Origin: Bacteroidetes bacterium SCGC AAA795-G10
Lineage (GTDB): Bacteria > Bacteroidota > Bacteroidia > Flavobacteriales > Flavobacteriaceae
Direction of reading: 5' to 3'
DNA: 64,000 nucleotides
NCBI GenBank assembly: GCA_003130815.1
Contig: QFDA01000005.1
Coordinates: forward strand, 1 to 64,000
Made by a program: the position numbers and the translations under genes. The notes under the pieces were generated by a model. It was not told the origin of the DNA. It was given only the letters and a program-made list of their open reading frames with translations, and searched no databases. Shown here in pieces: positions 1 through 64,000 of this stretch (within the stretch, counting starts at the first letter, position 1; every line of letters starts with the position of its first letter).

Positions 1-87
1 AATTTCTATGTTGGATTTATTATAATTTTATTTTCTATTTTGTTGGATGGCCTTTTTAAAAGAAATAAAGAGACTGAAATAATTTAA
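1..87 (+). CDS. C-terminal tail of a membrane protein (partial)
   Basis: An open frame runs from the first base of the window to a TAA at 85-87. The 28 visible residues are a hydrophobic stretch ([14 protein letters not shown]) followed by a charged tail (KRNKETEII), which looks like the last transmembrane helix and cytoplasmic end of an inner-membrane protein. In flavobacterial genomes a DMT/EamA-type transporter often sits just upstream of accA, so that is my guess, but 28 residues cannot prove a family. The 5' part lies outside the window. Confidence 0.55.
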
Positions 88-134
88 ATCTAATTGCGAA
101 GAATTTTTACATTTGTTTTTTAATATCTAAGTGT

Positions 135-1089
135 ATGGAATATTTAGAATTTGAATTACCAGTCAAGGAGATGCATGAGCAACTCGAAAAATGCAAGTTA
201 ATTGGATCAGAAAGTAATGTTGATGTATCTGAAACTTGTTTACAAATTGAAAAAAAACTTGAAAAAGTAAAAAAGCAAATTTACGGTAATTTGACAGCAT
301 GGCAACGAGTTCAATTATCACGTCACCCCTCTAGACCATATACTTTAGATTATATTAACTCCCTAACAAATGGAATATTTTTAGAACTTCACGGAGATAG
401 AAATGTTGCTGATGACAAGGCCATGGTAGGCGGCCTTGGTAAAATAGATAAACAATCATTCATGTTTATTGGGACTCAAAAGGGATACAATACAAAAAAC
501 TCGGCAATACCGAAATTTTGGAATGGCAAATCCCGAAGGATATCGTAAAGCCTTAAGACTAATGAAGTCAGCTGAGAAGTTTGATATCCCCATCATCACT
601 TTTATTGATACTCCGGGAGCTTTTCCTGGTTTAGAGGCTGAAGAAAGGGGACAAGGCGAAGCAATTGCACGAAATATATATGAAATGATGTCATTATCAG
701 TTCCAATTTTTGTTGTTATTATCGGTGAAGGGGCATCTGGAGGTGCATTAGGTATTGGGGTGGGGGATAAAATATTTATGCTTGAGAATACTTGGTATTC
801 GGTAATATCGCCAGAATCGTGTTCTTCTATATTATGGAGAAGTTGGGAGCATAAAGAAGAAGCTGCGGAAGCACTAAAGTTGACCTCAAAGGACATGTTG
901 CAAAACAAGTTAATAGATAAAATCATAAAGGAACCTCTTGGTGGAGCACACTATGATAGAGAAGCAACATTTCTAAACGTAAAAAAAGAAATTCTTTCTG
1001 CATTCAAACAAGTTTCAAAAATTGAAGCAAGAACAAGAGTCGAACAGCGGCGGAATAAATTCATTGTGATGGGGGAGATTTTGGAATAA
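135..1089 (+). CDS. accA: acetyl-CoA carboxylase carboxyltransferase subunit alpha, frameshifted
   Basis: The alpha subunit of acetyl-CoA carboxylase carboxyltransferase works with AccD to move the carboxyl group from biotin to acetyl-CoA, giving malonyl-CoA, the first step of fatty acid synthesis. The frame starting at 135 gives the N-terminal helical part and the start of the crotonase fold (ending GTQKGYNTK), then the protein continues in the next frame with [25 protein letters not shown] and [14 protein letters not shown], ending at 1089. Joined, the product is about 317 residues, the normal length. The break is an A-run at 494-499: one A fewer would restore a continuous reading [11 protein letters not shown]. 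Because accA is normally essential, a sequencing or assembly indel, or slippage on the A-run, is more likely than a dead gene. Followed by dnaB on the same strand. Confidence 0.9.
494..499 (+). other. frameshift site in accA (run of six A)
   Basis: Six consecutive A residues mark the point where the accA reading moves from the frame of 135 to the frame of 469. Five A residues would give an uninterrupted, well-conserved sequence. The sequence does not tell whether this is an indel error, a real mutation, or a slippery site that is decoded by polymerase or ribosome slippage. Confidence 0.75.
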
Positions 1090-1192
1090 TTATGGTTCTT
1101 AACAAAAACGTATAACTTATAAACAGATCTTTTCCATAGATTGGGGATAATCATTTTATGTAGGCGTTGATAAAATTATTTATTTTAGTCCA

Positions 1193-2731
1193 ATGGAAAA
1201 TAAGAAATCTGAAGGTCTAAAAAAAATTGTAGAACCTGCAGTTATAAATCTACAAAAAGGAAAAATTCCTCCTCAAGCTGTTGAATTAGAGGAGGCTGTT
1301 TTGGGGGCAATGTTGATTGATAAAAAAGGTGTAGATGAAGTGATTGATATATTGCAGCCAGATGCCTTTTATAAGAAAGCTCATCAATTCATTTTTGAGT
1401 CAATATATAGTCTTTTTCATGATTCACAACCAATTGATCTTCTTACTGTTTCTTCTGCATTAAGAAAAGAAGGAAAACTAGACCAAGTGGGAGGTGAGTT
1501 TTATTTGGTTCAATTGTCACAAAAAGTAGCCTCATCTGCTCATATAGAATTTCATGCAAGAATAATTCTACAAAAATTTATTCAGCGCAGTTTAATAAGA
1601 ATTTCAAATGAAATTATAGAAACTGCATATTTAGAAAGTACTGATGTTTTTGACTTACTCGACCAAGCAGAATCAAAATTGTATGACGTAACACAAGGAA
1701 ATATAAAGAAATCATCTGAAACAGCACGAAATCTTGTTTTAGAAGCAAAAAAACGTATAGAAGATATTTCCAACCGAGAGGGATTAAGTGGTATCTCAAC
1801 AGGTTTTGAAAAACTTGATAAATTGACATCTGGGTGGCAATCTAGTGATTTAATAATAATAGCTGCTAGACCAGGTATGGGTAAGACAGCATTGACTCTT
1901 TCAATGGCAAGAAAAATTTCAGTTTCAAAAGGAATTCCAGTTGCATTTTTCTCTTTAGAAATGTCCTCTGTGCAACTAATTACAAGGTTGATATCAGCTG
2001 AAACTGGGCTATCGTCCGAAAAATTACGAACAGGAAAATTAATAGATCATGAATGGCAGCAATTGAACATCAAAGTAACTGATCTAGAAAAAGCTCCACT
2101 TTTTATAGATGATACTCCTTCTTTATCAATTTTTGATTTGAGGGCTAAGGCTCGACGCCTAGCTTCTCAAAATGGAATCAAACTCATCATTGTCGATTAT
2201 TTACAGTTGATGACATCTGGTACAAATACTAAAGCAGGAAATAGAGAACAAGAAATTTCAATAATTTCTAGAAATTTAAAATCTCTTGCTAAAGAACTTG
2301 ATATACCAGTAATAGCCTTATCACAGTTATCTAGAGCTGTGGAGACACGTGGTGGAACTAAAAGACCCATGTTATCCGATTTAAGAGAGTCTGGAGCTAT
2401 AGAGCAAGATGCTGATATAGTATCATTTATATACCGTCCAGAATATTATAATATAGATGAATGGGATGATAATGAACACACCCCTTCACAGGGTCAAGCA
2501 GAATTAATTGTAGCTAAACATAGAAATGGAGGTTTGGATAATATTAGAATGAAATTTATTCCTCATCTTGGTAAATTTGAGGATCTTGAAACATTCGATA
2601 GTCCTTTCGAATTTCAATCTAAAATGAATCCCAATAGTAACGAAAGAATAGAATCTGGAAACTCAAGAGATTCAGATAATTTTGACTCAGAGTTTGATGA
2701 TAATAAACCTGATAAGCTTTCACCTTTTTAA
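1193..2731 (+). CDS. dnaB: replicative DNA helicase DnaB
   Basis: Hexameric 5'-3' helicase that unwinds DNA at the replication fork and recruits primase. The 512-residue product has the N-terminal helical domain (about residues 22-130, starting PQAVELEEAVLGAML), a linker, and the RecA-like core with Walker A ARPGMGKT at 224-231, the Walker B strand LIIVDYLQLM, the DLRESGAIEQDAD motif and FIYRPEYY. No intein is present. The C-terminal tail is acidic (DSDNFDSEFDDN). The ATG start at 1193 fits the family N-terminus. It follows accA by 103 bases with no clear promoter and converges on the GNAT gene, seven bases away. Confidence 0.97.
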   Translation: MENKKSEGLKKIVEPAVINLQKGKIPPQAVELEEAVLGAMLIDKKGVDEVIDILQPDAFYKKAHQFIFESIYSLFHDSQPIDLLTVSSALRKEGKLDQVGGEFYLVQLSQKVASSAHIEFHARIILQKFIQRSLIRISNEIIETAYLESTDVFDLLDQAESKLYDVTQGNIKKSSETARNLVLEAKKRIEDISNREGLSGISTGFEKLDKLTSGWQSSDLIIIAARPGMGKTALTLSMARKISVSKGIPVAFFSLEMSSVQLITRLISAETGLSSEKLRTGKLIDHEWQQLNIKVTDLEKAPLFIDDTPSLSIFDLRAKARRLASQNGIKLIIVDYLQLMTSGTNTKAGNREQEISIISRNLKSLAKELDIPVIALSQLSRAVETRGGTKRPMLSDLRESGAIEQDADIVSFIYRPEYYNIDEWDDNEHTPSQGQAELIVAKHRNGGLDNIRMKFIPHLGKFEDLETFDSPFEFQSKMNPNSNERIESGNSRDSDNFDSEFDDNKPDKLSPF

Positions 2732-2738
2732 ATTTTGT

Positions 2739-3263
2739 TTAAATATCCATTTCCAACAAATAATCAGTTTGCAAATCGTTTCCCAACAAAAAATTGTGCT
2801 GTCCAAATTTTTTAAAACCGTATTTTTTATAGAACCTTATAGCTTTAAAATTATTCTCCCACACACCCAACCAGACTTTCTTGTAGCCCATTTCTTTACC
2901 CATATTTAAAACTTTAGTTAAAAGTTTTTTTCCTAGACCCTTACCTTGAAATGCTGCGATTAAATATATTCTTTCAATTTCAAAACCATTATGTAGATAC
3001 ATTTTCTCCCTTTGGGAATCATTATAATTTAACTTTAAATAGCCAATAATTTTATTTTTTTGATAAATAAAGTAAAATTTAGAATTTGGATCACAAATTT
3101 CTTTTTTTAATTGTTTTATGCTGATTTTATTTTTTAGGTATAAACGAATATTTTCTCTAGTGTTTTGAGCTGCGAAGGTTTGCTTAAAAGTTTCTATTGA
3201 GATTGATCTTAAATTATTTAAATCATCAATTGATATTAATTTTAAAATAAAGGATTTTATCAT
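2739..3263 (-). CDS. GNAT family N-acetyltransferase
   Basis: Predicted acetyl-CoA-dependent N-acetyltransferase of 174 residues; the substrate is unknown. The acetyl-CoA pyrophosphate loop is seen as QGKGLGKKLL (about residues 111-120), followed by the typical motif B region WLGVWENNFKAIRFYKKYGF. The start codon lies immediately after the stop of the HAD phosphatase gene, so the two are almost certainly co-transcribed and probably translationally coupled, downstream of prfB. Overall resemblance is to the general bacterial GNATs that act on small molecules or polyamines rather than to the ribosomal RimI group, but this is inference. Confidence 0.85.
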   Translation of the reverse strand: MIKSFILKLISIDDLNNLRSISIETFKQTFAAQNTRENIRLYLKNKISIKQLKKEICDPNSKFYFIYQKNKIIGYLKLNYNDSQREKMYLHNGFEIERIYLIAAFQGKGLGKKLLTKVLNMGKEMGYKKVWLGVWENNFKAIRFYKKYGFKKFGQHNFLLGNDLQTDYLLEMDI

Positions 3264-3899
3264 TTATTTCAAGATTCCACTAATTTTTAGATCTGTTTTT
3301 AATTGTAATGGATCTTTAAAATGAATTGTTTTGATACCAAATTTATTAGCAGCTTTTATATTGCGAATATTATCATCTATGAAAATAGATTCGGTTGCTA
3401 TTAAATTATATCTATTCAAAATTATTTCATAAATGTCAGAAAATGGTTTTCTGGTTTTTTCAGTACCTGATACAACTATTCCCTCAAATAAATGCAGAAA
3501 ATCAAATTTTTTCAAAGCAATTGGAAAGGTTTCTGCACTCCAATTAGTTAAAGCCAAAACACGAAAATTATTTTCTCTAACAAGATTTTTTAATATTGTC
3601 ACAACCTCTTTGATTTCTCCACCAATCATTTCCTCCCATTTGCCATAATACATTCTAATTTGATCTTCATATTCAGGAAATATTTTAATTCTATCTTCGG
3701 TCGCTTTGTCAAGTGGATATCCTGCATCTTGATTTTCATTCCATTCAAAAGTGCATACTTTTTCGTAAAACTCCTTTAATTTTAACTTATCACCCTTAAA
3801 CACTTTTAAAAAAACATAATCAGGATTCCAATCAATGAGTACTCCTCCAAGATCAAAGATTATGTTTTTTATATCTGGAGCACTATTTTTTTTGATCAT
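3264..3899 (-). CDS. HAD family phosphatase
   Basis: HAD-superfamily hydrolase of 211 residues, subfamily IA variant 3 (YihX/epoxide-hydrolase-N-like). Motif I is IIFDLGGVLIDW with the nucleophile aspartate in FDLGG, motif II is LTNWS, the lysine is in KTRKP, and motif IV is FIDDN. A helical cap follows motif I (about residues 30-95). It likely dephosphorylates a small phosphorylated metabolite, possibly a sugar or nucleotide phosphate; the substrate cannot be read from sequence. The gene start overlaps the end of prfB by 17 bases and its stop abuts the GNAT gene. Confidence 0.87.
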   Translation of the reverse strand: MIKKNSAPDIKNIIFDLGGVLIDWNPDYVFLKVFKGDKLKLKEFYEKVCTFEWNENQDAGYPLDKATEDRIKIFPEYEDQIRMYYGKWEEMIGGEIKEVVTILKNLVRENNFRVLALTNWSAETFPIALKKFDFLHLFEGIVVSGTEKTRKPFSDIYEIILNRYNLIATESIFIDDNIRNIKAANKFGIKTIHFKDPLQLKTDLKISGILK

Positions 3900-4984
3900 T
3901 TTGTTTTGTTGTCATTAAATAGGCCTTTAAAAAAGAATCAATTTGTCCATTCATTACAGAATCTACATCATTGACCTCATGTTGAGATCGAACATCTTTA
4001 ACTAGTTTATATGGATGCATCACATAGTTTCTTATCTGTGATCCCCACTCAATTTTCTTTTTTTCAGCTTCAATCTTATCTCTTTCAGCATATTTTTTTT
4101 GAAGTTCTATCTCATATAGCTGAGAACGTAAAAGTTGCATCGCTTTATTTTTATTTTCCAGTTGTGATCTAGTTTCAGAATTTTCAATTATTATGCCACT
4201 AGTCTTATGGCGAAGTCTAACAGCTGTTTCAACTTTATTTACATTTTGCCCACCAGCACCACTAGCACGCATTGTTTCCCAGGAAATATCAGAAGGATTA
4301 ATGTTAATCTGAATATTATCGTCGACTAGGGGATAAACATAAACAGATGCAAAAGATGTGTGTCTTTTCGCATTACTATCAAAGGGTGAAATACGAACTA
4401 ATCTATGAACTCCATTTTCCCCTTTTAGCCAGCCAAATGCAAATTCACCCTCTATCTCCAAAGTCACAGTTTTTAATCCAGCAACATCACCAGCCTGATT
4501 ATTCAGTTCTCTTATATTAAATTCTTTTTTTTCTGCCCACATTAAATACATCCGCATTAACATTTCAGCCCAGTCACAGCTTTCGGTACCGCCGGCTCCA
4601 GCAGTGATTTGTATTACAGCACTTAAATTATCACCCTCATCTGAAAGCATATTTTTAAATTCAAGATTTTCAAGTAGACCCAATGTTTCGTTATAAGTAA
4701 TTAAAATTTCGTTAGGATTAGATTCACCATTTTTAGCAAATTCCAAATAAATCTCTAACTCTTCAATTTTACTTTTGAGTTCATTAAAATGAGTAACCCA
4801 TTTTTTAAGGTTACGTAGTTTTTTCATGTGCTTTTCAGCTTCCTGAACGTTATTCCAGAAGTCTGGGGACAAAGATTTTTCTTCTTCGTTCTCTATTTCT
4901 ATTTCTTTTGAATCAATGTCAAAGATAACGTCTTAGGGCACCAAGGCGATTGATGATATCTTTAAACTGCTCGGTAGTAATCAT
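3883..4984 (-). CDS. prfB: peptide chain release factor 2 (programmed +1 frameshift)
   Basis: RF2 recognises UGA and UAA stops and triggers peptide release. The long frame begins at 4872 without a proper N-terminus, but an ATG at 4984 opens a 21-codon frame (ending RRYL) that stops at TGA 4919-4921. Skipping one base at CTT-TGA-C gives RRYLDIDSKEIEIENEEE and joins the long frame, for about 366 residues, the usual length. The SPF anticodon-like tripeptide (ISPFDS) and the GGQ peptide-release motif (about residues 244-246, GAGGQNVNK) are present. First gene of a minus-strand group with the HAD and GNAT genes, divergent from the zinc protease. Confidence 0.95.
4918..4924 (-). promoter_or_regulatory. 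RF2 autoregulatory frameshift site CTTTGAC
   Basis: On the minus strand the heptamer CTT TGA C sits at codons 21-22 of prfB. It is the well-known site where slow reading of UGA by scarce RF2 lets the ribosome slip by +1, so RF2 controls its own synthesis. In E. coli a Shine-Dalgarno-like AGGGGG lies just upstream; here the equivalent bases read AGACGT, a poor match. Confidence 0.9.
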
Positions 4985-5081
4985 TTTTAAATTTAAAAAA
5001 AATATATTAAGTCATAGGTTTCAACTTTTTACTAGTATCTTACTGTATATGATGTTATTAGTTTTTAGTAATTTTATTTTT

Positions 5082-7517
5082 ATGAAAAGTTCAATGAAAA
5101 TTAAAACATTATTATGCTTTTTGTTTTTCCTGGTTTCCAGCATTAATTCAGCGCAAAATAAAGGCAAATTAAAATCAAATAAATTTTCAGAAAAAAGTTT
5201 AACTTTTTCTGGCTTTTTTGATTTCACTTATAATTATGATAAAGATCTTATCTATTTAACAGTAAATGAACTTGAAAAGGAATTCCTTTATGTTAATAGT
5301 CTTAGTTCTGGTATGGGCAACAATGATATTGGCCTTGACCGAGGTCAACTTGGGAACCAGCGTATTGTATATTTCTCGAAATTTGGTGACAAATTGATGC
5401 TTATTCAACCAAACCTCAGCTATCGTTCAACATCAGAAAATACTGAAGAAAAAAAATCTGTAAATGAGGCATTTGCAAGATCTGTCCTTTTTGGTTTTCC
5501 TATAGTTGAAATTTCTGAAAGAGGATATGTAATTGATTTAACCCCATTTTTGATGCAAGATACTCATGGTGTAGCCAATAGGCTGAGTCTTATGGGTGAA
5601 GGTGATTATGAATTAGATCCTACCCGGTCTGCAATTTCATTACCTAGAACTAAAGCTTTTCCGAAAAATATTGAATTTGACATAATGTTAACTTTTTCTG
5701 GAACACCCTCTGGCTCATTAATATCGTCTGTCACACCAACCCCAGAGGCAATCACACTGAATCAACATCATTCATTTATTTCATTACCTGATTCAAATTA
5801 CAAACCACGTCAATTTGATCCTAGGTCTGGAGCAAATGCATTGACATTTTATGACTACACAACTCCTGTTAGTCAATCTACAAAAAAACAGTATCTATTA
5901 AGGCATCGTCTTATAAAGAAAAATCCATCTGCCACTTTTAGTGAACCTGTTGAACCAATTATTTATTATTTAGATAATGGAACTCCTGAGCCAGTTCGAA
6001 GTGCTCTGATAGAAGGTGGAATGTGGTGGAATCAGGCCTTCGAAAATATTGGGTTTAAAAATGCATTTCAAATAAAAATGTTACCCAAAGATGCTGATCC
6101 ATTAGATGTCAGGTATAATGTAATCCAATGGGTTCATCGTTCTACAAGAGGATGGAGTTATGGTTCAAGTGTTACAGATCCAAGAACAGGTGAAATTATT
6201 AAAGGACACGTAACATTAGGGAGTCTTCGAATAAGACAGGATTTTATGATAGCCCTTGGACTTATTGAGCAACCCTTCCTAGAAGACAACAATAAAGAAA
6301 ATATTGCACTTGAAATGGCATTATCTAGGATACGTCAATTATCAGCACACGAAATCGGTCATACACTAGGCTTTGCGCACAATTTTACAGCAAGTTCTAA
6401 TTTAAGAAGCTCAGTCATGGATTATCCGCATCCTAATATTACATTTAGTAATGGAGAAATTTCTATATCTGAGGCATATGAAAAAGGGATAGGTGAATGG
6501 GATAAAATAAGTGTAGCTTATTCATATAGTCACTTCCCAAAAAATATTAATGAAAAAAAAGCTCTTGATTCTATTTTAAATAAAAGTACTTTGGATGGAC
6601 ACCGATTTATTACTGATAAAGATGCAAGACCTATTGGTGGTGCACATCCACTTGCTCATTTATGGGATAATGGTAGTAACCCGACAACAGAGCTTATACG
6701 CTTGTTAGATATTCGCAAGAAGGCCCTTGAAAACTTTTCCATAAATCATCTAAGAGATGGTGAAACTTATAGTACACTTGAAGATCGAATGGTTCCAATT
6801 TATTTGCTCCACAGATATCAAATGGAAGCGGTTGTTAAATTAATCGGAGGGGTTGATTATGATTATGCAGTAAAGGGATCGCAAAAGTATAAAGTCAAAG
6901 TTGTTGATGGCACAATACAGAGGAATGCTTTGTTGGCTTTCCAAAAAGCATTATCTCCTGAATCGTTAACTATTCCAGAAAATTTCCGTGATCTTCTTCC
7001 ACCTCGTTCTTTTTTCAATCCACGAACTAGAGAAAATTTTTTATCAGATACAGGTATAACATTCGATTATCTAGGTATCGCAAATATTACAAGTGAAAAT
7101 TTTATAAAAATGTTACTTCATCCTGAGCGTGCTAACCGATTAGTCACTCAATATGGTTTTGACAGTAACCAACTCTCTTTAAAAGAGACATTAAACAATT
7201 TAATTGACTCACATTTTAAGGCTGAATATAGAAATAAACATTTTCAGCAATTAAATCATATAGTCAAAAATAATATTCTTAAGTATATAATTATTTTGGG
7301 TCTTCAAAAAAATGCAAATACAATTGTAAAAGCCACTGTTTTTAATCAACTCATTAAATTAGACCGCTGGCTTGCAGCACAAAATGAATATGGTTTTTCA
7401 GAAGTATATCGTTCCCAAATTGATAAATTCTTCACCGACCCCTCTTCAATTAGATTGCCTAGCTCAAAAAAACTTCCTGACGGATCTCCAATAGGAAATT
7501 ATTCATGTGATTTTTGA
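5082..7517 (+). CDS. secreted zinc-dependent metalloprotease (DUF5117/DUF4953 type)
   Basis: Large exported zinc protease of the Bacteroidota family with DUF5117, DUF5118 and a C-terminal DUF4953 metzincin-like domain. The open frame extends back to 4950, but an ATG at 5082 (or 5094) gives a good signal peptide, KIKTLLCFLFFLVSS, cleaved near NSAQN, so I chose 5082. The zinc motif HEIGHTLGFAHNF starts near residue 423, followed by a Met-turn-like SVMDYPHP, and the family hallmark WVHRSTRGWSYGSS lies upstream of it. The product is about 811 residues. It probably degrades protein or peptides in the periplasm or outside the cell. Divergent from prfB and three bases upstream of the threonine aldolase gene. 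Confidence 0.88.
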   Translation: MKSSMKIKTLLCFLFFLVSSINSAQNKGKLKSNKFSEKSLTFSGFFDFTYNYDKDLIYLTVNELEKEFLYVNSLSSGMGNNDIGLDRGQLGNQRIVYFSKFGDKLMLIQPNLSYRSTSENTEEKKSVNEAFARSVLFGFPIVEISERGYVIDLTPFLMQDTHGVANRLSLMGEGDYELDPTRSAISLPRTKAFPKNIEFDIMLTFSGTPSGSLISSVTPTPEAITLNQHHSFISLPDSNYKPRQFDPRSGANALTFYDYTTPVSQSTKKQYLLRHRLIKKNPSATFSEPVEPIIYYLDNGTPEPVRSALIEGGMWWNQAFENIGFKNAFQIKMLPKDADPLDVRYNVIQWVHRSTRGWSYGSSVTDPRTGEIIKGHVTLGSLRIRQDFMIALGLIEQPFLEDNNKENIALEMALSRIRQLSAHEIGHTLGFAHNFTASSNLRSSVMDYPHPNITFSNGEISISEAYEKGIGEWDKISVAYSYSHFPKNINEKKALDSILNKSTLDGHRFITDKDARPIGGAHPLAHLWDNGSNPTTELIRLLDIRKKALENFSINHLRDGETYSTLEDRMVPIYLLHRYQMEAVVKLIGGVDYDYAVKGSQKYKVKVVDGTIQRNALLAFQKALSPESLTIPENFRDLLPPRSFFNPRTRENFLSDTGITFDYLGIANITSENFIKMLLHPERANRLVTQYGFDSNQLSLKETLNNLIDSHFKAEYRNKHFQQLNHIVKNNILKYIIILGLQKNANTIVKATVFNQLIKLDRWLAAQNEYGFSEVYRSQIDKFFTDPSSIRLPSSKKLPDGSPIGNYSCDF

Positions 7518-7520
7518 TTT

Positions 7521-8552
7521 ATGATTGTCAATTTAATTAGCGATACAATAACAAAGCCCTCTTTTGAAATGCTTGAAGCCATGTTTTCGGCTCCTGTAGG
7601 GGATGATGTATTCAAAGAAGATCCTTCGGTCAATAAGCTTGAACAGGAATTAGCTTCATTATTTGGAAAAGAAGCTGCACTTTTTTTTCCCTCTGGAACT
7701 ATGACAAATCAAACAGCTATAAAAATTCATACCCAACCGGGCGAACAAATTATATGTGATCATTTTTCACATATATTTAATTATGAAGGAGGTGGTGTTA
7801 GCTTCAACTCAGGTGTTTCCTGTAAAATGATTTCAGGAGATAGGGGAAGAATTACTGCTGAACAGATAATGGAATCTATTAATCCATCCGATTTTTACCA
7901 TAGTCCTAAAACAAGTCTAGTGTGCTTAGAAAACACAACTAATAAGGGAGGTGGGGCTATTTATGACTTAAGCGAAATAGTCAAAATCAGAGAACTATGT
8001 AACAAAAAAAAACTTGGCTTGCATTTAGATGGAGCAAGACTTTGGAATGCATTAGAAGTTACCAATGAAAACCCAAAACAATATGGCGAGCTTTTTGACA
8101 CAATCTCGCTTTGTCTGAGTAAGGGTTTGGGTTGTCCAGTTGGTTCAGTTTTAGTAGGATCTAAAAAAAATATTAAAAAAGCATTAAGAATTAGAAAGGT
8201 ATTTGGTGGTGGAATGAGACAAGCAGGATATTTGGCAGCTGCTGGAAGTTATGCATTAAAATATCATCGTTCAGACCTTAATGCTGATCATAAAAAAGCA
8301 AAAGAGATTGCTAGCACACTTAAAAAATGCGTATATGTAAATGAGATAAATCCTGTTGAGACAAACATTATTATTTTTTCCTTAAAGAAACAATATGATG
8401 AAGCTTCGTTTGTTGAAAAATTAAAAAATAAAAATATTCTAATAATGAGCCTTGGTAAAGGAAAATTAAGAATTGTAACACACAGAGACTACACAGATGA
8501 ACAACATTCATACATGTTAAAAACATTATCCAAAATTGAATATTATGCTTAG
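7521..8552 (+). CDS. ltaE: low-specificity L-threonine aldolase
   Basis: PLP-dependent fold-type I aldolase that splits L-threonine or allo-threonine to glycine and acetaldehyde. The 343-residue product carries the family start NLISDTITKPS, the substrate loop GDDVFKEDPSV, the LDGAR motif and the PLP lysine in SLCLSKGLGCPVGS (lysine 201), plus the arginines in RKVFGGGMRQAG. It starts three bases after the protease stop and its end overlaps the oligopeptidase start by eight bases, so the three genes form an operon-like string. Function is well supported by motifs; stereospecificity is not decidable from sequence. Confidence 0.92.
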   Translation: MIVNLISDTITKPSFEMLEAMFSAPVGDDVFKEDPSVNKLEQELASLFGKEAALFFPSGTMTNQTAIKIHTQPGEQIICDHFSHIFNYEGGGVSFNSGVSCKMISGDRGRITAEQIMESINPSDFYHSPKTSLVCLENTTNKGGGAIYDLSEIVKIRELCNKKKLGLHLDGARLWNALEVTNENPKQYGELFDTISLCLSKGLGCPVGSVLVGSKKNIKKALRIRKVFGGGMRQAGYLAAAGSYALKYHRSDLNADHKKAKEIASTLKKCVYVNEINPVETNIIIFSLKKQYDEASFVEKLKNKNILIMSLGKGKLRIVTHRDYTDEQHSYMLKTLSKIEYYA

Positions 8553-10677
8553 GGTTATTAAAATTATGATCATCATCTCTACATTTGTATGCTGTAAAAA
8601 GAAAATTGTTATGAAATTTGAATCAACTATTAATGCTCCAAGTGCAGAGAAAATTCCATATCAGCTAAAAATGCATGGTGATATTAGAGTCGATAACTAT
8701 TATTGGATTAAAGAAAAAGAAAATCCGGAAGTTATTGACTACCTGGAAAGAGAGAATGATTATTACCAAAGAATGACTAAAAGTTCAAAATTCTTAAAGA
8801 GAGATTTGTTCATTGAAATGAAGAAAAGAATAAAAGAAGAAGATGAATCCGTGCCATATTTTTTGAATGGTTTCTGGTATATAACCCGATATGAAAAGGG
8901 TAAACAGTACCCTATTTATACAAGAAAAAAAGATTCTTTAACAGCAAATGAAGAAGTTTTATTTGATTGTAACGAGCTAGCAAAGGGCCATGACTATTTT
9001 CAGCTAGTTGGCCTTAATGTAAGTCCAGATAATACTAAAGTTACATATGGGATTGATCTTGAGTCAAGACGCAAGTATACACTTTATGTAAAAGATCTAC
9101 GAACAAATCAGGTGCTAAAGACAAATATTAAAAATACAACAGGATCAACTGCTTGGTCATCAAATAATAATAATTTTTTTTATGTAAAAAAAAATGAACA
9201 AACACTACGTCCAGAAAAAGTATTTTTACATGACATTTCAAAGCCTGAAAATTTGGATACACTTATTTATAAGGAAAAAGATGAAACATTTTCAGTACAT
9301 ATAAATGAGTCAAAATCTAAAGAGTTTATTTTTTTATCTTCTCATAGTACATTAACTTCAGAATACCAATTTATTAAATCTTCTGAACCATTTTCTGATT
9401 TCAAATTAATTCAAAAAAGAACAAGAAATCTTGAATATTCTGTTTCACATTTTAAAGATAAATTTTACATAATGAATAATAAAGATGGAGCATATAACTT
9501 TAAGATTTCCGAAACTTCAATTGATGATCCTTCTAGTGAGAATTGGATTGATATTTTGGAACACCGAGAACAAGTTTTGTTAGAAGATTTTGAGATTTTT
9601 AGTGATCATTGGGTGGTAACTGAACGTGAGAATGGTCTTACGAGAATAAAAGTAAAACGATGGGATGAAACAGAAGACTACTTTATACCGGTATCAGGTG
9701 AAACTTATTCATTATCAGGAGGTTTAAATCCAAACTTTGAAACTTCAAATTTTCGTTTTGTTTATACATCATTATCAACCCCAACAACAATTTTTGAATA
9801 CGAAATGAATTCAAAAACAAAAAAAATGTTAAAGCAAAGACCAGTTCCTAGTTCAAATTTTAAATCTGTTAATTATATTGAAAAAAGACTCTGGGCAAAT
9901 AGTAGAGATGGAGAAAAAATCCCTATTTCTTTAGTTTATCATAAGGATACAGAGCTAAATTCTAACACTCCATTACTTCTTTACGCTTATGGCTCATACG
10001 GTTATACGATTGACGCCTATTTTTCATCGAATCGTTTAAGCCTTCTTAACCGAGGTTTTATATACGCTATTGTTCATATTCGTGGTGGACAATATCTGGG
10101 ACGTGCTTGGTATGAAAAGGGTAAGTTATTAAATAAGAAAAATACATTTAATGATTTTATTGATTCTACCAAATTTTTGATTAATAGTGGAATTTCTAGT
10201 GCTGATCATATCCATGCGATGGGTGGATCTGCTGGGGGGTTATTAATGGGAGTAATATTAAATGAAGCACCCTTTTTATATAAAAGTGTGATAGCGTCTG
10301 TACCATTTGTGGATGTTATTACCACAATGCTAGACGAAAGTATTCCACTTACTACTAGTGAATATGATGAATGGGGAAACCCAAATAATGAAAAATATTA
10401 CAATTATATAAAGTCTTATTCACCCTACGATAACATAAAAAAACAAGATTACCCCAATATTATGGTTACTTCAGGTTATCATGATTCTCAGGTACAGTAT
10501 TGGGAACCTACAAAATGGGTAGCAAAATTAAGGGACCATAAAACAGACTCTAACGTATTGTTTTTAATTACCAATATGGAAGCAGGCCATAGTGGACCCT
10601 CTGGAAGATTTAATTCCCTAAAAGATGTTGCAAACGAGTACGCTTTTGTGTTACAATTAGAAGGAAAGGTAGACTAA
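8545..10677 (+). CDS. ptrB: oligopeptidase B-like S9 serine peptidase, lipoprotein
   Basis: Prolyl-oligopeptidase-family serine peptidase that cleaves short peptides, in this subfamily typically after basic residues. About residues 30-420 form the beta-propeller and the C-terminal third is the alpha/beta hydrolase. The nucleophile is in GGSAGGL (serine about 562), the aspartate in [13 protein letters not shown] and the histidine in [11 protein letters not shown], the arrangement seen in oligopeptidase B. The N-terminus from the ATG at 8545 is hydrophobic and ends STFVCCKKK, which suggests a lipoprotein or periplasmic form rather than the cytoplasmic E. coli form. An upstream ATG at 8536 is in frame. 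It overlaps the threonine aldolase gene. Confidence 0.9.
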
Positions 10678-10688
10678 TTTTTTTTCAT

Positions 10689-10696
10689 TAAATTTG
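10689..10696 (+). promoter_or_regulatory. candidate -7 promoter element TAAATTTG
   Basis: TAAATTTG matches the Bacteroidota -7 consensus TAnnTTTG exactly and lies 24 bases upstream of the ATG at 10721. No convincing -33 TTG element is seen at the usual distance. If used, it drives the two PLP-enzyme genes with a short leader. Confidence 0.4.
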
Positions 10697-10720
10697 CACA
10701 ATTTTGTATTTGATTTAACT

Positions 10721-11776
10721 ATGAATCATTCTGTGAATGCCTATCAAAATATTTTAGAATTGATAGGGGATACCCCACTTATCAAGCTTAACAGAATAGT
10801 CAAGGATTTTCCTGGTCAATACTTTGCTAAGTTTGAAGCTTTTAACCCCGGTCATTCAAATAAAGATAGAATAGCTCATCATATTATAAAAGAAGCAGAG
10901 CGTAATGGCTTATTGAAAAAAGGTTCAACTATTATTGAAACTACATCTGGAAATACAGGATTTAGCCTTGCTATGGTTTCTATGATTAAAGGTTATAATT
11001 GTGTTTTAGCAGTAACTTCAAAATCATCTCAAGATAAAATTAACATGCTCAGTGCAATGGGTGCTGAGGTTCACGTTTGCCCTGCGAATGTTCCAGCTGA
11101 TGATCCTCGTTCTTATTATGAGGTAGCCAAGAGATTAAACATTGAAATAAAAGACTCACTATACATAAATCAGTACTTTAATCAACTTAATGTTGAAGCA
11201 CACTATAATTCAACTGGTCCTGAAATATGGAAACAAACAAAAGGTGAAATCACTCATTTAATTGCATCCAGCGGAACTGGTGGTACCATTTCGGGAGTTG
11301 CAAAATTTCTTAAAGAGAAAAAATCAGACATAAAAATTATTGGTGTCGATGCTTACGGTTCCGTACTAAAAAAATATCACGAAACAAACGTATTAGATCC
11401 AAATGAAATTTACCCATACAGAATAGAAGGATTAGGAAAAAATTTAATTCCAGAAACAACGTATTTTAATTATATTGATCATTTTGTTAAAGTAACAGAT
11501 CAAGACAGTGCTCATACTGCAAGAAGCGTTACAAGAAATGAAGGTATGTTCGTAGGCTACACCTCTGGGGCAGCAATGCAGGCAACAATCCAGTTAGTAA
11601 ACGAAGGTTACTTCAACCAAGATAGCAAAGTTGTTATAATGTTTCCTGATCATGGTTCCAGATATATGAGTAAAATTTATAGTGAGGATTGGATGGAGAA
11701 GCAAGGTTTTTTTGATTCTGACCATGAATCACATCAACAGATAGAATATGTAAATGAGCTAAATGAAAAAAAATGA
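10721..11776 (+). CDS. cysteine synthase-family PLP enzyme, probable cysteate synthase
   Basis: Fold-type II PLP enzyme of 351 residues related to cysteine synthase and cystathionine beta-synthase. The N-terminal motif [11 protein letters not shown], the PLP lysine in GHSNKDR (lysine 48), the substrate loop TTSGNTG and the phosphate cup [10 protein letters not shown] are present. The catalytic loop reads GHSNKDR rather than the usual GGSVKDR. The next gene, overlapping by four bases, is an acyltransferase of the serine-palmitoyltransferase group that in Flavobacteriia makes 3-ketocapnine from cysteate, so I infer that this enzyme supplies cysteate (from phosphoserine or a similar donor and sulfite). 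Ordinary cysteine synthesis is the alternative. The ATG at 10721 is preferred over an in-frame TTG at 10694. Confidence 0.8.
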
Positions 11777-13026
11777 AAGATTTATTTGATAGAATACATG
11801 AAAACAAGGGTCCCTTGGGTAAGTGGGCTTCTCAAGCAGAGGGCTATTTTGTATTTCCAAAGCTAGAAGGACCAATCTCAAATAGAATGAAATTCAAAGG
11901 TAAAGAGGTTATAACATGGAGTGTGAATGACTACCTTGGATTAGCTAACTTACCCGAGATCAGAAAAGCAGATGCTGAAGCTGCAGCTGAGTTTGGGTCA
12001 GCCTATCCAATGGGAGCTAGAATGATGTCAGGCCACACTGAACTCCATGAACAGCTAGAAAGGGAGTTAGCTGAGTTTGTAGATAAAGAATCTGCTTATC
12101 TTCTGAATTTTGGATACCAAGGAATTCTTTCTACTGTTGACACCCTAGTTGGTAAAGACGATGTGATTGTATATGATGTAGATGCTCATGCATGTATTGT
12201 TGATGGAGTTAGACTTCATATAGGAAAACGTTTTACTTATAAACATAATGATGTCGAAAGTTTAGAAAAAAATCTACAAAGGGCTACAAAGGTTGCTGAG
12301 CAAACTGGTGGAGGTATCTTAGTTATTTCAGAAGGAGTGTTTGGGATGCGAGGTGAACAAGGTAAACTCAAAGAAATAGTAAAATTAAAATCAAAATACA
12401 AATTTAGATTTTTAGTAGATGACGCTCATGGTTTTGGTACTTTAGGGGAAAATGGAAAAGGTGCTGGAAATGAGCAAGACGTACAAGATGAAATAGATGT
12501 TTATTTTGCAACCTTTGCAAAATCTATGGCGTCAACGGGTGCTTTTGTAGCAGCAGATAAAGAAATAATTGATTATCTAAAATATAATATGCGTTCACAA
12601 ATGTTTGCAAAATCTTTGCAAATGCAGCTTGTTAAAGGTGCACTCAAAAGGCTTGATTTGTTACGTTCTAGGCCGGAGCTAAAAGAAAAACTTTGGGAAA
12701 ATGTAAATGCATTACAAAACGGACTTATCAAGAGGGGATTTGATATTGGAACAACTCAAAGTTGTGTAACACCTGTTTATCTTAAGGGAAGCATACCTGA
12801 AGCAATGGCACTCGTTCAAGACTTAAGAGAAAACTATGGTATATTTTGTTCTATTGTTGTATACCCTGTAATTCCTAAGGGATTAATTTTATTGCGATTA
12901 ATTCCAACTGCAACTCATTCACTTGAAGACGTAGATATAACATTGAATGCATTTGCGGGTATCAGGGAGAAATTAGAAAATGGTACATACAAGCGTTTGT
13001 CTGAATTAGTTAAATCGACCACATAA
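11773..13026 (+). CDS. alpha-oxoamine synthase, probable cysteate fatty-acyltransferase
   Basis: PLP fold-type I alpha-oxoamine synthase (AONS/KBL/serine palmitoyltransferase group), 417 residues. It shows VNDYLGLA near the start, the [14 protein letters not shown] loop, [10 protein letters not shown], and the PLP lysine in TFAKSMAST (lysine 250). Closely similar flavobacterial proteins are the cysteate-acyl transferases that condense cysteate with a fatty acyl thioester to give 3-ketocapnine, the first committed step of sulfonolipid synthesis; I recognise the sequence type and cannot run a comparison here. The start ATG overlaps the stop of the upstream synthase gene (ATGA), which argues for coupled translation. 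Alternatives are serine palmitoyltransferase or glycine C-acetyltransferase. Convergent with dnaN. Confidence 0.85.
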
Positions 13027-13093
13027 CTAAACTATTATATTTTTTATTTTCTTATAAAAATGTAATAATATTAAGGATGCCTAAGTTTTATGA

Positions 13094-14212
13094 TCAGGAA
13101 TTAAGCATAACGGGCATTACTAACATTGTAACATCTTCACCTTCATTGAAGCTATCCATGGGTGTTATTAAACCTGCTCTGTTTGGGAGTGACATCGATA
13201 ATTTGATTTCATCACAACTAAGACCATTTAACATTTCAATTAAAAACCTTGAGTTAAATCCAATTTTTATATCATCTCCTTGATAATCACAATTTAAACG
13301 TTCTTCAGCACTATTACTGTAATCAATGTCTTCTGCAGATATTATAATTTGGGCTCCAGCAATACTGAGGCTAATTTGATAAGTTGTTTTACTTGCAAAA
13401 ATACTAACTCTTCGAACTGAATCTAGGAATTGCATTCTATTTACAACCATTTTATTTGGATTCTCTTTAGGAATCACAGCCTCGTAGTTAGGATATTTTC
13501 CGTCAATAAGCCTGCATGTCAAGATTGAATTACCAAATCTGAATTGAGCATTAGTATCGCTATATTCAATAGTTATATCAATATCTAAACCTTGCAGTAT
13601 TCCTCTAAGAAGCTGGAGTGGCTTTTTTGGCATTATAAACTCCGAAGTTTGATCAGTTTTTAGGTCTTTTCTTTTGTATTTCACAAGTTTGTGTGCATCG
13701 GTTGCAATAAATTTTAGTGATTCTGAATCAAATTGGAAAAATACACCACTCATTACTGGTCTTAAATCATCATTACCAGTTGCGAAAAGTGTAGAATTAA
13801 TTGCTCTATGTAAAATAGCACTTGGAATAATTGTTGTTTTTGAATCTGTAATTTGAGTAGCTAATGGAAATTCACTTCCATCAATATATGCCACAGAATA
13901 TTTTCCACTATTAGCACTAATTTCGATTGTATTTTTTTCAGTTTTTAAAAAGGTAAGAGGTTGGTCTGGAAACGTTTTTAATGTATCTAATAGTAATTTG
14001 GCAGGTAGTGCAATTCTGCCATCATCCTCAGATTCTATATTTATTTGTGTGGAAAAAGTTGTCTCAAGATCAGACGCAGTTAAGTTCAACTTATTATTGT
14101 TTATATCAAACAAGAAGTTTTCTAAAATAGGAAGGGTAGTTGTATTATTTATAACACCTCCTATCATTTGAAGTTCTTTAAGAAGTAAGCTACTTGATAC
14201 AATAAATTTCAT
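13094..14212 (-). CDS. dnaN: DNA polymerase III beta subunit (sliding clamp)
   Basis: Ring-shaped dimeric clamp that keeps the replicative polymerase on DNA. The 372-residue product is full length with three clamp domains; recognisable segments are LLLDTLKTFPDQPL, GSEFPLA, ATDAHKLVKY and the C-terminal GLITPMDS followed by TMLVMPVML. No dnaA is nearby, so this is not an origin-proximal dnaA-dnaN pair. It is downstream of gldG on the same strand with a 115-base gap, an arrangement I recall from other Flavobacteriia. Confidence 0.96.
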   Translation of the reverse strand: MKFIVSSSLLLKELQMIGGVINNTTTLPILENFLFDINNNKLNLTASDLETTFSTQINIESEDDGRIALPAKLLLDTLKTFPDQPLTFLKTEKNTIEISANSGKYSVAYIDGSEFPLATQITDSKTTIIPSAILHRAINSTLFATGNDDLRPVMSGVFFQFDSESLKFIATDAHKLVKYKRKDLKTDQTSEFIMPKKPLQLLRGILQGLDIDITIEYSDTNAQFRFGNSILTCRLIDGKYPNYEAVIPKENPNKMVVNRMQFLDSVRRVSIFASKTTYQISLSIAGAQIIISAEDIDYSNSAEERLNCDYQGDDIKIGFNSRFLIEMLNGLSCDEIKLSMSLPNRAGLITPMDSFNEGEDVTMLVMPVMLNS

Positions 14213-14280
14213 TTCTTTAAGTAATTTAAATTATCTAGAATATGGAATAGTAAGTTATTTGCAAAAATTAAGATATTACT

Positions 14281-14288
14281 CAAATATA
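14281..14288 (-). promoter_or_regulatory. candidate dnaN -7 promoter element TATATTTG
   Basis: On the minus strand TATATTTG matches the TAnnTTTG consensus and lies about 70 bases upstream of the dnaN start, in the only sizeable gap between gldG and dnaN. It is the centre of the palindrome at 14280-14293, so the plus strand reads the same. No clear -33 partner is seen. Confidence 0.3.
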
Positions 14289-14327
14289 TTTGAAAACCTT
14301 ATAACCATAAAAGAAACTTATCAACAG

Positions 14328-15980
14328 TCATAGTTTGAGCTGTTTATTTCTTAGCCTGTTGCTTAATAATATACTAAATATTCCTATAACATATGGAAAA
14401 AGAATTAATGACCATTTCCAAAAAGTTCCAAACTTATTTATTTTAGAAATATCAAAAAAAGCAAAATTCCATTTTTTTCCTCTAGTGCTTAGATAATTTT
14501 TATTACCAGCTAAAAAATGAATAACATTTACTAGCCAAGCTCTATTCGAATAGAAATTGTTTGTCCATTTATCATAGCCTAATGAAAGTGGAATCCCCTT
14601 ATCAATTTGATTTTCAGCGATATTACCATCACTTATAATTACCATTTCGAATTTTCCTTTTTCCATATTACCATTAAATTTGAAAGGTTTAATCCTATTT
14701 TTAAATAGAGAATAATTTTGCCCTTCAACTAAATAACTGATTGCCTTTGATTTTTGAAGAAAAGTTGAAGGTTCTATTTTACTAGTTGCTTGTTTTAAGT
14801 TTATAACTGCTGGATAAGAGGATGTTTTTATAAAATCTGAACTTTTCAATAGCATAAATTTTGAAAGTTTATTATCAATTGTTTTAATAGGACTTGCATA
14901 TCGACATAGAATTGGGCCAGTATCTTTTCCTATTATAGAGTCATTAGGTTTTATTATTGGATAGTATACCCATGGATAAGGAACGTATTGAGCATTATTT
15001 TCATAACCGCTTGCAAGGACAATGGGAGCACAATAGAGGTCTTGAATTAATGTTTTTTCTATTCTAATCCCTTTATGAAAAAAATAATCTTCAAGATTAA
15101 GTTCCTGAGGTAAAGCATAACTTTTCCCAGATTCATTAAAGAGGCTATCGTTATCCATAGCCACCCCATTGATCATCCATATCAATTTCCCACCCCTTAG
15201 ACTATATTGGTCTAAGATGTACTTATCGATCGGGGAAAATTTTTTAGAGGCGTTTGAAATTATAAGTAAATCAAACATCATTAAATCATTCAATCTTTGC
15301 AAAGGTGTAATTTTTGAATTTTTCAGATTAAATCCTGATAAATTATAATATGGTTTTAAGTTTTTTAATAAGTCTGCTATTTTGATTTTTTTTGTAGTGC
15401 CGTGTGAACTTAAAAAAGCAATATTTCTCTTATTCCTTAAATTAACTCTGTATATTCCATCCATAATTTTATTCTCAAGAAGTTGCATGGAATTAAAAAT
15501 ATTTTCGTTTTGAGTATTTCCAAGTTGTTTTTTTAGTAGTCTTATTTTTTCAGATTTGCCTTTATAATTAAAAATTAACCATGGGAAAATTATATTTTCT
15601 TCACGATTTCCGTTTTTATTCTGAACTACAATTTCTGGTGTTAATCCAAACCTTAGCATATCTTCACTTATAGACTCTGAATCCCCATATTCTAACGGAT
15701 CATTATATTTGAGGATAATTTTATTATTGTAATACTTTAATCGATTTAATATGGCATCTAGCTCATTTCGAAATGGCAAATATGCTTTAGGCAGGTTACC
15801 TGTCAGAAAAATATCGATTATTAGTGGTTCGTCTATTTTCTTTATTTCATTGAGTGAGTTTTTTGAAAGACTATACCGTTTATCATTTGTAAAATCAATT
15901 TGAATAAAAAATATGTTACTTAAAATCATTGAGATTATAATCAATAAAATTGCAAATAGTAGTTTATGATTCAATTTCAT
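14328..15980 (-). CDS. gldG: gliding motility ABC transporter substrate-binding component GldG
   Basis: GldG is part of the GldAFG ABC system linked to gliding motility in Flavobacteriia. The 550-residue product has an N-terminal membrane anchor (LFAILLIIISMILSNIFF), a large extracytoplasmic region with the GldG/ABC-2-auxiliary features (DKRYSLSKNSL, FLSSHGTTKKIK, GKLIWMINGVAMD, EMVIISDGNIAENQ) and a C-terminal transmembrane helix (WSLILFPYVIGIFSILLSN). The start overlaps the gldF stop by four bases. No ATPase (GldA) gene is in the window; in Flavobacterium johnsoniae gldA is also at a separate locus. Confidence 0.92.
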   Translation of the reverse strand: MKLNHKLLFAILLIIISMILSNIFFIQIDFTNDKRYSLSKNSLNEIKKIDEPLIIDIFLTGNLPKAYLPFRNELDAILNRLKYYNNKIILKYNDPLEYGDSESISEDMLRFGLTPEIVVQNKNGNREENIIFPWLIFNYKGKSEKIRLLKKQLGNTQNENIFNSMQLLENKIMDGIYRVNLRNKRNIAFLSSHGTTKKIKIADLLKNLKPYYNLSGFNLKNSKITPLQRLNDLMMFDLLIISNASKKFSPIDKYILDQYSLRGGKLIWMINGVAMDNDSLFNESGKSYALPQELNLEDYFFHKGIRIEKTLIQDLYCAPIVLASGYENNAQYVPYPWVYYPIIKPNDSIIGKDTGPILCRYASPIKTIDNKLSKFMLLKSSDFIKTSSYPAVINLKQATSKIEPSTFLQKSKAISYLVEGQNYSLFKNRIKPFKFNGNMEKGKFEMVIISDGNIAENQIDKGIPLSLGYDKWTNNFYSNRAWLVNVIHFLAGNKNYLSTRGKKWNFAFFDISKINKFGTFWKWSLILFPYVIGIFSILLSNRLRNKQLKL

Positions 15981-16720
15981 TTGAGCTGTTCTTTTTTAAT
16001 TTGAATAATGCTGAGCATATGTATAATTACAATTAAACCAATTAAATATACAATGTCATCAAGTTTAATAATTCCATGGGATAGTCCTACATAGTGTGTT
16101 CTTATACCAATACTAGATACTATTTTGTAGCTCCAAGGATTAGTGACAAGACTAGCCAAGAAATCCCAAAAAAAATATTGAAAAAGACAAAGGACAAAAG
16201 ATATTAAAAATGATGTGACTTGATTTTTAAATAAAATTGAGCAAAATAAACTTATACTTATAAATATAAGTCCAACTAGAAGTAATCCGACGTAGGATGT
16301 AAAGATTAATGATAAATCTAATCCTGACTCAAATGTTAATAAGGAATTTAGTGCTACTAAATTCAAAATAGTCATAAAAATACAAGCACAATAAATAAAA
16401 GTAATACCCAAAAACTTTCCTCCAAATATTTCATTTGCATTAAGGGGTTTTGTGATTAATAACTCCATAGTTCCACTTGAAACCTCACCAGAAAAACTTC
16501 CCATTGATAATGAACAAATTAAAATAATTAAGAGCCATGGACTTATTTCAAAAAATAAATTTATGTCTACGATTTCGTAATTCAAAAAGTTGTAAGGTGT
16601 GTCAAAAAACCATAAAATTAATGAGTTGATTGTTAAGTAAGATCCTGTAATCAAATAACCTGTCAGGCTTCTAAAATAAAAATTAAATTCTTTTTTTGCT
16701 ATACACCACATTTTAATCAA
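15977..16720 (-). CDS. gldF: gliding motility ABC transporter permease GldF
   Basis: ABC-2-type permease of 247 residues with about six hydrophobic segments, for example LTGYLITGSYLTINSLILWF, WLLIILICSLSMGSF and YLIGLIVIIHMLSII. The loop SGEVSSGTMELLITKPL is the conserved cytoplasmic motif of ABC-2 permeases. It partners with GldG downstream (four-base overlap) and needs the GldA ATPase encoded elsewhere. The start overlaps the SAM hydrolase gene by eight bases, so the three genes form one transcription unit. Confidence 0.92.
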   Translation of the reverse strand: MIKMWCIAKKEFNFYFRSLTGYLITGSYLTINSLILWFFDTPYNFLNYEIVDINLFFEISPWLLIILICSLSMGSFSGEVSSGTMELLITKPLNANEIFGGKFLGITFIYCACIFMTILNLVALNSLLTFESGLDLSLIFTSYVGLLLVGLIFISISLFCSILFKNQVTSFLISFVLCLFQYFFWDFLASLVTNPWSYKIVSSIGIRTHYVGLSHGIIKLDDIVYLIGLIVIIHMLSIIQIKKEQLK

Positions 16721-17543
16721 ATTGAACAGTTACAGGATCACGATAACCCAATCCAAATAGAGATCCAGCTCCACCCACCGTTAGGGGATTACTTTTATAA
16801 ACTGCTAATTCAAGATGGCCAGCAGTATTAAATAAAGCAATCTTTTTTCCATCCTCTTCTCTTTTTCCTTTTGGCAAATTAAAATTAATTGCCTGACTGT
16901 AGCTTTTATATATTTTTTTAAACTTTACATTTCTTGCGAATATTGTAAAATCTCTTGATTTACCAACATCATGAAAAAGAGATTCTTTTATGCTTGTGAC
17001 TAAATTGCCATAATTATCAATGTAAATAACACTACCTAAAATCTGGTTTTTATCTTTATTTATGACAGGTTTAATATTTGTCAATTCTTTAATCTCGGTA
17101 ATTGATTTGCCAATCACTTCAAGTTTTCCATTTCTTGCAATATGAGCAGCGACGTTTATAAAAACATCTAATACAGGAAATGCAGAGATTACTTTTTCAT
17201 GAATATTTATTTCAACAATTTTAGTTGCAATAAAATCCTCTTTTATTAATGATAATACTCCATTGTCAGAGGATATGAAATAATGTTCTTGAAATTCCAT
17301 AACCAGATGAGAATTTTCTGGTGTCCATTCAGATTCTACACCAATAATATGTATACTTCCCTTTGGAAATGATTGAAATGCATTTTTTAAAATGTATGCA
17401 GTTTCTGATGGGTTATAAGGACTAATTTCATGGGATACATCTATGATTCTTACATCAGAAATTTGTTGTATCAAAGCACCCTTAATAACTGAAACAGAGT
17501 AGTCTTTATGTCCAAAATCTGTAGTTAAAGTTACGATTGGCAT
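16713..17543 (-). CDS. SAM hydrolase/SAM-dependent halogenase family (DUF62)
   Basis: Member of the S-adenosylmethionine hydroxide adenosyltransferase family, which splits SAM to adenosine and methionine; a few relatives are chlorinases or fluorinases. The 276-residue product has the N-terminal TLTTDFGHKDYSVSVIKG with the catalytic aspartate, DVSHEISPYNP with the active histidine, and the C-terminal barrel segment GSVIYIDNYGNLVTSI. The halogenase-specific insertion is not evident, so hydrolase is more likely. First gene of an operon with gldF and gldG, divergent from phoH over 98 bases. Confidence 0.88.
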   Translation of the reverse strand: MPIVTLTTDFGHKDYSVSVIKGALIQQISDVRIIDVSHEISPYNPSETAYILKNAFQSFPKGSIHIIGVESEWTPENSHLVMEFQEHYFISSDNGVLSLIKEDFIATKIVEINIHEKVISAFPVLDVFINVAAHIARNGKLEVIGKSITEIKELTNIKPVINKDKNQILGSVIYIDNYGNLVTSIKESLFHDVGKSRDFTIFARNVKFKKIYKSYSQAINFNLPKGKREEDGKKIALFNTAGHLELAVYKSNPLTVGGAGSLFGLGYRDPVTVQFD

Positions 17544-17641
17544 AAAGTAAGTTTATAATTATTAATTATGTTAAAATTATCTAATTTTATAAAATACAAA
17601 TTAACTAAATATAAAAATAAACCATTTTAAATTTATAGCCT

Positions 17642-18589
17642 TTGAATGAAATTAAAATTGACTTATCTGGGGTAAGTGGTCAAGAATTTTTTGGTAATCA
17701 GAATATAAATATCATTAAAATAGGCACTTATTTTCCAAAAATTAAGATAGTTGCTAGGGGTAATACCCTTAAAGCATATGGAGAGGAAAATATTCTTCAA
17801 GAGTTTTCCAATAAAACGGATATGCTTATTGCACATTATGGTAAATACAATATTTTAAATGATGAGATAATTGAAAGAATTATTTTTGCTGACAATAAAG
17901 AAAAAACAGTTTTGAATGGTGGAACAGAAGTTAAAATTTTACATGGAGTAGGTGGGAAAATTATTAAAGCTAGGACACTTAATCAAAAAAGATTAGTAGA
18001 ATCAATGAATAAAAATGACATGGTATTTGCAATTGGTCCTGCTGGAACTGGAAAAACTTATACTGGAGTTGCTCTTGCAGTAAAGGCGTTAAAAGATAGA
18101 GAAGTTAAAAGAATAATTTTAACACGACCTGCAGTTGAAGCAGGAGAAAATCTAGGTTTTCTCCCTGGTGATTTGAATGAAAAACTTGACCCTTATATGC
18201 AACCATTATATGACTCATTACGTGACATGATCCCAAACGAATCCCTGCAAAACTATTTAGTAAAAGGCACAATTCAAATAGCTCCATTGGCTTTTATGAG
18301 AGGAAGAACGCTAGATGATGCTTTTGTAATTCTTGATGAAGCTCAAAATTCAACTCATTCACAAATGAAAATGTTTTTAACTAGAATGGGTAAAAATTCT
18401 AAGTTTATGATCACTGGAGATCCTGAACAAGTTGATCTTCCTAAGAAAATGACATCAGGACTAAATGAAGCTCTTTTGATACTTAAAAATTCAATTGGTA
18501 TTGGAATCATAAAGCTTGATGAAAAAGATGTGATAAGACACGTGCTTGTGAAAAAAATAATTGAAGCATACAAAAAAATTGAACAATAA
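17642..18589 (+). CDS. phoH: PhoH family ATPase
   Basis: PhoH-like P-loop ATPase (PhoL/YbeZ branch), thought to act in RNA metabolism and ribosome-associated processes. Of 315 residues, an N-terminal KH-like region precedes the ATPase core with Walker A GPAGTGKT at 132-139, the RPAVEAGENLGFLPGDL segment, Walker B FVILDEAQN and the sensor TGDPEQVDL. The start is a TTG at 17642; the nearby ATG at 17646 is out of frame, and the N-terminal sequence NEIKIDL matches what I expect in Flavobacteriia. It is followed six bases later by purC. Confidence 0.93.
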   Translation: MNEIKIDLSGVSGQEFFGNQNINIIKIGTYFPKIKIVARGNTLKAYGEENILQEFSNKTDMLIAHYGKYNILNDEIIERIIFADNKEKTVLNGGTEVKILHGVGGKIIKARTLNQKRLVESMNKNDMVFAIGPAGTGKTYTGVALAVKALKDREVKRIILTRPAVEAGENLGFLPGDLNEKLDPYMQPLYDSLRDMIPNESLQNYLVKGTIQIAPLAFMRGRTLDDAFVILDEAQNSTHSQMKMFLTRMGKNSKFMITGDPEQVDLPKKMTSGLNEALLILKNSIGIGIIKLDEKDVIRHVLVKKIIEAYKKIEQ

Positions 18590-18595
18590 ATAAAA

Positions 18596-19549
18596 ATGTC
18601 TAATGTATTAGTAAAAACGAATTTTAAAATTGAGGGACTTAATAACAAGTACTCTGGAAAAGTTCGTGATGTCTACAAATTCAATAATAATCTGTTAATC
18701 ATTATTGTGACAGATAGAATATCAGCTTTCGATGTAGTTTTACCAAAAGGCATACCTTTTAAGGGCCAAATACTAAATCAGATAGCTGGAAATATGCTCT
18801 CTCTGACTGAGGACATTGTACCCAACTGGCTTGTAGCCACACCTGATCCAAACATTTCTGTTGGGAAAATTTGTAGACCATTTAAAATTGAAATGGTTAT
18901 AAGAGGATATTTGACAGGTCATGCAGCAAGACTCTATAAATTAGGCCATAGAAAAATTTGCGGTATTAATCTACCCGATGGAATGAAGGAAAATGATAAA
19001 TTTGAAAATCCTATAATAACACCCTCAACAAAAGCAGATAAGGGCAATCACGATGAAGATATTTCTAAGGAAGAAATAATTATTAGGGGAATTGTTAGTA
19101 AGTCTGATTATGAAACTTTAGAGAGATACACTAAAAAATTGTTTGAACGTGGCACTGCTATTGCAAAAAAACAAGGATTAATACTAGTTGATACGAAGTA
19201 TGAATTTGGTAAAACCACAGAAGGAGAAATTGTATTAATTGACGAAATTCACACACCTGATTCCTCCAGATATTTTTACGAAAAAGGTTATTCTGAAAGA
19301 CAAAAAAAAGGAGAAAGCCAAAGGCAACTATCAAAAGAATTTGTTAGAGAATGGCTTATCGATAATAATTTTCAAGGACTTCCTGGACAAAAGTTACCTG
19401 AAATGAGTACACAATTTGTCTCTTCTGTTTCAAAAAGATATATAGAATTGTATGAAAAGATTATGGGTAAGACTTTCATAAAAAACTCTTCAACTAATAT
19501 ATTAAACAGAGTACAAAAAAATTTAAAAGATTACATAGAAAACTTTTAA
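18596..19549 (+). CDS. purC: phosphoribosylaminoimidazole-succinocarboxamide synthase
   Basis: SAICAR synthase, the ATP-dependent step of purine biosynthesis that joins CAIR and aspartate. The 317-residue product (the longer, yeast-like form common in Bacteroidota) shows [11 protein letters not shown], the [16 protein letters not shown] segment, [23 protein letters not shown] and the signature [13 protein letters not shown]. It follows phoH closely and ends opposite miaA with a 68-base AT-rich gap that contains a small perfect inverted repeat AAGTTTT-TG-AAAACTT. Confidence 0.96.
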
Positions 19550-19617
19550 AATATTTTGTAAAACTTAAAAATTTTTATTGATTTTATGCTCTAAAGTTTT
19601 TGAAAACTTAATATAAA

Positions 19618-20514
19618 TCATTTAAAAAGGTTAAAAACTTCAGAGACAGGTTTATTAGAAGAAAACCTAAATGCATTATCATATTTTTTGAACCAGGTCA
19701 TTTGTTTTTTAGCAAACCTTCTCGTATTTTTTTTTATCTCATTGATAGCATCATCTAGAGAAAGTGTTCCTTCAAAATGATTAAAAAGTTCTTTATATCC
19801 TATTGTTTTTAAGGGAGTTAACTCTTTATATCTCATTAGATCATATGCTTCTTTTTCGAGCCCTTTGTCTAGCATTAAATCTACTCGTTTATTTATTTTG
19901 TTATAAAGTTTTTTCCTTGGACATTGAAGAAGAATCATTTTAGAAACAAAATTCCGTTTTTTATTTGACTTCCCTAAAAATGAAGAATAAGGTTGGCCAG
20001 AGCTAATTGAAACTTCTAATGCTCTTATAAGGCGGACAGGGTTATTTTTGTCAACTATATTGAAATAAATAGGATCTTTTTGATAAAGCAAATTTTGCAG
20101 TGATTTTAGACCGTGGACTTTGTAGTAATAGTTTATTTGATTTCTTGTTTCTTTTGAAACTTCCGGAAACTTATCTAAGCCAAACATAACTGCATCCGCA
20201 TACATACCTGAACCCCCAACCATTATAAGTGTTTTATTATATTTAAAAAGCTTATTAATTTTGTAAATAATTTCTTTTTCAAAGTCTCCTACAGTATATA
20301 TCTCTCTTATCGACTTATGTTGAATAAAGTGGTGATTAATCTCTGATAATTCTTCTTTACTTGGAACACCAGTCCCAATAGATGTCTCTTTATAAAATTG
20401 TCTTGAGTCGCATGAAAGTATTTCTGTTTTAAATTTTTTTGCAAGTTCAATACTGAATTTTGTTTTACCAACACTTGTTGGTCCAGCAACATAAATTAAA
20501 GTGTTATTTTTCAT
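19618..20514 (-). CDS. miaA: tRNA dimethylallyltransferase
   Basis: MiaA adds a dimethylallyl group to A37 of tRNAs that read codons starting with U. The product of about 298 residues from the ATG at 20514 begins KNNTLIYVAGPTSVGKT, with the P-loop GPTSVGKT; the DSRQFYKE motif, GGSGMYADA and LKTIGYKEL are all present. The open frame could extend to 20553, but the ATG at 20514 gives the standard N-terminus. It overlaps the end of the potassium channel gene by 11 bases. Confidence 0.95.
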   Translation of the reverse strand: MKNNTLIYVAGPTSVGKTKFSIELAKKFKTEILSCDSRQFYKETSIGTGVPSKEELSEINHHFIQHKSIREIYTVGDFEKEIIYKINKLFKYNKTLIMVGGSGMYADAVMFGLDKFPEVSKETRNQINYYYKVHGLKSLQNLLYQKDPIYFNIVDKNNPVRLIRALEVSISSGQPYSSFLGKSNKKRNFVSKMILLQCPRKKLYNKINKRVDLMLDKGLEKEAYDLMRYKELTPLKTIGYKELFNHFEGTLSLDDAINEIKKNTRRFAKKQMTWFKKYDNAFRFSSNKPVSEVFNLFK

Positions 20515-21316
20515 CATTAAGTATTTTACCACACTCGTGGCAATATATTGCACCTTCTTTATGATCAGAATTCATACAATATGGGCAAGATTGTGTATTT
20601 AAATCTATATTTTTATTTTTTGTCATTTCAGCTGTAACAATTCCAGTTGGAACAGCTATTATACCATAACCTAAAATCATTATAATTGATGCTAAAAATT
20701 GCCCAAGTGGAGTTACAGGTGCGATATCTCCGTAACCAACAGTTGTTAAAGTTACTATGCACCAATAAATACTTCTCGGTATGCTAGTAAAACCACTTTT
20801 TTCACTTTCAACAAGATACATTATACTTCCCAAAATAATGCACAAAATCACTACACTAAAAAGAAATACAAAAATTTTCCTTCCGCTTGCTCTTAAAGCT
20901 TTTAATAAATTATTAGACTCGCCTATATAAGGCGCAAGTTTAAGTATTCTAAATACTCTTAGAAGACGAAGTGCCTTTAAAGCTACTAAACTGTTTGTTC
21001 CAATTATAATTAAAGAAAGGTATTTTGGCACAATTGAAACAAAGTCAATTATTCCATAAAAACTGAAAATATAACTAAGTGGTCTACGGACACATATTAT
21101 CCTCAGTAAATATTCAATTGTAAATAAAATTGTAACAATCCATTCTGCTGTATTCAAGTATTCACTATAAACATTACTTACTGATTCAATACTTTCTAAT
21201 GAAACAAAAAAAACACTTAATAATATAGTTACCAATAAAAAAAGATCAAAAAGTCTTCCTGCTAGAGTATCAGCTTCGTATATTATTGTGTGAAGACGAT
21301 GTTGCAATCTTTTCAT
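20504..21316 (-). CDS. voltage-gated potassium channel with C-terminal zinc ribbon
   Basis: Six-helix ion channel of 270 residues. S1 lies near residues 20-42 (LFDLFLLVTILLSVFFV), the S4 sensor is arginine-rich (LRLLRVFRILKL), and the pore has the potassium selectivity filter TTVGYGD (about residues 191-197) followed by the S6 helix. After S6 the soluble tail ends in a zinc ribbon with two CxxC pairs, CPYC and CHEC. The tail replaces the usual RCK or cyclic-nucleotide domain, so gating by metal or redox state is conceivable but only inferred. It is in a minus-strand run with miaA. Confidence 0.9.
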   Translation of the reverse strand: MKRLQHRLHTIIYEADTLAGRLFDLFLLVTILLSVFFVSLESIESVSNVYSEYLNTAEWIVTILFTIEYLLRIICVRRPLSYIFSFYGIIDFVSIVPKYLSLIIIGTNSLVALKALRLLRVFRILKLAPYIGESNNLLKALRASGRKIFVFLFSVVILCIILGSIMYLVESEKSGFTSIPRSIYWCIVTLTTVGYGDIAPVTPLGQFLASIIMILGYGIIAVPTGIVTAEMTKNKNIDLNTQSCPYCMNSDHKEGAIYCHECGKILNDEK

Positions 21317-21371
21317 AATTATAAATTAAAGGAAACTTCTAATTTTAATCTATGATATATTATGTGAATAC

Positions 21372-22700
21372 TTACAAATTTATCAACTTTAAATATTTCT
21401 TTCTTAATAAAAAACTATAGATTAATTTTTTAACATCATTATTTTCTTCCATTGAAACAAGACGTGAAAGTATCTGTGACATTGTTTTGATTTGATGGTA
21501 TAATTCAAAATATCCATAACCTCTAAATTGATAATTTTTTATCAAAATAAAGGTGAATTCCCCTTGCTTTCTGCCATTTTCGGTCAATAAGAAATCAGGG
21601 AAAGGATATGAAAAAGAATTACATAATTCCATGATTTTTTTATTATGCTGCCTAGAACTATCTTTTTTTTGAATTGTCTTTTTGCTATGAGAACTTATAC
21701 CATTTGGATTTTTGAGCTGTATTTTAAATTTGTCTGCCAAAATTAAAACCGTCTTTTCTGCTAATTTTTTATTTTTATAAACTGAAAAATATTCAAAATT
21801 TTTTTTGACTTGCTCAACAATTATACTATGGTAAGTTTTTGTTTTATCAATTCTGATTCCAATTGGAAAAATTCTGTATTTAGAGGATCCATTTAATTTA
21901 GGACGATTAATTTTTATTTCATTTTGTTGCTTTAGATATGTGGTTAGTTCTCCGCCAGAAAAAGAAAAAGAGACCTTAGATATTTCATTTTGAATGATTA
22001 TTGATTTTTTGTTTGATGAGGTTAAATCTTGAATTACAGATTGTTTGATATTTTTACTTTTTCCAATGTATATAATTTCATTATTTGTATCGAGGATATA
22101 ATATAATCCCATTTTTGAAGGTAATTTATCAATGATTTTAAGATATCTTTTTGGAGTTTTATTATTCTTTAAAACCTTCGTGTGTTCCCTAATTATTTTT
22201 TTACCTATGTCTTTTTCAATAAGTAATTCAAAGAGCTTAAGGGTTACTTGGGCATCTCCAAATGCTCTATGTCTATCTGAAAAGGGGATACCAAGATTAC
22301 TAGCAAGTTTTCCTAGGTTAAACACCTTTTGATCGGGTAGTAGTTCCTTTGACAAATTTATTGTACAAATTGTTTTCCTTTCATATTCGTAACCAAGTCT
22401 GTTAAATTCTGTTTTTAATATTCTATAGTCAAAAGCCGCATTGTGAGCAACAATTATGCAATTCTCAGTAATTTCAATAATTCTTTTGGCAACTTCAAAA
22501 AAAATAGGTGCATTTTGAAGCATCTTTTCATTTATTCCAGTAAGTTTTTTTACAAATGGTTGAATCTGTTTTTTAGGGTTAATTAAACTACAAAATTGGT
22601 CTGTAATTTTATAACCATCATATTGATATATTGCAATTTCTGTAATTCCTTCCTGATCGTAATTACCCCCAGTTGTTTCAATATCTATAACTGCATACAT
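21372..22700 (-). CDS. DNA polymerase III epsilon-like exonuclease fused to GIY-YIG domain
   Basis: Two-domain nuclease of about 442 residues. The N-terminal DEDD 3'-5' exonuclease domain (about residues 1-165) has YAVIDIETTGG, CIIVAHNAAFDYRIL and HRAFGDAQVT. A GIY-YIG endonuclease domain resembling UvrC follows (about residues 190-270, GLYYILDTNNEIIYIGKSKNI), then a C-terminal part related to the UvrC/Cho group. Such fusions probably act in DNA repair; the natural substrate is unclear. The ATG at 22700 directly follows the stop of the YggS-like gene; an in-frame upstream start at 22736 is less likely. Confidence 0.88.
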   Translation of the reverse strand: MYAVIDIETTGGNYDQEGITEIAIYQYDGYKITDQFCSLINPKKQIQPFVKKLTGINEKMLQNAPIFFEVAKRIIEITENCIIVAHNAAFDYRILKTEFNRLGYEYERKTICTINLSKELLPDQKVFNLGKLASNLGIPFSDRHRAFGDAQVTLKLFELLIEKDIGKKIIREHTKVLKNNKTPKRYLKIIDKLPSKMGLYYILDTNNEIIYIGKSKNIKQSVIQDLTSSNKKSIIIQNEISKVSFSFSGGELTTYLKQQNEIKINRPKLNGSSKYRIFPIGIRIDKTKTYHSIIVEQVKKNFEYFSVYKNKKLAEKTVLILADKFKIQLKNPNGISSHSKKTIQKKDSSRQHNKKIMELCNSFSYPFPDFLLTENGRKQGEFTFILIKNYQFRGYGYFELYHQIKTMSQILSRLVSMEENNDVKKLIYSFLLRKKYLKLINL

Positions 22701-22701
22701 T

Positions 22702-23340
22702 TTAAAAGTTTCTTTCTCCAAAAATTTTACTTCCAATTCTTATCATTGTTGAGCCCTCTTCAATTCCTATCTTATAGTCGTTACTCATACCCATTGATAA
22801 TGCTTTAAGATCACTAAAATCATCGTAAAGGTTTGAAAGCATTCTAAATTCATTTCTAATCTGATTTTGATCATCAGTAAAGCTTGCCATCCCCATTAGA
22901 CCTGTAATTTTAACATTTGGTAGTGTTTTAGAAAAATTTAAATAATCATTCAACTCGGAAGGCTCTATACCAAATTTGGTATCTTCATTAGCAATTCTAA
23001 TTTGTATGAGGCATTTTATTTTTCGGTTGTTTTTAAATGCTTGTTTTTGGATTTCTTTTAGTAGTTTGTGACTATCGACCGAGTGTATTGTATTTACAAA
23101 GGAAGCCATGTATTTTACTTTATTTGTTTGTACGTGTCCAATCATGTGCCACTCAATATCTTTTGGTAATTTTTCAAATTTTGCTACCATTTCTTGAACT
23201 TTATTTTCACCAAATATTCTCTGACCAGCACGATAAGCTTTTATTAAGTCATTAACGGGTTTGGTTTTTGACACTGCAACAATATCAACATAATCCGGAA
23301 TACTATTTTTTAAATTACTAATGTTATTTTCAATATTCAT
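22702..23340 (-). CDS. YggS family pyridoxal phosphate homeostasis protein
   Basis: PLP-binding protein of the YggS/PROSC family, which buffers PLP and affects amino acid and vitamin B6 balance. The 212-residue product has the PLP lysine in DIVAVSKTKP (lysine about 26), the FGENKVQE motif, WHMIGHVQTNKVKY, and SMGMSNDYKIGIEEGSTMIRIGS at the phosphate-binding end. It starts the minus-strand group that includes the exonuclease, channel and miaA, and lies downstream of the terminator of the OmpA-family gene. Confidence 0.93.
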   Translation of the reverse strand: MNIENNISNLKNSIPDYVDIVAVSKTKPVNDLIKAYRAGQRIFGENKVQEMVAKFEKLPKDIEWHMIGHVQTNKVKYMASFVNTIHSVDSHKLLKEIQKQAFKNNRKIKCLIQIRIANEDTKFGIEPSELNDYLNFSKTLPNVKITGLMGMASFTDDQNQIRNEFRMLSNLYDDFSDLKALSMGMSNDYKIGIEEGSTMIRIGSKIFGERNF

Positions 23341-23397
23341 GAATTTTAAGAGTTTGACAAGATTAATAATTCCTTCATCAAATGAAGAAAATTTACT

Positions 23398-23436
23398 AAA
23401 AAAAAAGAGCTACGTAAGTTGTAGCCCTTTTTTATT
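23398..23436 (-). terminator. Rho-independent terminator of the OmpA-family gene
   Basis: On the minus strand the sequence reads AAAAAGGGCTAC, a seven-base loop AACTTAC, then GTAGCTCTTTTTTTTT. The stem has one G-U pair and continues into A-U pairs, ending in a run of T. It lies just after the stop codon of the OmpA-family gene and before yggS. It is the clearest intrinsic terminator in the window. Confidence 0.8.
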
Positions 23437-23453
23437 TTTTGATGTAAATTTTC

Positions 23454-24305
23454 TTATTGAGCAGACTGCATACCTTGATCTATAAGATCATAGAATTGAT
23501 CTAATTTTGGTAGGACAACAATTCTGGTTCTTCTGTTTTTCGCACGATTAGACGCAGTATCATTATCTGCAACTGGTAGGTAATAACTGCGTCCTGCAGC
23601 AGTCATTCTTGATGGTGCAACACCAAAATCTTTTTCTAAAATTCTTACAACAGCTGTGGCACGCTTAACTGAAAGTTCCCAGTTGTCTTGAACTCCATCT
23701 ATTTTAATAGGAACATTATCTGTATGTCCTTCAACCATAAATTCTATATCAGGTTTTTCATTTACAACCTTAGCAACTTTTCCCAAAACTTCTTTTGCTC
23801 TAGATGTAACAGTATAACTACCACTCCTAAATAATAGTTTGTCTGAAATTGAAACATAAACAACGCCTTTTTCAACATTTATCTCTATATCATCATCACT
23901 GAGATTACCAAGTACACCTTTAAGACTTGTAACTAATGCTAGGGTTACTGAATCTTTTTTTGTAACAGCGTCTTGCATTTTTTGGATCCGAACATCTTTT
24001 TCCTTCATACTTTCTAGCGACATTTCTAGATTTTCTGCACCCTTTTTGGAAAGAGTCGTAAGATTTCCAATATTGTCAATTAAATCTTGATTATTTTCTT
24101 TTAAAAACCTATTCTGTTCGGTGAGGGTAGCAAGTTGTGCTAATGCAGCCTCTTTTTCTTCGCTAGTAGCATTTAATTTTACTGTTGTAGAATCCAATAG
24201 ATCTTTTGTATTTTGCTGTAATTCTTCTAATTCTGTGAATTTTTTTTGCGATACACATGATGCAAGTAAAACTCCAGATATTAATAAAGTTATAGCTCTT
24301 TTCAT
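23454..24305 (-). CDS. OmpA family lipoprotein
   Basis: Peptidoglycan-binding OmpA/Pal-type outer-membrane lipoprotein of 283 residues. A lipoprotein signal (RAITLLISGVLLASC) is followed by a coiled-coil region of about 110 residues rich in E, K, Q and L, and a C-terminal OmpA domain with MVEGHTDNVPI, WELSVKRATAVVRIL, and the family end SNRAKNRRTRIVVLP. It likely links the outer membrane to the cell wall. It stands as a single gene with its own terminator downstream; upstream is the glycosyltransferase gene 47 bases away. Confidence 0.93.
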   Translation of the reverse strand: MKRAITLLISGVLLASCVSQKKFTELEELQQNTKDLLDSTTVKLNATSEEKEAALAQLATLTEQNRFLKENNQDLIDNIGNLTTLSKKGAENLEMSLESMKEKDVRIQKMQDAVTKKDSVTLALVTSLKGVLGNLSDDDIEINVEKGVVYVSISDKLLFRSGSYTVTSRAKEVLGKVAKVVNEKPDIEFMVEGHTDNVPIKIDGVQDNWELSVKRATAVVRILEKDFGVAPSRMTAAGRSYYLPVADNDTASNRAKNRRTRIVVLPKLDQFYDLIDQGMQSAQ

Positions 24306-24352
24306 AATAAATTTGTTTAAGTATTTTAATTCTACAAAATAAATGAATTTAT

Positions 24353-25357
24353 TTAATTTTTGTGCTTTAAATCTCCGAAATATGCGTGTCCTCTAATTAA
24401 ATATGCATATAAAATGCTCTTGTATTGAAAATAATTTGATTTTTTGTTCACTTTGATCTCTTTAGCAGCAAATCTTCTAAAAGAAACAAAAAATACTAAA
24501 TGTGCACGAAGTATTGAAACTACATTCAATAACTTTAATGAAAATAGATAATAAATTATAATAATATAATCTATAAATAATCGTGTAATCAAAATATTAA
24601 ATTTATTTTTACTTGGAAGGTTTTTAATTAACATGAAAAGCGAATTTCTATGGTTTAAATATGTTTTGTGTGGGGATTTTGGCAAAGTAGAGCCTCCTAT
24701 ATGATAAACTTTAGAATCACCTGTAGCATATATTTTATAATTCTTATTAAAAATTCTCCAACATAAATCAATTTCCTCTTGATGTGCAAAAAAGTCAGAA
24801 TCAAAACCATTCAACTCCCAAAATATTTTCCTTTTTACTATAAAACAACTACCACTAGCCCAAAAAATTTCTTCAGGTAAATTATATTGACCTTTATCAA
24901 CCTCAGCAGTCATAAATATTCTACCTCTGCAGTAGGGAAAACCATATTTATCAATATAACCACCTGCAGCTCCTGCATATTCAAAATATTTTTTATTGTT
25001 GAAATCTAATATGTGGGGTTGAATAGCACCTATGTTACTATTAGTTTCTAATTTTTTGATAAGTGGATTAAGCCAATTTTTTGTAACAATCAAATCAGTA
25101 TTTAAAAGGGCATAATATTTATTTTTGACGTGTTTTAGCCCTTTATTATAACCCCCTGCATATCCATAGTTTTTATCTAATTGAATACAAAGTAAATTTG
25201 GATATTTTGACTTAAACCAGGATACTGAATTATCTGTTGAACAATTATCAATTAAAACAAAATCTGCCTCAGTACTGTTTAAAATAGTACCCTCTAAGAA
25301 TTTTTTTAATAATTCTAAACCGTTAAAATTTAGAATAACAACTGCAACTCGTTTCAT
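24353..25357 (-). CDS. family 2 glycosyltransferase
   Basis: GT2/GT-A fold glycosyltransferase of 334 residues, related to rhamnosyl- and other polysaccharide-building transferases. It begins VAVVILNFNGLELLKKFL, with the nucleotide-binding VLIDNCSTDNS, the YALLNTDLIV strand in the DXD position and the GFDSDFFAHQEEIDLCWR acceptor-site motif. A hydrophobic segment (FIDYIIIIYYLFSLKLLNVV) near the C-terminus suggests membrane association. The start overlaps the stop of the HsdR_N-like gene by four bases. Confidence 0.9.
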   Translation of the reverse strand: MKRVAVVILNFNGLELLKKFLEGTILNSTEADFVLIDNCSTDNSVSWFKSKYPNLLCIQLDKNYGYAGGYNKGLKHVKNKYYALLNTDLIVTKNWLNPLIKKLETNSNIGAIQPHILDFNNKKYFEYAGAAGGYIDKYGFPYCRGRIFMTAEVDKGQYNLPEEIFWASGSCFIVKRKIFWELNGFDSDFFAHQEEIDLCWRIFNKNYKIYATGDSKVYHIGGSTLPKSPHKTYLNHRNSLFMLIKNLPSKNKFNILITRLFIDYIIIIYYLFSLKLLNVVSILRAHLVFFVSFRRFAAKEIKVNKKSNYFQYKSILYAYLIRGHAYFGDLKHKN

Positions 25358-25806
25358 TTTTCTTTCGAATATGAAGGAACAGAATCTACGAACTCAATTT
25401 TTTTTTCATTTTGATTTACATTACAAACATAATGATTTAGGCCATTTGTAATCATAATATAAGGACATTTGAGTTTAAGGTTATATTGAATAATCTGATC
25501 AAATACTTTTTGATTAATTTTTACAAATGGTGATTTACATTCTATTAAAATAAATGGTGATAGATTGACATTGTAGACTAATAAATCAAACCTCTTTTTT
25601 AATCCATAAACATCTATTTGATGTTCAACACTTATTAAAGGAGGTGGGTAACCTTTATTATGAATAATATAATTTATACAATTGACTCTTACCCATTCTT
25701 CTGGGGTACACAAAAGCCATTTTTTACGTATAGGTTCAAAAATATATTTTTTATTTTCTATACTTTTAATTTGTAAATTATATTTTGGGAAATTTAACCT
25801 TTCCAT
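25354..25806 (-). CDS. stand-alone HsdR_N-type PD-(D/E)XK protein
   Basis: Small protein of 150 residues resembling only the N-terminal nuclease domain of type I restriction R subunits (HSDR_N_2). It shows RFDLLVYNVNLSPFILIECK, which fits the D...ExK catalytic core, followed by a conserved ITNGLNHYVC strand. No helicase, methylase or specificity gene is near, so it is not part of a restriction system here; such single-domain genes are widespread in Bacteroidota and their role is unknown. The ATG at 25806 is preferred over the in-frame start at 25839, because the latter would overlap the divergent holA start. Confidence 0.83.
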   Translation of the reverse strand: MERLNFPKYNLQIKSIENKKYIFEPIRKKWLLCTPEEWVRVNCINYIIHNKGYPPPLISVEHQIDVYGLKKRFDLLVYNVNLSPFILIECKSPFVKINQKVFDQIIQYNLKLKCPYIMITNGLNHYVCNVNQNEKKIEFVDSVPSYSKEK

Positions 25807-25833
25807 GGTATAAAGGTGCAACAAAATTTTTAG

Positions 25834-26835
25834 ATGCAAGATTATTATAAAATACTCTCAAATATTAAAAAGGAGAACTATTCACCTTTTTATCTATTAT
25901 CAGGAAAAGAAACTTATTTCATAGATTCTATTTCAACTATTCTAATAAATAAAGTTGTTCAAAAATCTTCAAAAGAGTTTGACTTCACAAAACTTTATGG
26001 GCAAGACACAAGTGCATCTGAAATCATTGAATCTGCTAGACGTTTTCCAATGCTATCAAAATATAATCTGATAATAGTAAAAGAGGCTCAAAATATGCGT
26101 ACCTCCGAATATGATTATTTGGCAAATTACTTATCTCAACCTTCTAAGCACTCGATTATAATTTTTTGTTACAAAAACAGAGAATTTGATAAAAGAAAAA
26201 AACTATACAAAAATGTCAAAATTTATGGTGAGTTCGGAAACTTTAGAAACATAAATGATAATCAGCTACTAAATTGGATACGAGATCGATCTAATAATAT
26301 TGGATTAAAAATTTCTCCTATTGCAATTGAGTTAATTATATCAAATATTGGAAATAATCTAAGTCGTCTAGAAAGTGAATTAAAAAAATTAAAAATTATT
26401 GTTTCTGAGGGAGAAATAGTAAATCAAGAACACATTGAAAAATATATAGGGATAAGTAAAGATTTTAATATTTTTGAATTGCAGAGCGCGATTGGGTTAG
26501 GGTATTTTTCAAAGGCACTACAAATTGCGAGGTTCTTGAGCAGCAATTCAAAAGAAAACCCAATTGTACTTATTTTGGCGTCATTACACACTTATTTTCA
26601 AAAATTGATTTTGTTGAAAACAATTGGAAATGATATAAGCAGAGTTGGTGTTAACCCCTACTTTATCAATGAATATAAAAGAGTTTCAGAAAGATTCTCT
26701 TTAAGACAAATTTCTCAAGCACTTGAGCATATTATGAAAGCTGATTTAAAATCAAAGGGTATTGGGGGGTACAATATAAAGAATGAAACAGTTCTTGAAG
26801 AACTGGTATTGAAACTTTTTTCAATCAAAAATTAG
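25834..26835 (+). CDS. holA: DNA polymerase III delta subunit
   Basis: Delta subunit of the clamp loader, which opens the beta clamp during loading. The 333-residue product begins YYKILSNIKKENYSPFYLLS, has GKETYFIDSIS, an AAA+-like fold with RFPMLSKYNLIIVKEAQNM, and the C-terminal collar region FNIFELQSAIGLGYFSKAL. Motifs are weakly conserved in this family, but length, order and the divergent neighbour are typical of Flavobacteriia. It ends two bases from the convergent E1 gene. Confidence 0.9.
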   Translation: MQDYYKILSNIKKENYSPFYLLSGKETYFIDSISTILINKVVQKSSKEFDFTKLYGQDTSASEIIESARRFPMLSKYNLIIVKEAQNMRTSEYDYLANYLSQPSKHSIIIFCYKNREFDKRKKLYKNVKIYGEFGNFRNINDNQLLNWIRDRSNNIGLKISPIAIELIISNIGNNLSRLESELKKLKIIVSEGEIVNQEHIEKYIGISKDFNIFELQSAIGLGYFSKALQIARFLSSNSKENPIVLILASLHTYFQKLILLKTIGNDISRVGVNPYFINEYKRVSERFSLRQISQALEHIMKADLKSKGIGGYNIKNETVLEELVLKLFSIKN

Positions 26836-26837
26836 TT

Positions 26838-29258
26838 TTATTTACTAGAAATAATAGGATATTTAGTGGGATTATATTCATTCATAATTTCATATGCTGC
26901 CTCAAAAATATCATCCTCTGAGGGTTTAGAAAAATAATCCCCATCACTACCGTAAGCGGGTCTATGTGCTTTTGCTGTTATTAACTTGGGAGTAGAGTCA
27001 AGTAAATTAAAGATATTTTGTTTTTCAATAAGTTGATGCAGTATATAAGCTGAAGCACCTCCTGGAACATCTTCATCAATAATTAATAAACGATTTGTTT
27101 TTTTTATACTTTCTTTAATTTCATTTTTAATATCAAAAGGAATCAAACACTGTAAATCAATAATTTCAATTGAAATTCCTTCCTGCAATAATCTTTTTGC
27201 AGAATTCTCAACAATTCTTAATGTGGAACCATAGGATAAAACTGTAATATCTTTTCCATCTAAAATGGTTTCTATTTTGCCTATTGGAACTGTAAACTCT
27301 CCCAGATTTACTGGAATTTTTTCTTTAACTCGATATCCATTTAGAGATTCAATCACAATACCAGGTTGCTTAATTTTCATTAGCATATTGTAAAAACCAG
27401 CAGCTTGAGTCATATTACGTGGCGTCAAAATATAAATACCCTTTAGTAAATTAATTAATCCACCCATTTGCGAACCTGAATGCCAAATTCCTTCTAAACG
27501 ATGACCTCGTGTTCTTACTATTAGAGGTGCAAATTGCTGTCCTACAGTTCTATAACTCATTGTAGCTAAATCATCACTTAATATTTGCAAACAATAAAGA
27601 ATATAATCCAAATATTGGATTTCAGCTATTGGGCGAAGTCCACGATATGCCAATCCTATTCCCTGCCCAATAATTGTTGACTCTCTAATCCCTGTGTCTG
27701 ACACTCTAATTTTTCCATATTTCTTCTGCATACCCTCCATACCCTGATTTACGTCACCAATTTTTCCGACATCTTCTCCGAACATTATAAGATTGTCGTA
27801 CTTTTTAAATAATGCATCAAAATTGTCTCGTATTATTATTCTCCCATCAACTATTTCTGACTCTTTTTTAAAAGTTGGCTTAATATTCTTAATCTTTTCC
27901 AAATCTTTTACAGAGATACTATATAAGTCAGATGAAATTTTGTTTGACACAAATTCATATAACTCTTTAAACCATTTCATATAATTTTCAAAACCACTGT
28001 ATTCGTATTTTGCAAGAATTAAGTTAATTTTTCTGCCTGCAGATATGAGATCCTTATATCCTATCTCATCAATTTTTTCTAAGTGCGAAAAAATTAAGTG
28101 AATTTGTGGGTCATTTTGCGTAATTTTTTTTAGTGAAGATTCAAATTTTATCAAGTTTTCTCTTTCTTTAATAATTGGAGACTGATAGTCATTCCATGCT
28201 TGACGTCTTGTGTTCCTAACCTCAGTAACTATTTGTTTTTCGATGTTCTCTAATTCCAATTCAGTTGCTAGTCCCTCACTTATTATCCATTCTCTCATTT
28301 TAAGGTTGCAGTCATACTCTTTTTCCCACTCAAGACGTGATTTAGATTTATATCTTTCATGTGATCCGGAAGATGAGTGTCCTAATGGCTGAGTTAATTC
28401 CTTGACATGAATTAAAACAGGAACATGTTCGGACCTTGCAATTTTTGAAGCGAAATCATAAGTCTCGATTAGGCTTAAGTAATCCCATCCATTTACAGAC
28501 AATATTTCAAACCCCTTTTCACTATCGGTCCTTTGAAACCCTTTTAGTGCCTCAGAGATGTTTTGTTTTGTTGTTTGCTCTTCATTTGAAACTGAAATCC
28601 CATAACCGTCATCCCAAATGCTAATAACCATTGGAACCTGAAGAACCCCTGCAGCATTTATCGCTTCAAAAAACATACCCTCGCTTGTACTTGCATTTCC
28701 AATTGTTCCCCATGCAATTTCATTTCCTTTATCAGAAAAATTTTTACTGTTTTTTATATTAAGATTTCTGTAAATTTTTGATGCCTGGGCAAGACCTAAT
28801 AATCTTGGCATTTGGGATCCAGTAGGTGAAACATCACCACTATGATTTTTGATTTTTAATAAATTTAACCATTCATTATTTTGATTTTTATTAGCTGTCA
28901 TGAAATGGCCACCCATTTGCCTTCCACCAGACATAGGTTCTCTTTTAAGATCTAAGTCAGCATATAAGGATGCAAAAATATTCGAAATACTGAGGAGCCC
29001 CTGCGCCATAAGGAGGGTCTGGTCTCGATAATATCCTGCTCTATAATCACCTTTTTTAAAAAAGTGATTTAGGGCTAATTGAGGCAATTCCTTACCATCT
29101 CCAAAAATCCCAAATTTTCCTTTTCCAGAAAAAACTTCTCTTCTTCCAAGAACACTACACTCTCTACTTGTTACAGCAATCTTATAATCACTAATAACTT
29201 GACTTTTAAAATCATCATATGAGATTTTAAGTTCTTCTCCTTTATTTTCAATTTTCAT
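26838..29258 (-). CDS. 2-oxoacid dehydrogenase E1 component, fused alpha and beta subunits
   Basis: Thiamine diphosphate-dependent E1 of a branched-chain 2-oxoacid or pyruvate dehydrogenase complex. About residues 1-440 are the alpha part (GDGKELPQLALNHFF, YYRDQTLLMAQG, the ThDP motif GNASTSEGMFFEAINAAG, SIWDDGYGISVS, PLGHSSSGSHERY) and about 450-806 the beta part (FGEDVGKIGDVNQGMEG, RVSDTGIRESTIIGQGIGLA, IIDLQCLIPFD, LIIDEDVPGG). The fusion is usual in Bacteroidota. No E2 or E3 gene is adjacent. The ATG at 29258 is chosen; an upstream in-frame start at 29270 is possible. Confidence 0.93.
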   Translation of the reverse strand: MKIENKGEELKISYDDFKSQVISDYKIAVTSRECSVLGRREVFSGKGKFGIFGDGKELPQLALNHFFKKGDYRAGYYRDQTLLMAQGLLSISNIFASLYADLDLKREPMSGGRQMGGHFMTANKNQNNEWLNLLKIKNHSGDVSPTGSQMPRLLGLAQASKIYRNLNIKNSKNFSDKGNEIAWGTIGNASTSEGMFFEAINAAGVLQVPMVISIWDDGYGISVSNEEQTTKQNISEALKGFQRTDSEKGFEILSVNGWDYLSLIETYDFASKIARSEHVPVLIHVKELTQPLGHSSSGSHERYKSKSRLEWEKEYDCNLKMREWIISEGLATELELENIEKQIVTEVRNTRRQAWNDYQSPIIKERENLIKFESSLKKITQNDPQIHLIFSHLEKIDEIGYKDLISAGRKINLILAKYEYSGFENYMKWFKELYEFVSNKISSDLYSISVKDLEKIKNIKPTFKKESEIVDGRIIIRDNFDALFKKYDNLIMFGEDVGKIGDVNQGMEGMQKKYGKIRVSDTGIRESTIIGQGIGLAYRGLRPIAEIQYLDYILYCLQILSDDLATMSYRTVGQQFAPLIVRTRGHRLEGIWHSGSQMGGLINLLKGIYILTPRNMTQAAGFYNMLMKIKQPGIVIESLNGYRVKEKIPVNLGEFTVPIGKIETILDGKDITVLSYGSTLRIVENSAKRLLQEGISIEIIDLQCLIPFDIKNEIKESIKKTNRLLIIDEDVPGGASAYILHQLIEKQNIFNLLDSTPKLITAKAHRPAYGSDGDYFSKPSEDDIFEAAYEIMNEYNPTKYPIISSK

Positions 29259-29334
29259 AAGGTGTTGCAAAATACAAAAAAAGGAAGCCTAAAATTAACT
29301 TACAGTTGAATTAAAAATATTTTAATTTAAATTA

Positions 29335-32160
29335 TTAAAACCATTTCCTAGTAAAAAGACTGCTTAAAGTACTTAGCCTAGGATAAAAAAGAAATCTAAT
29401 TTTGGTAGAGTAGAAGTCTTGTGATGGTTCAAAACCATTTGAAGAATAAAGTGGGAAAAACAGTTCAAAATAATCTTGGACAAGATTTAATTTAATTCCT
29501 GAATCAAAATAACTTACTGAGTTTCTTCCTTGATTTTTTAGAGTTCCTATATCACCATAAAACTCTATCCATTTCCAGATTCCTATAGAGGCATTAATAG
29601 ATACCATATAATTATTCGATGAGGACTCTTCAAAAAACGATTTAAATCCACCTTCTGCAGGTACAAATTGTTGACTCCAAATACCGGTTTCGTCTGACCT
29701 ACCCAAATAATCATATCTAAAGAGATAATCAGGAGAACGATTAAGATTAAAATCAAAAAATTGAGTTTCAAGTGTATTATGCCAAATAAATTTTCCAGCG
29801 AAAAAACGAACTGAAAATTGGCGACCACTGGGAAATAATTTTCTGTATTGACTTGTAAAATGAATTTTGCCAAATTTACCAGATATTTCAAGATTTGATG
29901 TTGTTGAAAAAACATTTACCGCATCTGAATTATTGTAACGATGAAGAAAACTTAGAACACTGTAATCAGGGTTAACTTCAATTTCAGGATCTCTTTCTCT
30001 AAAAACATTATACCACGAAACATTTAATTGTTGTCTTTTATTGGATCTCAAATCTAAAGGTCTGAAATACATTGAAAAAGAGGGTTGTATTGAGGTATAT
30101 CTTAAATTTGTGTTGTAATGATAACTTTTACCTGTTATAAAAGCCTGATTTAGATAATTTTTACTTTTATGATTGATAAATCTGTATCGTGTTCTAAAGA
30201 AACCAACATAATCATTTTCCTTAAATGAGTACTGTGGATGAACATCGAGTTCGAAGGGTTGATTTTTCACTCTTGTATTATAAATTCTCATTCCAGCAGT
30301 AAACCCATCATATACATTGAAATCTGATATTGGGTGATAAAATAGTTGATTACGTTTTAGGTTCTCACTGTCACCATAAAATGTTAATTTTAGAGGTTTA
30401 ATACCATGAGATGGTTTTAAGTATTTCCAATTATTATGTCTGTTTTTTTCGGGTAAATACCGATTAGAATTTATTGCTACATAATCATATTTACCACTTT
30501 TTAATTTGTATATCGAATCCTTTCCTGAATGAAAATACCATTTCTCTTTTACGATGCTGTCATTTTTAATAAAATCTAATTTAAATGGCAATTTTCTACC
30601 GTTTTTCTCGCTAATAGTAATCGAAGTTGTTGTTTTATTTTTTAAAGTATTTTTTATGTAAAGATCAAATGCCTCTCTGTCAGATATGTAGTCACTAAAG
30701 AACCAATTTAAATTCTTATTAGATTTATTTTCTAAAATTATTTTAAACGAATCTTTTCCGTTGCTTGAAGAGAATTCACCCAGGCCTTCTTCTAATATAT
30801 TTTTCCCTAAATATTGGTCAAGATAAAATAAACCTGATCCAACATGATAGGGTGAGGTATAAAGTTCATTAGATTTTGTTAATTTTTCTCTGCCTAGAGT
30901 ATCTGATTGCTGGTTATTCGCATGTTCCCCAAACTCATATATAAAAGAAAAACTTTCATTAAATCCAATTTTGGGAGCACTATAACCTTTAAAAAATGGA
31001 ATTCCTAAAATCTTAAAATCTTTTAAAGCTCCAAGAAATTTTGTTTCAGGATAAAATTTTTCAACGTATTTCATCATCATATATGTTTGAACACCTCCAG
31101 GAATCCAATGATTTTTTCTCTTGTTTATATCAAATAATTCGTGTAAATATGATGCTAAAAATGCTTTAATAAACTTTGTTTCAAAAATAAACTCTTCACT
31201 AAACGGCTTTAAAAATGAAAAAGCTTCACTTATCCCAACTAAAGGATTTTTGATATAGTCTTTTCTTAGAACTAGTAATCTATCTCTTTCCAATGGACCT
31301 AAAATATTTTTTGTGAATAAATAAATTTTTTGCAAAGATTTTTCTAGCTCAATGTTTCCGTTTTTTTTTGGCAAAATATCAGTCTCAACAATAAATCCAT
31401 CACTAAAAACTATTTTCTCAAAATCGTTCTTTTCATCAAATATAAATTCAGGACTTGATAATTTGGCTGCTTCAAATTGACTGGAGATTAGATCTCCAGC
31501 ATAATTTTTTTTTGATATATTTTTTAAGTTTGAAACTAAATTGTATTTATTAGGATATTTCCAGTTAATTAAATAACTAGATGGAGGGTTACTGTTGTCC
31601 CTTAAACCTAGATTACTCTGTAAAATCCAAGTATCTTTTTCCAAAGGACTAACGCTTATAAAAAAATCTCTGAAGAATATCTTATTATTTGAATTTACAC
31701 CATATCCAGTAAATTTATCGTCTGGTAGTTTAACTTTATAATTAATACAAAAATTTATTATTTCGCCTGGATTCAAGGGTTCGTGTAGTATAACTTCTAT
31801 GATGTCAAGTTGATCCTTAAGCCTTGACCATATTAAAGAACCTTGGTTACCATTTATTCTTTCAATTTCAGTGTATCCAAGCTTATTTTTTGCACTAAAA
31901 TAAAAACTGCGATTAAATTGGTTTGCTAAATGATTTACAAGCTGAGATTCTGTACCTTCATAAGAATTGGCCCAATCATTTAAATAAATTTTATCTAATA
32001 TATTATTTGATGTGTTTTTAAATGTTATTGTTTGAGAAATTGTTATTGTTTTTTCTTTTGAATCTAATTCAGAGTAAATATCATAGTTAGTTTGAGATAT
32101 TACTTTGAGTTGTAGCAAAAAAATAAAGATATAAATGAAAGGATCGAATTTCTTTTTCAT
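29335..32160 (-). CDS. M1-like metallopeptidase homologue with C-terminal beta-barrel-like region
   Basis: Exported protein of 941 residues with a signal peptide (FIYIFIFLLQLKVISQ). About residues 20-210 resemble the N-terminal beta domain of M1 aminopeptidases and 210-520 the thermolysin-like domain, but where HExxH is expected the sequence is YLHELFDINKR (HELFD), and the downstream helix reads WIPGGVQTYMMMKYVE. The zinc site is therefore altered, and activity is doubtful. About residues 620-941 are alternating beta strands ending in an aromatic residue (SLFTRKWF), typical of an outer-membrane barrel. The start abuts the uvrA stop. Confidence 0.75.
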   Translation of the reverse strand: MKKKFDPFIYIFIFLLQLKVISQTNYDIYSELDSKEKTITISQTITFKNTSNNILDKIYLNDWANSYEGTESQLVNHLANQFNRSFYFSAKNKLGYTEIERINGNQGSLIWSRLKDQLDIIEVILHEPLNPGEIINFCINYKVKLPDDKFTGYGVNSNNKIFFRDFFISVSPLEKDTWILQSNLGLRDNSNPPSSYLINWKYPNKYNLVSNLKNISKKNYAGDLISSQFEAAKLSSPEFIFDEKNDFEKIVFSDGFIVETDILPKKNGNIELEKSLQKIYLFTKNILGPLERDRLLVLRKDYIKNPLVGISEAFSFLKPFSEEFIFETKFIKAFLASYLHELFDINKRKNHWIPGGVQTYMMMKYVEKFYPETKFLGALKDFKILGIPFFKGYSAPKIGFNESFSFIYEFGEHANNQQSDTLGREKLTKSNELYTSPYHVGSGLFYLDQYLGKNILEEGLGEFSSSNGKDSFKIILENKSNKNLNWFFSDYISDREAFDLYIKNTLKNKTTTSITISEKNGRKLPFKLDFIKNDSIVKEKWYFHSGKDSIYKLKSGKYDYVAINSNRYLPEKNRHNNWKYLKPSHGIKPLKLTFYGDSENLKRNQLFYHPISDFNVYDGFTAGMRIYNTRVKNQPFELDVHPQYSFKENDYVGFFRTRYRFINHKSKNYLNQAFITGKSYHYNTNLRYTSIQPSFSMYFRPLDLRSNKRQQLNVSWYNVFRERDPEIEVNPDYSVLSFLHRYNNSDAVNVFSTTSNLEISGKFGKIHFTSQYRKLFPSGRQFSVRFFAGKFIWHNTLETQFFDFNLNRSPDYLFRYDYLGRSDETGIWSQQFVPAEGGFKSFFEESSSNNYMVSINASIGIWKWIEFYGDIGTLKNQGRNSVSYFDSGIKLNLVQDYFELFFPLYSSNGFEPSQDFYSTKIRFLFYPRLSTLSSLFTRKWF

Positions 32161-35007
32161 TTAAGTTGTTATGTATTTCATTTCTAATTCTTTCTTTAAA
32201 AACTTTGCAGTGTGACTATTTTGATTCATTATTAGCTCTTCGGGAGTGCCTTTACATATTAATTTACCTCCATTTATTCCACCCTCGGGTCCTATGTCAA
32301 AAATACAATCTGCCTGCTTGATTACATCAAGATTATGCTCAATAATCATAACCGTATTTCCTTTATCAACCAAAACATTTAAAATATCCATAAGAACACG
32401 TATATCTTCAAAATGAAGGCCAGTTGTAGGCTCATCTAAAATGAATAATGTATTACCCGTATCTTTTTTAGAAAGTTCAGAAGCAAGTTTCACTCTTTGT
32501 GCCTCTCCTCCTGAAAGTGTTGTTGAAGGTTGTCCTAGATTGATATAGCCTAAACCAACTTCTTGTAATGCACTAAGTTTTCTAAATATTTTTGGAATTT
32601 GTTCAAAAAAATCACATGCTTCATTTATCGACATATTAAGAACATCTGAAATAGATTTTCCTTTGTATCTGACCTCAAGAGTTTCTCGGTTAAATCTTTT
32701 CCCACGACAACTTTCACATTCAACGTGAACATCAGGTAAAAAATTCATTTCAATTATTTTCATTCCTCCACCTTGACAATTTTCGCAACGACCACCGATT
32801 ACATTAAAGCTGAATCGGCCTGGTTTATAACCTCTAATTTGTGCTTCTGGGGTTTTTGCAAATAAATTTCTGATTTCACTAAAAACTCCACAGTAGGTAA
32901 CAGGATTGCTTCTTGGAGTCCTTCCAATAGGACTTTGGTTTACATCAACTATTTTGTCAATATTTTCTAGTCCACTAATACTTTGATAGGGGAGTGGAAT
33001 TTTAAATGAATTATACAGATGGTTGCTTATTGCAGGGTACAAGGTTTCATTTATTAAAGAGGATTTTCCACTTCCTGAAACTCCTGTTATAGCAATCATA
33101 ACACCAAGTGGGAATTCAATATTTATGTTTTTCAAATTATTTCCTGAACAACCAACTAACTTAATTTTTTTACCATTTCCTTTTCTACGAAAATCAGGAA
33201 TACTAATTTGTAAGTTACCATTTAGGTAATTTGCAGTTAAAGTATTTTCTAAAAGAATTTGTTTTGGTCTCCCTTGAGATATAACTTCGCCTCCTTTTTT
33301 TCCAGCTAACGGTCCCATATCAATAAGGTGATCTGCACATAACATCATGTCTTTATCGTGTTCAACTACCAAAATTGAATTCCCCAAATCCCTTAATCTA
33401 ATTAATGAGTTAATAAGCCTCTCATTGTCCCTTTGATGTAAACCAATGCTTGGTTCGTCAAGTATATATAATACATTCATCAATTGCGATCCAATCTGAG
33501 TAGCAAGCCTTATTCTTTGGGATTCTCCACCAGAGAGAGATTTAGATGATCTACTAAGCTGGAGGTAATTAAGACCTACATCAAGTAAAAACATTAATCG
33601 ATTTGATATTTCCTTTATAACCTCTGTTGCAATTTTTTTCTCATTTTCATTTAAATGTTTGTGAAGTGATTTTATCCAATCAAAGAGATCAGTTAAATCC
33701 ATTTTAGTAAGTTCAGATATATTTTTATTATTAATTCTAAAATTAAGTGCTTCTTTCCTTAATCTTGATCCAAAACATTCTTCACATTCAAACTTATCCA
33801 TGAACTCATCTGCCCATCTTTTAAGGCTTGCCGTGGGCGATTCCATATAAATATTTTCGATGTAGTTCTCTATTCCTTCAAAATCAATATTATATGTTCT
33901 TGTTATTCCTAAATTTTTGGATGGGATTTCAAACTTTTTTTTACTTCCCTTCAAAATAACTTCAATTGCCTCACTTGGAATTTTTCTTATTGGATCAGTC
34001 AAATTAAAACCATAACAAGTTGCAATAGTTTCAATCTGACTATAAGTCCAACTATTTTTTTTTGTCCCTAAGGGTGCAAGACCACCTTGAGCTATGGAAA
34101 GCTCATCATTTGGAATTATCTTTTTTATATTCACTTTGTGTTGAATCCCCAAACCTTTACATTTAGGACACATTCCTTTTGGCGAGTTGAATGAAAAGGT
34201 ATTTGGTTCTGGTGATGGATAAGAAATTCCTGACACGGGACACATTAAGTTTTTACTGAAATAGCGTGTATATTCTTTTTCTAAATCAAATATCAATACA
34301 GTTCCATCACCGTAATACATTGCTGTTTTAATTGACTTTTCAAGACGTTTTTTAAACTCATCATTATCTTTGACTATAAAACGATCAATTACTAGTTCTA
34401 TATCGTGCGTTTTGTATCGATCTAATTTTAATCCAGGGGATAAATCAATTATTTTATGATCCACCCTTACTTTTGAAAATCCTTGTCTCGATAGTGAATC
34501 CAATAACTCTCTATAATGACCTTTTCGCGACTGAATTATTGGAGCTAAAAGAGATATTTTATTGTTTAAATATTCTTCAATAATTAATTCTTGAATCTGT
34601 GAATCAGAATAGCTTACCATTTTTTGATTTGATTTATAGCTATACGCAACTCCAATTCTTGCAAATAATAGTCTTAAGTAGTCATACAATTCCGTTATTG
34701 TTCCTACTGTTGATCTTGGACTTTTGGATGTGGTCTTTTGTTCAATTGCAATTACTGGTGAAAGACCATCTATTTTGTCAACTTCGGGACGCTCCATGTT
34801 TCCTAAAAATTGCCTTACATAGGCTGAAAATGTTTCCATATAGCGTCTTTGCCCTTCCGCATAAATTGTATCAAATGCAAGTGAGGATTTTCCGCTTCCT
34901 GATAGCCCTGTAATGACTACTAATTTATTTCTTGGAATTTTTAAATCAATATTTTTTAGGTTGTGAACGCGGGCTCCCTCAATATTTATGTAGTTATTTT
35001 CTAGCAT
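32161..35007 (-). CDS. uvrA: excinuclease ABC subunit A
   Basis: UvrA finds DNA damage for nucleotide excision repair and loads UvrB. The 948-residue protein has two ABC ATPase modules: Walker A GLSGSGKSSLAFDT (about residues 32-45) with signature LSGGESQRIRLA, and GVSGSGKSSLINET with signature LSGGEAQRVKLA. Zinc-binding cysteines are seen in CPKCKGLG, CEECFGSR, CENCQGGG and CESCRGKR. Full length and unbroken. Followed directly by the M1-like gene and preceded 15 bases upstream by the gamma-glutamyltransferase gene on the same strand. Confidence 0.97.
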   Translation of the reverse strand: MLENNYINIEGARVHNLKNIDLKIPRNKLVVITGLSGSGKSSLAFDTIYAEGQRRYMETFSAYVRQFLGNMERPEVDKIDGLSPVIAIEQKTTSKSPRSTVGTITELYDYLRLLFARIGVAYSYKSNQKMVSYSDSQIQELIIEEYLNNKISLLAPIIQSRKGHYRELLDSLSRQGFSKVRVDHKIIDLSPGLKLDRYKTHDIELVIDRFIVKDNDEFKKRLEKSIKTAMYYGDGTVLIFDLEKEYTRYFSKNLMCPVSGISYPSPEPNTFSFNSPKGMCPKCKGLGIQHKVNIKKIIPNDELSIAQGGLAPLGTKKNSWTYSQIETIATCYGFNLTDPIRKIPSEAIEVILKGSKKKFEIPSKNLGITRTYNIDFEGIENYIENIYMESPTASLKRWADEFMDKFECEECFGSRLRKEALNFRINNKNISELTKMDLTDLFDWIKSLHKHLNENEKKIATEVIKEISNRLMFLLDVGLNYLQLSRSSKSLSGGESQRIRLATQIGSQLMNVLYILDEPSIGLHQRDNERLINSLIRLRDLGNSILVVEHDKDMMLCADHLIDMGPLAGKKGGEVISQGRPKQILLENTLTANYLNGNLQISIPDFRRKGNGKKIKLVGCSGNNLKNINIEFPLGVMIAITGVSGSGKSSLINETLYPAISNHLYNSFKIPLPYQSISGLENIDKIVDVNQSPIGRTPRSNPVTYCGVFSEIRNLFAKTPEAQIRGYKPGRFSFNVIGGRCENCQGGGMKIIEMNFLPDVHVECESCRGKRFNRETLEVRYKGKSISDVLNMSINEACDFFEQIPKIFRKLSALQEVGLGYINLGQPSTTLSGGEAQRVKLASELSKKDTGNTLFILDEPTTGLHFEDIRVLMDILNVLVDKGNTVMIIEHNLDVIKQADCIFDIGPEGGINGGKLICKGTPEELIMNQNSHTAKFLKKELEMKYITT

Positions 35008-35022
35008 GCAATTATCTAAAAA

Positions 35023-36711
35023 TTAATCATACAAATGGGATGCTTTATCGTCACCACGTGGGTCTGCACCAGTTGTTATAACTCCATTTTTTGAAATTAA
35101 AATGGCATCCACTCGTCCAATCACTCTAATATAATCTTGCTTTATGTCATAACCTTTTTCTTGAAGTTTTTTCATCGAAACCTCATCAAATACTCCATTT
35201 TCGAATTCGATTTTTTCTGGAAGCCATTGATGATGAAAGCGTGGAGCATTTATTGCTGATTGAATATCCATTCCAAATTCGTAAACATTCAGTATTGTTT
35301 GGAGCACAGATGTAATTATTGTTGATCCCCCTGGAGTTCCAAGAATCATATAGAGCTTATTATCCTTCATTATTATTGTTGGTGTCATAGAGCTCAGCAT
35401 TCTTTTTTCTGGTTTTATTGAATTTTCTTCGCTACCAATCAAGCCAAACATATTTGCAAATCCTGGCTTAATACTAAAATCGTCCATTTCATTGTTAAGA
35501 AAATATCCCCCATCTTCAACAAATACCTTTGATCCATAACTCCCATTCAGAGTAGTTGTAACAGCAATTGCATTTCCTTCTTGGTCTAATATTGAGTAAT
35601 GAGTAGTTTCCTCACCCTCTGTCCAAGGAATTTTACCAGCTTGAATATCTTTTGATTGAGAAGCTAGATCAAAGCTAAATGAATTCATCCTATTATTTAA
35701 GTACTTATTGCTAATTAGTTGATTATAAGGTACTTTACTAAAATCAGGATCTCCTAAATACTTGCTTCTATCTGAATATGATCTACGTTCAGCTTCAACT
35801 ATGAGTTGTATTGCCTTCTCAGAATTATGATCATACTGACTTATATTATATGGCTCAATCATTTTAAGCATTTGGCCAAGACAAACTCCACCACTTGATG
35901 GTGGGCCCATTGAGTATATATTTAAGTTTTTATATTTGAAATTTAAAGGCTTTCTCCAAACAGGCTTATATTTAATTAAATCTTCGTGAGTAATTATTCC
36001 TCCAGCTTGACGAACTCTATTAACTAATGATTCAGCTACAGGACCCTCATAAAACCCTTTAGCACCGTATTTAGAGATACGTTTAAGGGTTTCAGCTAAA
36101 GCTATGTTTTTTACTGTATCACCAGCTTTAAAATCCTGAGCATAAAAAGTGTTTTCACCATTAATTCTGATAAAATCATCTTTTTTATTTCTAAAGCTTC
36201 GTTCCTGTTTTTCGGTAACTATATACCCGTTAATAGCAAGATCAATAGCGGGCTTAACAAGATCTTCCCAGGGCAAAGTGCCAAATTTGCTATGAATTTC
36301 AGCTAAACCTGCGACTGTTCCTGGAACACCTACTGCCAGTCCACCCAATGTACTTTTTTCAGGAATAACGTCTCCATTTTCATCCAAATACATTTTCTCA
36401 TATGCATTTAGTGGAGCCTTCTCACGATAATCCAAACTACCAACTTCACCGGAGGCTGTTCTGTATACTAAAAATCCACCTCCAGAAATATTTCCTGCAT
36501 TTGGAAAGCAAACGGTAAGAGCTAAATCGGTTGCTATCATAGCGTCAAATGCAGATCCCCCTTTATTTAGTATTGTTATTCCTATATCTGAAGCCTCTTT
36601 GCGTGCACTCACAACAGCAGCTTTAATATCTTTAGTCTTGTTACAACCGCTAAGAAGAAAAGATAGGCTTAATGTTATATATGTGAACTTTGTTAATAGT
36701 CTAACTATCAT
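35023..36711 (-). CDS. ggt: gamma-glutamyltransferase lipoprotein
   Basis: Periplasmic or outer-membrane-anchored gamma-glutamyltranspeptidase that hydrolyses glutathione and other gamma-glutamyl compounds. The 562-residue precursor has a lipoprotein signal (ITLSLSFLLSGC), ALTVCFPNAGNISGGGFLVYR, and the autocleavage/nucleophile threonine in EETTHYSILDQEGNAIAVT; LNNEMDDFS and GTPGGSTIITSVLQ complete the active site. Like all family members it should self-cleave at that threonine. The start overlaps the AcpH-like gene by four bases. Confidence 0.94.
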   Translation of the reverse strand: MIVRLLTKFTYITLSLSFLLSGCNKTKDIKAAVVSARKEASDIGITILNKGGSAFDAMIATDLALTVCFPNAGNISGGGFLVYRTASGEVGSLDYREKAPLNAYEKMYLDENGDVIPEKSTLGGLAVGVPGTVAGLAEIHSKFGTLPWEDLVKPAIDLAINGYIVTEKQERSFRNKKDDFIRINGENTFYAQDFKAGDTVKNIALAETLKRISKYGAKGFYEGPVAESLVNRVRQAGGIITHEDLIKYKPVWRKPLNFKYKNLNIYSMGPPSSGGVCLGQMLKMIEPYNISQYDHNSEKAIQLIVEAERRSYSDRSKYLGDPDFSKVPYNQLISNKYLNNRMNSFSFDLASQSKDIQAGKIPWTEGEETTHYSILDQEGNAIAVTTTLNGSYGSKVFVEDGGYFLNNEMDDFSIKPGFANMFGLIGSEENSIKPEKRMLSSMTPTIIMKDNKLYMILGTPGGSTIITSVLQTILNVYEFGMDIQSAINAPRFHHQWLPEKIEFENGVFDEVSMKKLQEKGYDIKQDYIRVIGRVDAILISKNGVITTGADPRGDDKASHLYD

Positions 36712-37292
36712 AAATCTTTTAATTTATTTTTTGAAAAAAAAGTTACATCCTCCATAAAATGGAAAAAATGGCTTTCAAAATAGGTATATTTTTCAATTAA
36801 ATCATAAGTTGAAGCTGCTAATTTAGAAGGGAATTTTGTCCTTCCTTCCATTTGTTTTAAAATAACTTTAAAATCTTTAAGATTTGAATATTTTTCTAGC
36901 CATTTTTGATTAATCAAAGAACATATAAAGTATTGTACCTGATCATTGAAATAGAAACACGATTTTTCAAGTTTTAAATAAAAACTATTTGAATAAATTT
37001 TTAAAGGTGTTTCATGAAAATTATCCCAATTAGCTGCTAAAAAATGATCAAAATACATGTCAATAATAACTCTACTGTAGTGTCTGTAATTTGGAAATAA
37101 TTCACGAACACATTTTTTGTATGAGTTATGATTATCTGTAAACTCATCAATTAATCTGTGTAAAACAATCCCACTTTTTATTTTATCGGGAAGTTCTGAA
37201 ATTTTATTTCCCTTTATTTGATCAGCGACTAGATTGCCTATAGCTAATTCTGTGTCTGGACCTGACAAATAAATGTGACCTAAAAAATTCAT
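36708..37292 (-). CDS. acyl carrier protein phosphodiesterase-like (AcpH family)
   Basis: Protein of 194 residues of the AcpH/DUF479 family, whose E. coli member removes the 4'-phosphopantetheine group from acyl carrier protein. Conserved features are NFLGHIYLSGPDTELAIGN at the N-terminus, LHRLIDEFTDNH and the histidine/aspartate-rich VIIDMYFDHFLA, consistent with an HD-like metal site. It overlaps ggt by four bases. The gap to the divergent glmM is 158 bases. Confidence 0.88.
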   Translation of the reverse strand: MNFLGHIYLSGPDTELAIGNLVADQIKGNKISELPDKIKSGIVLHRLIDEFTDNHNSYKKCVRELFPNYRHYSRVIIDMYFDHFLAANWDNFHETPLKIYSNSFYLKLEKSCFYFNDQVQYFICSLINQKWLEKYSNLKDFKVILKQMEGRTKFPSKLAASTYDLIEKYTYFESHFFHFMEDVTFFSKNKLKDL

Positions 37293-37399
37293 CCCGCTAA
37301 ATTAATTCTTTTAATAACTTTTTTTTAAAGAATTTATAATTAGGTAAAATGATTTTCCATTATTGGATTGAATATTATAATAAAAACTTGTCAAGCAGC

Positions 37400-37407
37400 T
37401 AGATTTG
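37400..37407 (+). promoter_or_regulatory. candidate glmM -7 promoter element TAGATTTG
   Basis: TAGATTTG fits the Bacteroidota -7 consensus TAnnTTTG in the 158-base gap upstream of glmM and lies 43 bases before its ATG. A TTG at 37368-37370 is somewhat too far upstream to be an ideal -33 element, so support is limited. Confidence 0.3.
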
Positions 37408-37450
37408 CTTATTATAATTTAAATTGCAAGGTTTTAATGTTTCAAATAAT

Positions 37451-38839
37451 ATGACCTTAATAAAATCAATTTCAGGAATTCGTGGAACGATAGGGGGTAT
37501 ACCTGGGGAAAATTTTACTCCATTAGATATTGTTCGATTTACTTCAGCTTATGGAAAATGGATTAAAGAAAATAAATCAGGAGAGATAATGGTTTATACT
37601 GGAAGAGATTCAAGGATTTCTGGTTCTATGGCTCATTCATTGGTTAATAACACTCTTGTTGGAATTGGAATTAACGTTGTTGATTTAGGTGTTTCACCAA
37701 CTCCTACCTTAGGAATAGCTGTAAACTCAGAAAAAGCTAGTGGAGGTATCATGCTATCTGCTAGTCATAATAAAAAGGAATGGAACGCATTAAAGCTATT
37801 TAATTCAAAGGGAGAATTCATAAATGAAGAAGATGGAATAAAAATTTTAAAATATGCTGATAATATCAATTTCAGTTACGCAAACGTTCATGAACTCGGA
37901 ACAATTACATCCCGAGAAGATTATATTGAGAAACACATAAACAAAATATTGAAATTAGAATCTGTGGACAAAGTTGGAATACAAAATTCTAAATTTAAAA
38001 TAGTTGTCGATGGAATAAACTCAGTTGGTGGCGTAGCAATTCCAAAACTTCTTGACTCTTTGAATGTTGAAGTTGTTAAAATTAATTGTAATCCGAATGG
38101 TAATTTTGCTCACGATCCAGAGCCGCTAGCAGAAAATCTTAAAGAATTATGTGATGCTGTGTTAGAAAACAAGGCTGATCTTGGAATAGCTGTTGATCCA
38201 GATGTCGATCGTCTTGTATTTGTAGATGAAAAAGGGAAGCTGTTTAGCGAAGAATATACTCTAGTTGCTTGCGCTGATTATATACTATCTCAGCAAAAAG
38301 GTAAAACAGTTTCTAATCTTTCCTCTACACGTGCTCTTTCTGATGTTACTAAAAAATATGGAGAGTCATGTTTTTCGAGTGCAGTTGGTGAATTGAACGT
38401 TGTCAAGGAAATGAAAAAAGTTAGTGCTGTTATAGGAGGAGAAGGTAATGGTGGTGTAATATATCCTAAACTTCATTATGGAAGGGATGCAATGGTTGGT
38501 ACAGCATTATTCTTGTCATTAGTCACAAGTAAACAAAAAAGTGTTTCTGAGATAAGATCATCTTATCCGAGTTATTTTATGAGTAAAAATAAAATATCGG
38601 CTAATGAAAATGTCAATTTGGACAGCATATTAGATCAATTAGCTAAAGAATACAGTAATGAGAGAATTTCACTAGTAGATGGCTTAAAAATAGATTTTCC
38701 AGAAATGTGGGTACATCTAAGAAAGTCAAATACTGAGCCTGTGATTAGAATATACACTGAAGCAACTACAAAGTCAGAAGCCAACAAATTATCGAATAAA
38801 TTTATTTCAAAAATTAATCATCTCATTGAGAAAATTTAA
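37451..38839 (+). CDS. glmM: phosphoglucosamine mutase (phosphohexomutase)
   Basis: Alpha-D-phosphohexomutase of 462 residues; in Bacteroidota this protein is annotated as GlmM, converting glucosamine-6-phosphate to the 1-phosphate for cell wall synthesis. Motifs are SISGIRGTIGG at the start, the phosphoserine loop GGIMLSASHNKKEWN, the metal loop IAVDPDVDRLVFVDEKG, the sugar loop GGEGNGGVI and the C-terminal LRKSNTEPVIRIYTEA. The ATG at 37451 gives the standard N-terminus. Phosphomannomutase is an alternative. Its end overlaps the convergent acyltransferase gene by 17 bases. Confidence 0.92.
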   Translation: MTLIKSISGIRGTIGGIPGENFTPLDIVRFTSAYGKWIKENKSGEIMVYTGRDSRISGSMAHSLVNNTLVGIGINVVDLGVSPTPTLGIAVNSEKASGGIMLSASHNKKEWNALKLFNSKGEFINEEDGIKILKYADNINFSYANVHELGTITSREDYIEKHINKILKLESVDKVGIQNSKFKIVVDGINSVGGVAIPKLLDSLNVEVVKINCNPNGNFAHDPEPLAENLKELCDAVLENKADLGIAVDPDVDRLVFVDEKGKLFSEEYTLVACADYILSQQKGKTVSNLSSTRALSDVTKKYGESCFSSAVGELNVVKEMKKVSAVIGGEGNGGVIYPKLHYGRDAMVGTALFLSLVTSKQKSVSEIRSSYPSYFMSKNKISANENVNLDSILDQLAKEYSNERISLVDGLKIDFPEMWVHLRKSNTEPVIRIYTEATTKSEANKLSNKFISKINHLIEKI

Positions 38840-39692
38840 ATCTTTTGTGAGTCCATAAATATTGAGTAGGATCCTCAAAAATTTGTTTTTCAAGCCATTT
38901 TGTATAAGTATTTGTTATCTCATTTTGCTTTGTCTTTATGGGAATTCTTGATAAAATTTTAAATTCAACATTATAATAACCTCTTTTTACTCTATTAATT
39001 TTTGAGTACACAACAGGTATATTTAAATCTCGAGAAAGACGTTCTGCACCAGTATATGCTGGTACTTTTTTGCCTAAAAAACTTATCCAATATGTAGAGC
39101 TTTTGGGTCTTGGAGATTGGTCACTAGCAAAACCATAAACTCCTAGTTCTTTTTTCAATTCTTTTGATTTTATGATTTCTACAGCTTTTTTTTGAGGTAT
39201 CATTTCAGAGTTGTGAACCCTTCTTATTTTATTAATAAGTCTATCGAAGTAGGGGTTTCTTATTGGACGATAAATACCATAACCTCTGTGTTTTATATGA
39301 TATCCTAATGACATCATCCATTCCCAAGAAGAATAATGACCACAGAGTAAAAATACTGAACGGTTTTCTTTTTCAAATGATTTCAATACTTCAAGGTTTT
39401 GAACATTAAATCTTTCTAGCATTTCTGTTTTAGACATACCCATAGATTTGATTATTTCCAAGAAAATATCACATAAATGTGAGTAGAATTTTTTTTCAAT
39501 TTCTTTAATCTTAGATATATTAAGGTTGGGGAAAGCAGTTATTAAATTTGATCTTACAATATTTCTTCTATACCTGATAATTCTGTAAATAAAAAAACAA
39601 ACTACATCAGAAAATACATATAGAATATTAAACGGCATTCGGGATATTAGATATAAATATGGATAAACTATAATATAAGTTATTCGATCCAT
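38823..39692 (-). CDS. LpxL/HtrB-like lipid A acyltransferase
   Basis: Lysophospholipid acyltransferase family protein of 289 residues, resembling the late acyltransferases of lipid A synthesis. An N-terminal hydrophobic segment (residues about 5-35) anchors it in the inner membrane; the catalytic HX4D/E motif is LLCGHYSSWEWM and a second conserved block is FASDQSPRP. Bacteroidota usually have a single member adding a secondary chain to lipid A, but an aminolipid acyltransferase role is possible. Convergent with glmM. Confidence 0.85.
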   Translation of the reverse strand: MDRITYIIVYPYLYLISRMPFNILYVFSDVVCFFIYRIIRYRRNIVRSNLITAFPNLNISKIKEIEKKFYSHLCDIFLEIIKSMGMSKTEMLERFNVQNLEVLKSFEKENRSVFLLCGHYSSWEWMMSLGYHIKHRGYGIYRPIRNPYFDRLINKIRRVHNSEMIPQKKAVEIIKSKELKKELGVYGFASDQSPRPKSSTYWISFLGKKVPAYTGAERLSRDLNIPVVYSKINRVKRGYYNVEFKILSRIPIKTKQNEITNTYTKWLEKQIFEDPTQYLWTHKRFKFSQ

Positions 39693-39705
39693 CTGAAGTT
39701 TATTT

Positions 39706-39713
39706 CAAAATTA
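39706..39713 (-). promoter_or_regulatory. candidate -7 promoter element TAATTTTG for the acyltransferase gene
   Basis: On the minus strand TAATTTTG matches TAnnTTTG and lies 13 bases upstream of the ATG at 39692, which would give a very short leader. No -33 element is apparent. Confidence 0.25.
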
Positions 39714-39839
39714 TGCTTTAAAATATTTACGGATAGTAAAATTTTTCTAATGTAAAATTTTTTCAGAATTAAATTCCTCTTAAAAATTATTGAATATTGC
39801 TTTAGGTAATTTACTTTTATAAGATATACCTTATTTGAT

Positions 39840-40748
39840 ATGAGATTCTCTACTGATACTGTGATGACAAGAATTTTAGATGAACTTTTTAATATTTATG
39901 CTAAACGAGTTCCTGATGTGAAAAAAATTACAAATGCTATGATAGAAAGAGGAATGGTTTCAAGCCAAAATGAAATAATTAACGATCACATAGCTTTTAG
40001 AACTATGGGTGTTCCAAATTTAGGTATATCGTCATTTGAAAAGATTTTTTTGGCAAACGGCTATAAACGTATGGATTTCTATCATTTTGCTATAAAAAAA
40101 TTAGATGCTTATTGGTATTCTCCTCCTACAGAAGATCTTCCTCGAATTTTTATTAGTGAACTTAAAGTAGAAAAACTTTCACCAAAAGTTCAAAACATCA
40201 TAAGGTTTTATACCGATTCTATTGTTCAAGATCCAGTCGATACATTAAATTTGGATGATTATAAAGCTGTTGCAAAATATTTTCAAACACCTCTTTGGGA
40301 TCTTCCTTCCTTAAAAGATTATGAACAATTATTAAGTGAAAGTGAGTATGCAGCATGGGTCATATACAATAGATATTACTTAAATCATTATACAATAAGC
40401 GTACATGATCTTCCAAATCCTTATAATAAGCTAGAGTCATTTAACGAGTTTTTGAGCGATATAGGAATAAAACTGAATACATCAGGCGGAATAATAAAAA
40501 CTAGCAAGGATCAATTGCTACGGCAAAGTAGTTCTGTAGCTAATACGGTAAGAGCAAATTTCACTAACGGAAATACAAAAAAAATTGCTGGTAGCTATGT
40601 TGAATTTGCTGAAAGAAGTCCATTACCGGAGTTTAGAAATTTAAAATCAAATAAATTAAAAAGAGAGCATCGCAGAGAAGGGTTCGAAACATCAAATGCT
40701 GATCGTATTTTTGAAAGCACATTCACTTCTCAAATAAAAAATTCATAA
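39840..40748 (+). CDS. DUF1338 protein, probable 2-oxoadipate dioxygenase/decarboxylase
   Basis: Protein of 302 residues of the DUF1338/YdcJ family. The characterised Pseudomonas member HglS is an Fe(II) enzyme that turns 2-oxoadipate into D-2-hydroxyglutarate during lysine breakdown. Candidate metal ligands are the histidine in INDHIAFRTM, the histidine in YLNHYTISVHDL and the glutamate in YVEFAERSPLPE. The next gene, two bases on, is an ALDH7-like aminoadipate semialdehyde dehydrogenase, which supports a lysine catabolic role. An internal ATG at 39864 (MTRILDEL) is an alternative start. Confidence 0.85.
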   Translation: MRFSTDTVMTRILDELFNIYAKRVPDVKKITNAMIERGMVSSQNEIINDHIAFRTMGVPNLGISSFEKIFLANGYKRMDFYHFAIKKLDAYWYSPPTEDLPRIFISELKVEKLSPKVQNIIRFYTDSIVQDPVDTLNLDDYKAVAKYFQTPLWDLPSLKDYEQLLSESEYAAWVIYNRYYLNHYTISVHDLPNPYNKLESFNEFLSDIGIKLNTSGGIIKTSKDQLLRQSSSVANTVRANFTNGNTKKIAGSYVEFAERSPLPEFRNLKSNKLKREHRREGFETSNADRIFESTFTSQIKNS

Positions 40749-40750
40749 AT

Positions 40751-42283
40751 ATGGAGGTTAAACAAATACTTGAAAATCTGAGGATAAAATCTCTTCAGGG
40801 TGGTTGTAATGTTGGAGTTGAGTGGTTTGGATCAGGTGATGAAATTTGTTCTTTCAGTCCTGTTGACGGAAGTCTTCTTGGAAAATTAAAAACGACCTCT
40901 ATTCAAGATTATGAAATAGTTATTGGAAAAGCAGAGAAAGCTTTTAAAAGTTTCAGGAAAATTCCTGCTCCTAAAAGGGGAGAACTTGTAAGACAATTTG
41001 GGAACAAGCTTCGTGAAAATAAAATAAGTCTAGGATATTTAGTTTCATGGGAAATGGGAAAATCCATTCAAGAAGGGTTGGGTGAAGTTCAGGAAATGAT
41101 TGATATATGTGACTTTGCGATTGGACTTTCTAGACAGTTATATGGATTTACAATGACATCAGAAAGAGAATCACACCGATTATACGAACAATATCATCCT
41201 TTAGGTATAGTAGGTATTATTTCTGCATTTAACTTTCCAGTCGCAGTTTGGAGTTGGAATGTGGCCATAGCATGGGTATGTGGTAATGTATGTATTTGGA
41301 AACCTAGTGAAAAAACACCTCTTTGTAGTATTGCATGCCAAAACTTAATTATAGATGTTTTAAAAGAAAATAATATTGACGAAGGAGTCTCATGTGTAGT
41401 TAATGGTGGAGCTGAAGTAGGGAGCTGGATAGCAGATGACCAGCGTATATCACTTGTTTCAGCTACTGGATCTACAAAAATGGGAGTAAATGTATCAAAA
41501 AAAGTAGGCGCGCGACTTGGTAAAACCATATTAGAATTAGGCGGTAATAATGCAATTATAATAACACCTAATGCAGATTTAGATATTGCGATTCGTGCAA
41601 GTATTTTTGGGGCAGTTGGTACTTGTGGTCAACGTTGTACGTCAACAAGACGACTGATTGTCCATGAATCGATATTCATAAAATTCACAGAAAATTTGAA
41701 AAAATCCTATAAACAATTGAGAATTGGAAATCCAATTGATGAAAAAAATCACATTGGCCCTTTGATTGATGAAAATGCTGTCTCGATCTATTCTGATGCT
41801 TTAAAAAAAATTGAAAATCAAGGGGGTACTTGGTTAATCAAGGGAGGTGTATTGTCTGAAAATGATTACGGTAGTAAATGCTATGTTAAACCAGCAGTTG
41901 CAATTATTGATCGCGAGGCTAAAATAGTTCATAATGAAACATTTGCACCTATTTTATATGTAATTAAATATAAAGGTGATATTGAAGAAGCAATCTCAAT
42001 TCAGAACGAAGTTAAACAAGGGCTTTCATCATCGATAATGTCTCTTAATGTTAAGGAAACAGAAACATTTTTATCAAGTTGGGGAAGTGACTGTGGGATT
42101 GCAAATGTGAATATAGGAACTTCTGGTGCTGAGATAGGTGGTGCTTTCGGAGGCGAAAAAGATTCAGGAGGTGGTAGAGAAAGCGGTTCTGATGCTTGGA
42201 AGGCATATATGAGAAGACAAACTAACACCATAAATTTTTCCAATCAAGTCCCTTTAGCACAGGGTATTAACTTCAAAATATAA
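40751..42283 (+). CDS. aldehyde dehydrogenase, ALDH7/aminoadipate semialdehyde type
   Basis: NAD-dependent aldehyde dehydrogenase of 510 residues closest in character to ALDH7 (antiquitin, AmaB), which oxidises 2-aminoadipate-6-semialdehyde (or piperideine-6-carboxylate) to 2-aminoadipate. Features: SAFNFPVAVWSWN in the cofactor pocket, KPSEKTPL, LELGGNNAII with the general-base glutamate, the nucleophile in GTCGQRCTSTRR (cysteine 296) and FGGEKDSGGGRESGSDAW. The motif GQRCTSTRR is typical of ALDH7. It follows the DUF1338 gene by two bases and precedes rhomboid by eight. Confidence 0.92.
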   Translation: MEVKQILENLRIKSLQGGCNVGVEWFGSGDEICSFSPVDGSLLGKLKTTSIQDYEIVIGKAEKAFKSFRKIPAPKRGELVRQFGNKLRENKISLGYLVSWEMGKSIQEGLGEVQEMIDICDFAIGLSRQLYGFTMTSERESHRLYEQYHPLGIVGIISAFNFPVAVWSWNVAIAWVCGNVCIWKPSEKTPLCSIACQNLIIDVLKENNIDEGVSCVVNGGAEVGSWIADDQRISLVSATGSTKMGVNVSKKVGARLGKTILELGGNNAIIITPNADLDIAIRASIFGAVGTCGQRCTSTRRLIVHESIFIKFTENLKKSYKQLRIGNPIDEKNHIGPLIDENAVSIYSDALKKIENQGGTWLIKGGVLSENDYGSKCYVKPAVAIIDREAKIVHNETFAPILYVIKYKGDIEEAISIQNEVKQGLSSSIMSLNVKETETFLSSWGSDCGIANVNIGTSGAEIGGAFGGEKDSGGGRESGSDAWKAYMRRQTNTINFSNQVPLAQGINFKI

Positions 42284-42291
42284 ACAATTAA

Positions 42292-42945
42292 ATGCTCGAA
42301 ACATTTCCACTAGTTGGAGCAATCATTTTAATTATAAATATTTTATCCAGTATAGTAGGTTTTCGGAATAGAAGATTTTTTGAAAATTATAGCTTCGAAA
42401 TTGATAAAATTCGAAAAGGAGAATATTATCGGTTGCTAACTTCAGGATTTCTTCATGTAAACACTACGCATCTAATATTTAATATGATTACACTATACTT
42501 TTTTGTCTCTTTTGTAACGTATTCTTTAGGTGGAATTTCATTTCTAATACTATACTTCGCAAGTTTAATAATAGGAAATCTTTTAACTTTAATGATTCAT
42601 TACAATCAGCCTAATTACAGTGCAGTAGGAGCTAGTGGAGCTGTAACAGGTGTTTTATTTAGTTCATTATTACTTTTCCCATCAATTGAATTAATGATTT
42701 TCTTTATACCTATACCAATTCCAGGATATATTTTTGGTATTGGATATATTTTATATACACTTTATGGAATAGGAGCACAAAACGATAATATCGGGCATTC
42801 TGCTCATTTCGGCGGAGCTATAGGAGGTGTAATTTTAACATTGTTCTATGATTTTGAAGTTATATACAATTCAAAATTAATGTTAAGCATCTTGTGCGCT
42901 ACCACACTTATTGCAGGCTTTTTACTTTACATTAAAAGAAAATAG
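42292..42945 (+). CDS. rhomboid family intramembrane serine protease
   Basis: Integral membrane protease of 217 residues with about six transmembrane helices. The catalytic serine is in GASGAVTGVLFS (serine 115) and the histidine in GHSAHFGGAIGG (histidine 172); the L1-loop-like YYRLLTSGFLHVNTTHLIFNM is also conserved. Substrates are unknown. It lies eight bases after the aldehyde dehydrogenase gene, so they may share a transcript, although no functional link is evident. Convergent with the thioredoxin-like gene. Confidence 0.92.
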   Translation: MLETFPLVGAIILIINILSSIVGFRNRRFFENYSFEIDKIRKGEYYRLLTSGFLHVNTTHLIFNMITLYFFVSFVTYSLGGISFLILYFASLIIGNLLTLMIHYNQPNYSAVGASGAVTGVLFSSLLLFPSIELMIFFIPIPIPGYIFGIGYILYTLYGIGAQNDNIGHSAHFGGAIGGVILTLFYDFEVIYNSKLMLSILCATTLIAGFLLYIKRK

Positions 42946-42947
42946 GG

Positions 42948-44066
42948 TTATATATTGGAAAGTAACTCTTCTATTTTTTTATACAGCGCTGCACCACGTA
43001 AATTTCTAGCTACGATTACTCCATTTTGATCTAGAACAAATGTAGCAGGGATGGCAGAAACTTTGTATAATTTAGCGATTGGGTCATTCCAAAACATAAG
43101 ATTTGATACATGGTCCCAAACCAAACCGTCATCTTCGATTGCTTTTAACCATTTATTTCTTTCTTTATCGAGAGAAACTCCAACTATATTTAAACCACGA
43201 TCTTTATTTCTATGGTATAATTGAACTAAATTAGGATTTTCGATTCTACATGGTCGACACCAGCTTGCCCAAAAATCTATGATTGTCACTTTGGCTAAGC
43301 TATTTTCAAATACAAAAGGTTTACCACTAGGGCTATTACCATCAAAGCGAGGGGCTATTTGCCCAACTTCTACAGAGTCTACACTTTGCTCAAGTTGATT
43401 TTTTACAGATTTACCAGATCTAGTATTTTTGATTCTTTCTTCAAGGGAATCAAAAAGATTTTTTGCTTCATCTATTGGAATAACTTTACTAGATATGAAA
43501 CGTTCTAGGATTAAAATTGATAGCAGTGAATTTGGAGATGCTTTTAAAAAATCAAGTTCATATTCCTGAATTTGCTCACGTACCTCTTTATATTGTTCCT
43601 GAAGATCCTGAGCTAATAAACTATCTTTTAAGATCATTGCTTGTTGTAAATCATTGCCAATTCCATTTAATGATTCGATATATTTTTTGGTTTCTGACTT
43701 ATATCGCATAAAATCATCATTTGAGGTAGTTCCTTTAGCTTTTGAAAGACCTAAACTATCTTTAAATAATGAAATATTTACAGTACCACGTTCAGCTATG
43801 AAAGGGAAGGTATTATTATCTCCTGCGATCTGGAGAAAGTAAAAATTAGGTTCAATTATCTCAGTTTCTAATTCAAATGATCCATTATTTGAAACAATTG
43901 TATCAAGTGTTACAGGTTGATTATTTAGATCAGCAACAATTAGATAAATACTGGTTTGGCTATCAATGTCAATTTCGCCTTTAATCCTTAAAGTATTAGA
44001 GTTATTAGTCTGACAAGAATTTAGTAATGTGAAAACAATAATAAGTGAAAAAAAATATTTATTCAT
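42948..44066 (-). CDS. TlpA-like thiol-disulfide oxidoreductase lipoprotein with DUF4369
   Basis: Lipoprotein of 372 residues. The signal peptide from the ATG at 44066 ends TLLNSCQTN. About residues 25-130 form the DUF4369 beta-domain typical of Bacteroidota, then a helical segment, and a C-terminal thioredoxin fold with the active site WASWCRPCR and the cis-proline in SAIPATF. It probably reduces or isomerises disulfides in the periplasm. The reading frame extends to 44138, but that would place a non-signal stretch in front of the lipobox, so I chose the later start. Confidence 0.9.
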   Translation of the reverse strand: MNKYFFSLIIVFTLLNSCQTNNSNTLRIKGEIDIDSQTSIYLIVADLNNQPVTLDTIVSNNGSFELETEIIEPNFYFLQIAGDNNTFPFIAERGTVNISLFKDSLGLSKAKGTTSNDDFMRYKSETKKYIESLNGIGNDLQQAMILKDSLLAQDLQEQYKEVREQIQEYELDFLKASPNSLLSILILERFISSKVIPIDEAKNLFDSLEERIKNTRSGKSVKNQLEQSVDSVEVGQIAPRFDGNSPSGKPFVFENSLAKVTIIDFWASWCRPCRIENPNLVQLYHRNKDRGLNIVGVSLDKERNKWLKAIEDDGLVWDHVSNLMFWNDPIAKLYKVSAIPATFVLDQNGVIVARNLRGAALYKKIEELLSNI

Positions 44067-44159
44067 GACAGCATTGATATTGGTAAAATTAATCAATTGA
44101 TTGGAAATGGAAAACTTATCATTATTTTTACTCTTCAAGCATGATTTATTTTTAAAAAG

Positions 44160-45848
44160 ATGAATTTCTCTAATATTATTGAAAGGTTTAAAGACCTAAT
44201 AGGTGTTCAATTTGTACTTACTAAAGAGTGGAATAAATTACCACACACCAAAGGCTGGAGATATGGTATGGGAAATGCGTTGGCTGTACTGAAACCTGGC
44301 AAATTGACTCAGATATGGAAGATATTAGAGATTTGTGTTGAAAGTGATTTAATTGTAATAATGCAAGCAGCAAATACGGGTTTAACTGGAGGATCTACTC
44401 CTTTTGGAAGTGACTACGATAGACCTATTGTAATAATAAATACAATGCGTATTAAAGATATTCATATAATAAAAGAAGGCAGTCAGATAGTTGGATTGAC
44501 TGGAAGTACCCTATATGGGTTAGAGAAAAAATTAAAACCTTATGGAAGAGAACCTCATTCTATTATTGGATCTACTTCTATTGGAGCTTCAATAATAGGG
44601 GGGATCTGTAATAATGCAGGAGGGTCATTAGTCCAAAGGGGGCCCTCTTATACTGAAATGGCTCTCTATGCTAGAATCAGTAAAACAGGGAAATTAGAGC
44701 TGGTAAATGAGTTAGGAATAAATTTAGGTTCAAATCCAGAAGAAATTTTAGATAATCTGCAAAATCAAAATTATGATGAATCGGATATTCATGAAACAGA
44801 TCAATTGGGATCAGATAACAAATATTCAGAAATTGTAAGAGAGATAGATAAAAATACACCTGCAAGATATAATTCTGACAGTCGACTTTTGTATGGAGCT
44901 TCTGGCAGTGCAGGAAAAATTGCAGTTTTTGCTGTAAGACTAGACACCTATGTTTCGCCATCTGAAAATAAAGTATTCTATGTCGGAACAAATAATCCAG
45001 ATGTATTTTGGAAAATTAGAAGGGATATTCTTTCAAAATTTAAAACTCTTCCAACGCTTGGCGATTATTTGCATAGAGACTGTTATGATGCAGCAAAAAA
45101 GTATAGTAAAGATACATTTCTAGTTATTGAAAGATTAGGAACAACATTTCTGCCAACATTGTTTGAACTAAAGCGGAGGGTTGATATTATTGCCAAGAAG
45201 CTAAAGATTTTACCTGACAATTTTTCTGATAGATTAATGCAATTTTTAAGTAAACTTTTCCCTAATCATTTACCTAAAAGAATGGATAGATTTAGAGATT
45301 TATATGAACACCATTGGATTATAGAAATGTCAGATGAAGGGATAAATGAGGCAAGAAATTACTTTAGTAAATTTTTTAAAAACAATGATGGTGATTTTTT
45401 TGAATGCAATGATTTTGAATCAAAAAAAGCATCTCTACATAGATTTGTTTCTGCAAGTGCAATAGGGAGGTATCATATTCTAAATTCTGAAACTCATGGG
45501 GAGATGATGTCACTAGACATTGCATTTCCTAGAAACGAAAAAAATTGGTTTGAAAAGTTGCCTAAGGATATTGATGATATGCTTGAAATGAAACTTTATT
45601 ATGGCCATTTATTTTGTCATGTCCTCCATCAAAACTACATTGTTAAAAAAGGAATTGATGGTGAAAAATTAAAAAACAAGCTATTAAAATTATACGATAA
45701 AAGGGGGGCTGAATATCCAGCAGAACATAATGTTGGCCATGAATATTCAGCAAAACCGTCATTGAAAAAATTCTATAAGGAACTTGATCCTACAAACGGT
45801 TTTAATCCTGGAATTGGCAGAACAAGTAAAAATAAAAATTGGGCTTAA
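44160..45848 (+). CDS. dld: quinone-dependent D-lactate dehydrogenase
   Basis: FAD-containing peripheral membrane dehydrogenase that oxidises D-lactate and passes electrons to quinone. The 562-residue length matches E. coli Dld (about 570). The FAD-binding PCMH domain shows MQAANTGLTGGSTPFGSDYD, EPHSIIGSTSIGASIIGGICNN and GGSLVQRGPSYTEMAL; the C-terminal end has EYPAEHNVGHEY and DPTNGFNPGIGRTSK. It is 93 bases from the divergent thioredoxin gene. Activity on D-2-hydroxyglutarate is conceivable given the DUF1338 gene nearby, but that is speculation. Confidence 0.9.
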   Translation: MNFSNIIERFKDLIGVQFVLTKEWNKLPHTKGWRYGMGNALAVLKPGKLTQIWKILEICVESDLIVIMQAANTGLTGGSTPFGSDYDRPIVIINTMRIKDIHIIKEGSQIVGLTGSTLYGLEKKLKPYGREPHSIIGSTSIGASIIGGICNNAGGSLVQRGPSYTEMALYARISKTGKLELVNELGINLGSNPEEILDNLQNQNYDESDIHETDQLGSDNKYSEIVREIDKNTPARYNSDSRLLYGASGSAGKIAVFAVRLDTYVSPSENKVFYVGTNNPDVFWKIRRDILSKFKTLPTLGDYLHRDCYDAAKKYSKDTFLVIERLGTTFLPTLFELKRRVDIIAKKLKILPDNFSDRLMQFLSKLFPNHLPKRMDRFRDLYEHHWIIEMSDEGINEARNYFSKFFKNNDGDFFECNDFESKKASLHRFVSASAIGRYHILNSETHGEMMSLDIAFPRNEKNWFEKLPKDIDDMLEMKLYYGHLFCHVLHQNYIVKKGIDGEKLKNKLLKLYDKRGAEYPAEHNVGHEYSAKPSLKKFYKELDPTNGFNPGIGRTSKNKNWA

Positions 45849-45935
45849 ATGTTAATTTGTTTTATCTCAACTAATTTTTGTCAAATAGAAATATTACCTA
45901 TAACACTTTTGAATACCAAATAACACATAAAGGTT

Positions 45936-45943
45936 TATCTTTG
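45936..45943 (+). promoter_or_regulatory. candidate aroC promoter, -7 element TATCTTTG
   Basis: TATCTTTG matches TAnnTTTG and sits 17 bases before the aroC ATG. A TTTTG at 45907-45911 lies 24 bases upstream of it, close to the 17-23 base spacing described for flavobacterial -33/-7 promoters. This is the best-formed promoter in the window. Confidence 0.5.
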
Positions 45944-45960
45944 TTGTATATTTTGGTAAT

Positions 45961-47025
45961 ATGGCTGGTAACATTTTTGGCTCACTTTTTAAACTCACAA
46001 CCTTTGGTGAATCACATGGACCTGCTATAGGAGGAATTTTAGAAGGTTGTCCTGCAGGAATTGAACTAGACCTAGAATCTATCCAAGAAGACTTAGATAG
46101 GAGAAAGCCCGGACAATCTTCAATTGTTACTCAACGAAAAGAATCTGACGAAGTTTTAATACTTTCTGGAGTATTTGATGGTAAAACAACGGGCACACCT
46201 ATAGGTTTTTCAATAAATAATACAAACCAAAAACCAAAGGATTATTCCCATATTCAAGACTCTTACAGGCCATCACATGCAGATTATGTTTATGATCAAA
46301 AATATGGTATACGGGATTATAGGGGAGGAGGAAGAAGTTCAGCAAGAGAAACCGCTAGTAGGGTAGTTGCTGGTTCTATAGCGAAACAGTTTTTATCTCC
46401 TACTAAGATAAATGCCTATGTCTCAGCAGTAGGACCTTTATCACTTGACACCAACCCCTCTGATGTTGATTTATCCCTCATAGAAAAAAATCCTGTTCGT
46501 TGTCCAGACCAAAAGATGGCTTTGAAAATGGAAGACTTTATCAAAAAAATAAGAAAAGAAGGAGATACAGTCGGAGGCATTATAACTTGTATTATTAAAA
46601 ATGTAAAAATTGGTCTTGGAGAACCAGTGTTTAATAAACTTCACGCAGAACTAGGCAAAGCTATGCTTTCAATAAATGCAGTAAAAGGTTTTGAATATGG
46701 AAGTGGTTTTAGTGGAACAAAAATCAAGGGAAGCGAACACAACGATTTGTTTAATGAAGATGGGACTACAAAAACTAATCACTCGGGTGGGATTCAAGGT
46801 GGCATATCTAATGGAATGGATATTTATTTTAATGTTGCATTTAAACCCGTAGCAACCATTATGCAAAATCAAGAAACTATAAATTCAAAAGGTGAAAAAG
46901 TTGAAATGCAGGGTAGAGGTAGACACGACCCTTGTGTAGTACCACGTGCAGTACCAATTGTAGAAGCTATGGCTGCTCTTGTTCTAGCAGACTTTTCTTT
47001 AATTAAGAGAACAAATAAAATATAA
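45961..47025 (+). CDS. aroC: chorismate synthase
   Basis: Last enzyme of the shikimate pathway, converting EPSP to chorismate with reduced FMN. The 354-residue product starts [18 protein letters not shown] and has [17 protein letters not shown], the signature [16 protein letters not shown] and [20 protein letters not shown]. Full length, ATG start. It has its own likely promoter and is followed six bases later by the symporter gene. Confidence 0.97.
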
Positions 47026-47031
47026 TTTAAT

Positions 47032-48297
47032 TTGAGAAAAATAGCTTTACACTGGAAAATATTAATTGGAATGAGCCTTGGAGTATTGTTTGGCGTTAGC
47101 TTTTCTTTTATTCCAGGCGGGGACTTATTTATCGCAAATTATATCAAGCCCTTTGGTACAATTTTTATCAATTTATTAAAGCTGATAGCAGTACCACTTA
47201 TTTTAGCATCCTTAATAAAAGGAATATCAGATTTAAAAGATATTTCTAAATTATCAAAAATGGGAGGTCGAACTATTGTTACCTACCTAATCACTACATT
47301 AACTGCCGTGACTATTGGCTTAATTTTAGTTAATGTAATCAAACCAGGAAAATCGATCAGTGTAGATACTAGAAATGAACTCGTTGAAGCTTACGCAACC
47401 GATACCCAAGCAAAGCAAAAAGCAGCAGCAAAACAGCAGGAATTAGGTCCATTACAGGCACTGGTTGATATGGTACCGTCAAACATCTTCTTAGCCGCTT
47501 CAAATAATAGAAATATGTTGCAAGTGATCTTTTTCGCATTATTTTTTGGTATAGGAATGATTCTTATAAATGAAAAAAAAGTAGCTCCAGTTAAGAATTT
47601 TTTTGACTCCCTCAATTATATCATTCTAAAGCTTATTGATTTAATAATGCTCTCTGCCCCATATGGTGTTTTTGCGTTATTGGCAGCATTAGTAGTGGAA
47701 GCCCCAAGCTTAGAATTATTCAAAGCATTAGCACTCTATGCGATAACCTTACTATTAGGTCTTGCTACAATGATTTTAATTTATGTTTTAATTGTTCAAC
47801 TTTTAACCAAACGAAAAATTTCTTTTTTTGTCCGTGGTATTGCTCCAGCACAGTTACTAGCATTTTCTACAAGTTCTAGTGCTGCAACCTTACCTGTAAC
47901 TATGGAATGTGTTGAAGAAAATTTAGGAGTAGATAAAGAGGTAGCTAGTTTTGTCCTCCCTATAGGTGCAACAATTAATATGGATGGAACATCAGTCTAC
48001 CAGGGAGTTGCAGCCGTTTTTATTGCGCAAGCTTTTGGATTAGATCTTAGTCTCTCTGCACAACTGGGTATTGTCTTTACTGCTACGCTTGCATCAATAG
48101 GTACAGCAGCAGTACCAAGTGCAGGCATAGTTATGTTAGTCATTGTTTTGGCTCAAGCAGGAATTCCTGAAGCTGGCTTAGCCCTTATTTTTGCAATTGA
48201 TAGGCCTTTAGATATGTGCAGAACAATTGTAAATGTAACTGGAGATGCAGCTGTTTCAATGATTGTAGGAAAATCAATAGGTAAGTTAAAAGACTAA
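47032..48297 (+). CDS. dicarboxylate/amino acid:cation symporter (DAACS family)
   Basis: Sodium- or proton-coupled transporter of the GltP/GltT type for glutamate, aspartate or C4-dicarboxylates. The 421-residue product has about eight transmembrane helices and two re-entrant loops, with the serine-rich STSSSAATLPVTMEC, the NMDGTSVYQGVAAVF motif and the substrate-site helix IDRPLDMCRTIVNVTGDA. The start is a TTG at 47032, giving RKIALHWKILIGMSLGVLFG; no ATG is available before the first helix. It directly follows aroC. Confidence 0.92.
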   Translation: MRKIALHWKILIGMSLGVLFGVSFSFIPGGDLFIANYIKPFGTIFINLLKLIAVPLILASLIKGISDLKDISKLSKMGGRTIVTYLITTLTAVTIGLILVNVIKPGKSISVDTRNELVEAYATDTQAKQKAAAKQQELGPLQALVDMVPSNIFLAASNNRNMLQVIFFALFFGIGMILINEKKVAPVKNFFDSLNYIILKLIDLIMLSAPYGVFALLAALVVEAPSLELFKALALYAITLLLGLATMILIYVLIVQLLTKRKISFFVRGIAPAQLLAFSTSSSAATLPVTMECVEENLGVDKEVASFVLPIGATINMDGTSVYQGVAAVFIAQAFGLDLSLSAQLGIVFTATLASIGTAAVPSAGIVMLVIVLAQAGIPEAGLALIFAIDRPLDMCRTIVNVTGDAAVSMIVGKSIGKLKD

Positions 48298-48329
48298 ATG
48301 AATTTTTTCTTGAGCGTTAAGGTCTAGAG

Positions 48330-48728
48330 TCATAAAAACTTGTGAGCATATTTTTTTTCTGGTAATGGACAAATATCGTGCTTCCCAAACCAATTATACC
48401 TGTTTTTTGCTATAAATCGATATATTATATTTGAAAAACTCGTTGGTAGAAGATTAAAAATCAAAAATAAATTCCAAAAGCCATTCAAATATTTTAAAAC
48501 TCTAAATACAGCTTTTGCTTCTGAACAATATTGCTTTTCACTATCCCAAGAAATTATTGAATCGCAATCTAGAATTGAACTTGGATTATTCTTAAAAAAA
48601 GACTTTGCATAATCACTATCAAGATTGGCAAATCTAATATTGTCATTTTTATCCCATTTGCACAACTTTAGAATTATCGAGTTACATAGTACACATGGCC
48701 CGTCGTAAAAGATTATGAGTTCTTTCAT
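48330..48728 (-). CDS. DCC family thiol-disulfide oxidoreductase-like protein (DUF393)
   Basis: Small protein of 132 residues of the DUF393/YuxK group. The hallmark is near the start: IFYDGPCVLCNSIILKLCKWD with a CxxC pair, then FANLDSDYAKSFF and the central WDSEKQYCSEAKAVFRVL. A thioredoxin-related fold is assumed for the family, and the biochemical role is not settled. It lies eight bases downstream of mutS2 on the same strand. Confidence 0.87.
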   Translation of the reverse strand: MKELIIFYDGPCVLCNSIILKLCKWDKNDNIRFANLDSDYAKSFFKNNPSSILDCDSIISWDSEKQYCSEAKAVFRVLKYLNGFWNLFLIFNLLPTSFSNIIYRFIAKNRYNWFGKHDICPLPEKKYAHKFL

Positions 48729-48736
48729 TTCTTATT

Positions 48737-50899
48737 TTATTTATCTTCTACTATCTCTAAAAGATCTAAGCTTACTTGTGTTTTAAAGACTCCATAATTC
48801 ACAATTGCTTTATTTTTTTCTATCAGGTCAATAGATCCCACGGAACGACCGTCAAACATTCTTACACTATCACCAACTTTAAGTTTAATATTTGATTTCT
48901 TCGGCTTATCAATTTTATTTTTCTTTTTTTCCTTTCTAACCAGAGCAATTTCCTTATTTACCTGCTCATTAATTTTTTTCTTCTTTTCTTTTTCAGTTTT
49001 AAGCAAAATGTTTGACTTTTTTTTACGTTTTGAGTTTTCATTTTCAACCAATTTTAAAAGTTCTGATATTAATGGTCTTTTTTTATTGTTTTTAAAAAAG
49101 CGCTCACCGATTTCATTAAATTTATTTCCTAGAACAATCATTTTTTGATTGTGGTCAAAAAGTTCTTGATAGCTTGAGAGTTTAGATTTTAATTTGGCCT
49201 TAATTTGAGCCGTTTGTTCACTTTGCTCTTCAGCTTTTGATTCTTTTTTCTTCAAACTTTCCCCAGTTTTTAAAAGTTGATTACGTTCTTTTTGAAGTTT
49301 AGCAATTGTAGCGTCAAATCTAACCTTACCCTTTTCAATTTTCTTTTTTGCACGATTAACAAGGTTATATGGAAGTCCATTTTTTTGTGCTACTTCAAAA
49401 GTAAATGAGCTACCTGCTTCACCTAAAACTAGTTTAAAAATTGGTTCTAATGTCTTGCTATCGAATTGCATATTAGCATTAATCATTTTTGGAAGCTCTG
49501 TTGCTAAGACTTTTAGGTTAGAATAGTGTGTGGTTATTAATCCTAATGCCTCTCTTTCATAAAAATCTTCCAAAATAACCTCAGCTAGTGCTCCACCTAA
49601 TTCTGGATCAGAACCAGTCCCAAATTCATCTATTAAAAATAAAGTATTCGAATTGCATTTTTTTAAAAAATACTTCATATTATTTAAACGATAAGAATAG
49701 GTACTTAACTGATTTTCTATTGACTGATTATCTCCAATATCAGTTAAAATCAATTCAAAAATACACGCAACACTGTTTTCTTTTACTGGAATAAGCATTC
49801 CACTTTGTAACATTAGTTGTAATAAGCCGACTGTTTTTAATGTAATACTTTTCCCTCCAGCATTAGGTCCAGAAATTACGATAATTCGGTGTTCAGAATT
49901 GAGTTTTATATCTTGCGGATAAGTAGATTTATTTTGTGATTTATTTGTCTGAAGTAAAAGAGGGTGGAAGGCCTTCTTATAATTGATCTCTTTTTCATCT
50001 GAATTTATTTTGGGAAAAATTCCGTCAATTTCGTTACCATAACAAGCCTTTGCATAAATAATGTCAAACTTGAGTAAAAAGCTGTGTTGGTTTTGAAAGT
50101 AGGGGAGGTAAGGACGAAAAAAATCAGTTAATCCAGATAATATTTTTTTTATTTCCTCTGTTTCTTCAAATAGCAGATTCTGTAATTCTTGGTTTTGTAA
50201 ATATGTGGTTTCAGGCTCAATAAAAACGATGCTACCTGTTTTTGAACTTCCCATTATAGTCCCTTTTACCTTTCGACGATACATTGCTTTAACAGCAAGA
50301 ACTCTTCTATTATTGACAATTGATTCTTTTATGTCATCTAAGTAATCTGCTCCGTTATACTGGCTAAGTGATTTGTTAAAACTACTACTTATTTTACCTC
50401 GTAATTGCTGTAATTTTTTACGTATTGAAAACAAATTATCAGATGCCTTATCTCTTATTTCACCAAAACGGTCAATGACTCTTTCTATTGCTGGAATGAT
50501 ATCATTTTCAATGGTAATATCATTACTAAATTCATAAAGCGTCGGATAGTAAGCTTGAAACTTTATTAAAAATTTAATTAGTTTATTAGTTGTCTCAGTA
50601 TTTGTGGCCATATTCCGAAAGGAGCTAATTGTTAAGACACTATTTTCAATTTTTAGTAAAGGGAAAATATCCAAAAGTGATTCAAATCCATGGTTTGGTA
50701 TTCTATTTTCATTATCAAATGAAGATTTAAATTCAGATACAGATTTTAACTGTTTTTCAATTTGTTCTGTGTCTACAGAGGGTTGCAATTTCTGTATTGC
50801 ATCTTTCCCTAATTGAGTAATTGCAAAGTTCGCGCACTGATTTAAAACTTCAATATACTCTAGATCTTCAAGGGTTTTATTAGGAATAAGACTTTCCAC
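48737..50899 (-). CDS. mutS2: MutS2 family DNA-binding ATPase lacking the Smr domain
   Basis: MutS2-type ATPase of 720 residues, which in other bacteria limits recombination or rescues collided ribosomes. N-terminal core and lever segments precede the ATPase domain with Walker A GPNAGGKSITLKT, Walker B TLFLIDEFGTGSDPELGGALAE and THYSNLKVLA. A long charged coiled coil (about 520-660, lysine-rich) leads to a KOW-like C-terminal segment, DSVRMFDGRSVGSI. The Smr nuclease domain that ends the Bacillus protein is absent, as is often the case in Flavobacteriia. Divergent from ung over 35 bases. Confidence 0.92.
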   Translation of the reverse strand: MESLIPNKTLEDLEYIEVLNQCANFAITQLGKDAIQKLQPSVDTEQIEKQLKSVSEFKSSFDNENRIPNHGFESLLDIFPLLKIENSVLTISSFRNMATNTETTNKLIKFLIKFQAYYPTLYEFSNDITIENDIIPAIERVIDRFGEIRDKASDNLFSIRKKLQQLRGKISSSFNKSLSQYNGADYLDDIKESIVNNRRVLAVKAMYRRKVKGTIMGSSKTGSIVFIEPETTYLQNQELQNLLFEETEEIKKILSGLTDFFRPYLPYFQNQHSFLLKFDIIYAKACYGNEIDGIFPKINSDEKEINYKKAFHPLLLQTNKSQNKSTYPQDIKLNSEHRIIVISGPNAGGKSITLKTVGLLQLMLQSGMLIPVKENSVACIFELILTDIGDNQSIENQLSTYSYRLNNMKYFLKKCNSNTLFLIDEFGTGSDPELGGALAEVILEDFYEREALGLITTHYSNLKVLATELPKMINANMQFDSKTLEPIFKLVLGEAGSSFTFEVAQKNGLPYNLVNRAKKKIEKGKVRFDATIAKLQKERNQLLKTGESLKKKESKAEEQSEQTAQIKAKLKSKLSSYQELFDHNQKMIVLGNKFNEIGERFFKNNKKRPLISELLKLVENENSKRKKKSNILLKTEKEKKKKINEQVNKEIALVRKEKKKNKIDKPKKSNIKLKVGDSVRMFDGRSVGSIDLIEKNKAIVNYGVFKTQVSLDLLEIVEDK

Positions 50900-50934
50900 T
50901 TTTCTTAACTTAGCCTCACAAAAGTAGTAAATTC

Positions 50935-51612
50935 ATGAAGGTTCAAATAAATTCTAATTGGGAAAAACTTTTAAACTCTGAATTTAGTAAGCCTTATTTC
51001 ACTGATTTAGTCGATTTTGTTAAAAACGCGTATAGCAAAACTGTTTGCTATCCACCTGGTAAAGATATTTTTAGAGCTTTCAACGAATGTCCATTAGATG
51101 ATGTTAAGGTTGTTATTATTGGTCAAGACCCATACCATGGTCCAAAACAAGCTCACGGTTATTGTTTTTCGGTTTCCAATTCAATTCCTCATCCACCTTC
51201 ATTAATTAATATTTTTAAAGAGATTGAAACGGATTTAGGACTCGAGTATCCAAAAAGCGGTGACCTGACTCCATGGGCAAGGCAAGGTGTCTTTTTACTA
51301 AATGCAACATTAACTGTTGAGGCCAATAAAGCGGGCAGTCATCAAAAAATAGGATGGGAAACATTTACTGATTCGGTAATTAGAATAATTTCTGAGAAAA
51401 AGGAAAATATTGTTTTTATGTTGTGGGGTAGTTATGCAAAACAAAAAACCAACTTAATAGATAGTCTTAAACATCGTGTTCTGAAAAGTGGTCATCCGTC
51501 ACCACTGAGTGCTAACAGAGGCTTTTGGTTTGGGAATAAACATTTTAGTAAATGTAACAGCTACTTAAAAGAGGTAGGTAAAAATGAAATAAATTGGTCA
51601 CTAGATAAGTGA
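50935..51612 (+). CDS. ung: uracil-DNA glycosylase
   Basis: Family 1 UDG that removes uracil from DNA. The 225-residue product has the water-activating loop GQDPYHGPKQAHG (from residue 63), the proline-rich PHPPSLINIF loop, the uracil-binding LLNATLTVEANKAGSH, and the DNA-intercalating GHPSPLSANRGFWFGNKHFS. Complete and typical. It is the last ordinary gene before the lipoprotein array. Confidence 0.97.
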   Translation: MKVQINSNWEKLLNSEFSKPYFTDLVDFVKNAYSKTVCYPPGKDIFRAFNECPLDDVKVVIIGQDPYHGPKQAHGYCFSVSNSIPHPPSLINIFKEIETDLGLEYPKSGDLTPWARQGVFLLNATLTVEANKAGSHQKIGWETFTDSVIRIISEKKENIVFMLWGSYAKQKTNLIDSLKHRVLKSGHPSPLSANRGFWFGNKHFSKCNSYLKEVGKNEINWSLDK

Positions 51613-51709
51613 TTTTATTTTAAATGAAAAGGGTTCATAATTTATTTGAGTGTTTAAAATCAAAAAAATAGTACACTTATTAGTAACTTTCAAAACGCAA
51701 TTATTCTAG

Positions 51710-52321
51710 ATGAAAAAGATATTTGTAACTGCGTCATGTTTTATAATATTTTCGTGTTTTAAAACAGATATAGTTCAATTCGAGAAAAAAAATAAGCTTG
51801 CCCCTATTGATGCGAGTGGACTTCAATATGGTGGTCTTGGGGGTATGACAGACACAGCAATAATTTGTAATCCAGCGGGTCTTGGAAGAAAGTTTTGTCG
51901 ATTTTTACGAAAATATGATAATACATTTTGGGCAGATACAGAAAATTATTATAGTGACTTTTCGGATATACAATTTTTAAACTCTGAACATTTTATATCC
52001 TTCTTTGATATTAGTAATGATGTATCATATTGCAAAGGATGGAGACCAGGTGAAAATACTTATGATGGAATAAAGTGGAATATAGAAATCAAAAGAGATG
52101 AGGAGGATATATTTTGGTTTGATTATGAGTATTATGGGACAAGTCAAGAAATTGAATATACTATACTGTATAAATATGAAGTAATTGATAGTTTACTTCA
52201 TTTTTCTAGTTCTGCTGATGAAAATTTTATTTTTAGCCCTTCAGAAAAAAATTATTCAAAAGATTCTATTGATACGAGTGAAATAGTTGAAATGGAAGGA
52301 TGTACGTTTTACGGAGCATGA
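51710..52321 (+). CDS. array lipoprotein, copy 1
   Basis: I do not recognise a named family. The 203-residue product has a lipoprotein signal ending FIIFSCFKTD. The mature part begins with a variable region, longest in this copy (to about residue 60), a cysteine pair in CNPAGLGRKFCRF, then the common core: RKYDNTFWADTENYYSDFSD, HFISFFDISNDVSYCKGW, DGIKWNIEIKRDEEDIFWFD, YKYEVIDSLLHFSS, ending EGCTFYGA. The core is rich in aromatic and beta-type residues, suggesting a beta-sandwich or small barrel. Its stop overlaps the start of copy 2 (ATGA), which implies coupled translation. Confidence 0.9.
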   Translation: MKKIFVTASCFIIFSCFKTDIVQFEKKNKLAPIDASGLQYGGLGGMTDTAIICNPAGLGRKFCRFLRKYDNTFWADTENYYSDFSDIQFLNSEHFISFFDISNDVSYCKGWRPGENTYDGIKWNIEIKRDEEDIFWFDYEYYGTSQEIEYTILYKYEVIDSLLHFSSSADENFIFSPSEKNYSKDSIDTSEIVEMEGCTFYGA

Positions 52322-52878
52322 AAAAAATTCTTTTACTAATTCCGTTTATTGTAATTTCTTCTTGCTATAAATCAGATATAGTACAATCCCAAACAGCTAA
52401 TACAGACCCTGCCAGTATGCACAATGGACAAGTTTACCCAACGGCTCCTCGTAGCTATACAAATTTTTGTGCTGTCCCAAAAAATTGTAAGTTTTTATTT
52501 AAATACGATCACACATTCTGGTCAGATACAGAAAATTATTCTAGTGATTTTTCAAGTGTCAGATTCTTAAATCTTAATAATAATTTTATATCCTTTTATA
52601 ATATTGATAAAGATATTTCATATTGTACAGGATGGAAAAAAGGAGATAATACTTCTGGTGCGATAAAATGGAATATTAAAATCAAAAAAGATGAGTGGGA
52701 TGAGTTTTGGTTTGACTATGATTATTATGGGACAGACCAAGAAATTGAATACACCATAAACTATAGATATGAAGTAATTGATAGTTTACTTAATTTTTCA
52801 AACTCAGAAGGAGATTCTTTAATTTTCTATCGAACTGATGAAATAAAAGATTTTGTTGATTGCATGTTTTATAATTAG
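52318..52878 (+). CDS. array lipoprotein, copy 2 (shortened C-terminus)
   Basis: Second paralogue, 186 residues from the ATG at 52318, which overlaps the copy 1 stop. The lipobox is VISSCYKSD. The N-terminal cysteine pair is FCAVPKNCKF; the core has KYDHTFWSDTENYSSDFS, DISYCTGW and DEFWFDYDYYGTDQEIEYT. The C-terminal region is shorter than in the other copies: the segment usually reading FHPSDKNYSK...DTGEIIE is reduced to FYRTDEIKDF before the last cysteine (VDCMFYN). It is the most divergent copy in the core. An in-frame start at 52300 is not needed. Confidence 0.88.
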   Translation: MKKILLLIPFIVISSCYKSDIVQSQTANTDPASMHNGQVYPTAPRSYTNFCAVPKNCKFLFKYDHTFWSDTENYSSDFSSVRFLNLNNNFISFYNIDKDISYCTGWKKGDNTSGAIKWNIKIKKDEWDEFWFDYDYYGTDQEIEYTINYRYEVIDSLLNFSNSEGDSLIFYRTDEIKDFVDCMFYN

Positions 52879-52954
52879 AGCAGACTAAGAATTAATAATA
52901 TCAATTTAATTAATCTTAAATCAATAAGTAAATTTGAGTCAAAATCATAAATCA
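52876..52954 (+). promoter_or_regulatory. shared upstream region before copy 3
   Basis: This gap has the elements AGACTAA, TTTAATTAA and CATAAATCA directly before the ATG, which recur before copies 6 and 7 and before the gene at 55536. Within it TAAATTTG at 52929-52936 matches the -7 consensus TAnnTTTG, 18 bases before the start. A promoter for copies 3 to 5 is likely; I see no good -33 element. Confidence 0.45.
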
Positions 52955-53554
52955 ATGCGAAAGTTATTCATTAGTTTTTTATGTTTTGTTATGTTGTCGT
53001 GTTTTAAAACAGATATAGTTCAATATGGTTCAAAAAATTTAGATCCTGCCACGTTCGCTAGTGGACAACAACTTCCTACTGCGCAACAAAGTTATACTCG
53101 ATTTTGTAATCCAGGAGGTTTGGGTAGAAAGGGCTGCAAGTTTTTAGCCAAATATGATAATACATTCTGGTCAGATATCGAAAATTATTATAGTGACTTT
53201 TCTGATGTACATTTTTTAAATTGGGTATATTTTGTATCCTTCTTTGATATTAACAATGATGTTTCATATTGCAAAGGATGGAGAACAGGTGAAAATATTT
53301 TAGATGGAAAAAAATGGGATATAAAGATCACAAAAGATGAGTGGGATGAGTTATGGTTTGACTATGATTATTACGGTACTAGCAATGATATTGAATATAC
53401 CATAACTTATAAATATGAAGTAATTGACAGTTTACTTCATTTTTCAAATACAGAGGGTCAAGAATTTATTTTCTACCCATCTGATAAAGATTATTCAAAA
53501 GATATTGTTGATACTGGTGAAATAATTGAATTAGAGGGATGTATGTTCTACTAG
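52955..53554 (+). CDS. array lipoprotein, copy 3
   Basis: Third paralogue, 199 residues. The lipobox is CFVMLSCFKTD and the post-lipobox stretch IVQYGSKNLDPATFASGQQ is almost identical to copy 4. The cysteine pair is FCNPGGLGRKGCKF; the core includes KYDNTFWSDIENYYSDFSD, NDVSYCKGW, DELWFDYDYYGTSNDIEYT, YKYEVIDSLLHFSN, and ends IELEGCMFY. I chose the ATG at 52955, which follows the conserved AAATCA, over the in-frame TTG at 52934, which overlaps the promoter-like element. Confidence 0.88.
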   Translation: MRKLFISFLCFVMLSCFKTDIVQYGSKNLDPATFASGQQLPTAQQSYTRFCNPGGLGRKGCKFLAKYDNTFWSDIENYYSDFSDVHFLNWVYFVSFFDINNDVSYCKGWRTGENILDGKKWDIKITKDEWDELWFDYDYYGTSNDIEYTITYKYEVIDSLLHFSNTEGQEFIFYPSDKDYSKDIVDTGEIIELEGCMFY

Positions 53555-53577
53555 TTTTTAGTACTTATCATTAACAG

Positions 53578-54177
53578 ATGAAAAAAATATTTGTAGCTTC
53601 TTTATATTTAGTCATGATTTCATGTTTTAAAACAGATATAGTTCAATATGGTTCAAAAAATTTAGATCCTGCCACATTCGCTAGTGGACAACAACTCCCA
53701 ACAAAACCAAAAGACTTAACATACTTCTGCAATCCAGCAGGTCTTGGAAGAAAAGGTTGTAAATTTTTATCTAAATATGACGGTACAATATGGGCAGATA
53801 AAGAAAATTATTATAGTGACTTTTCAGATATACAATTTTTAAACATTGCATATTTCATATCCTTCTTTGATATTAATAATGATGTTTCATATTGCAAAGG
53901 ATGGAGACCAGGTGAAAATAATTATGATGGAATAAAATGGAATATAAAAATCAAAAAAAATGAATGGGATGAGTTTTGGTTTGATTATGAATATTATGGG
54001 ACAAGTCAAGAAATGGAATATACCACAACTTATAAATATGAAGTAATTGATGGTTTACTTCATTTTTCAAATACAGAGGGTCAAGAATTTATTTTCCACC
54101 CATCTGATAAAAATTATTCAAAAGATATTGTTGATACTGGTGAAATAATTGAATTAGAGGGATGTATGTTCCTCTAG
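53578..54177 (+). CDS. array lipoprotein, copy 4
   Basis: Fourth paralogue, 199 residues, starting 23 bases after copy 3 and preceded by TATCATTAACAG, which also precedes copy 5. The signal ends YLVMISCFKTD. After the copy-3-like IVQYGSKNLDPATFASGQQ come the cysteine pair FCNPAGLGRKGCKF and the core (KYDGTIWADKENYYSDFSD, NDVSYCKGW, DEFWFDYEYYGTSQEMEYT, YKYEVIDGLLHFSN), ending IELEGCMFL. The 5' half looks recently homogenised with copy 3; gene and gap together make exactly 623 bases. Confidence 0.88.
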   Translation: MKKIFVASLYLVMISCFKTDIVQYGSKNLDPATFASGQQLPTKPKDLTYFCNPAGLGRKGCKFLSKYDGTIWADKENYYSDFSDIQFLNIAYFISFFDINNDVSYCKGWRPGENNYDGIKWNIKIKKNEWDEFWFDYEYYGTSQEMEYTTTYKYEVIDGLLHFSNTEGQEFIFHPSDKNYSKDIVDTGEIIELEGCMFL

Positions 54178-54200
54178 TTTTAAATAATTATCATTAACAG

Positions 54201-54791
54201 ATGAAAAAAATATTTGTAGCTTCTTTGTGCTTAATACATTTTACTTGTTATAAGACAGATGTAATTCAACACGGAACAGCAAATTTAGATCCACGTCAAT
54301 GGGCAAGTGGAGGACAAATAAACAGTTTATCGCAACAATATAACGTTTTCTGTGCTGGAGTAAAGACTTGCAAATTTCTATACAAATATGATGATTCAAT
54401 GTGGGCAGATACAGATAATTATTACAGTGAGTTTTCGGATATAAAATTTAAAAACGCAGCTACATATTTTATATCCTTCTTTAAAATTGATAATGACGTT
54501 TCATATTGTAAGGGATGGCAAAAAGGTGAAAATATTTATAATGGAATAAAATGGGACATAACTATCAAAAAAGATGAGTGGGATGTTTTTTGGTTTGATT
54601 TTGATTATTACGGGACTGGTCAAGAAATTGAATATACTATAACTTATAAATATGAAGTAATTGATGGTTTACTCCATTTTTCCAACTCTGAAGATCAATC
54701 ATTTATTTTTCATCCATCAAAAAAAAATTACTCAAAAGAATTAATTGATACAAACCAAATAATTGAACAAGATGGGTGCTTATTTTTATAA
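54201..54791 (+). CDS. array lipoprotein, copy 5
   Basis: Fifth paralogue, 196 residues. Its first codons (KKIFVASLCL) are nearly those of copy 4, then the lipobox is IHFTCYKTD and the region after it is different (VIQHGTANLDPRQWASGGQ). The cysteine pair is closer together, FCAGVKTCKF, with a shorter loop. The core has KYDDSMWADTDNYYSEFSD, NDVSYCKGW, DVFWFDFDYYGTGQEIEYT, YKYEVIDGLLHFSN and ends EQDGCLFL. The N-terminal mosaic pattern supports recombination among copies. Confidence 0.88.
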   Translation: MKKIFVASLCLIHFTCYKTDVIQHGTANLDPRQWASGGQINSLSQQYNVFCAGVKTCKFLYKYDDSMWADTDNYYSEFSDIKFKNAATYFISFFKIDNDVSYCKGWQKGENIYNGIKWDITIKKDEWDVFWFDFDYYGTGQEIEYTITYKYEVIDGLLHFSNSEDQSFIFHPSKKNYSKELIDTNQIIEQDGCLFL

Positions 54792-54793
54792 TT

Positions 54794-54863
54794 AGGATAA
54801 ACTAAAAATAATAATCTATAATTTTAATTAAGTTTATAAATTATATTTATTAATCATAAATCA
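54794..54863 (+). promoter_or_regulatory. shared upstream region before copy 6
   Basis: The gap before copy 6 contains AAACTAAA, TTTTAATTAAGTTTA and ATCATAAATCA next to the ATG, matching the layout before copy 3 and the regions at 55460 and 56827. TATATTTA at 54842-54849 is one base off the TAnnTTTG consensus. Confidence 0.4.
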
Positions 54864-55445
54864 ATGAAAAAGTCACTAGCAGCTGCCTTATTGAGTTTTT
54901 TAATTTCTTCTTGTTTTAAAACTGATGTTAGACAATATGAGTCTTGGAATCAAGATCCATTAACTAAAGCAAGTGGTTATCAAGTTAATCGCTTACCGAA
55001 ACAATATAATTCATTTAGTGGTGCTAGATTTTTAAGCAAATATGATGATACAATGTGGGCAGATACAGATAATTATTACAGTGACTTTTCAGATATCAAA
55101 TTTGAAAGAAGTGGGCCAGTATTTATATCATTCTTCAACATTAATAATGATGTGTCATATTGTAAAGGATGGAAAAAAGAGGAAAATATTTATGATGGAA
55201 TAAAATGGAATATTACATTTAAAACGAATGAAGAGGATGTTTTATGGTTTGATTATGATTACTATGGAACAGGTCAAGATATAGAATATACTATAACTTA
55301 TAAATATGAAGTTATTGATGGTTTACTCCATTTTTCAAATACAGAGGATCAAGAATTTATATTCCATCCATCAGACAAAAAATACTCAAGAGAATTAATC
55401 GACACAGGTGAAATAATTGAACAAGAAGGTTGTTTGTTTTTGTAA
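54864..55445 (+). CDS. array lipoprotein, copy 6 (N-terminal cysteine pair absent)
   Basis: Sixth paralogue, 193 residues. The lipobox is FLISSCFKTD followed by VRQYESWNQDPLTKASGYQ. Where copies 1-5 have a cysteine pair this copy reads NSFSGARFLSKYDD, so both cysteines and the loop are gone. The other two cysteines remain (NDVSYCKGW and EQEGCLFL). The core has DDTMWADTDNYYSDFSD, DVLWFDYDYYGTGQDIEYT and YKYEVIDGLLHFSN. The 3' part, from about 55285, is nearly identical to copy 7. Confidence 0.88.
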   Translation: MKKSLAAALLSFLISSCFKTDVRQYESWNQDPLTKASGYQVNRLPKQYNSFSGARFLSKYDDTMWADTDNYYSDFSDIKFERSGPVFISFFNINNDVSYCKGWKKEENIYDGIKWNITFKTNEEDVLWFDYDYYGTGQDIEYTITYKYEVIDGLLHFSNTEDQEFIFHPSDKKYSRELIDTGEIIEQEGCLFL

Positions 55446-55459
55446 TTGAGGTAGACTAA

Positions 55460-55529
55460 ATCATCGACATATCCTCTTAATTAAGTTTAATGACTAATTT
55501 GTATATTGTAATTTATTAACCATAAATCA
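55460..55529 (+). promoter_or_regulatory. duplicated upstream region before the gene at 55536
   Basis: About 70 bases here (with CATATCCTCTT, ATTAAGTT, TAATTTGTATATT and CATAAATCA) align with 56827-56896 upstream of lipoprotein copy 7, with roughly a dozen mismatches by eye. The downstream gene is unrelated to the lipoproteins, so the same control region serves two kinds of gene, or a lipoprotein copy once here has been replaced. Confidence 0.6.
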
Positions 55530-55535
55530 ATTAAA

Positions 55536-56264
55536 ATGAAAAATATACTTTTTACTTTTTTACTATTACCTTTTTTTGCAACTGCTCAAGTAGCGGTATT
55601 TCATCCTGTTAAAATTCCTCAGGATCAAGTAGAAAAATTTTTGGAAATTGAAACTAATTATAGCCAAAAAGTAGCTCAGAACGCAGTTAAAAAAGGTGAT
55701 TTACTTTGGTGGGCATTAATGAAATCTTTTAATGCCACAAGTAAAGACTATAATTATATGTGGGTGAATGTTTATAAAGACATAGATGCTACAGTTTCAT
55801 CATCGGCAAGCTGGTGGACAAATTCTGAAGAAGTTGTTGGAGTTAAGCCACAAATACTCTATGATGGCTGGAGTGGTGGTGAAGCTGACCGAAGGTACTT
55901 CTATCAAATTAAAGGGCAAATTGATTCGGGTGTAGAAGGAAAATTTGTGATTTTCAATTTTGCTTCACCAAAAAATATAGATAAAGTAATTTCTGATAGT
56001 AAGAATTATGTTACCCCTAGATTTAAGAAGGTAATGAAATCTGCAGGAATGACTGGTTGGGGCTATGCAACTAAAATTACTCCACAAGGTCAAGACTATG
56101 CATCATTTATGACTTACGACGCTTTTGACTCAATGTCCAATTTAATGAAACATTTGTCAGGAGAGGGCGCAGCAATGAAATCACTAGATTTAGATAAACT
56201 TGAAAGAATTAATTGGGAATCACGATATATTCTAGAGATTGTGTCTTCAACTGCATCAAACTAA
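55536..56264 (+). CDS. exported protein of unknown function, two ferredoxin-like halves
   Basis: Exported protein of 242 residues with a signal peptide (NILFTFLLLPFFATAQ). I do not recognise a named family. The mature part looks like two repeats in the style of dimeric alpha-beta barrel (ABM/EthD-like) domains: VAVFHPVKIPQDQVEKFL...YNYMWVNVYKDID in the first half, and KFVIFNFASPKNIDKVI...DYASFMTYDAFDSMSNLMKH in the second, joined by a segment with WWTNSEEVVGV and GGEADRRYFYQIKGQ. That fold assignment is inference from pattern only. It sits inside the lipoprotein array, behind an upstream region shared with those genes. Confidence 0.8.
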   Translation: MKNILFTFLLLPFFATAQVAVFHPVKIPQDQVEKFLEIETNYSQKVAQNAVKKGDLLWWALMKSFNATSKDYNYMWVNVYKDIDATVSSSASWWTNSEEVVGVKPQILYDGWSGGEADRRYFYQIKGQIDSGVEGKFVIFNFASPKNIDKVISDSKNYVTPRFKKVMKSAGMTGWGYATKITPQGQDYASFMTYDAFDSMSNLMKHLSGEGAAMKSLDLDKLERINWESRYILEIVSSTASN

Positions 56265-56303
56265 AATACAAAGATTTGTTACTTACAACTGTTTACATAA
56301 TAT

Positions 56304-56337
56304 GCACCTCTCCTATATAGATCTTATAGGAGGGTGC
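56304..56337 (+). other. strong stem-loop between the genes at 55536 and 56358
   Basis: GCACC-T-CTCCTATA, loop TAGATCT, TATAGGAGGGTGC: about 13 base pairs with a single bulged T. No T-run follows, so it is not a standard terminator on the plus strand. The 3' arm holds AGGAGGG, a perfect Shine-Dalgarno-like string, buried in the stem and 20 bases before the ATG of the next gene. It could be an RNA control element, a processing site or a recombination scar. Confidence 0.65.
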
Positions 56338-56357
56338 TAACTAATGTTCCATTAAAA

Positions 56358-56810
56358 ATGAAAAAAATATTATTTATCCTGGCTGCAGTATTTTTCACTG
56401 GATTAGTTTTTTCACAAGAAAACAAAATTCTAGAAAATCAAATTGTAAAACAATGGATGGATTATTCAAAAGGTTTTGAGTATAAGGATTACGAAAGAAT
56501 TGCAAGTCATTTTACATATCCTGCAATTTTTAACAATTCAACTCCAATAATAGTGAAGAACAAAAAAATGATGATCGATGCTTACAAATCAGTTAGGGAA
56601 AATGTTCAGAAAGATTATAAATATTCACTAATTGATAAGTGGAAATTAATAAATATTACAAACGAATTTCTAATATTAGATGCTCATTATTCTAGATACA
56701 ATTCAGATTATAAGCAAATCTTATCTGGCAGGGGATTATATTTTTATAAGAAACTAAATGGTAACTGGTTTCTTAAAGAGGTCACTACTCTTTCACAAAA
56801 TAAACTTTAA
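56358..56810 (+). CDS. exported NTF2/SnoaL-like protein of unknown function
   Basis: Small exported protein of 150 residues from the ATG at 56358, with a signal peptide (KKILFILAAVFFTGLVFSQ). The mature part looks like a DUF4440/NTF2-like cone fold: a helical start (QIVKQWMDYSKGFEYKDYERIASHFTYPAIF), a middle with IIVKNKKMMIDAYKSV, and beta strands ending RGLYFYKKLNGNWFLKEVTTL. No catalytic residues can be assigned. The GTG at 56334 is in frame but lies inside the stem-loop, so I preferred the ATG. Confidence 0.8.
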   Translation: MKKILFILAAVFFTGLVFSQENKILENQIVKQWMDYSKGFEYKDYERIASHFTYPAIFNNSTPIIVKNKKMMIDAYKSVRENVQKDYKYSLIDKWKLINITNEFLILDAHYSRYNSDYKQILSGRGLYFYKKLNGNWFLKEVTTLSQNKL

Positions 56811-56826
56811 CCACAATTTAAATTCA

Positions 56827-56896
56827 GATCATCGGCATATCCTCTTCATTAAGTTCAGGGAGTAATTTGTATATTTAGGTCAATAACTATAAATCA
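56827..56896 (+). promoter_or_regulatory. duplicated upstream region before copy 7
   Basis: Second copy of the region at 55460-55529, ending TATAAATCA directly before the GTG start of copy 7. TATATTTA at 56870-56877 is one base off the -7 consensus and 19 bases from the start, similar in position to TAAATTTG before copy 3. Confidence 0.55.
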
Positions 56897-57475
56897 GTGT
56901 CAAAGCCTTTTTTTCTTTTTTTGTTCATATTTATGTTTTCTTGTTATAAAACAGATGTAGTGCAATATCAGACTTGGAATTTAGATCCTGTAACTAAAGT
57001 AAGTGGAATGCAAGTTAATCACGTACCACGGCAATATACTGTTTTCTATGGGAATAGATTTTTAAGTAAGCATGATGAAACAATTTGGGCAGACACTGAA
57101 AATTATTACAGTGATTTTTCAGATATAAAATTTGAAAGAAATGGCCCAGTATTTATATCATTCTTTAACATTGATAATGACATTTCATATTGTAAAGGAT
57201 GGAAAAAAGAGGAAAATATTTATGATGGAATAAAATGGTTTATAACCATTAAAAAAGACGAGGAAGATGTTTTATGGTTTGATCTTGATTATTACGGCTC
57301 TAATCAGGAAATTGAATATACTATAACTTATAAATATGAAGTAATTGATGGTTTACTTCATTTTTCAAATACAGAGGATCAAGAATTTATATTCCATCCA
57401 TCAGACAAAAAATACTCTAGAGAATTAATCGACACAGGTGAAATAATTGAACAAGAAGGTTGTCTGTTTTTTTAA
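56897..57475 (+). CDS. array lipoprotein, copy 7 (separated, GTG start)
   Basis: Seventh paralogue, 192 residues, beyond the two inserted genes. The start is GTG at 56897, in the place where ATG follows AAATCA in copies 3 and 6. The lipobox is FIFMFSCYKTD, then VVQYQTWNLDPVTKVSGMQ. Like copy 6 it lacks the N-terminal cysteine pair (YTVFYGNRFLSKHDE) but keeps NDISYCKGW and EQEGCLFF. The region after about 57315 is almost identical to copy 6, so copies 6 and 7 are the most recent duplicates or have exchanged sequence. Confidence 0.88.
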   Translation: MSKPFFLFLFIFMFSCYKTDVVQYQTWNLDPVTKVSGMQVNHVPRQYTVFYGNRFLSKHDETIWADTENYYSDFSDIKFERNGPVFISFFNIDNDISYCKGWKKEENIYDGIKWFITIKKDEEDVLWFDLDYYGSNQEIEYTITYKYEVIDGLLHFSNTEDQEFIFHPSDKKYSRELIDTGEIIEQEGCLFF

Positions 57476-57499
57476 TACAACCAGTTCAAAATCAGATAA

Positions 57500-57844
57500 T
57501 TATCCTCCAACACGTTTTATTTTGTGTCCCATATCCTGAAGTATTTCAATTATTTTATCCCTAAAATTTCCTTGTATGATTATTTCTCCATTTTTTATAC
57601 TTCCACCAACACCAACTTTATTTTTAAGTGTTTTAGCAAGATTTTTTATTTCACTAGGACTACCTGAAAATCCTTTTAAAATTGTGACTGTCTTTCCAGC
57701 TCGCCCTTTATTACTAAAATGTGCTTCAAGATTTTGCGAAATAAAAACAGGTGCTGAAATACTTTGGTCTTCCTTAGGAGTGGGCTGAAGATTGTCAAAT
57801 TGAATTTTACCTAAATCTTCAAGTGAGTTGAATTTCTTTGACAT
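57500..57844 (-). CDS. SUI1/eIF1-like translation initiation factor (YciH family)
   Basis: Bacterial member of the eIF1/SUI1 family, 114 residues from the ATG at 57844. The C-terminal SUI1 domain has KAGKTVTILKGFSGSP (as RAGKTVTILKGF), LKNKVGVGGSIKNGEIIIQG and the end DMGHKIKRVGG. In E. coli the relative YciH influences initiation fidelity; in Bacteroidota the role is untested. The frame extends to 57856 but the start at 57844 gives the usual SKKFNSLEDL. Divergent from the DinB-like gene. Confidence 0.9.
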   Translation of the reverse strand: MSKKFNSLEDLGKIQFDNLQPTPKEDQSISAPVFISQNLEAHFSNKGRAGKTVTILKGFSGSPSEIKNLAKTLKNKVGVGGSIKNGEIIIQGNFRDKIIEILQDMGHKIKRVGG

Positions 57845-57908
57845 ACTATAATTCAAGTTGAGGGACTAAAATAGTATTTTTATACATGAAATTTAATTTT
57901 TAAAAGTT

Positions 57909-58451
57909 TTGATGATGGCAGATAAAGCTCCTTTCCATATAATTCCTGATTCACCCGATACAATATCCTGTGTTAATATAATAACTCGAATGTTGCAAGG
58001 TTTAGGTTTCAGATACCACTGGGCTACTAAAGGACTTAGAAATAAAGATTTAGATTACAGACCTACAGATTCAGCAAAAAATTGTTTAGAAACATTAAAA
58101 CATATTTACATATTAGTAGAAATTATTAATGCTGCTACTCAAAATAAAATTTCTGTTCGTCCTGCACCAATAGAAAATATTCCAAATGAATTTGAAATAT
58201 TACGAGAAATAACACTAAATAGAATTAAAGAATCGTGTGTTTTATTTGAATCAATGACATTGGATGAATTAGAATTATTAAAAATAAAATTCAATAGGGG
58301 GGGTGTATTTTCAGAATTTCCTGTTTGGAATTTAATTAACGGTCCTATTTCTGATGCTATTTATCATGTCGGACAAATAGTAAGCTTCAGAAGAACAAGC
58401 GGAAATCCAATAGAAAAGGGAGTAAATGTATTCTTAGGTGAAAAAAGATAA
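57909..58451 (+). CDS. DinB-like family protein
   Basis: Protein of 180 residues that looks like a DinB/YfiT-type four-helix bundle. The metal-site histidines expected for the fold could be the one in FRYHWATKGL, in LKHIYILVEII and in AIYHVGQIVSFRR near the C-terminus, the last being a characteristic DinB motif (H-x-x-Q/H). Function is unknown; relatives include thiol transferases and hydrolases. It starts ATG-ATG at 57909/57912. It lies alone between divergent and convergent neighbours. Confidence 0.75.
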   Translation: MMMADKAPFHIIPDSPDTISCVNIITRMLQGLGFRYHWATKGLRNKDLDYRPTDSAKNCLETLKHIYILVEIINAATQNKISVRPAPIENIPNEFEILREITLNRIKESCVLFESMTLDELELLKIKFNRGGVFSEFPVWNLINGPISDAIYHVGQIVSFRRTSGNPIEKGVNVFLGEKR

Positions 58452-58455
58452 CTTT

Positions 58456-58560
58456 TTAATTATCACGATCTTCAAAATTTTCACTTTTTTCTTTGCTAAT
58501 TTTATCTATAAATAAGTATACCAAAACTCCAGCAACTATTATGATTAGTACTAATGTCAT
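58456..58560 (-). CDS. 34-residue single-helix membrane peptide
   Basis: A short frame starts with ATG at 58560, eight bases after the ybjQ-like stop, and encodes 34 residues: an N-terminal hydrophobic helix (TLVLIIIVAGVLVYLFI) followed by a charged tail (DKISKEKSENFEDRDN). The composition is that of a real small membrane protein and not of random AT-rich DNA, and its position as second gene after ybjQ supports expression. Function unknown. Confidence 0.6.
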   Translation of the reverse strand: MTLVLIIIVAGVLVYLFIDKISKEKSENFEDRDN

Positions 58561-58567
58561 GGTAAGT

Positions 58568-58882
58568 TTACTTTACGATGACAGCTGTACCATAGGCTAA
58601 TATCTCAGAACAACCTTGCATGACCATTGATGTTGTAAGTCTAACATTAACAATTGCATTTGCTCCAAGGGACTCTGCATCATCAACCATTCGTTTTAAA
58701 GCTTGTTCTCTTGATTGTGCTTGAAGCTTTGTATATTCAGATATTTCTCCACCGATTATGTTTTTTAAACCAGCGAATATGTCTTTGCCTATGTTTCTTG
58801 CTCGAACAGTACTTCCTCTGGCTATACCAAGAGTTTCTACAATGGTTTTATTTGGGATTTGTTCTGTTGTAACTATTATCAT
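58568..58882 (-). CDS. YbjQ family heavy-metal-binding-domain protein (UPF0145)
   Basis: Protein of 104 residues of the YbjQ/DUF74 family. Family motifs are TTEQIPNKTIVETLGIARG at the N-terminus, the GGEISEYTKL segment, ARNIGKDIFAGLKNIIGG and LGANAIVNVRLTTSMV, ending YGTAVIVK. Its pentameric fold is known from structures, but the role is not. The 34-residue membrane peptide gene follows eight bases downstream. Confidence 0.92.
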   Translation of the reverse strand: MIIVTTEQIPNKTIVETLGIARGSTVRARNIGKDIFAGLKNIIGGEISEYTKLQAQSREQALKRMVDDAESLGANAIVNVRLTTSMVMQGCSEILAYGTAVIVK

Positions 58883-58965
58883 ATAGAGTAGTGGCTAAAT
58901 TATTGAGTTTTTAGAATATTAAAGATTCTATTTTACATAATATAAATTATAGTTTTTAAAATTAA

Positions 58966-60852
58966 TTAGTTTTTCAACCATGCAGTTCGCAAAGTCAAAG
59001 CTTTTTCGTCTGCATAAGGATCTTCAACAACTCCACTAACTTTAACATTAGGTTTCCCTGTAATTCCAATTAAAGTTTGCTTCTCCATATTTCTCTGAAT
59101 TGTGAGTGTAAACTCTTTTTTATCATCCCACATGAAGCTTGGTGTAAATACTGCATTAATTTGTTCAGCATTTTCCTTTTTAATCTCTGGTAACATCTTA
59201 CCATCTAATCCTAAAAAGACGTCACCTATTTCAACTCCCATTGATTCTATTGTATCATTTAAACCAGTGACCACATATCTTACTTTTCCATCTTGGTCTG
59301 GCTGTGGCTCAAAAAATGGATTCTGATTGTCTTTAAAAAGAATACTTGGTAAAGGTACTTCAGTTTCTCCCATTGTAAGGCCAACCCTATTTAAATATTC
59401 CATATAATCTATTGGCACTTTTCCTTCAACATGATTTTTGAAAAAATCAGCTACTTCTGGATAAGTCATTGAAATAATTTCGTCTATAAGTATGTTGTCT
59501 TTAAATGGTTTTTCTTTACCATATTTCTTTGCAAGATCTTGCATCACTGATAAAATCCCCTTCTCACCACTACTGTTTTCACGAATTATTATGTCCAGAC
59601 ACATGTTAATCAGCGCACCTTTTTGATAAACATTACCATAATTGGTTTGATAGGGCTCGTCTACAATTTTTGAACTCATTTCAGTAAATGACATCTTATC
59701 ATCATAGCGTTTCGAGTAGTTTAGTTTTTCAAGGATTCGATTATAGAAATTCTGTTCATCAATAAGGCCTTGGTTAATTTGGAACAAGTTTGCGAAATAC
59801 TCTGTAGTTCCCTCATACATCCACAAATGTTTTGACATCAAAGGTGTATTATATTCAAAATTATGGATTTCTTCAGAATGAATATTTAAAGGAGTTAAAG
59901 TGTGAAAAAATTCATGTGACACAACATCAACTAAACTCTGGGTTAATTCCTCAGCCTGCATTTGATCAACAAAAACAACAGTTGTTGAAGTATGATGCTC
60001 TAAGGCTCCCATCATTCCACCAAAATATTGCAAATCTTCCATTCCCATAAGGTGTAATAGAATGTCGTAAGAAGCTGTATTATTGGCATCTCCCAAGAAT
60101 TTTTTTTGCGCAATCATCATTTTTTCAATAGCATCTCGATAGTCTTCTGCTTTATGAGTACCAGAAGGCGAATAAATAGCTAATCCAACTTTTATATCAT
60201 CCAAATCAAAAGAAACAGCATTTGGCTCACTGTACAATATTGGATTATCAATTATATGAAAATATCTTTTGGCTGAAAATATATCGAGTGTATCACTTTT
60301 TGAAATAACTGATAATGATGTAAAGGGCTTCAAATTTTTTGGTGATCGAATACTAAGTCTGTAAGACTTTTCTTTCATACCCCCAAAATATCCAATCATA
60401 CTATGTAAATTCAATAGAAAGGTTACATCTTTTTTGTAATTAGTACCCCCCATTGGGTATATGGCTTTTCCATCAGGGCCATCAAAGGTATCATTAGTAA
60501 GATATGTTATTTTGTCCAATTTTTTTGCTTCAGTTATGGACCAAGTATTTTCATCTTCTTGGTTTAATTGTAATTCATTACCCTTATAATCAAAAGCTTT
60601 AATATTTTCAATGAACCGACCAAAATTTGAATATTCATAAGTTCCAGGTACAATTTGAGGAATATAAAAAGTAATTTCATTATCACTAATCTTTGGTGGA
60701 TCAATTACAACTTTAACTTTATCGTCATTTACATCAACCAAGTCAATAGAAGCAATAATACCAACTTGTTTGAAAGTATTATTTTGTTTTAGAGTAGCAC
60801 AACCAAAAAATATAATTGATAAGGAAAAGATTAAAAGATTATTTTTCTTCAT
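58966..60852 (-). CDS. M61 family glycyl aminopeptidase-like lipoprotein with PDZ domain
   Basis: Zinc peptidase of 628 residues of the M61 family. The lipoprotein signal ends SIIFFGCAT. An N-terminal beta domain (to about 210) precedes the catalytic part with HEFFH at 313-317 and the third ligand in MYEGTTEYFANLF; a C-terminal PDZ-like region (about 505-590, RYVVTGLNDTIESMGVEIGD) follows. It probably trims peptides in the periplasm or at the cell surface. It is downstream of the DUF2461 gene by 19 bases. Confidence 0.92.
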   Translation of the reverse strand: MKKNNLLIFSLSIIFFGCATLKQNNTFKQVGIIASIDLVDVNDDKVKVVIDPPKISDNEITFYIPQIVPGTYEYSNFGRFIENIKAFDYKGNELQLNQEDENTWSITEAKKLDKITYLTNDTFDGPDGKAIYPMGGTNYKKDVTFLLNLHSMIGYFGGMKEKSYRLSIRSPKNLKPFTSLSVISKSDTLDIFSAKRYFHIIDNPILYSEPNAVSFDLDDIKVGLAIYSPSGTHKAEDYRDAIEKMMIAQKKFLGDANNTASYDILLHLMGMEDLQYFGGMMGALEHHTSTTVVFVDQMQAEELTQSLVDVVSHEFFHTLTPLNIHSEEIHNFEYNTPLMSKHLWMYEGTTEYFANLFQINQGLIDEQNFYNRILEKLNYSKRYDDKMSFTEMSSKIVDEPYQTNYGNVYQKGALINMCLDIIIRENSSGEKGILSVMQDLAKKYGKEKPFKDNILIDEIISMTYPEVADFFKNHVEGKVPIDYMEYLNRVGLTMGETEVPLPSILFKDNQNPFFEPQPDQDGKVRYVVTGLNDTIESMGVEIGDVFLGLDGKMLPEIKKENAEQINAVFTPSFMWDDKKEFTLTIQRNMEKQTLIGITGKPNVKVSGVVEDPYADEKALTLRTAWLKN

Positions 60853-60871
60853 TTTAAAATTAAATTTAGAA

Positions 60872-61543
60872 TTAAATAATTGGAACGCCGTTAAGATCAG
60901 TTGTTAAAATGTTTGTCATATGATCAAAAAATGGTCTTATAGCTTTAAAATTATTAATTACTTGATTAAGAAAATCAGACGAAAGTACACTTTTATCATT
61001 AAATTTTTTAAAAAAAATATATTGTTTATGTCTAATCAGATCAATATCAGGATGTTTTTTATTAAAATTTTTTGGTGCTGTTTTAACCTTTTCACCCTGT
61101 AATTCACCCCAAATTAAATTGAATTTTTTTTCGTTAATTATATTTCTAAGTCCTTGAGCATCAAACTCTAATTCTTTTCTAATACGAAACAAATCCTTAG
61201 GATTTGGACCCCAGAAACCACCTGCTATAAATGAATTTTCGGGTTTTATATGCATATAATAACCTCCTCTTAATTTTGGTTTTTTTCGATGAAATGATAC
61301 ACCGACATGTGTTTTATATGGGGTTTTATCTTTCGAGAATCTGACATCCCTGTAGATCCTGAACATTTTAACTCTTTCAATATCGTCTTCTATATCCAAA
61401 CCATTCTTCACCTCTTCATTAAACACTTTAAGCTCAGATTCTAAAGCTTTGTATCTTGACTTTTGCTTTTCAAACCACTCACGATTATTATTTTTTTCTA
61501 AGTCTTTATAAAAAACTAATATATCCGGATTAATTTTTATCAT
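60872..61543 (-). CDS. DUF2461 domain protein
   Basis: Protein of 223 residues of the DUF2461 family. It begins with the family features LVFYKDLEKNNNREWFEKQK (seen as FYKDLEKNNNREWF) and has RIYRDVRFSKDKTPYKTHVG, GGYYMHIKPENSFIAGGFWG and HPDIDLIRHKQYIFFKKF. The function is unknown despite wide distribution. It lies in a minus-strand run between the kinase-like gene and the M61 peptidase. Confidence 0.93.
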   Translation of the reverse strand: MIKINPDILVFYKDLEKNNNREWFEKQKSRYKALESELKVFNEEVKNGLDIEDDIERVKMFRIYRDVRFSKDKTPYKTHVGVSFHRKKPKLRGGYYMHIKPENSFIAGGFWGPNPKDLFRIRKELEFDAQGLRNIINEKKFNLIWGELQGEKVKTAPKNFNKKHPDIDLIRHKQYIFFKKFNDKSVLSSDFLNQVINNFKAIRPFFDHMTNILTTDLNGVPII

Positions 61544-61564
61544 ATGTATCTTATTTAAATATTT

Positions 61565-62527
61565 TCAATTAATAATTAATTCTTTTGATAATTTGAGAAG
61601 ATTACTCTTTTCACTAATGCTTCTTTTAATAGGTAACTGAGCATAACCAATTAATCGTCTTATAATCTCAATAGCGCAGTAGATGGCTACTTCATTGTTA
61701 TCAATTTTATCTGGATAATTATCACAAATTTTCTTTAAATATGATATTTGACCGGTTGCCAAAATTAAATGACCACTCATTACCCCTAAATCGAATTCTT
61801 TTGATCCTAAAAAAGTAAATTCAGGATCAATAATATAGATATTATCATTTCTTTCCATCCAACTTCCGGGGTAATAGTCCCCATGTAGAAGTGTATTCCC
61901 AGTATCTAAGTAATTTTTCCCTGCATTATTTACTCTACTAATAATATCCGTATTTTCTTTAAATGGTATTGCTAATTCTTCTAATCCTTCTTGAATATTA
62001 TTTAATTGTAAGCCATTATCTTTTAAAAATGGGAGAACAAAAATGTGATCATGATTAAGTTTTCGAAGAGTTAGATTTGTTGGATAATTTTTGTGTCCGT
62101 TTGTTATATGAATATTGTGGAGAATAAGGGTAAGCTTATTTACTTTATCGTTATCAATTTTCCTACTATTATAGATATAATTTAGATCACGACATTTTGT
62201 TAAATCTTCCAAAAACAATACATAGTCTTCACTAATAAATCCTAAAACTTTTGGTAAAAAATTCTTTTTAACTAGATTATAAAAGCAGTGTTCAGCAAAA
62301 ATTCTTTCTAATGGAGCTTTAATATGAGCGAATTTTTTTACATGGGATCTAGATTGTTTCAAAATAAATGATTTAAAATTTGTCTTTATCCGTAAGACTA
62401 CATTCATATTCCCCTCACCTGCACTCTCAACTTTCTTTATTATTTCATTCTCTCTGAGTATTGAGGTGTTTTTTTTTATGTAATTAGTTATTATGTTAAT
62501 TGATGTTGATTCATCAAAAAAATTCAT
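61565..62527 (-). CDS. APH-fold kinase resembling methylthioribose kinase
   Basis: Phosphotransferase of 320 residues with the aminoglycoside-phosphotransferase/choline-kinase fold. Conserved parts are GEGNMNVVLRI (nucleotide loop), FILKQS with the ATP lysine, the catalytic loop LLHGDYYPGSWM (HGD) and IIDPEFTFLGSKEFDLG with the metal-binding DPE. The sequence order GEGNMNVVLR and HGDYYPGSWM resembles 5-methylthioribose kinase more than antibiotic kinases. It is next to an exported nucleoside hydrolase gene (one base gap), so a role in sugar or nucleoside salvage is a reasonable inference. Confidence 0.82.
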   Translation of the reverse strand: MNFFDESTSINIITNYIKKNTSILRENEIIKKVESAGEGNMNVVLRIKTNFKSFILKQSRSHVKKFAHIKAPLERIFAEHCFYNLVKKNFLPKVLGFISEDYVLFLEDLTKCRDLNYIYNSRKIDNDKVNKLTLILHNIHITNGHKNYPTNLTLRKLNHDHIFVLPFLKDNGLQLNNIQEGLEELAIPFKENTDIISRVNNAGKNYLDTGNTLLHGDYYPGSWMERNDNIYIIDPEFTFLGSKEFDLGVMSGHLILATGQISYLKKICDNYPDKIDNNEVAIYCAIEIIRRLIGYAQLPIKRSISEKSNLLKLSKELIIN

Positions 62528-62528
62528 A

Positions 62529-63458
62529 TTAATTATCCATTAGTTTGTTGTAATGTCTCCAGAAATCAATTTTCATATTAGTAGCATCAATATAAGTGTA
62601 AATCTTGATATTACGCTCTAGATTTTGAAGTGGTGTTTTGAAAGTATTAATTTTTGAAAACTCAGGGTTAGCTATAGCTTCAATTAATGCTAAATCCCAC
62701 ATTATCCATTTTTTTTGTTCAGGATCTTCGGATGTCCACCATCTTTTATAATTATTCCAACGATTTTTAATAAAATTCCCTAATTTATTATTTCCTAGAT
62801 TTTTAAAGGTTTCATTTTTATTAAAAATTAGATTTTTCGATACACTAGCACTCATCACATTAAAATCTAAACCCTCTTTATCTAGCAGAAAATTTGTAGC
62901 AATAGAATCATTTCTTGTATTAAATTCATTTTTATCATATTCATTAGTTAGTGGATTATGCCAAAAACCTACATATGAAATTTTAAGTTTACTGACTATT
63001 TTAGGCTCATGCACAATAGCAGAGGCTGTGTTTGTACAAGACCCTAATATAACTATATGGAGTTTTTTACCAGCTGGAATTAATTTAGCCTGGTTGATTA
63101 TAAATTTAGTTGCCTCAGAGGGCTTTGATCTTTTTGTTTTTGACATTGGCTCTGGACTTCCAGCCTTAAGAACTAAATCATTTTTTTTTAATAATCTTTT
63201 GAGCAACTTATTCATTTTATAACTTTCTAATGCTGTATTTTTCGATGCATAAGGGGAGCTGTGGAATTGAGATGCTGTTACTCCTAATATTTTAAATTTG
63301 GGTTCATTTATTGACCTGATAATAGCAAATAAATCATCAATTTCATTTGCACTATCTGTGTCTATAATCATATAAGTTTCATTATTTATATTTTGAGAAT
63401 ATGTGTTTGAAACCGTAAGGCCTAAAATTATTACACAAAAAATCTTCTTAAAAAACAA
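62529..63458 (-). CDS. exported nucleoside hydrolase (IUNH family)
   Basis: Nucleoside hydrolase-like protein of 309 residues with a signal peptide (IFCVIILGLTVSNTYSQ), so it acts outside the cytoplasm. The aspartate-rich calcium site reads DTDSANEIDDLFAI, a variant of the usual DTDPGxDDA. Later family features are LHIVILGSCTNTASAI, FWHNPLTNEYDKNEFNTRND with the N..D ligand pair, and WIMWDLALIEAIANPE. The substrate (nucleoside or related N-glycoside) is not clear. It precedes the kinase gene on the same strand. Confidence 0.88.
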   Translation of the reverse strand: MFFKKIFCVIILGLTVSNTYSQNINNETYMIIDTDSANEIDDLFAIIRSINEPKFKILGVTASQFHSSPYASKNTALESYKMNKLLKRLLKKNDLVLKAGSPEPMSKTKRSKPSEATKFIINQAKLIPAGKKLHIVILGSCTNTASAIVHEPKIVSKLKISYVGFWHNPLTNEYDKNEFNTRNDSIATNFLLDKEGLDFNVMSASVSKNLIFNKNETFKNLGNNKLGNFIKNRWNNYKRWWTSEDPEQKKWIMWDLALIEAIANPEFSKINTFKTPLQNLERNIKIYTYIDATNMKIDFWRHYNKLMDN

Positions 63459-63464
63459 TATAAC

Positions 63465-64000
63465 TTATCGTTTTCGAGTTAATAAAACTTTTTCAACATC
63501 ACTAAGTCTAAAGCCCTTTGCTTGCAATAAAATTAGATAGTGAAATAATAAATCTGCACTTTCATTTAAAAAAAGTTGTTTATTTTCATCTTTAGCTTCT
63601 ATAATTGTTTCTGTGGCTTCCTCCCCTACTTTTTGAGCAATTTTATTTATCCCTTCTCGAAATAATGAAGCAACGTAACTGTTCTTTTTATCATCTTTTT
63701 TTCTTTCAGCAATTATTTCTTCTAATTGAGATAGATAACCAAACTTGCTTAAGTTTTTCTCTCCCCAACAACTATCGGTGCCCAAATGACAAGTTGGCCC
63801 TTCTGGTTTTACATAAATTAAAATAGTATCGTTATCACAGTCCACTTTCATATTTACTAAGCGAAGAAAGTTTCCACTTTCCTCACCTTTAGTCCATAAG
63901 CATTTTTTTGTTCTGCTATAAAATGTAACATTACCTGTTTTCTTAGTTTTTCTGATAGCTTCATCATTCATATATCCGAGCATCAAAACAGTCTTTGAAA
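63465..64000 (-). CDS. hisIE: phosphoribosyl-AMP cyclohydrolase/phosphoribosyl-ATP pyrophosphatase (partial)
   Basis: Bifunctional histidine biosynthesis protein; the N-terminal end lies beyond the right edge of the window. The visible frame begins SKTVLMLGYMNDEA, showing that the gene continues upstream. The HisI part has RTKKCLWTKGEESGN, DCDNDTILIYVKPEGPTCH and the zinc site around CWGEKN; the HisE part has REGINKIAQKVGEEATETIIEAK and ESADLLFHYLILLQAKG. Other his genes are probably just outside the window. Confidence 0.94.
   Translation of the reverse strand, partial: SKTVLMLGYMNDEAIRKTKKTGNVTFYSRTKKCLWTKGEESGNFLRLVNMKVDCDNDTILIYVKPEGPTCHLGTDSCWGEKNLSKFGYLSQLEEIIAERKKDDKKNSYVASLFREGINKIAQKVGEEATETIIEAKDENKQLFLNESADLLFHYLILLQAKGFRLSDVEKVLLTRKR

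Follow-up and report, generated by a model that had tools for sequence, protein, structure and literature searches.

The locus considered here holds seven co-oriented ORFs on the + strand which, from the ORF list of the window (the whole stretch of 64,000 nucleotides that was analysed) and from their alignment, encode lipoproteins with one common core. The question it raises is what role so many versions of a single lipoprotein play. The preferred, yet unproven, answer is that they may make up a bank of small envelope lipoproteins, mobile by horizontal transfer, that neutralises incoming agents, for which a probability of roughly 0.37 is given. The features of the array and its flanks are as follows.

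50935..51612, + strand: uracil-DNA glycosylase superfamily gene, here called ung; left flank of the insertion site
51710..52321, + strand: LP1 lipoprotein, class A; its 3' end overlaps the start of LP2 (ATGA)
52318..52878, + strand: LP2 lipoprotein, class B, without about 11 residues near the C-terminus; the ORF list has an upstream ATG at 52300, the alignment favours 52318
52955..53554, + strand: LP3 lipoprotein, class C; the ORF list has an upstream TTG at 52934
53578..54177, + strand: LP4 lipoprotein, in a separate tree group of its own
54201..54791, + strand: LP5 lipoprotein, class D
54864..55445, + strand: LP6 lipoprotein, class E, without the N-terminal Cys pair
55460..55537, + strand: repeated leader/promoter-like element, upstream of the gene at 55536
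55536..56264, + strand: unrelated secreted protein of 242 aa; no Pfam family, outside the lipoprotein family
56358..56810, + strand: unrelated secreted protein of about 150 aa; no Pfam family, outside the lipoprotein family; the ORF list gives a GTG start at 56334
56828..56899, + strand: repeated leader/promoter-like element, upstream of LP7
56897..57475, + strand: LP7 lipoprotein, class E, with a GTG start and without the N-terminal Cys pair
57500..57856, - strand: SUI1-family gene; right flank of the insertion site

The original prediction described a tandem array of seven genes. The seven copies are real, but they do not form an unbroken series: six contiguous lipoprotein genes are followed by the two genes for unrelated secreted proteins and only then by the seventh copy, giving nine co-oriented genes of 150-242 codons each. 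The leader element precedes two of these nine and is also present in two further islands of this genome. A repeat finder returned a 300-nt unit in seven copies, six of them 70-85% identical to the reference copy, while in the alignment of the seven, identity to the copy at 53578 is 58-79% and mean column identity 72%. Within the window's own assembly no copies were found beyond the seven (the eighth match had an E value of 0.58).

Lipobox and export-signal positions, Cys pairing, residue propensity, tree groups, omega and the Aquimarina dN/dS were analysed on a set of 44 rows. A G019 copy (L048) that carries an in-frame TAG was excluded from this set, as were partial copies, mostly at contig ends (L038, G019 C18, G037 C51, G011 C16 and C6, G031); the comparison of omega between window and L037 orthologues drew on 38 rows. 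Lipoprotein (SPII) signals had been assigned to all copies, and a signal peptide with a lipobox Cys is indeed present in all 44 rows, the preceding residue being S in 40, T in three and C in one (in the window, S in six copies and T in LP5). The common core is likewise conserved, but the exact string YKYEVIDGLLHFSN occurs in only four of the seven window copies; similarly, a terminal Cys is found in 7/7, but the EGC once ascribed to every copy in only five (VDC in LP2, DGC in LP5). The surface-export signal of Bacteroidota lipoproteins, as given in PMC5080379, is C-X-K-(D/E)2-X. Only half of it is present in the family, with K at +3 in 41 rows and an acidic residue at +5 in 43, but at +4 in none of the 44. 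Cys residues occur in pairs, which fits with an oxidising compartment, and disulfides probably stabilise these lipoproteins. An AlphaFold model has 10 strands at low confidence (mean pLDDT 37.2), and a propensity count over the core, which is weak evidence, gave 36% strand and 12% helix.

The view that these proteins belong to no named family was upheld: no convincing match was obtained with Pfam, NCBIfam, PDB sequences or PHROGs (four members tested), and no match with PADLOC (three of the seven members tested). Homology to known immunity proteins was likewise absent from the profile libraries and PDB sequences. When 38 members were compared with Pfam up to an E value of 1, five families were matched, DUF576 and Lipocalin_4 not being among them. 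A literature search had no paper on such a family among the matches listed, which is not proof of absence in print. Lipocalin_4 lipoproteins resemble the family in being small, strand-rich lipoproteins of Bacteroidota (for the family here, according to weak predictions), but differ in that the 38 members lack any match to their Pfam profile at this threshold. A Lipocalin_4 gene adjoins the G490 copy; the profile comparison with this neighbour aligned the signal peptide only.

The family is present in 11 of the 38 genomes of the genus and was not found in the other 27, many of which are incomplete. It had been thought lineage-specific; strict restriction fails, as two of 52 Aquimarina genomes carry it. 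None of 394 other genomes in a phylum sample did. Both ung and SUI1 lie on a single contig in 31 genus genomes; the two genes are adjacent in 27 of these and have the array between them in three. G028 and G031 also carry the array at this site, at contig breaks. The array of the window's clade is an insertion that splits this old gene pair. Neighbours vary among the array loci, being ung/SUI1 in five genomes and different genes elsewhere. Tree groups A, B, LP3-type and E recur in distant species, two of which retain the A-B-C part of the gene order at other loci. In eight pairs of Aquimarina and genus copies, core pS was 0.20-0.53 versus 0.75 for MutS2, while between the two Aquimarina genomes the lipoprotein gave dS 0.10 and dN 0.16 versus dS 1.84 and dN 0.07 for MutS2. 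Since synonymous divergence from the Aquimarina copies is low and MutS2 is saturated, the comparison shows that the family has moved between genera. The contrast between the window and G001 is moderate (lipoprotein pS 0.40-0.56 versus 0.75 for ung and 0.68 for SUI1). The empty ung-SUI1 site and the Aquimarina copies, of which the one in the cultivable A. algiphila M91 is the only copy of that named strain, make both mobility and function testable.

Purifying selection was found on the core, where a dN/dS near 1 would have spoken against the original prediction (omega 0.255), and it acts throughout the protein, with omega values across all parts of 0.208, 0.255 and 0.225 (44 rows). The diversifying pressure originally suggested for the N-terminus does not hold for this genus: N-terminal omega was 0.208, much as in the core, and in window-L037 orthologue pairs it was 0.15 versus 0.18 for the core (overall range 0.13-0.25), so that diversifying selection there is rejected. 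The apparent variability of the N-terminus comes from a higher frequency of nonsynonymous and synonymous changes alike. The family is also a caution against reading diversifying selection into any variable N-terminus that adjoins a conserved core: omega is equal in the two parts, while total change differs. Between the two Aquimarina copies only, a possible diversifying signal was seen, dN exceeding dS without significance (Fisher p 0.22). Recombination between copies is detectable as runs of agreement. Those that reach significance in the window fall within the N- and C-terminal parts and outside the core; in G015, one pair of copies agrees through the core. Synonymous divergence in the window is lowest in the core, a result equalled by 1/1000 permutations; together with recombination this is consistent with, but not proof of, core homogenisation.

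Under the preferred reading of a neutralising bank, each copy would be located at the cell surface or in the outer membrane, where it would bind and neutralise its own variant of a single kind of incoming agent, the likeliest candidate being an antibacterial protein from neighbours. The common core would provide a shared binding face and the approximately 45 N-terminal mature residues the specificity. Such a bank would work like the Staphylococcus aureus Lpl/TilA lipoproteins and the Bacteroidales orphan-immunity arrays while being a member of neither. It is favoured by the presence of co-oriented short lipoprotein genes without a toxin among ten tested flanking genes, a result which also agrees with the earlier statement that no toxin or secretion gene is adjacent. 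Purifying selection, patchy presence, insertion between ung and SUI1 and inter-genus transfer are also counted for it, with further support from the runs of agreement between copies, the paired Cys and pieces of integrase genes close to two of the copies (in divergent orientation at about 400 bp in L059, and at about 300 bp in L049). Against it stand the lack of a partner toxin or phage protein and of immunity-family homology in the searches run, the half-present export signal, the absence of a recombinase among the window's tested flanking genes and the model's pLDDT of 37. The low N-terminal omega speaks against an arms race being under way in this genus. Matches to a T6SS sheath family numbered zero in the 38 genus genomes, but likewise zero in 14 control genomes, so that this count carries no information. 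Should the lipoproteins indeed neutralise such agents, then marine bacteria with small genomes, most of them uncultured, would possess transferable immunity banks against antagonists, of a kind hardly known from these bacteria.

The best working analogues are the tandem immunity lipoproteins Lpl/TilA of S. aureus and the rAID arrays. In PMC10730906 and PMC9484751, Lpl/Csa/DUF576 proteins are described as strings of non-identical lipoprotein paralogues, variable in number, which recombine and keep a central stretch conserved; TilA is an inhibitor that binds a secreted lipase toxin, and extra copies have been suggested to deal with variants of the toxin. Tandem paralogues, recombination between copies and a conserved central stretch are seen here too. 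The array differs in having no such Pfam match or other sequence relation found, a Gram-negative marine host and recombination through the core for the one G015 pair only. No lipase family was found among the ten flanking genes, the two unrelated genes inside the array having no Pfam match. Membership of Lpl/DUF576 (TilA) was rejected on the missing DUF576 match and the lack of a neighbouring lipase toxin gene. The rAID arrays (Bacteroidales orphan immunity), described in PMC12247911, also consist of co-oriented short genes (about 100-300 codons), but are headed by a tyrosine recombinase, of which none was found among the window's tested neighbours, and have conserved intergenic motifs, whereas the leader here precedes only two genes. 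Moreover, the present array is mostly one lipoprotein family without homology to known immunity proteins, and rAID membership was rejected on this ground and on the missing recombinase. The tandem T7SS immunity genes esaG and tipC, described in PMC9484751, similarly alternate homology blocks with variable regions and gain or lose copies through paralogue recombination; no sequence relation to them was found, and they are tied to a secretion locus while the present array is not. A closer parallel, in which the array would be for Bacteroidota what the tandem immunity lipoproteins are for staphylococci (a transferable bank of envelope lipoproteins, forming a new family, that shields marine flavobacteria from a polymorphic antibacterial agent, with recombination keeping the core alike and the N-terminal ends holding the specificities), is doubtful.

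Surface binding lipoproteins are numerous in flavobacteria, and the copies could instead each take up or hold a different nutrient, glycan or surface, as adhesins or accessory binding proteins. This reading is tentative but credible: several groups are of long standing and evolve under purifying selection, as expected for specialised binders, and half of the export signal is present. About 430 bp downstream of the G001 array begins a pair of genes judged by eye to be SusC/SusD-like; this pair, and the position of the window's significant recombination runs outside the core, slightly lower the probability of the bank and raise that of ligand binding. The reading is countered by the window genes read from 47 to 63 kb, which include no SusC/SusD-like gene and a dicarboxylate symporter as the sole transporter, by the differing neighbours of the array loci, and by the patchy, transferred nature of the family.

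An improbable reading is that the proteins are phage-related envelope decoys or superinfection-exclusion lipoproteins which keep phages from adsorbing or their DNA from entering. The mobility, patchy presence, multiple copies and variable ends of these lipoproteins would suit such a role, as would the nearby integrase pieces, but no relative was found in 50,697 phage records or in two pattern-based scans of IMG/VR, and PADLOC gave nothing for the members tested. Plasmids gave no match either, and carriage of the family by phages or plasmids was rejected on these searches.

Least probable of all is that a single housekeeping-like lipoprotein was amplified in tandem, neutrally or for dosage, with copies alike in partner. 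This would explain the recombination, the low core synonymous divergence and the variable copy number in close genomes (seven in the window and L037, five in L041), but not readily why the family was not found in most of the genus genomes searched, nor why four tree groups (A, B, LP3-type and E) recur in distant species, a pattern that mere redundancy would be unlikely to preserve.

The original prediction of seven lipoprotein genes was borne out: 51710-57475 carries seven + strand genes that align over their full length, with products of 186-203 residues (58-79% identity to the copy at 53578; mean column identity 72%). On the DNA level, a 300-nt unit occurs seven times; the six units other than the reference copy match it at 70-85% identity. 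Six genes are contiguous, LP1 and LP2 overlapping by ATGA, and LP6 and LP7 are separated by two unrelated genes for small secreted proteins, for which Pfam gave no match. No eighth copy was found in the assembly from which the window comes, which is 1.93 Mb long and 88.7% complete. The flanking genes tested are ordinary.

Genes of the array and its flanks
Left flank (Pfam): dicarboxylate symporter, DCC1-like, MutS domain V (called MutS2)
50935..51612, +, uracil-DNA glycosylase (ung; Pfam)
51710..52321, +, lipoprotein LP1, class A
52318..52878, +, lipoprotein LP2, class B
52955..53554, +, lipoprotein LP3, class C
53578..54177, +, lipoprotein LP4
54201..54791, +, lipoprotein LP5, class D
54864..55445, +, lipoprotein LP6, class E
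55536 and 56358, small secreted proteins
56897..57475, +, lipoprotein LP7, class E
57500..57856, -, SUI1
Right flank: DinB-like protein (named by eye, without Pfam match), YbjQ, peptidase M61, DUF2461, fructosamine-kinase-like protein

The family is real and moves horizontally, and none of the libraries searched has a convincing match for it; its arrangement is of a known kind. Pfam gave no convincing match for the seven copies or a wider set of 38 (best E 0.045, scattered across five families), NCBIfam none below E 0.15 for the seven, and PADLOC none for three members. Sequences of the PDB were matched at best at E 0.062, to collagen chains. The lipobox cysteine is present in 44/44 copies. 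The surface-export signal described in PMC5080379 is C-X-K-(D/E)2-X; lysine at +3 (41/44) and an acidic residue at +5 (43/44) are present but an acidic residue at +4 is found in none of the 44, so that the signal is only half present. Two further cysteines, C106 and C196, occur in all 44 copies, and an N-terminal cysteine pair is complete in 32 and absent in 12, never single, a pattern that would fit two disulfides and an oxidising compartment. An AlphaFold model (38 rows) has ten strands at low confidence (mean pLDDT 37.2, pTM 0.30) and settles no fold.

Among 100 relatives, the family was identified in 11 of 38 genus genomes, the window's own included; six genomes outside the genus gave matches at E 0.003-0.07, which we take as chance. 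None of 394 other genomes in a sample of the phylum had a match at E up to 1e-4. A pattern-based scan of 84,980 species (one genome each) gave 13 loci, all in uncultured Bacteroidetes/Flavobacteriaceae records bar one, Aquimarina algiphila M91; it missed the copies of G490 (an Aquimarina) and G011 (of the genus), whose genomes may be outside that collection. Two of 52 Aquimarina genomes carry the family, as a single copy each. Comparison of the genus with these two copies (eight pairs) gave core synonymous differences (pS) of 0.20-0.53, against a saturated 0.75 for MutS2. When the two Aquimarina genomes are compared, MutS2 is 88% identical in amino acids at dS 1.84, whereas the lipoprotein, at dS 0.10, is just 72% identical. 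This synonymous contrast shows horizontal transfer. Within the genus the contrast is moderate: between the window and G001, pS runs from 0.40 in A through 0.42 in E and 0.47 in C to 0.56 in B, below the 0.75 of ung and the 0.68 of SUI1. An Arm-DNA-bind_5 integrase piece lies ~400 bp from the G011 copy, and a Phage_integrase piece, below its cut-off, ~300 bp from that of A. algiphila. The 3.7-kb contig of the latter (NZ_VLNR01000138.1, L049) has, by eye, inverted repeats of ~125-130 bp at its ends. In G490, a Lipocalin_4 lipoprotein gene (L058 9747-10151) is convergent to the family copy. In G019, one copy (L048 2016-2591) has an in-frame TAG and is likely a pseudogene, with loss in progress.

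In a tree of 44 copies, LP1 (group A), LP2 (B) and LP5 (D) each fell in a supported group and LP6 and LP7 shared another (E); LP3 and LP4 were placed in two further groups without order between them. Group D was observed only in the window, G017 and G028. Classes A, B, C and E also occur in G001 and G014, at quite different loci, in the order E-A-B-C; the A-B-C order is therefore common to these and the window. Match coordinates of ung and SUI1 were compared across the 38 genus genomes, of which 32 gave matches to both and 31 had these on a single contig. They are convergent and abutting in 27 of these 31 (match ends from a 3 bp overlap to 511 bp apart) and have the array between them in three (G000, the window's own, G015 and G017); in the window's clade, therefore, an old gene pair has been split by insertion of the array. 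In the remaining genome, G012, of another species, a different insert lies there, 3.5 kb long and coding for a 674-aa protein (L072 758-4254); the junction may therefore be insertion-prone. G028 and G031 have the array beside the site, interrupted by contig ends. The site is empty in G001, G011, G019 and G037, which carry copies elsewhere; searches of G014 and G027, also with copies elsewhere, returned no ung and no SUI1. A similar 245-aa membrane-protein gene (by eye) is near the single copies of both G019 and G027 (L039 10487-11224; L042 5499-6236), and these two may share one insertion region. The position after LP6 is a second variable slot, occupied in the window by the genes at 55536 and 56358. 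In the relatives L037 (9962-11874) and L040 (3241-5153), LP6 is followed by another gene pair, one gene for a secreted protein of 231 aa and one for a DUF3500 protein.

The variable N-terminus had been attributed to diversifying selection, which fails for this genus. In a codon model of 44 rows, its topology fixed beforehand from a fast DNA tree, omega (dN/dS) was 0.208 in the N-terminal mature region, at a total tree length of 23.5; the core had 0.255 (length 9.1) and the C-terminal part 0.225 (length 13.3). For orthologues of the window and L037 the pooled value was highest in the signal (0.25), followed by the core (0.18) and the N-terminal (0.15) and C-terminal (0.13) parts, and the median was 0.24 in the 36 of 946 pairs with dS 0.02-0.3. 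By region, therefore, the N-terminus is under no stronger diversifying selection in this genus. The Aquimarina pair is a contrary case (omega 1.6, from 70.2 nonsynonymous against 10.8 synonymous changes), though not significantly above neutrality (Fisher p 0.22); with L042 added, omega is 0.82.

Pooled dS of the window paralogues is lowest in the core (0.63, against 1.30 for signal, 1.44 for N-terminal and 1.11 for C-terminal parts). When the count is restricted to codons that specify one amino acid in both copies, the comparisons that differ at 4-fold sites are 61/198 in the core, 75/140 before it and 29/63 after it, an excess reached by 1/1000 permutations; G001, G014 and G015 point in the same direction, and 2-fold sites in the window differ less (0.24, 0.19, 0.32). 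Runs of agreement reveal that copies have recombined, and some of these runs lie outside the core. In the window, one run joins LP3 and LP4 within the N-terminal part (global P 0.0105), another joins LP6 and LP7 within the C-terminal part (P 0.0145), and two more have P 0.045-0.048. In the tandem E pair of G015, 100 consecutive polymorphic sites agree, through the core (0/2000 permutations); G014 has one run (P 0.0475) and G001 no significant one. Homogenisation of the core via recombination fits these data, and constraint on synonymous sites could still be another cause of its low divergence.

For the most likely function, the nearest working model is that of tandem immunity lipoproteins. The Lpl/TilA lipoproteins of S. 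aureus are described as strings of variable number that recombine in a conserved central stretch, one member being an inhibitor that binds a secreted lipase (PMC10730906, PMC9484751), and the widespread rAID arrays of Bacteroidales as short orphan-immunity genes in one orientation, with motifs between the genes and a recombinase (PMC12247911). The window array has much architecture and evolution in common with both, but defining features of both, in sequence and in gene content, were not found in it; it is therefore placed in neither. The main rival is ligand binding at the surface: in G001 the array is followed, after ~430 bp, by a SusC/SusD-like pair (by eye; L044 8998-13611). Viral contigs, phages and plasmids gave no family member, and the phage collections searched lend no support to a phage-related role. 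PHROGs, searched with four members, gave one weak match whose function is unknown (E 0.0024, to a profile of 74 positions) and three further ones at E 0.17-0.25.

A 79-position leader element lies upstream of the gene at 55536 (55460-55537) and of LP7 (56828-56899), with no match at LP1-LP6 at E up to 1. The own genome has at least 22 matches at E up to 0.1 (at least 18 at E up to 1.5e-5), lower bounds from 150 of 4199 candidates scored, nine of the 22 being sequences used to build the model. Twenty of the 22 lie in three places: the window array (2) and contig C44 at 249-261 kb (9) and 636-656 kb (9), both stretches rich, by eye, in small secreted-protein genes. The element may define a co-regulated set. 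We read it as a putative promoter; the box described for Flavobacterium psychrophilum is TAnnTTGY (PMC9723704), which TATATTGT in the 55536 element fits, while the LP7 element has TATATTTA at that position and a fit only next to it, at TAATTTGT. The element may also have a part in recombination.
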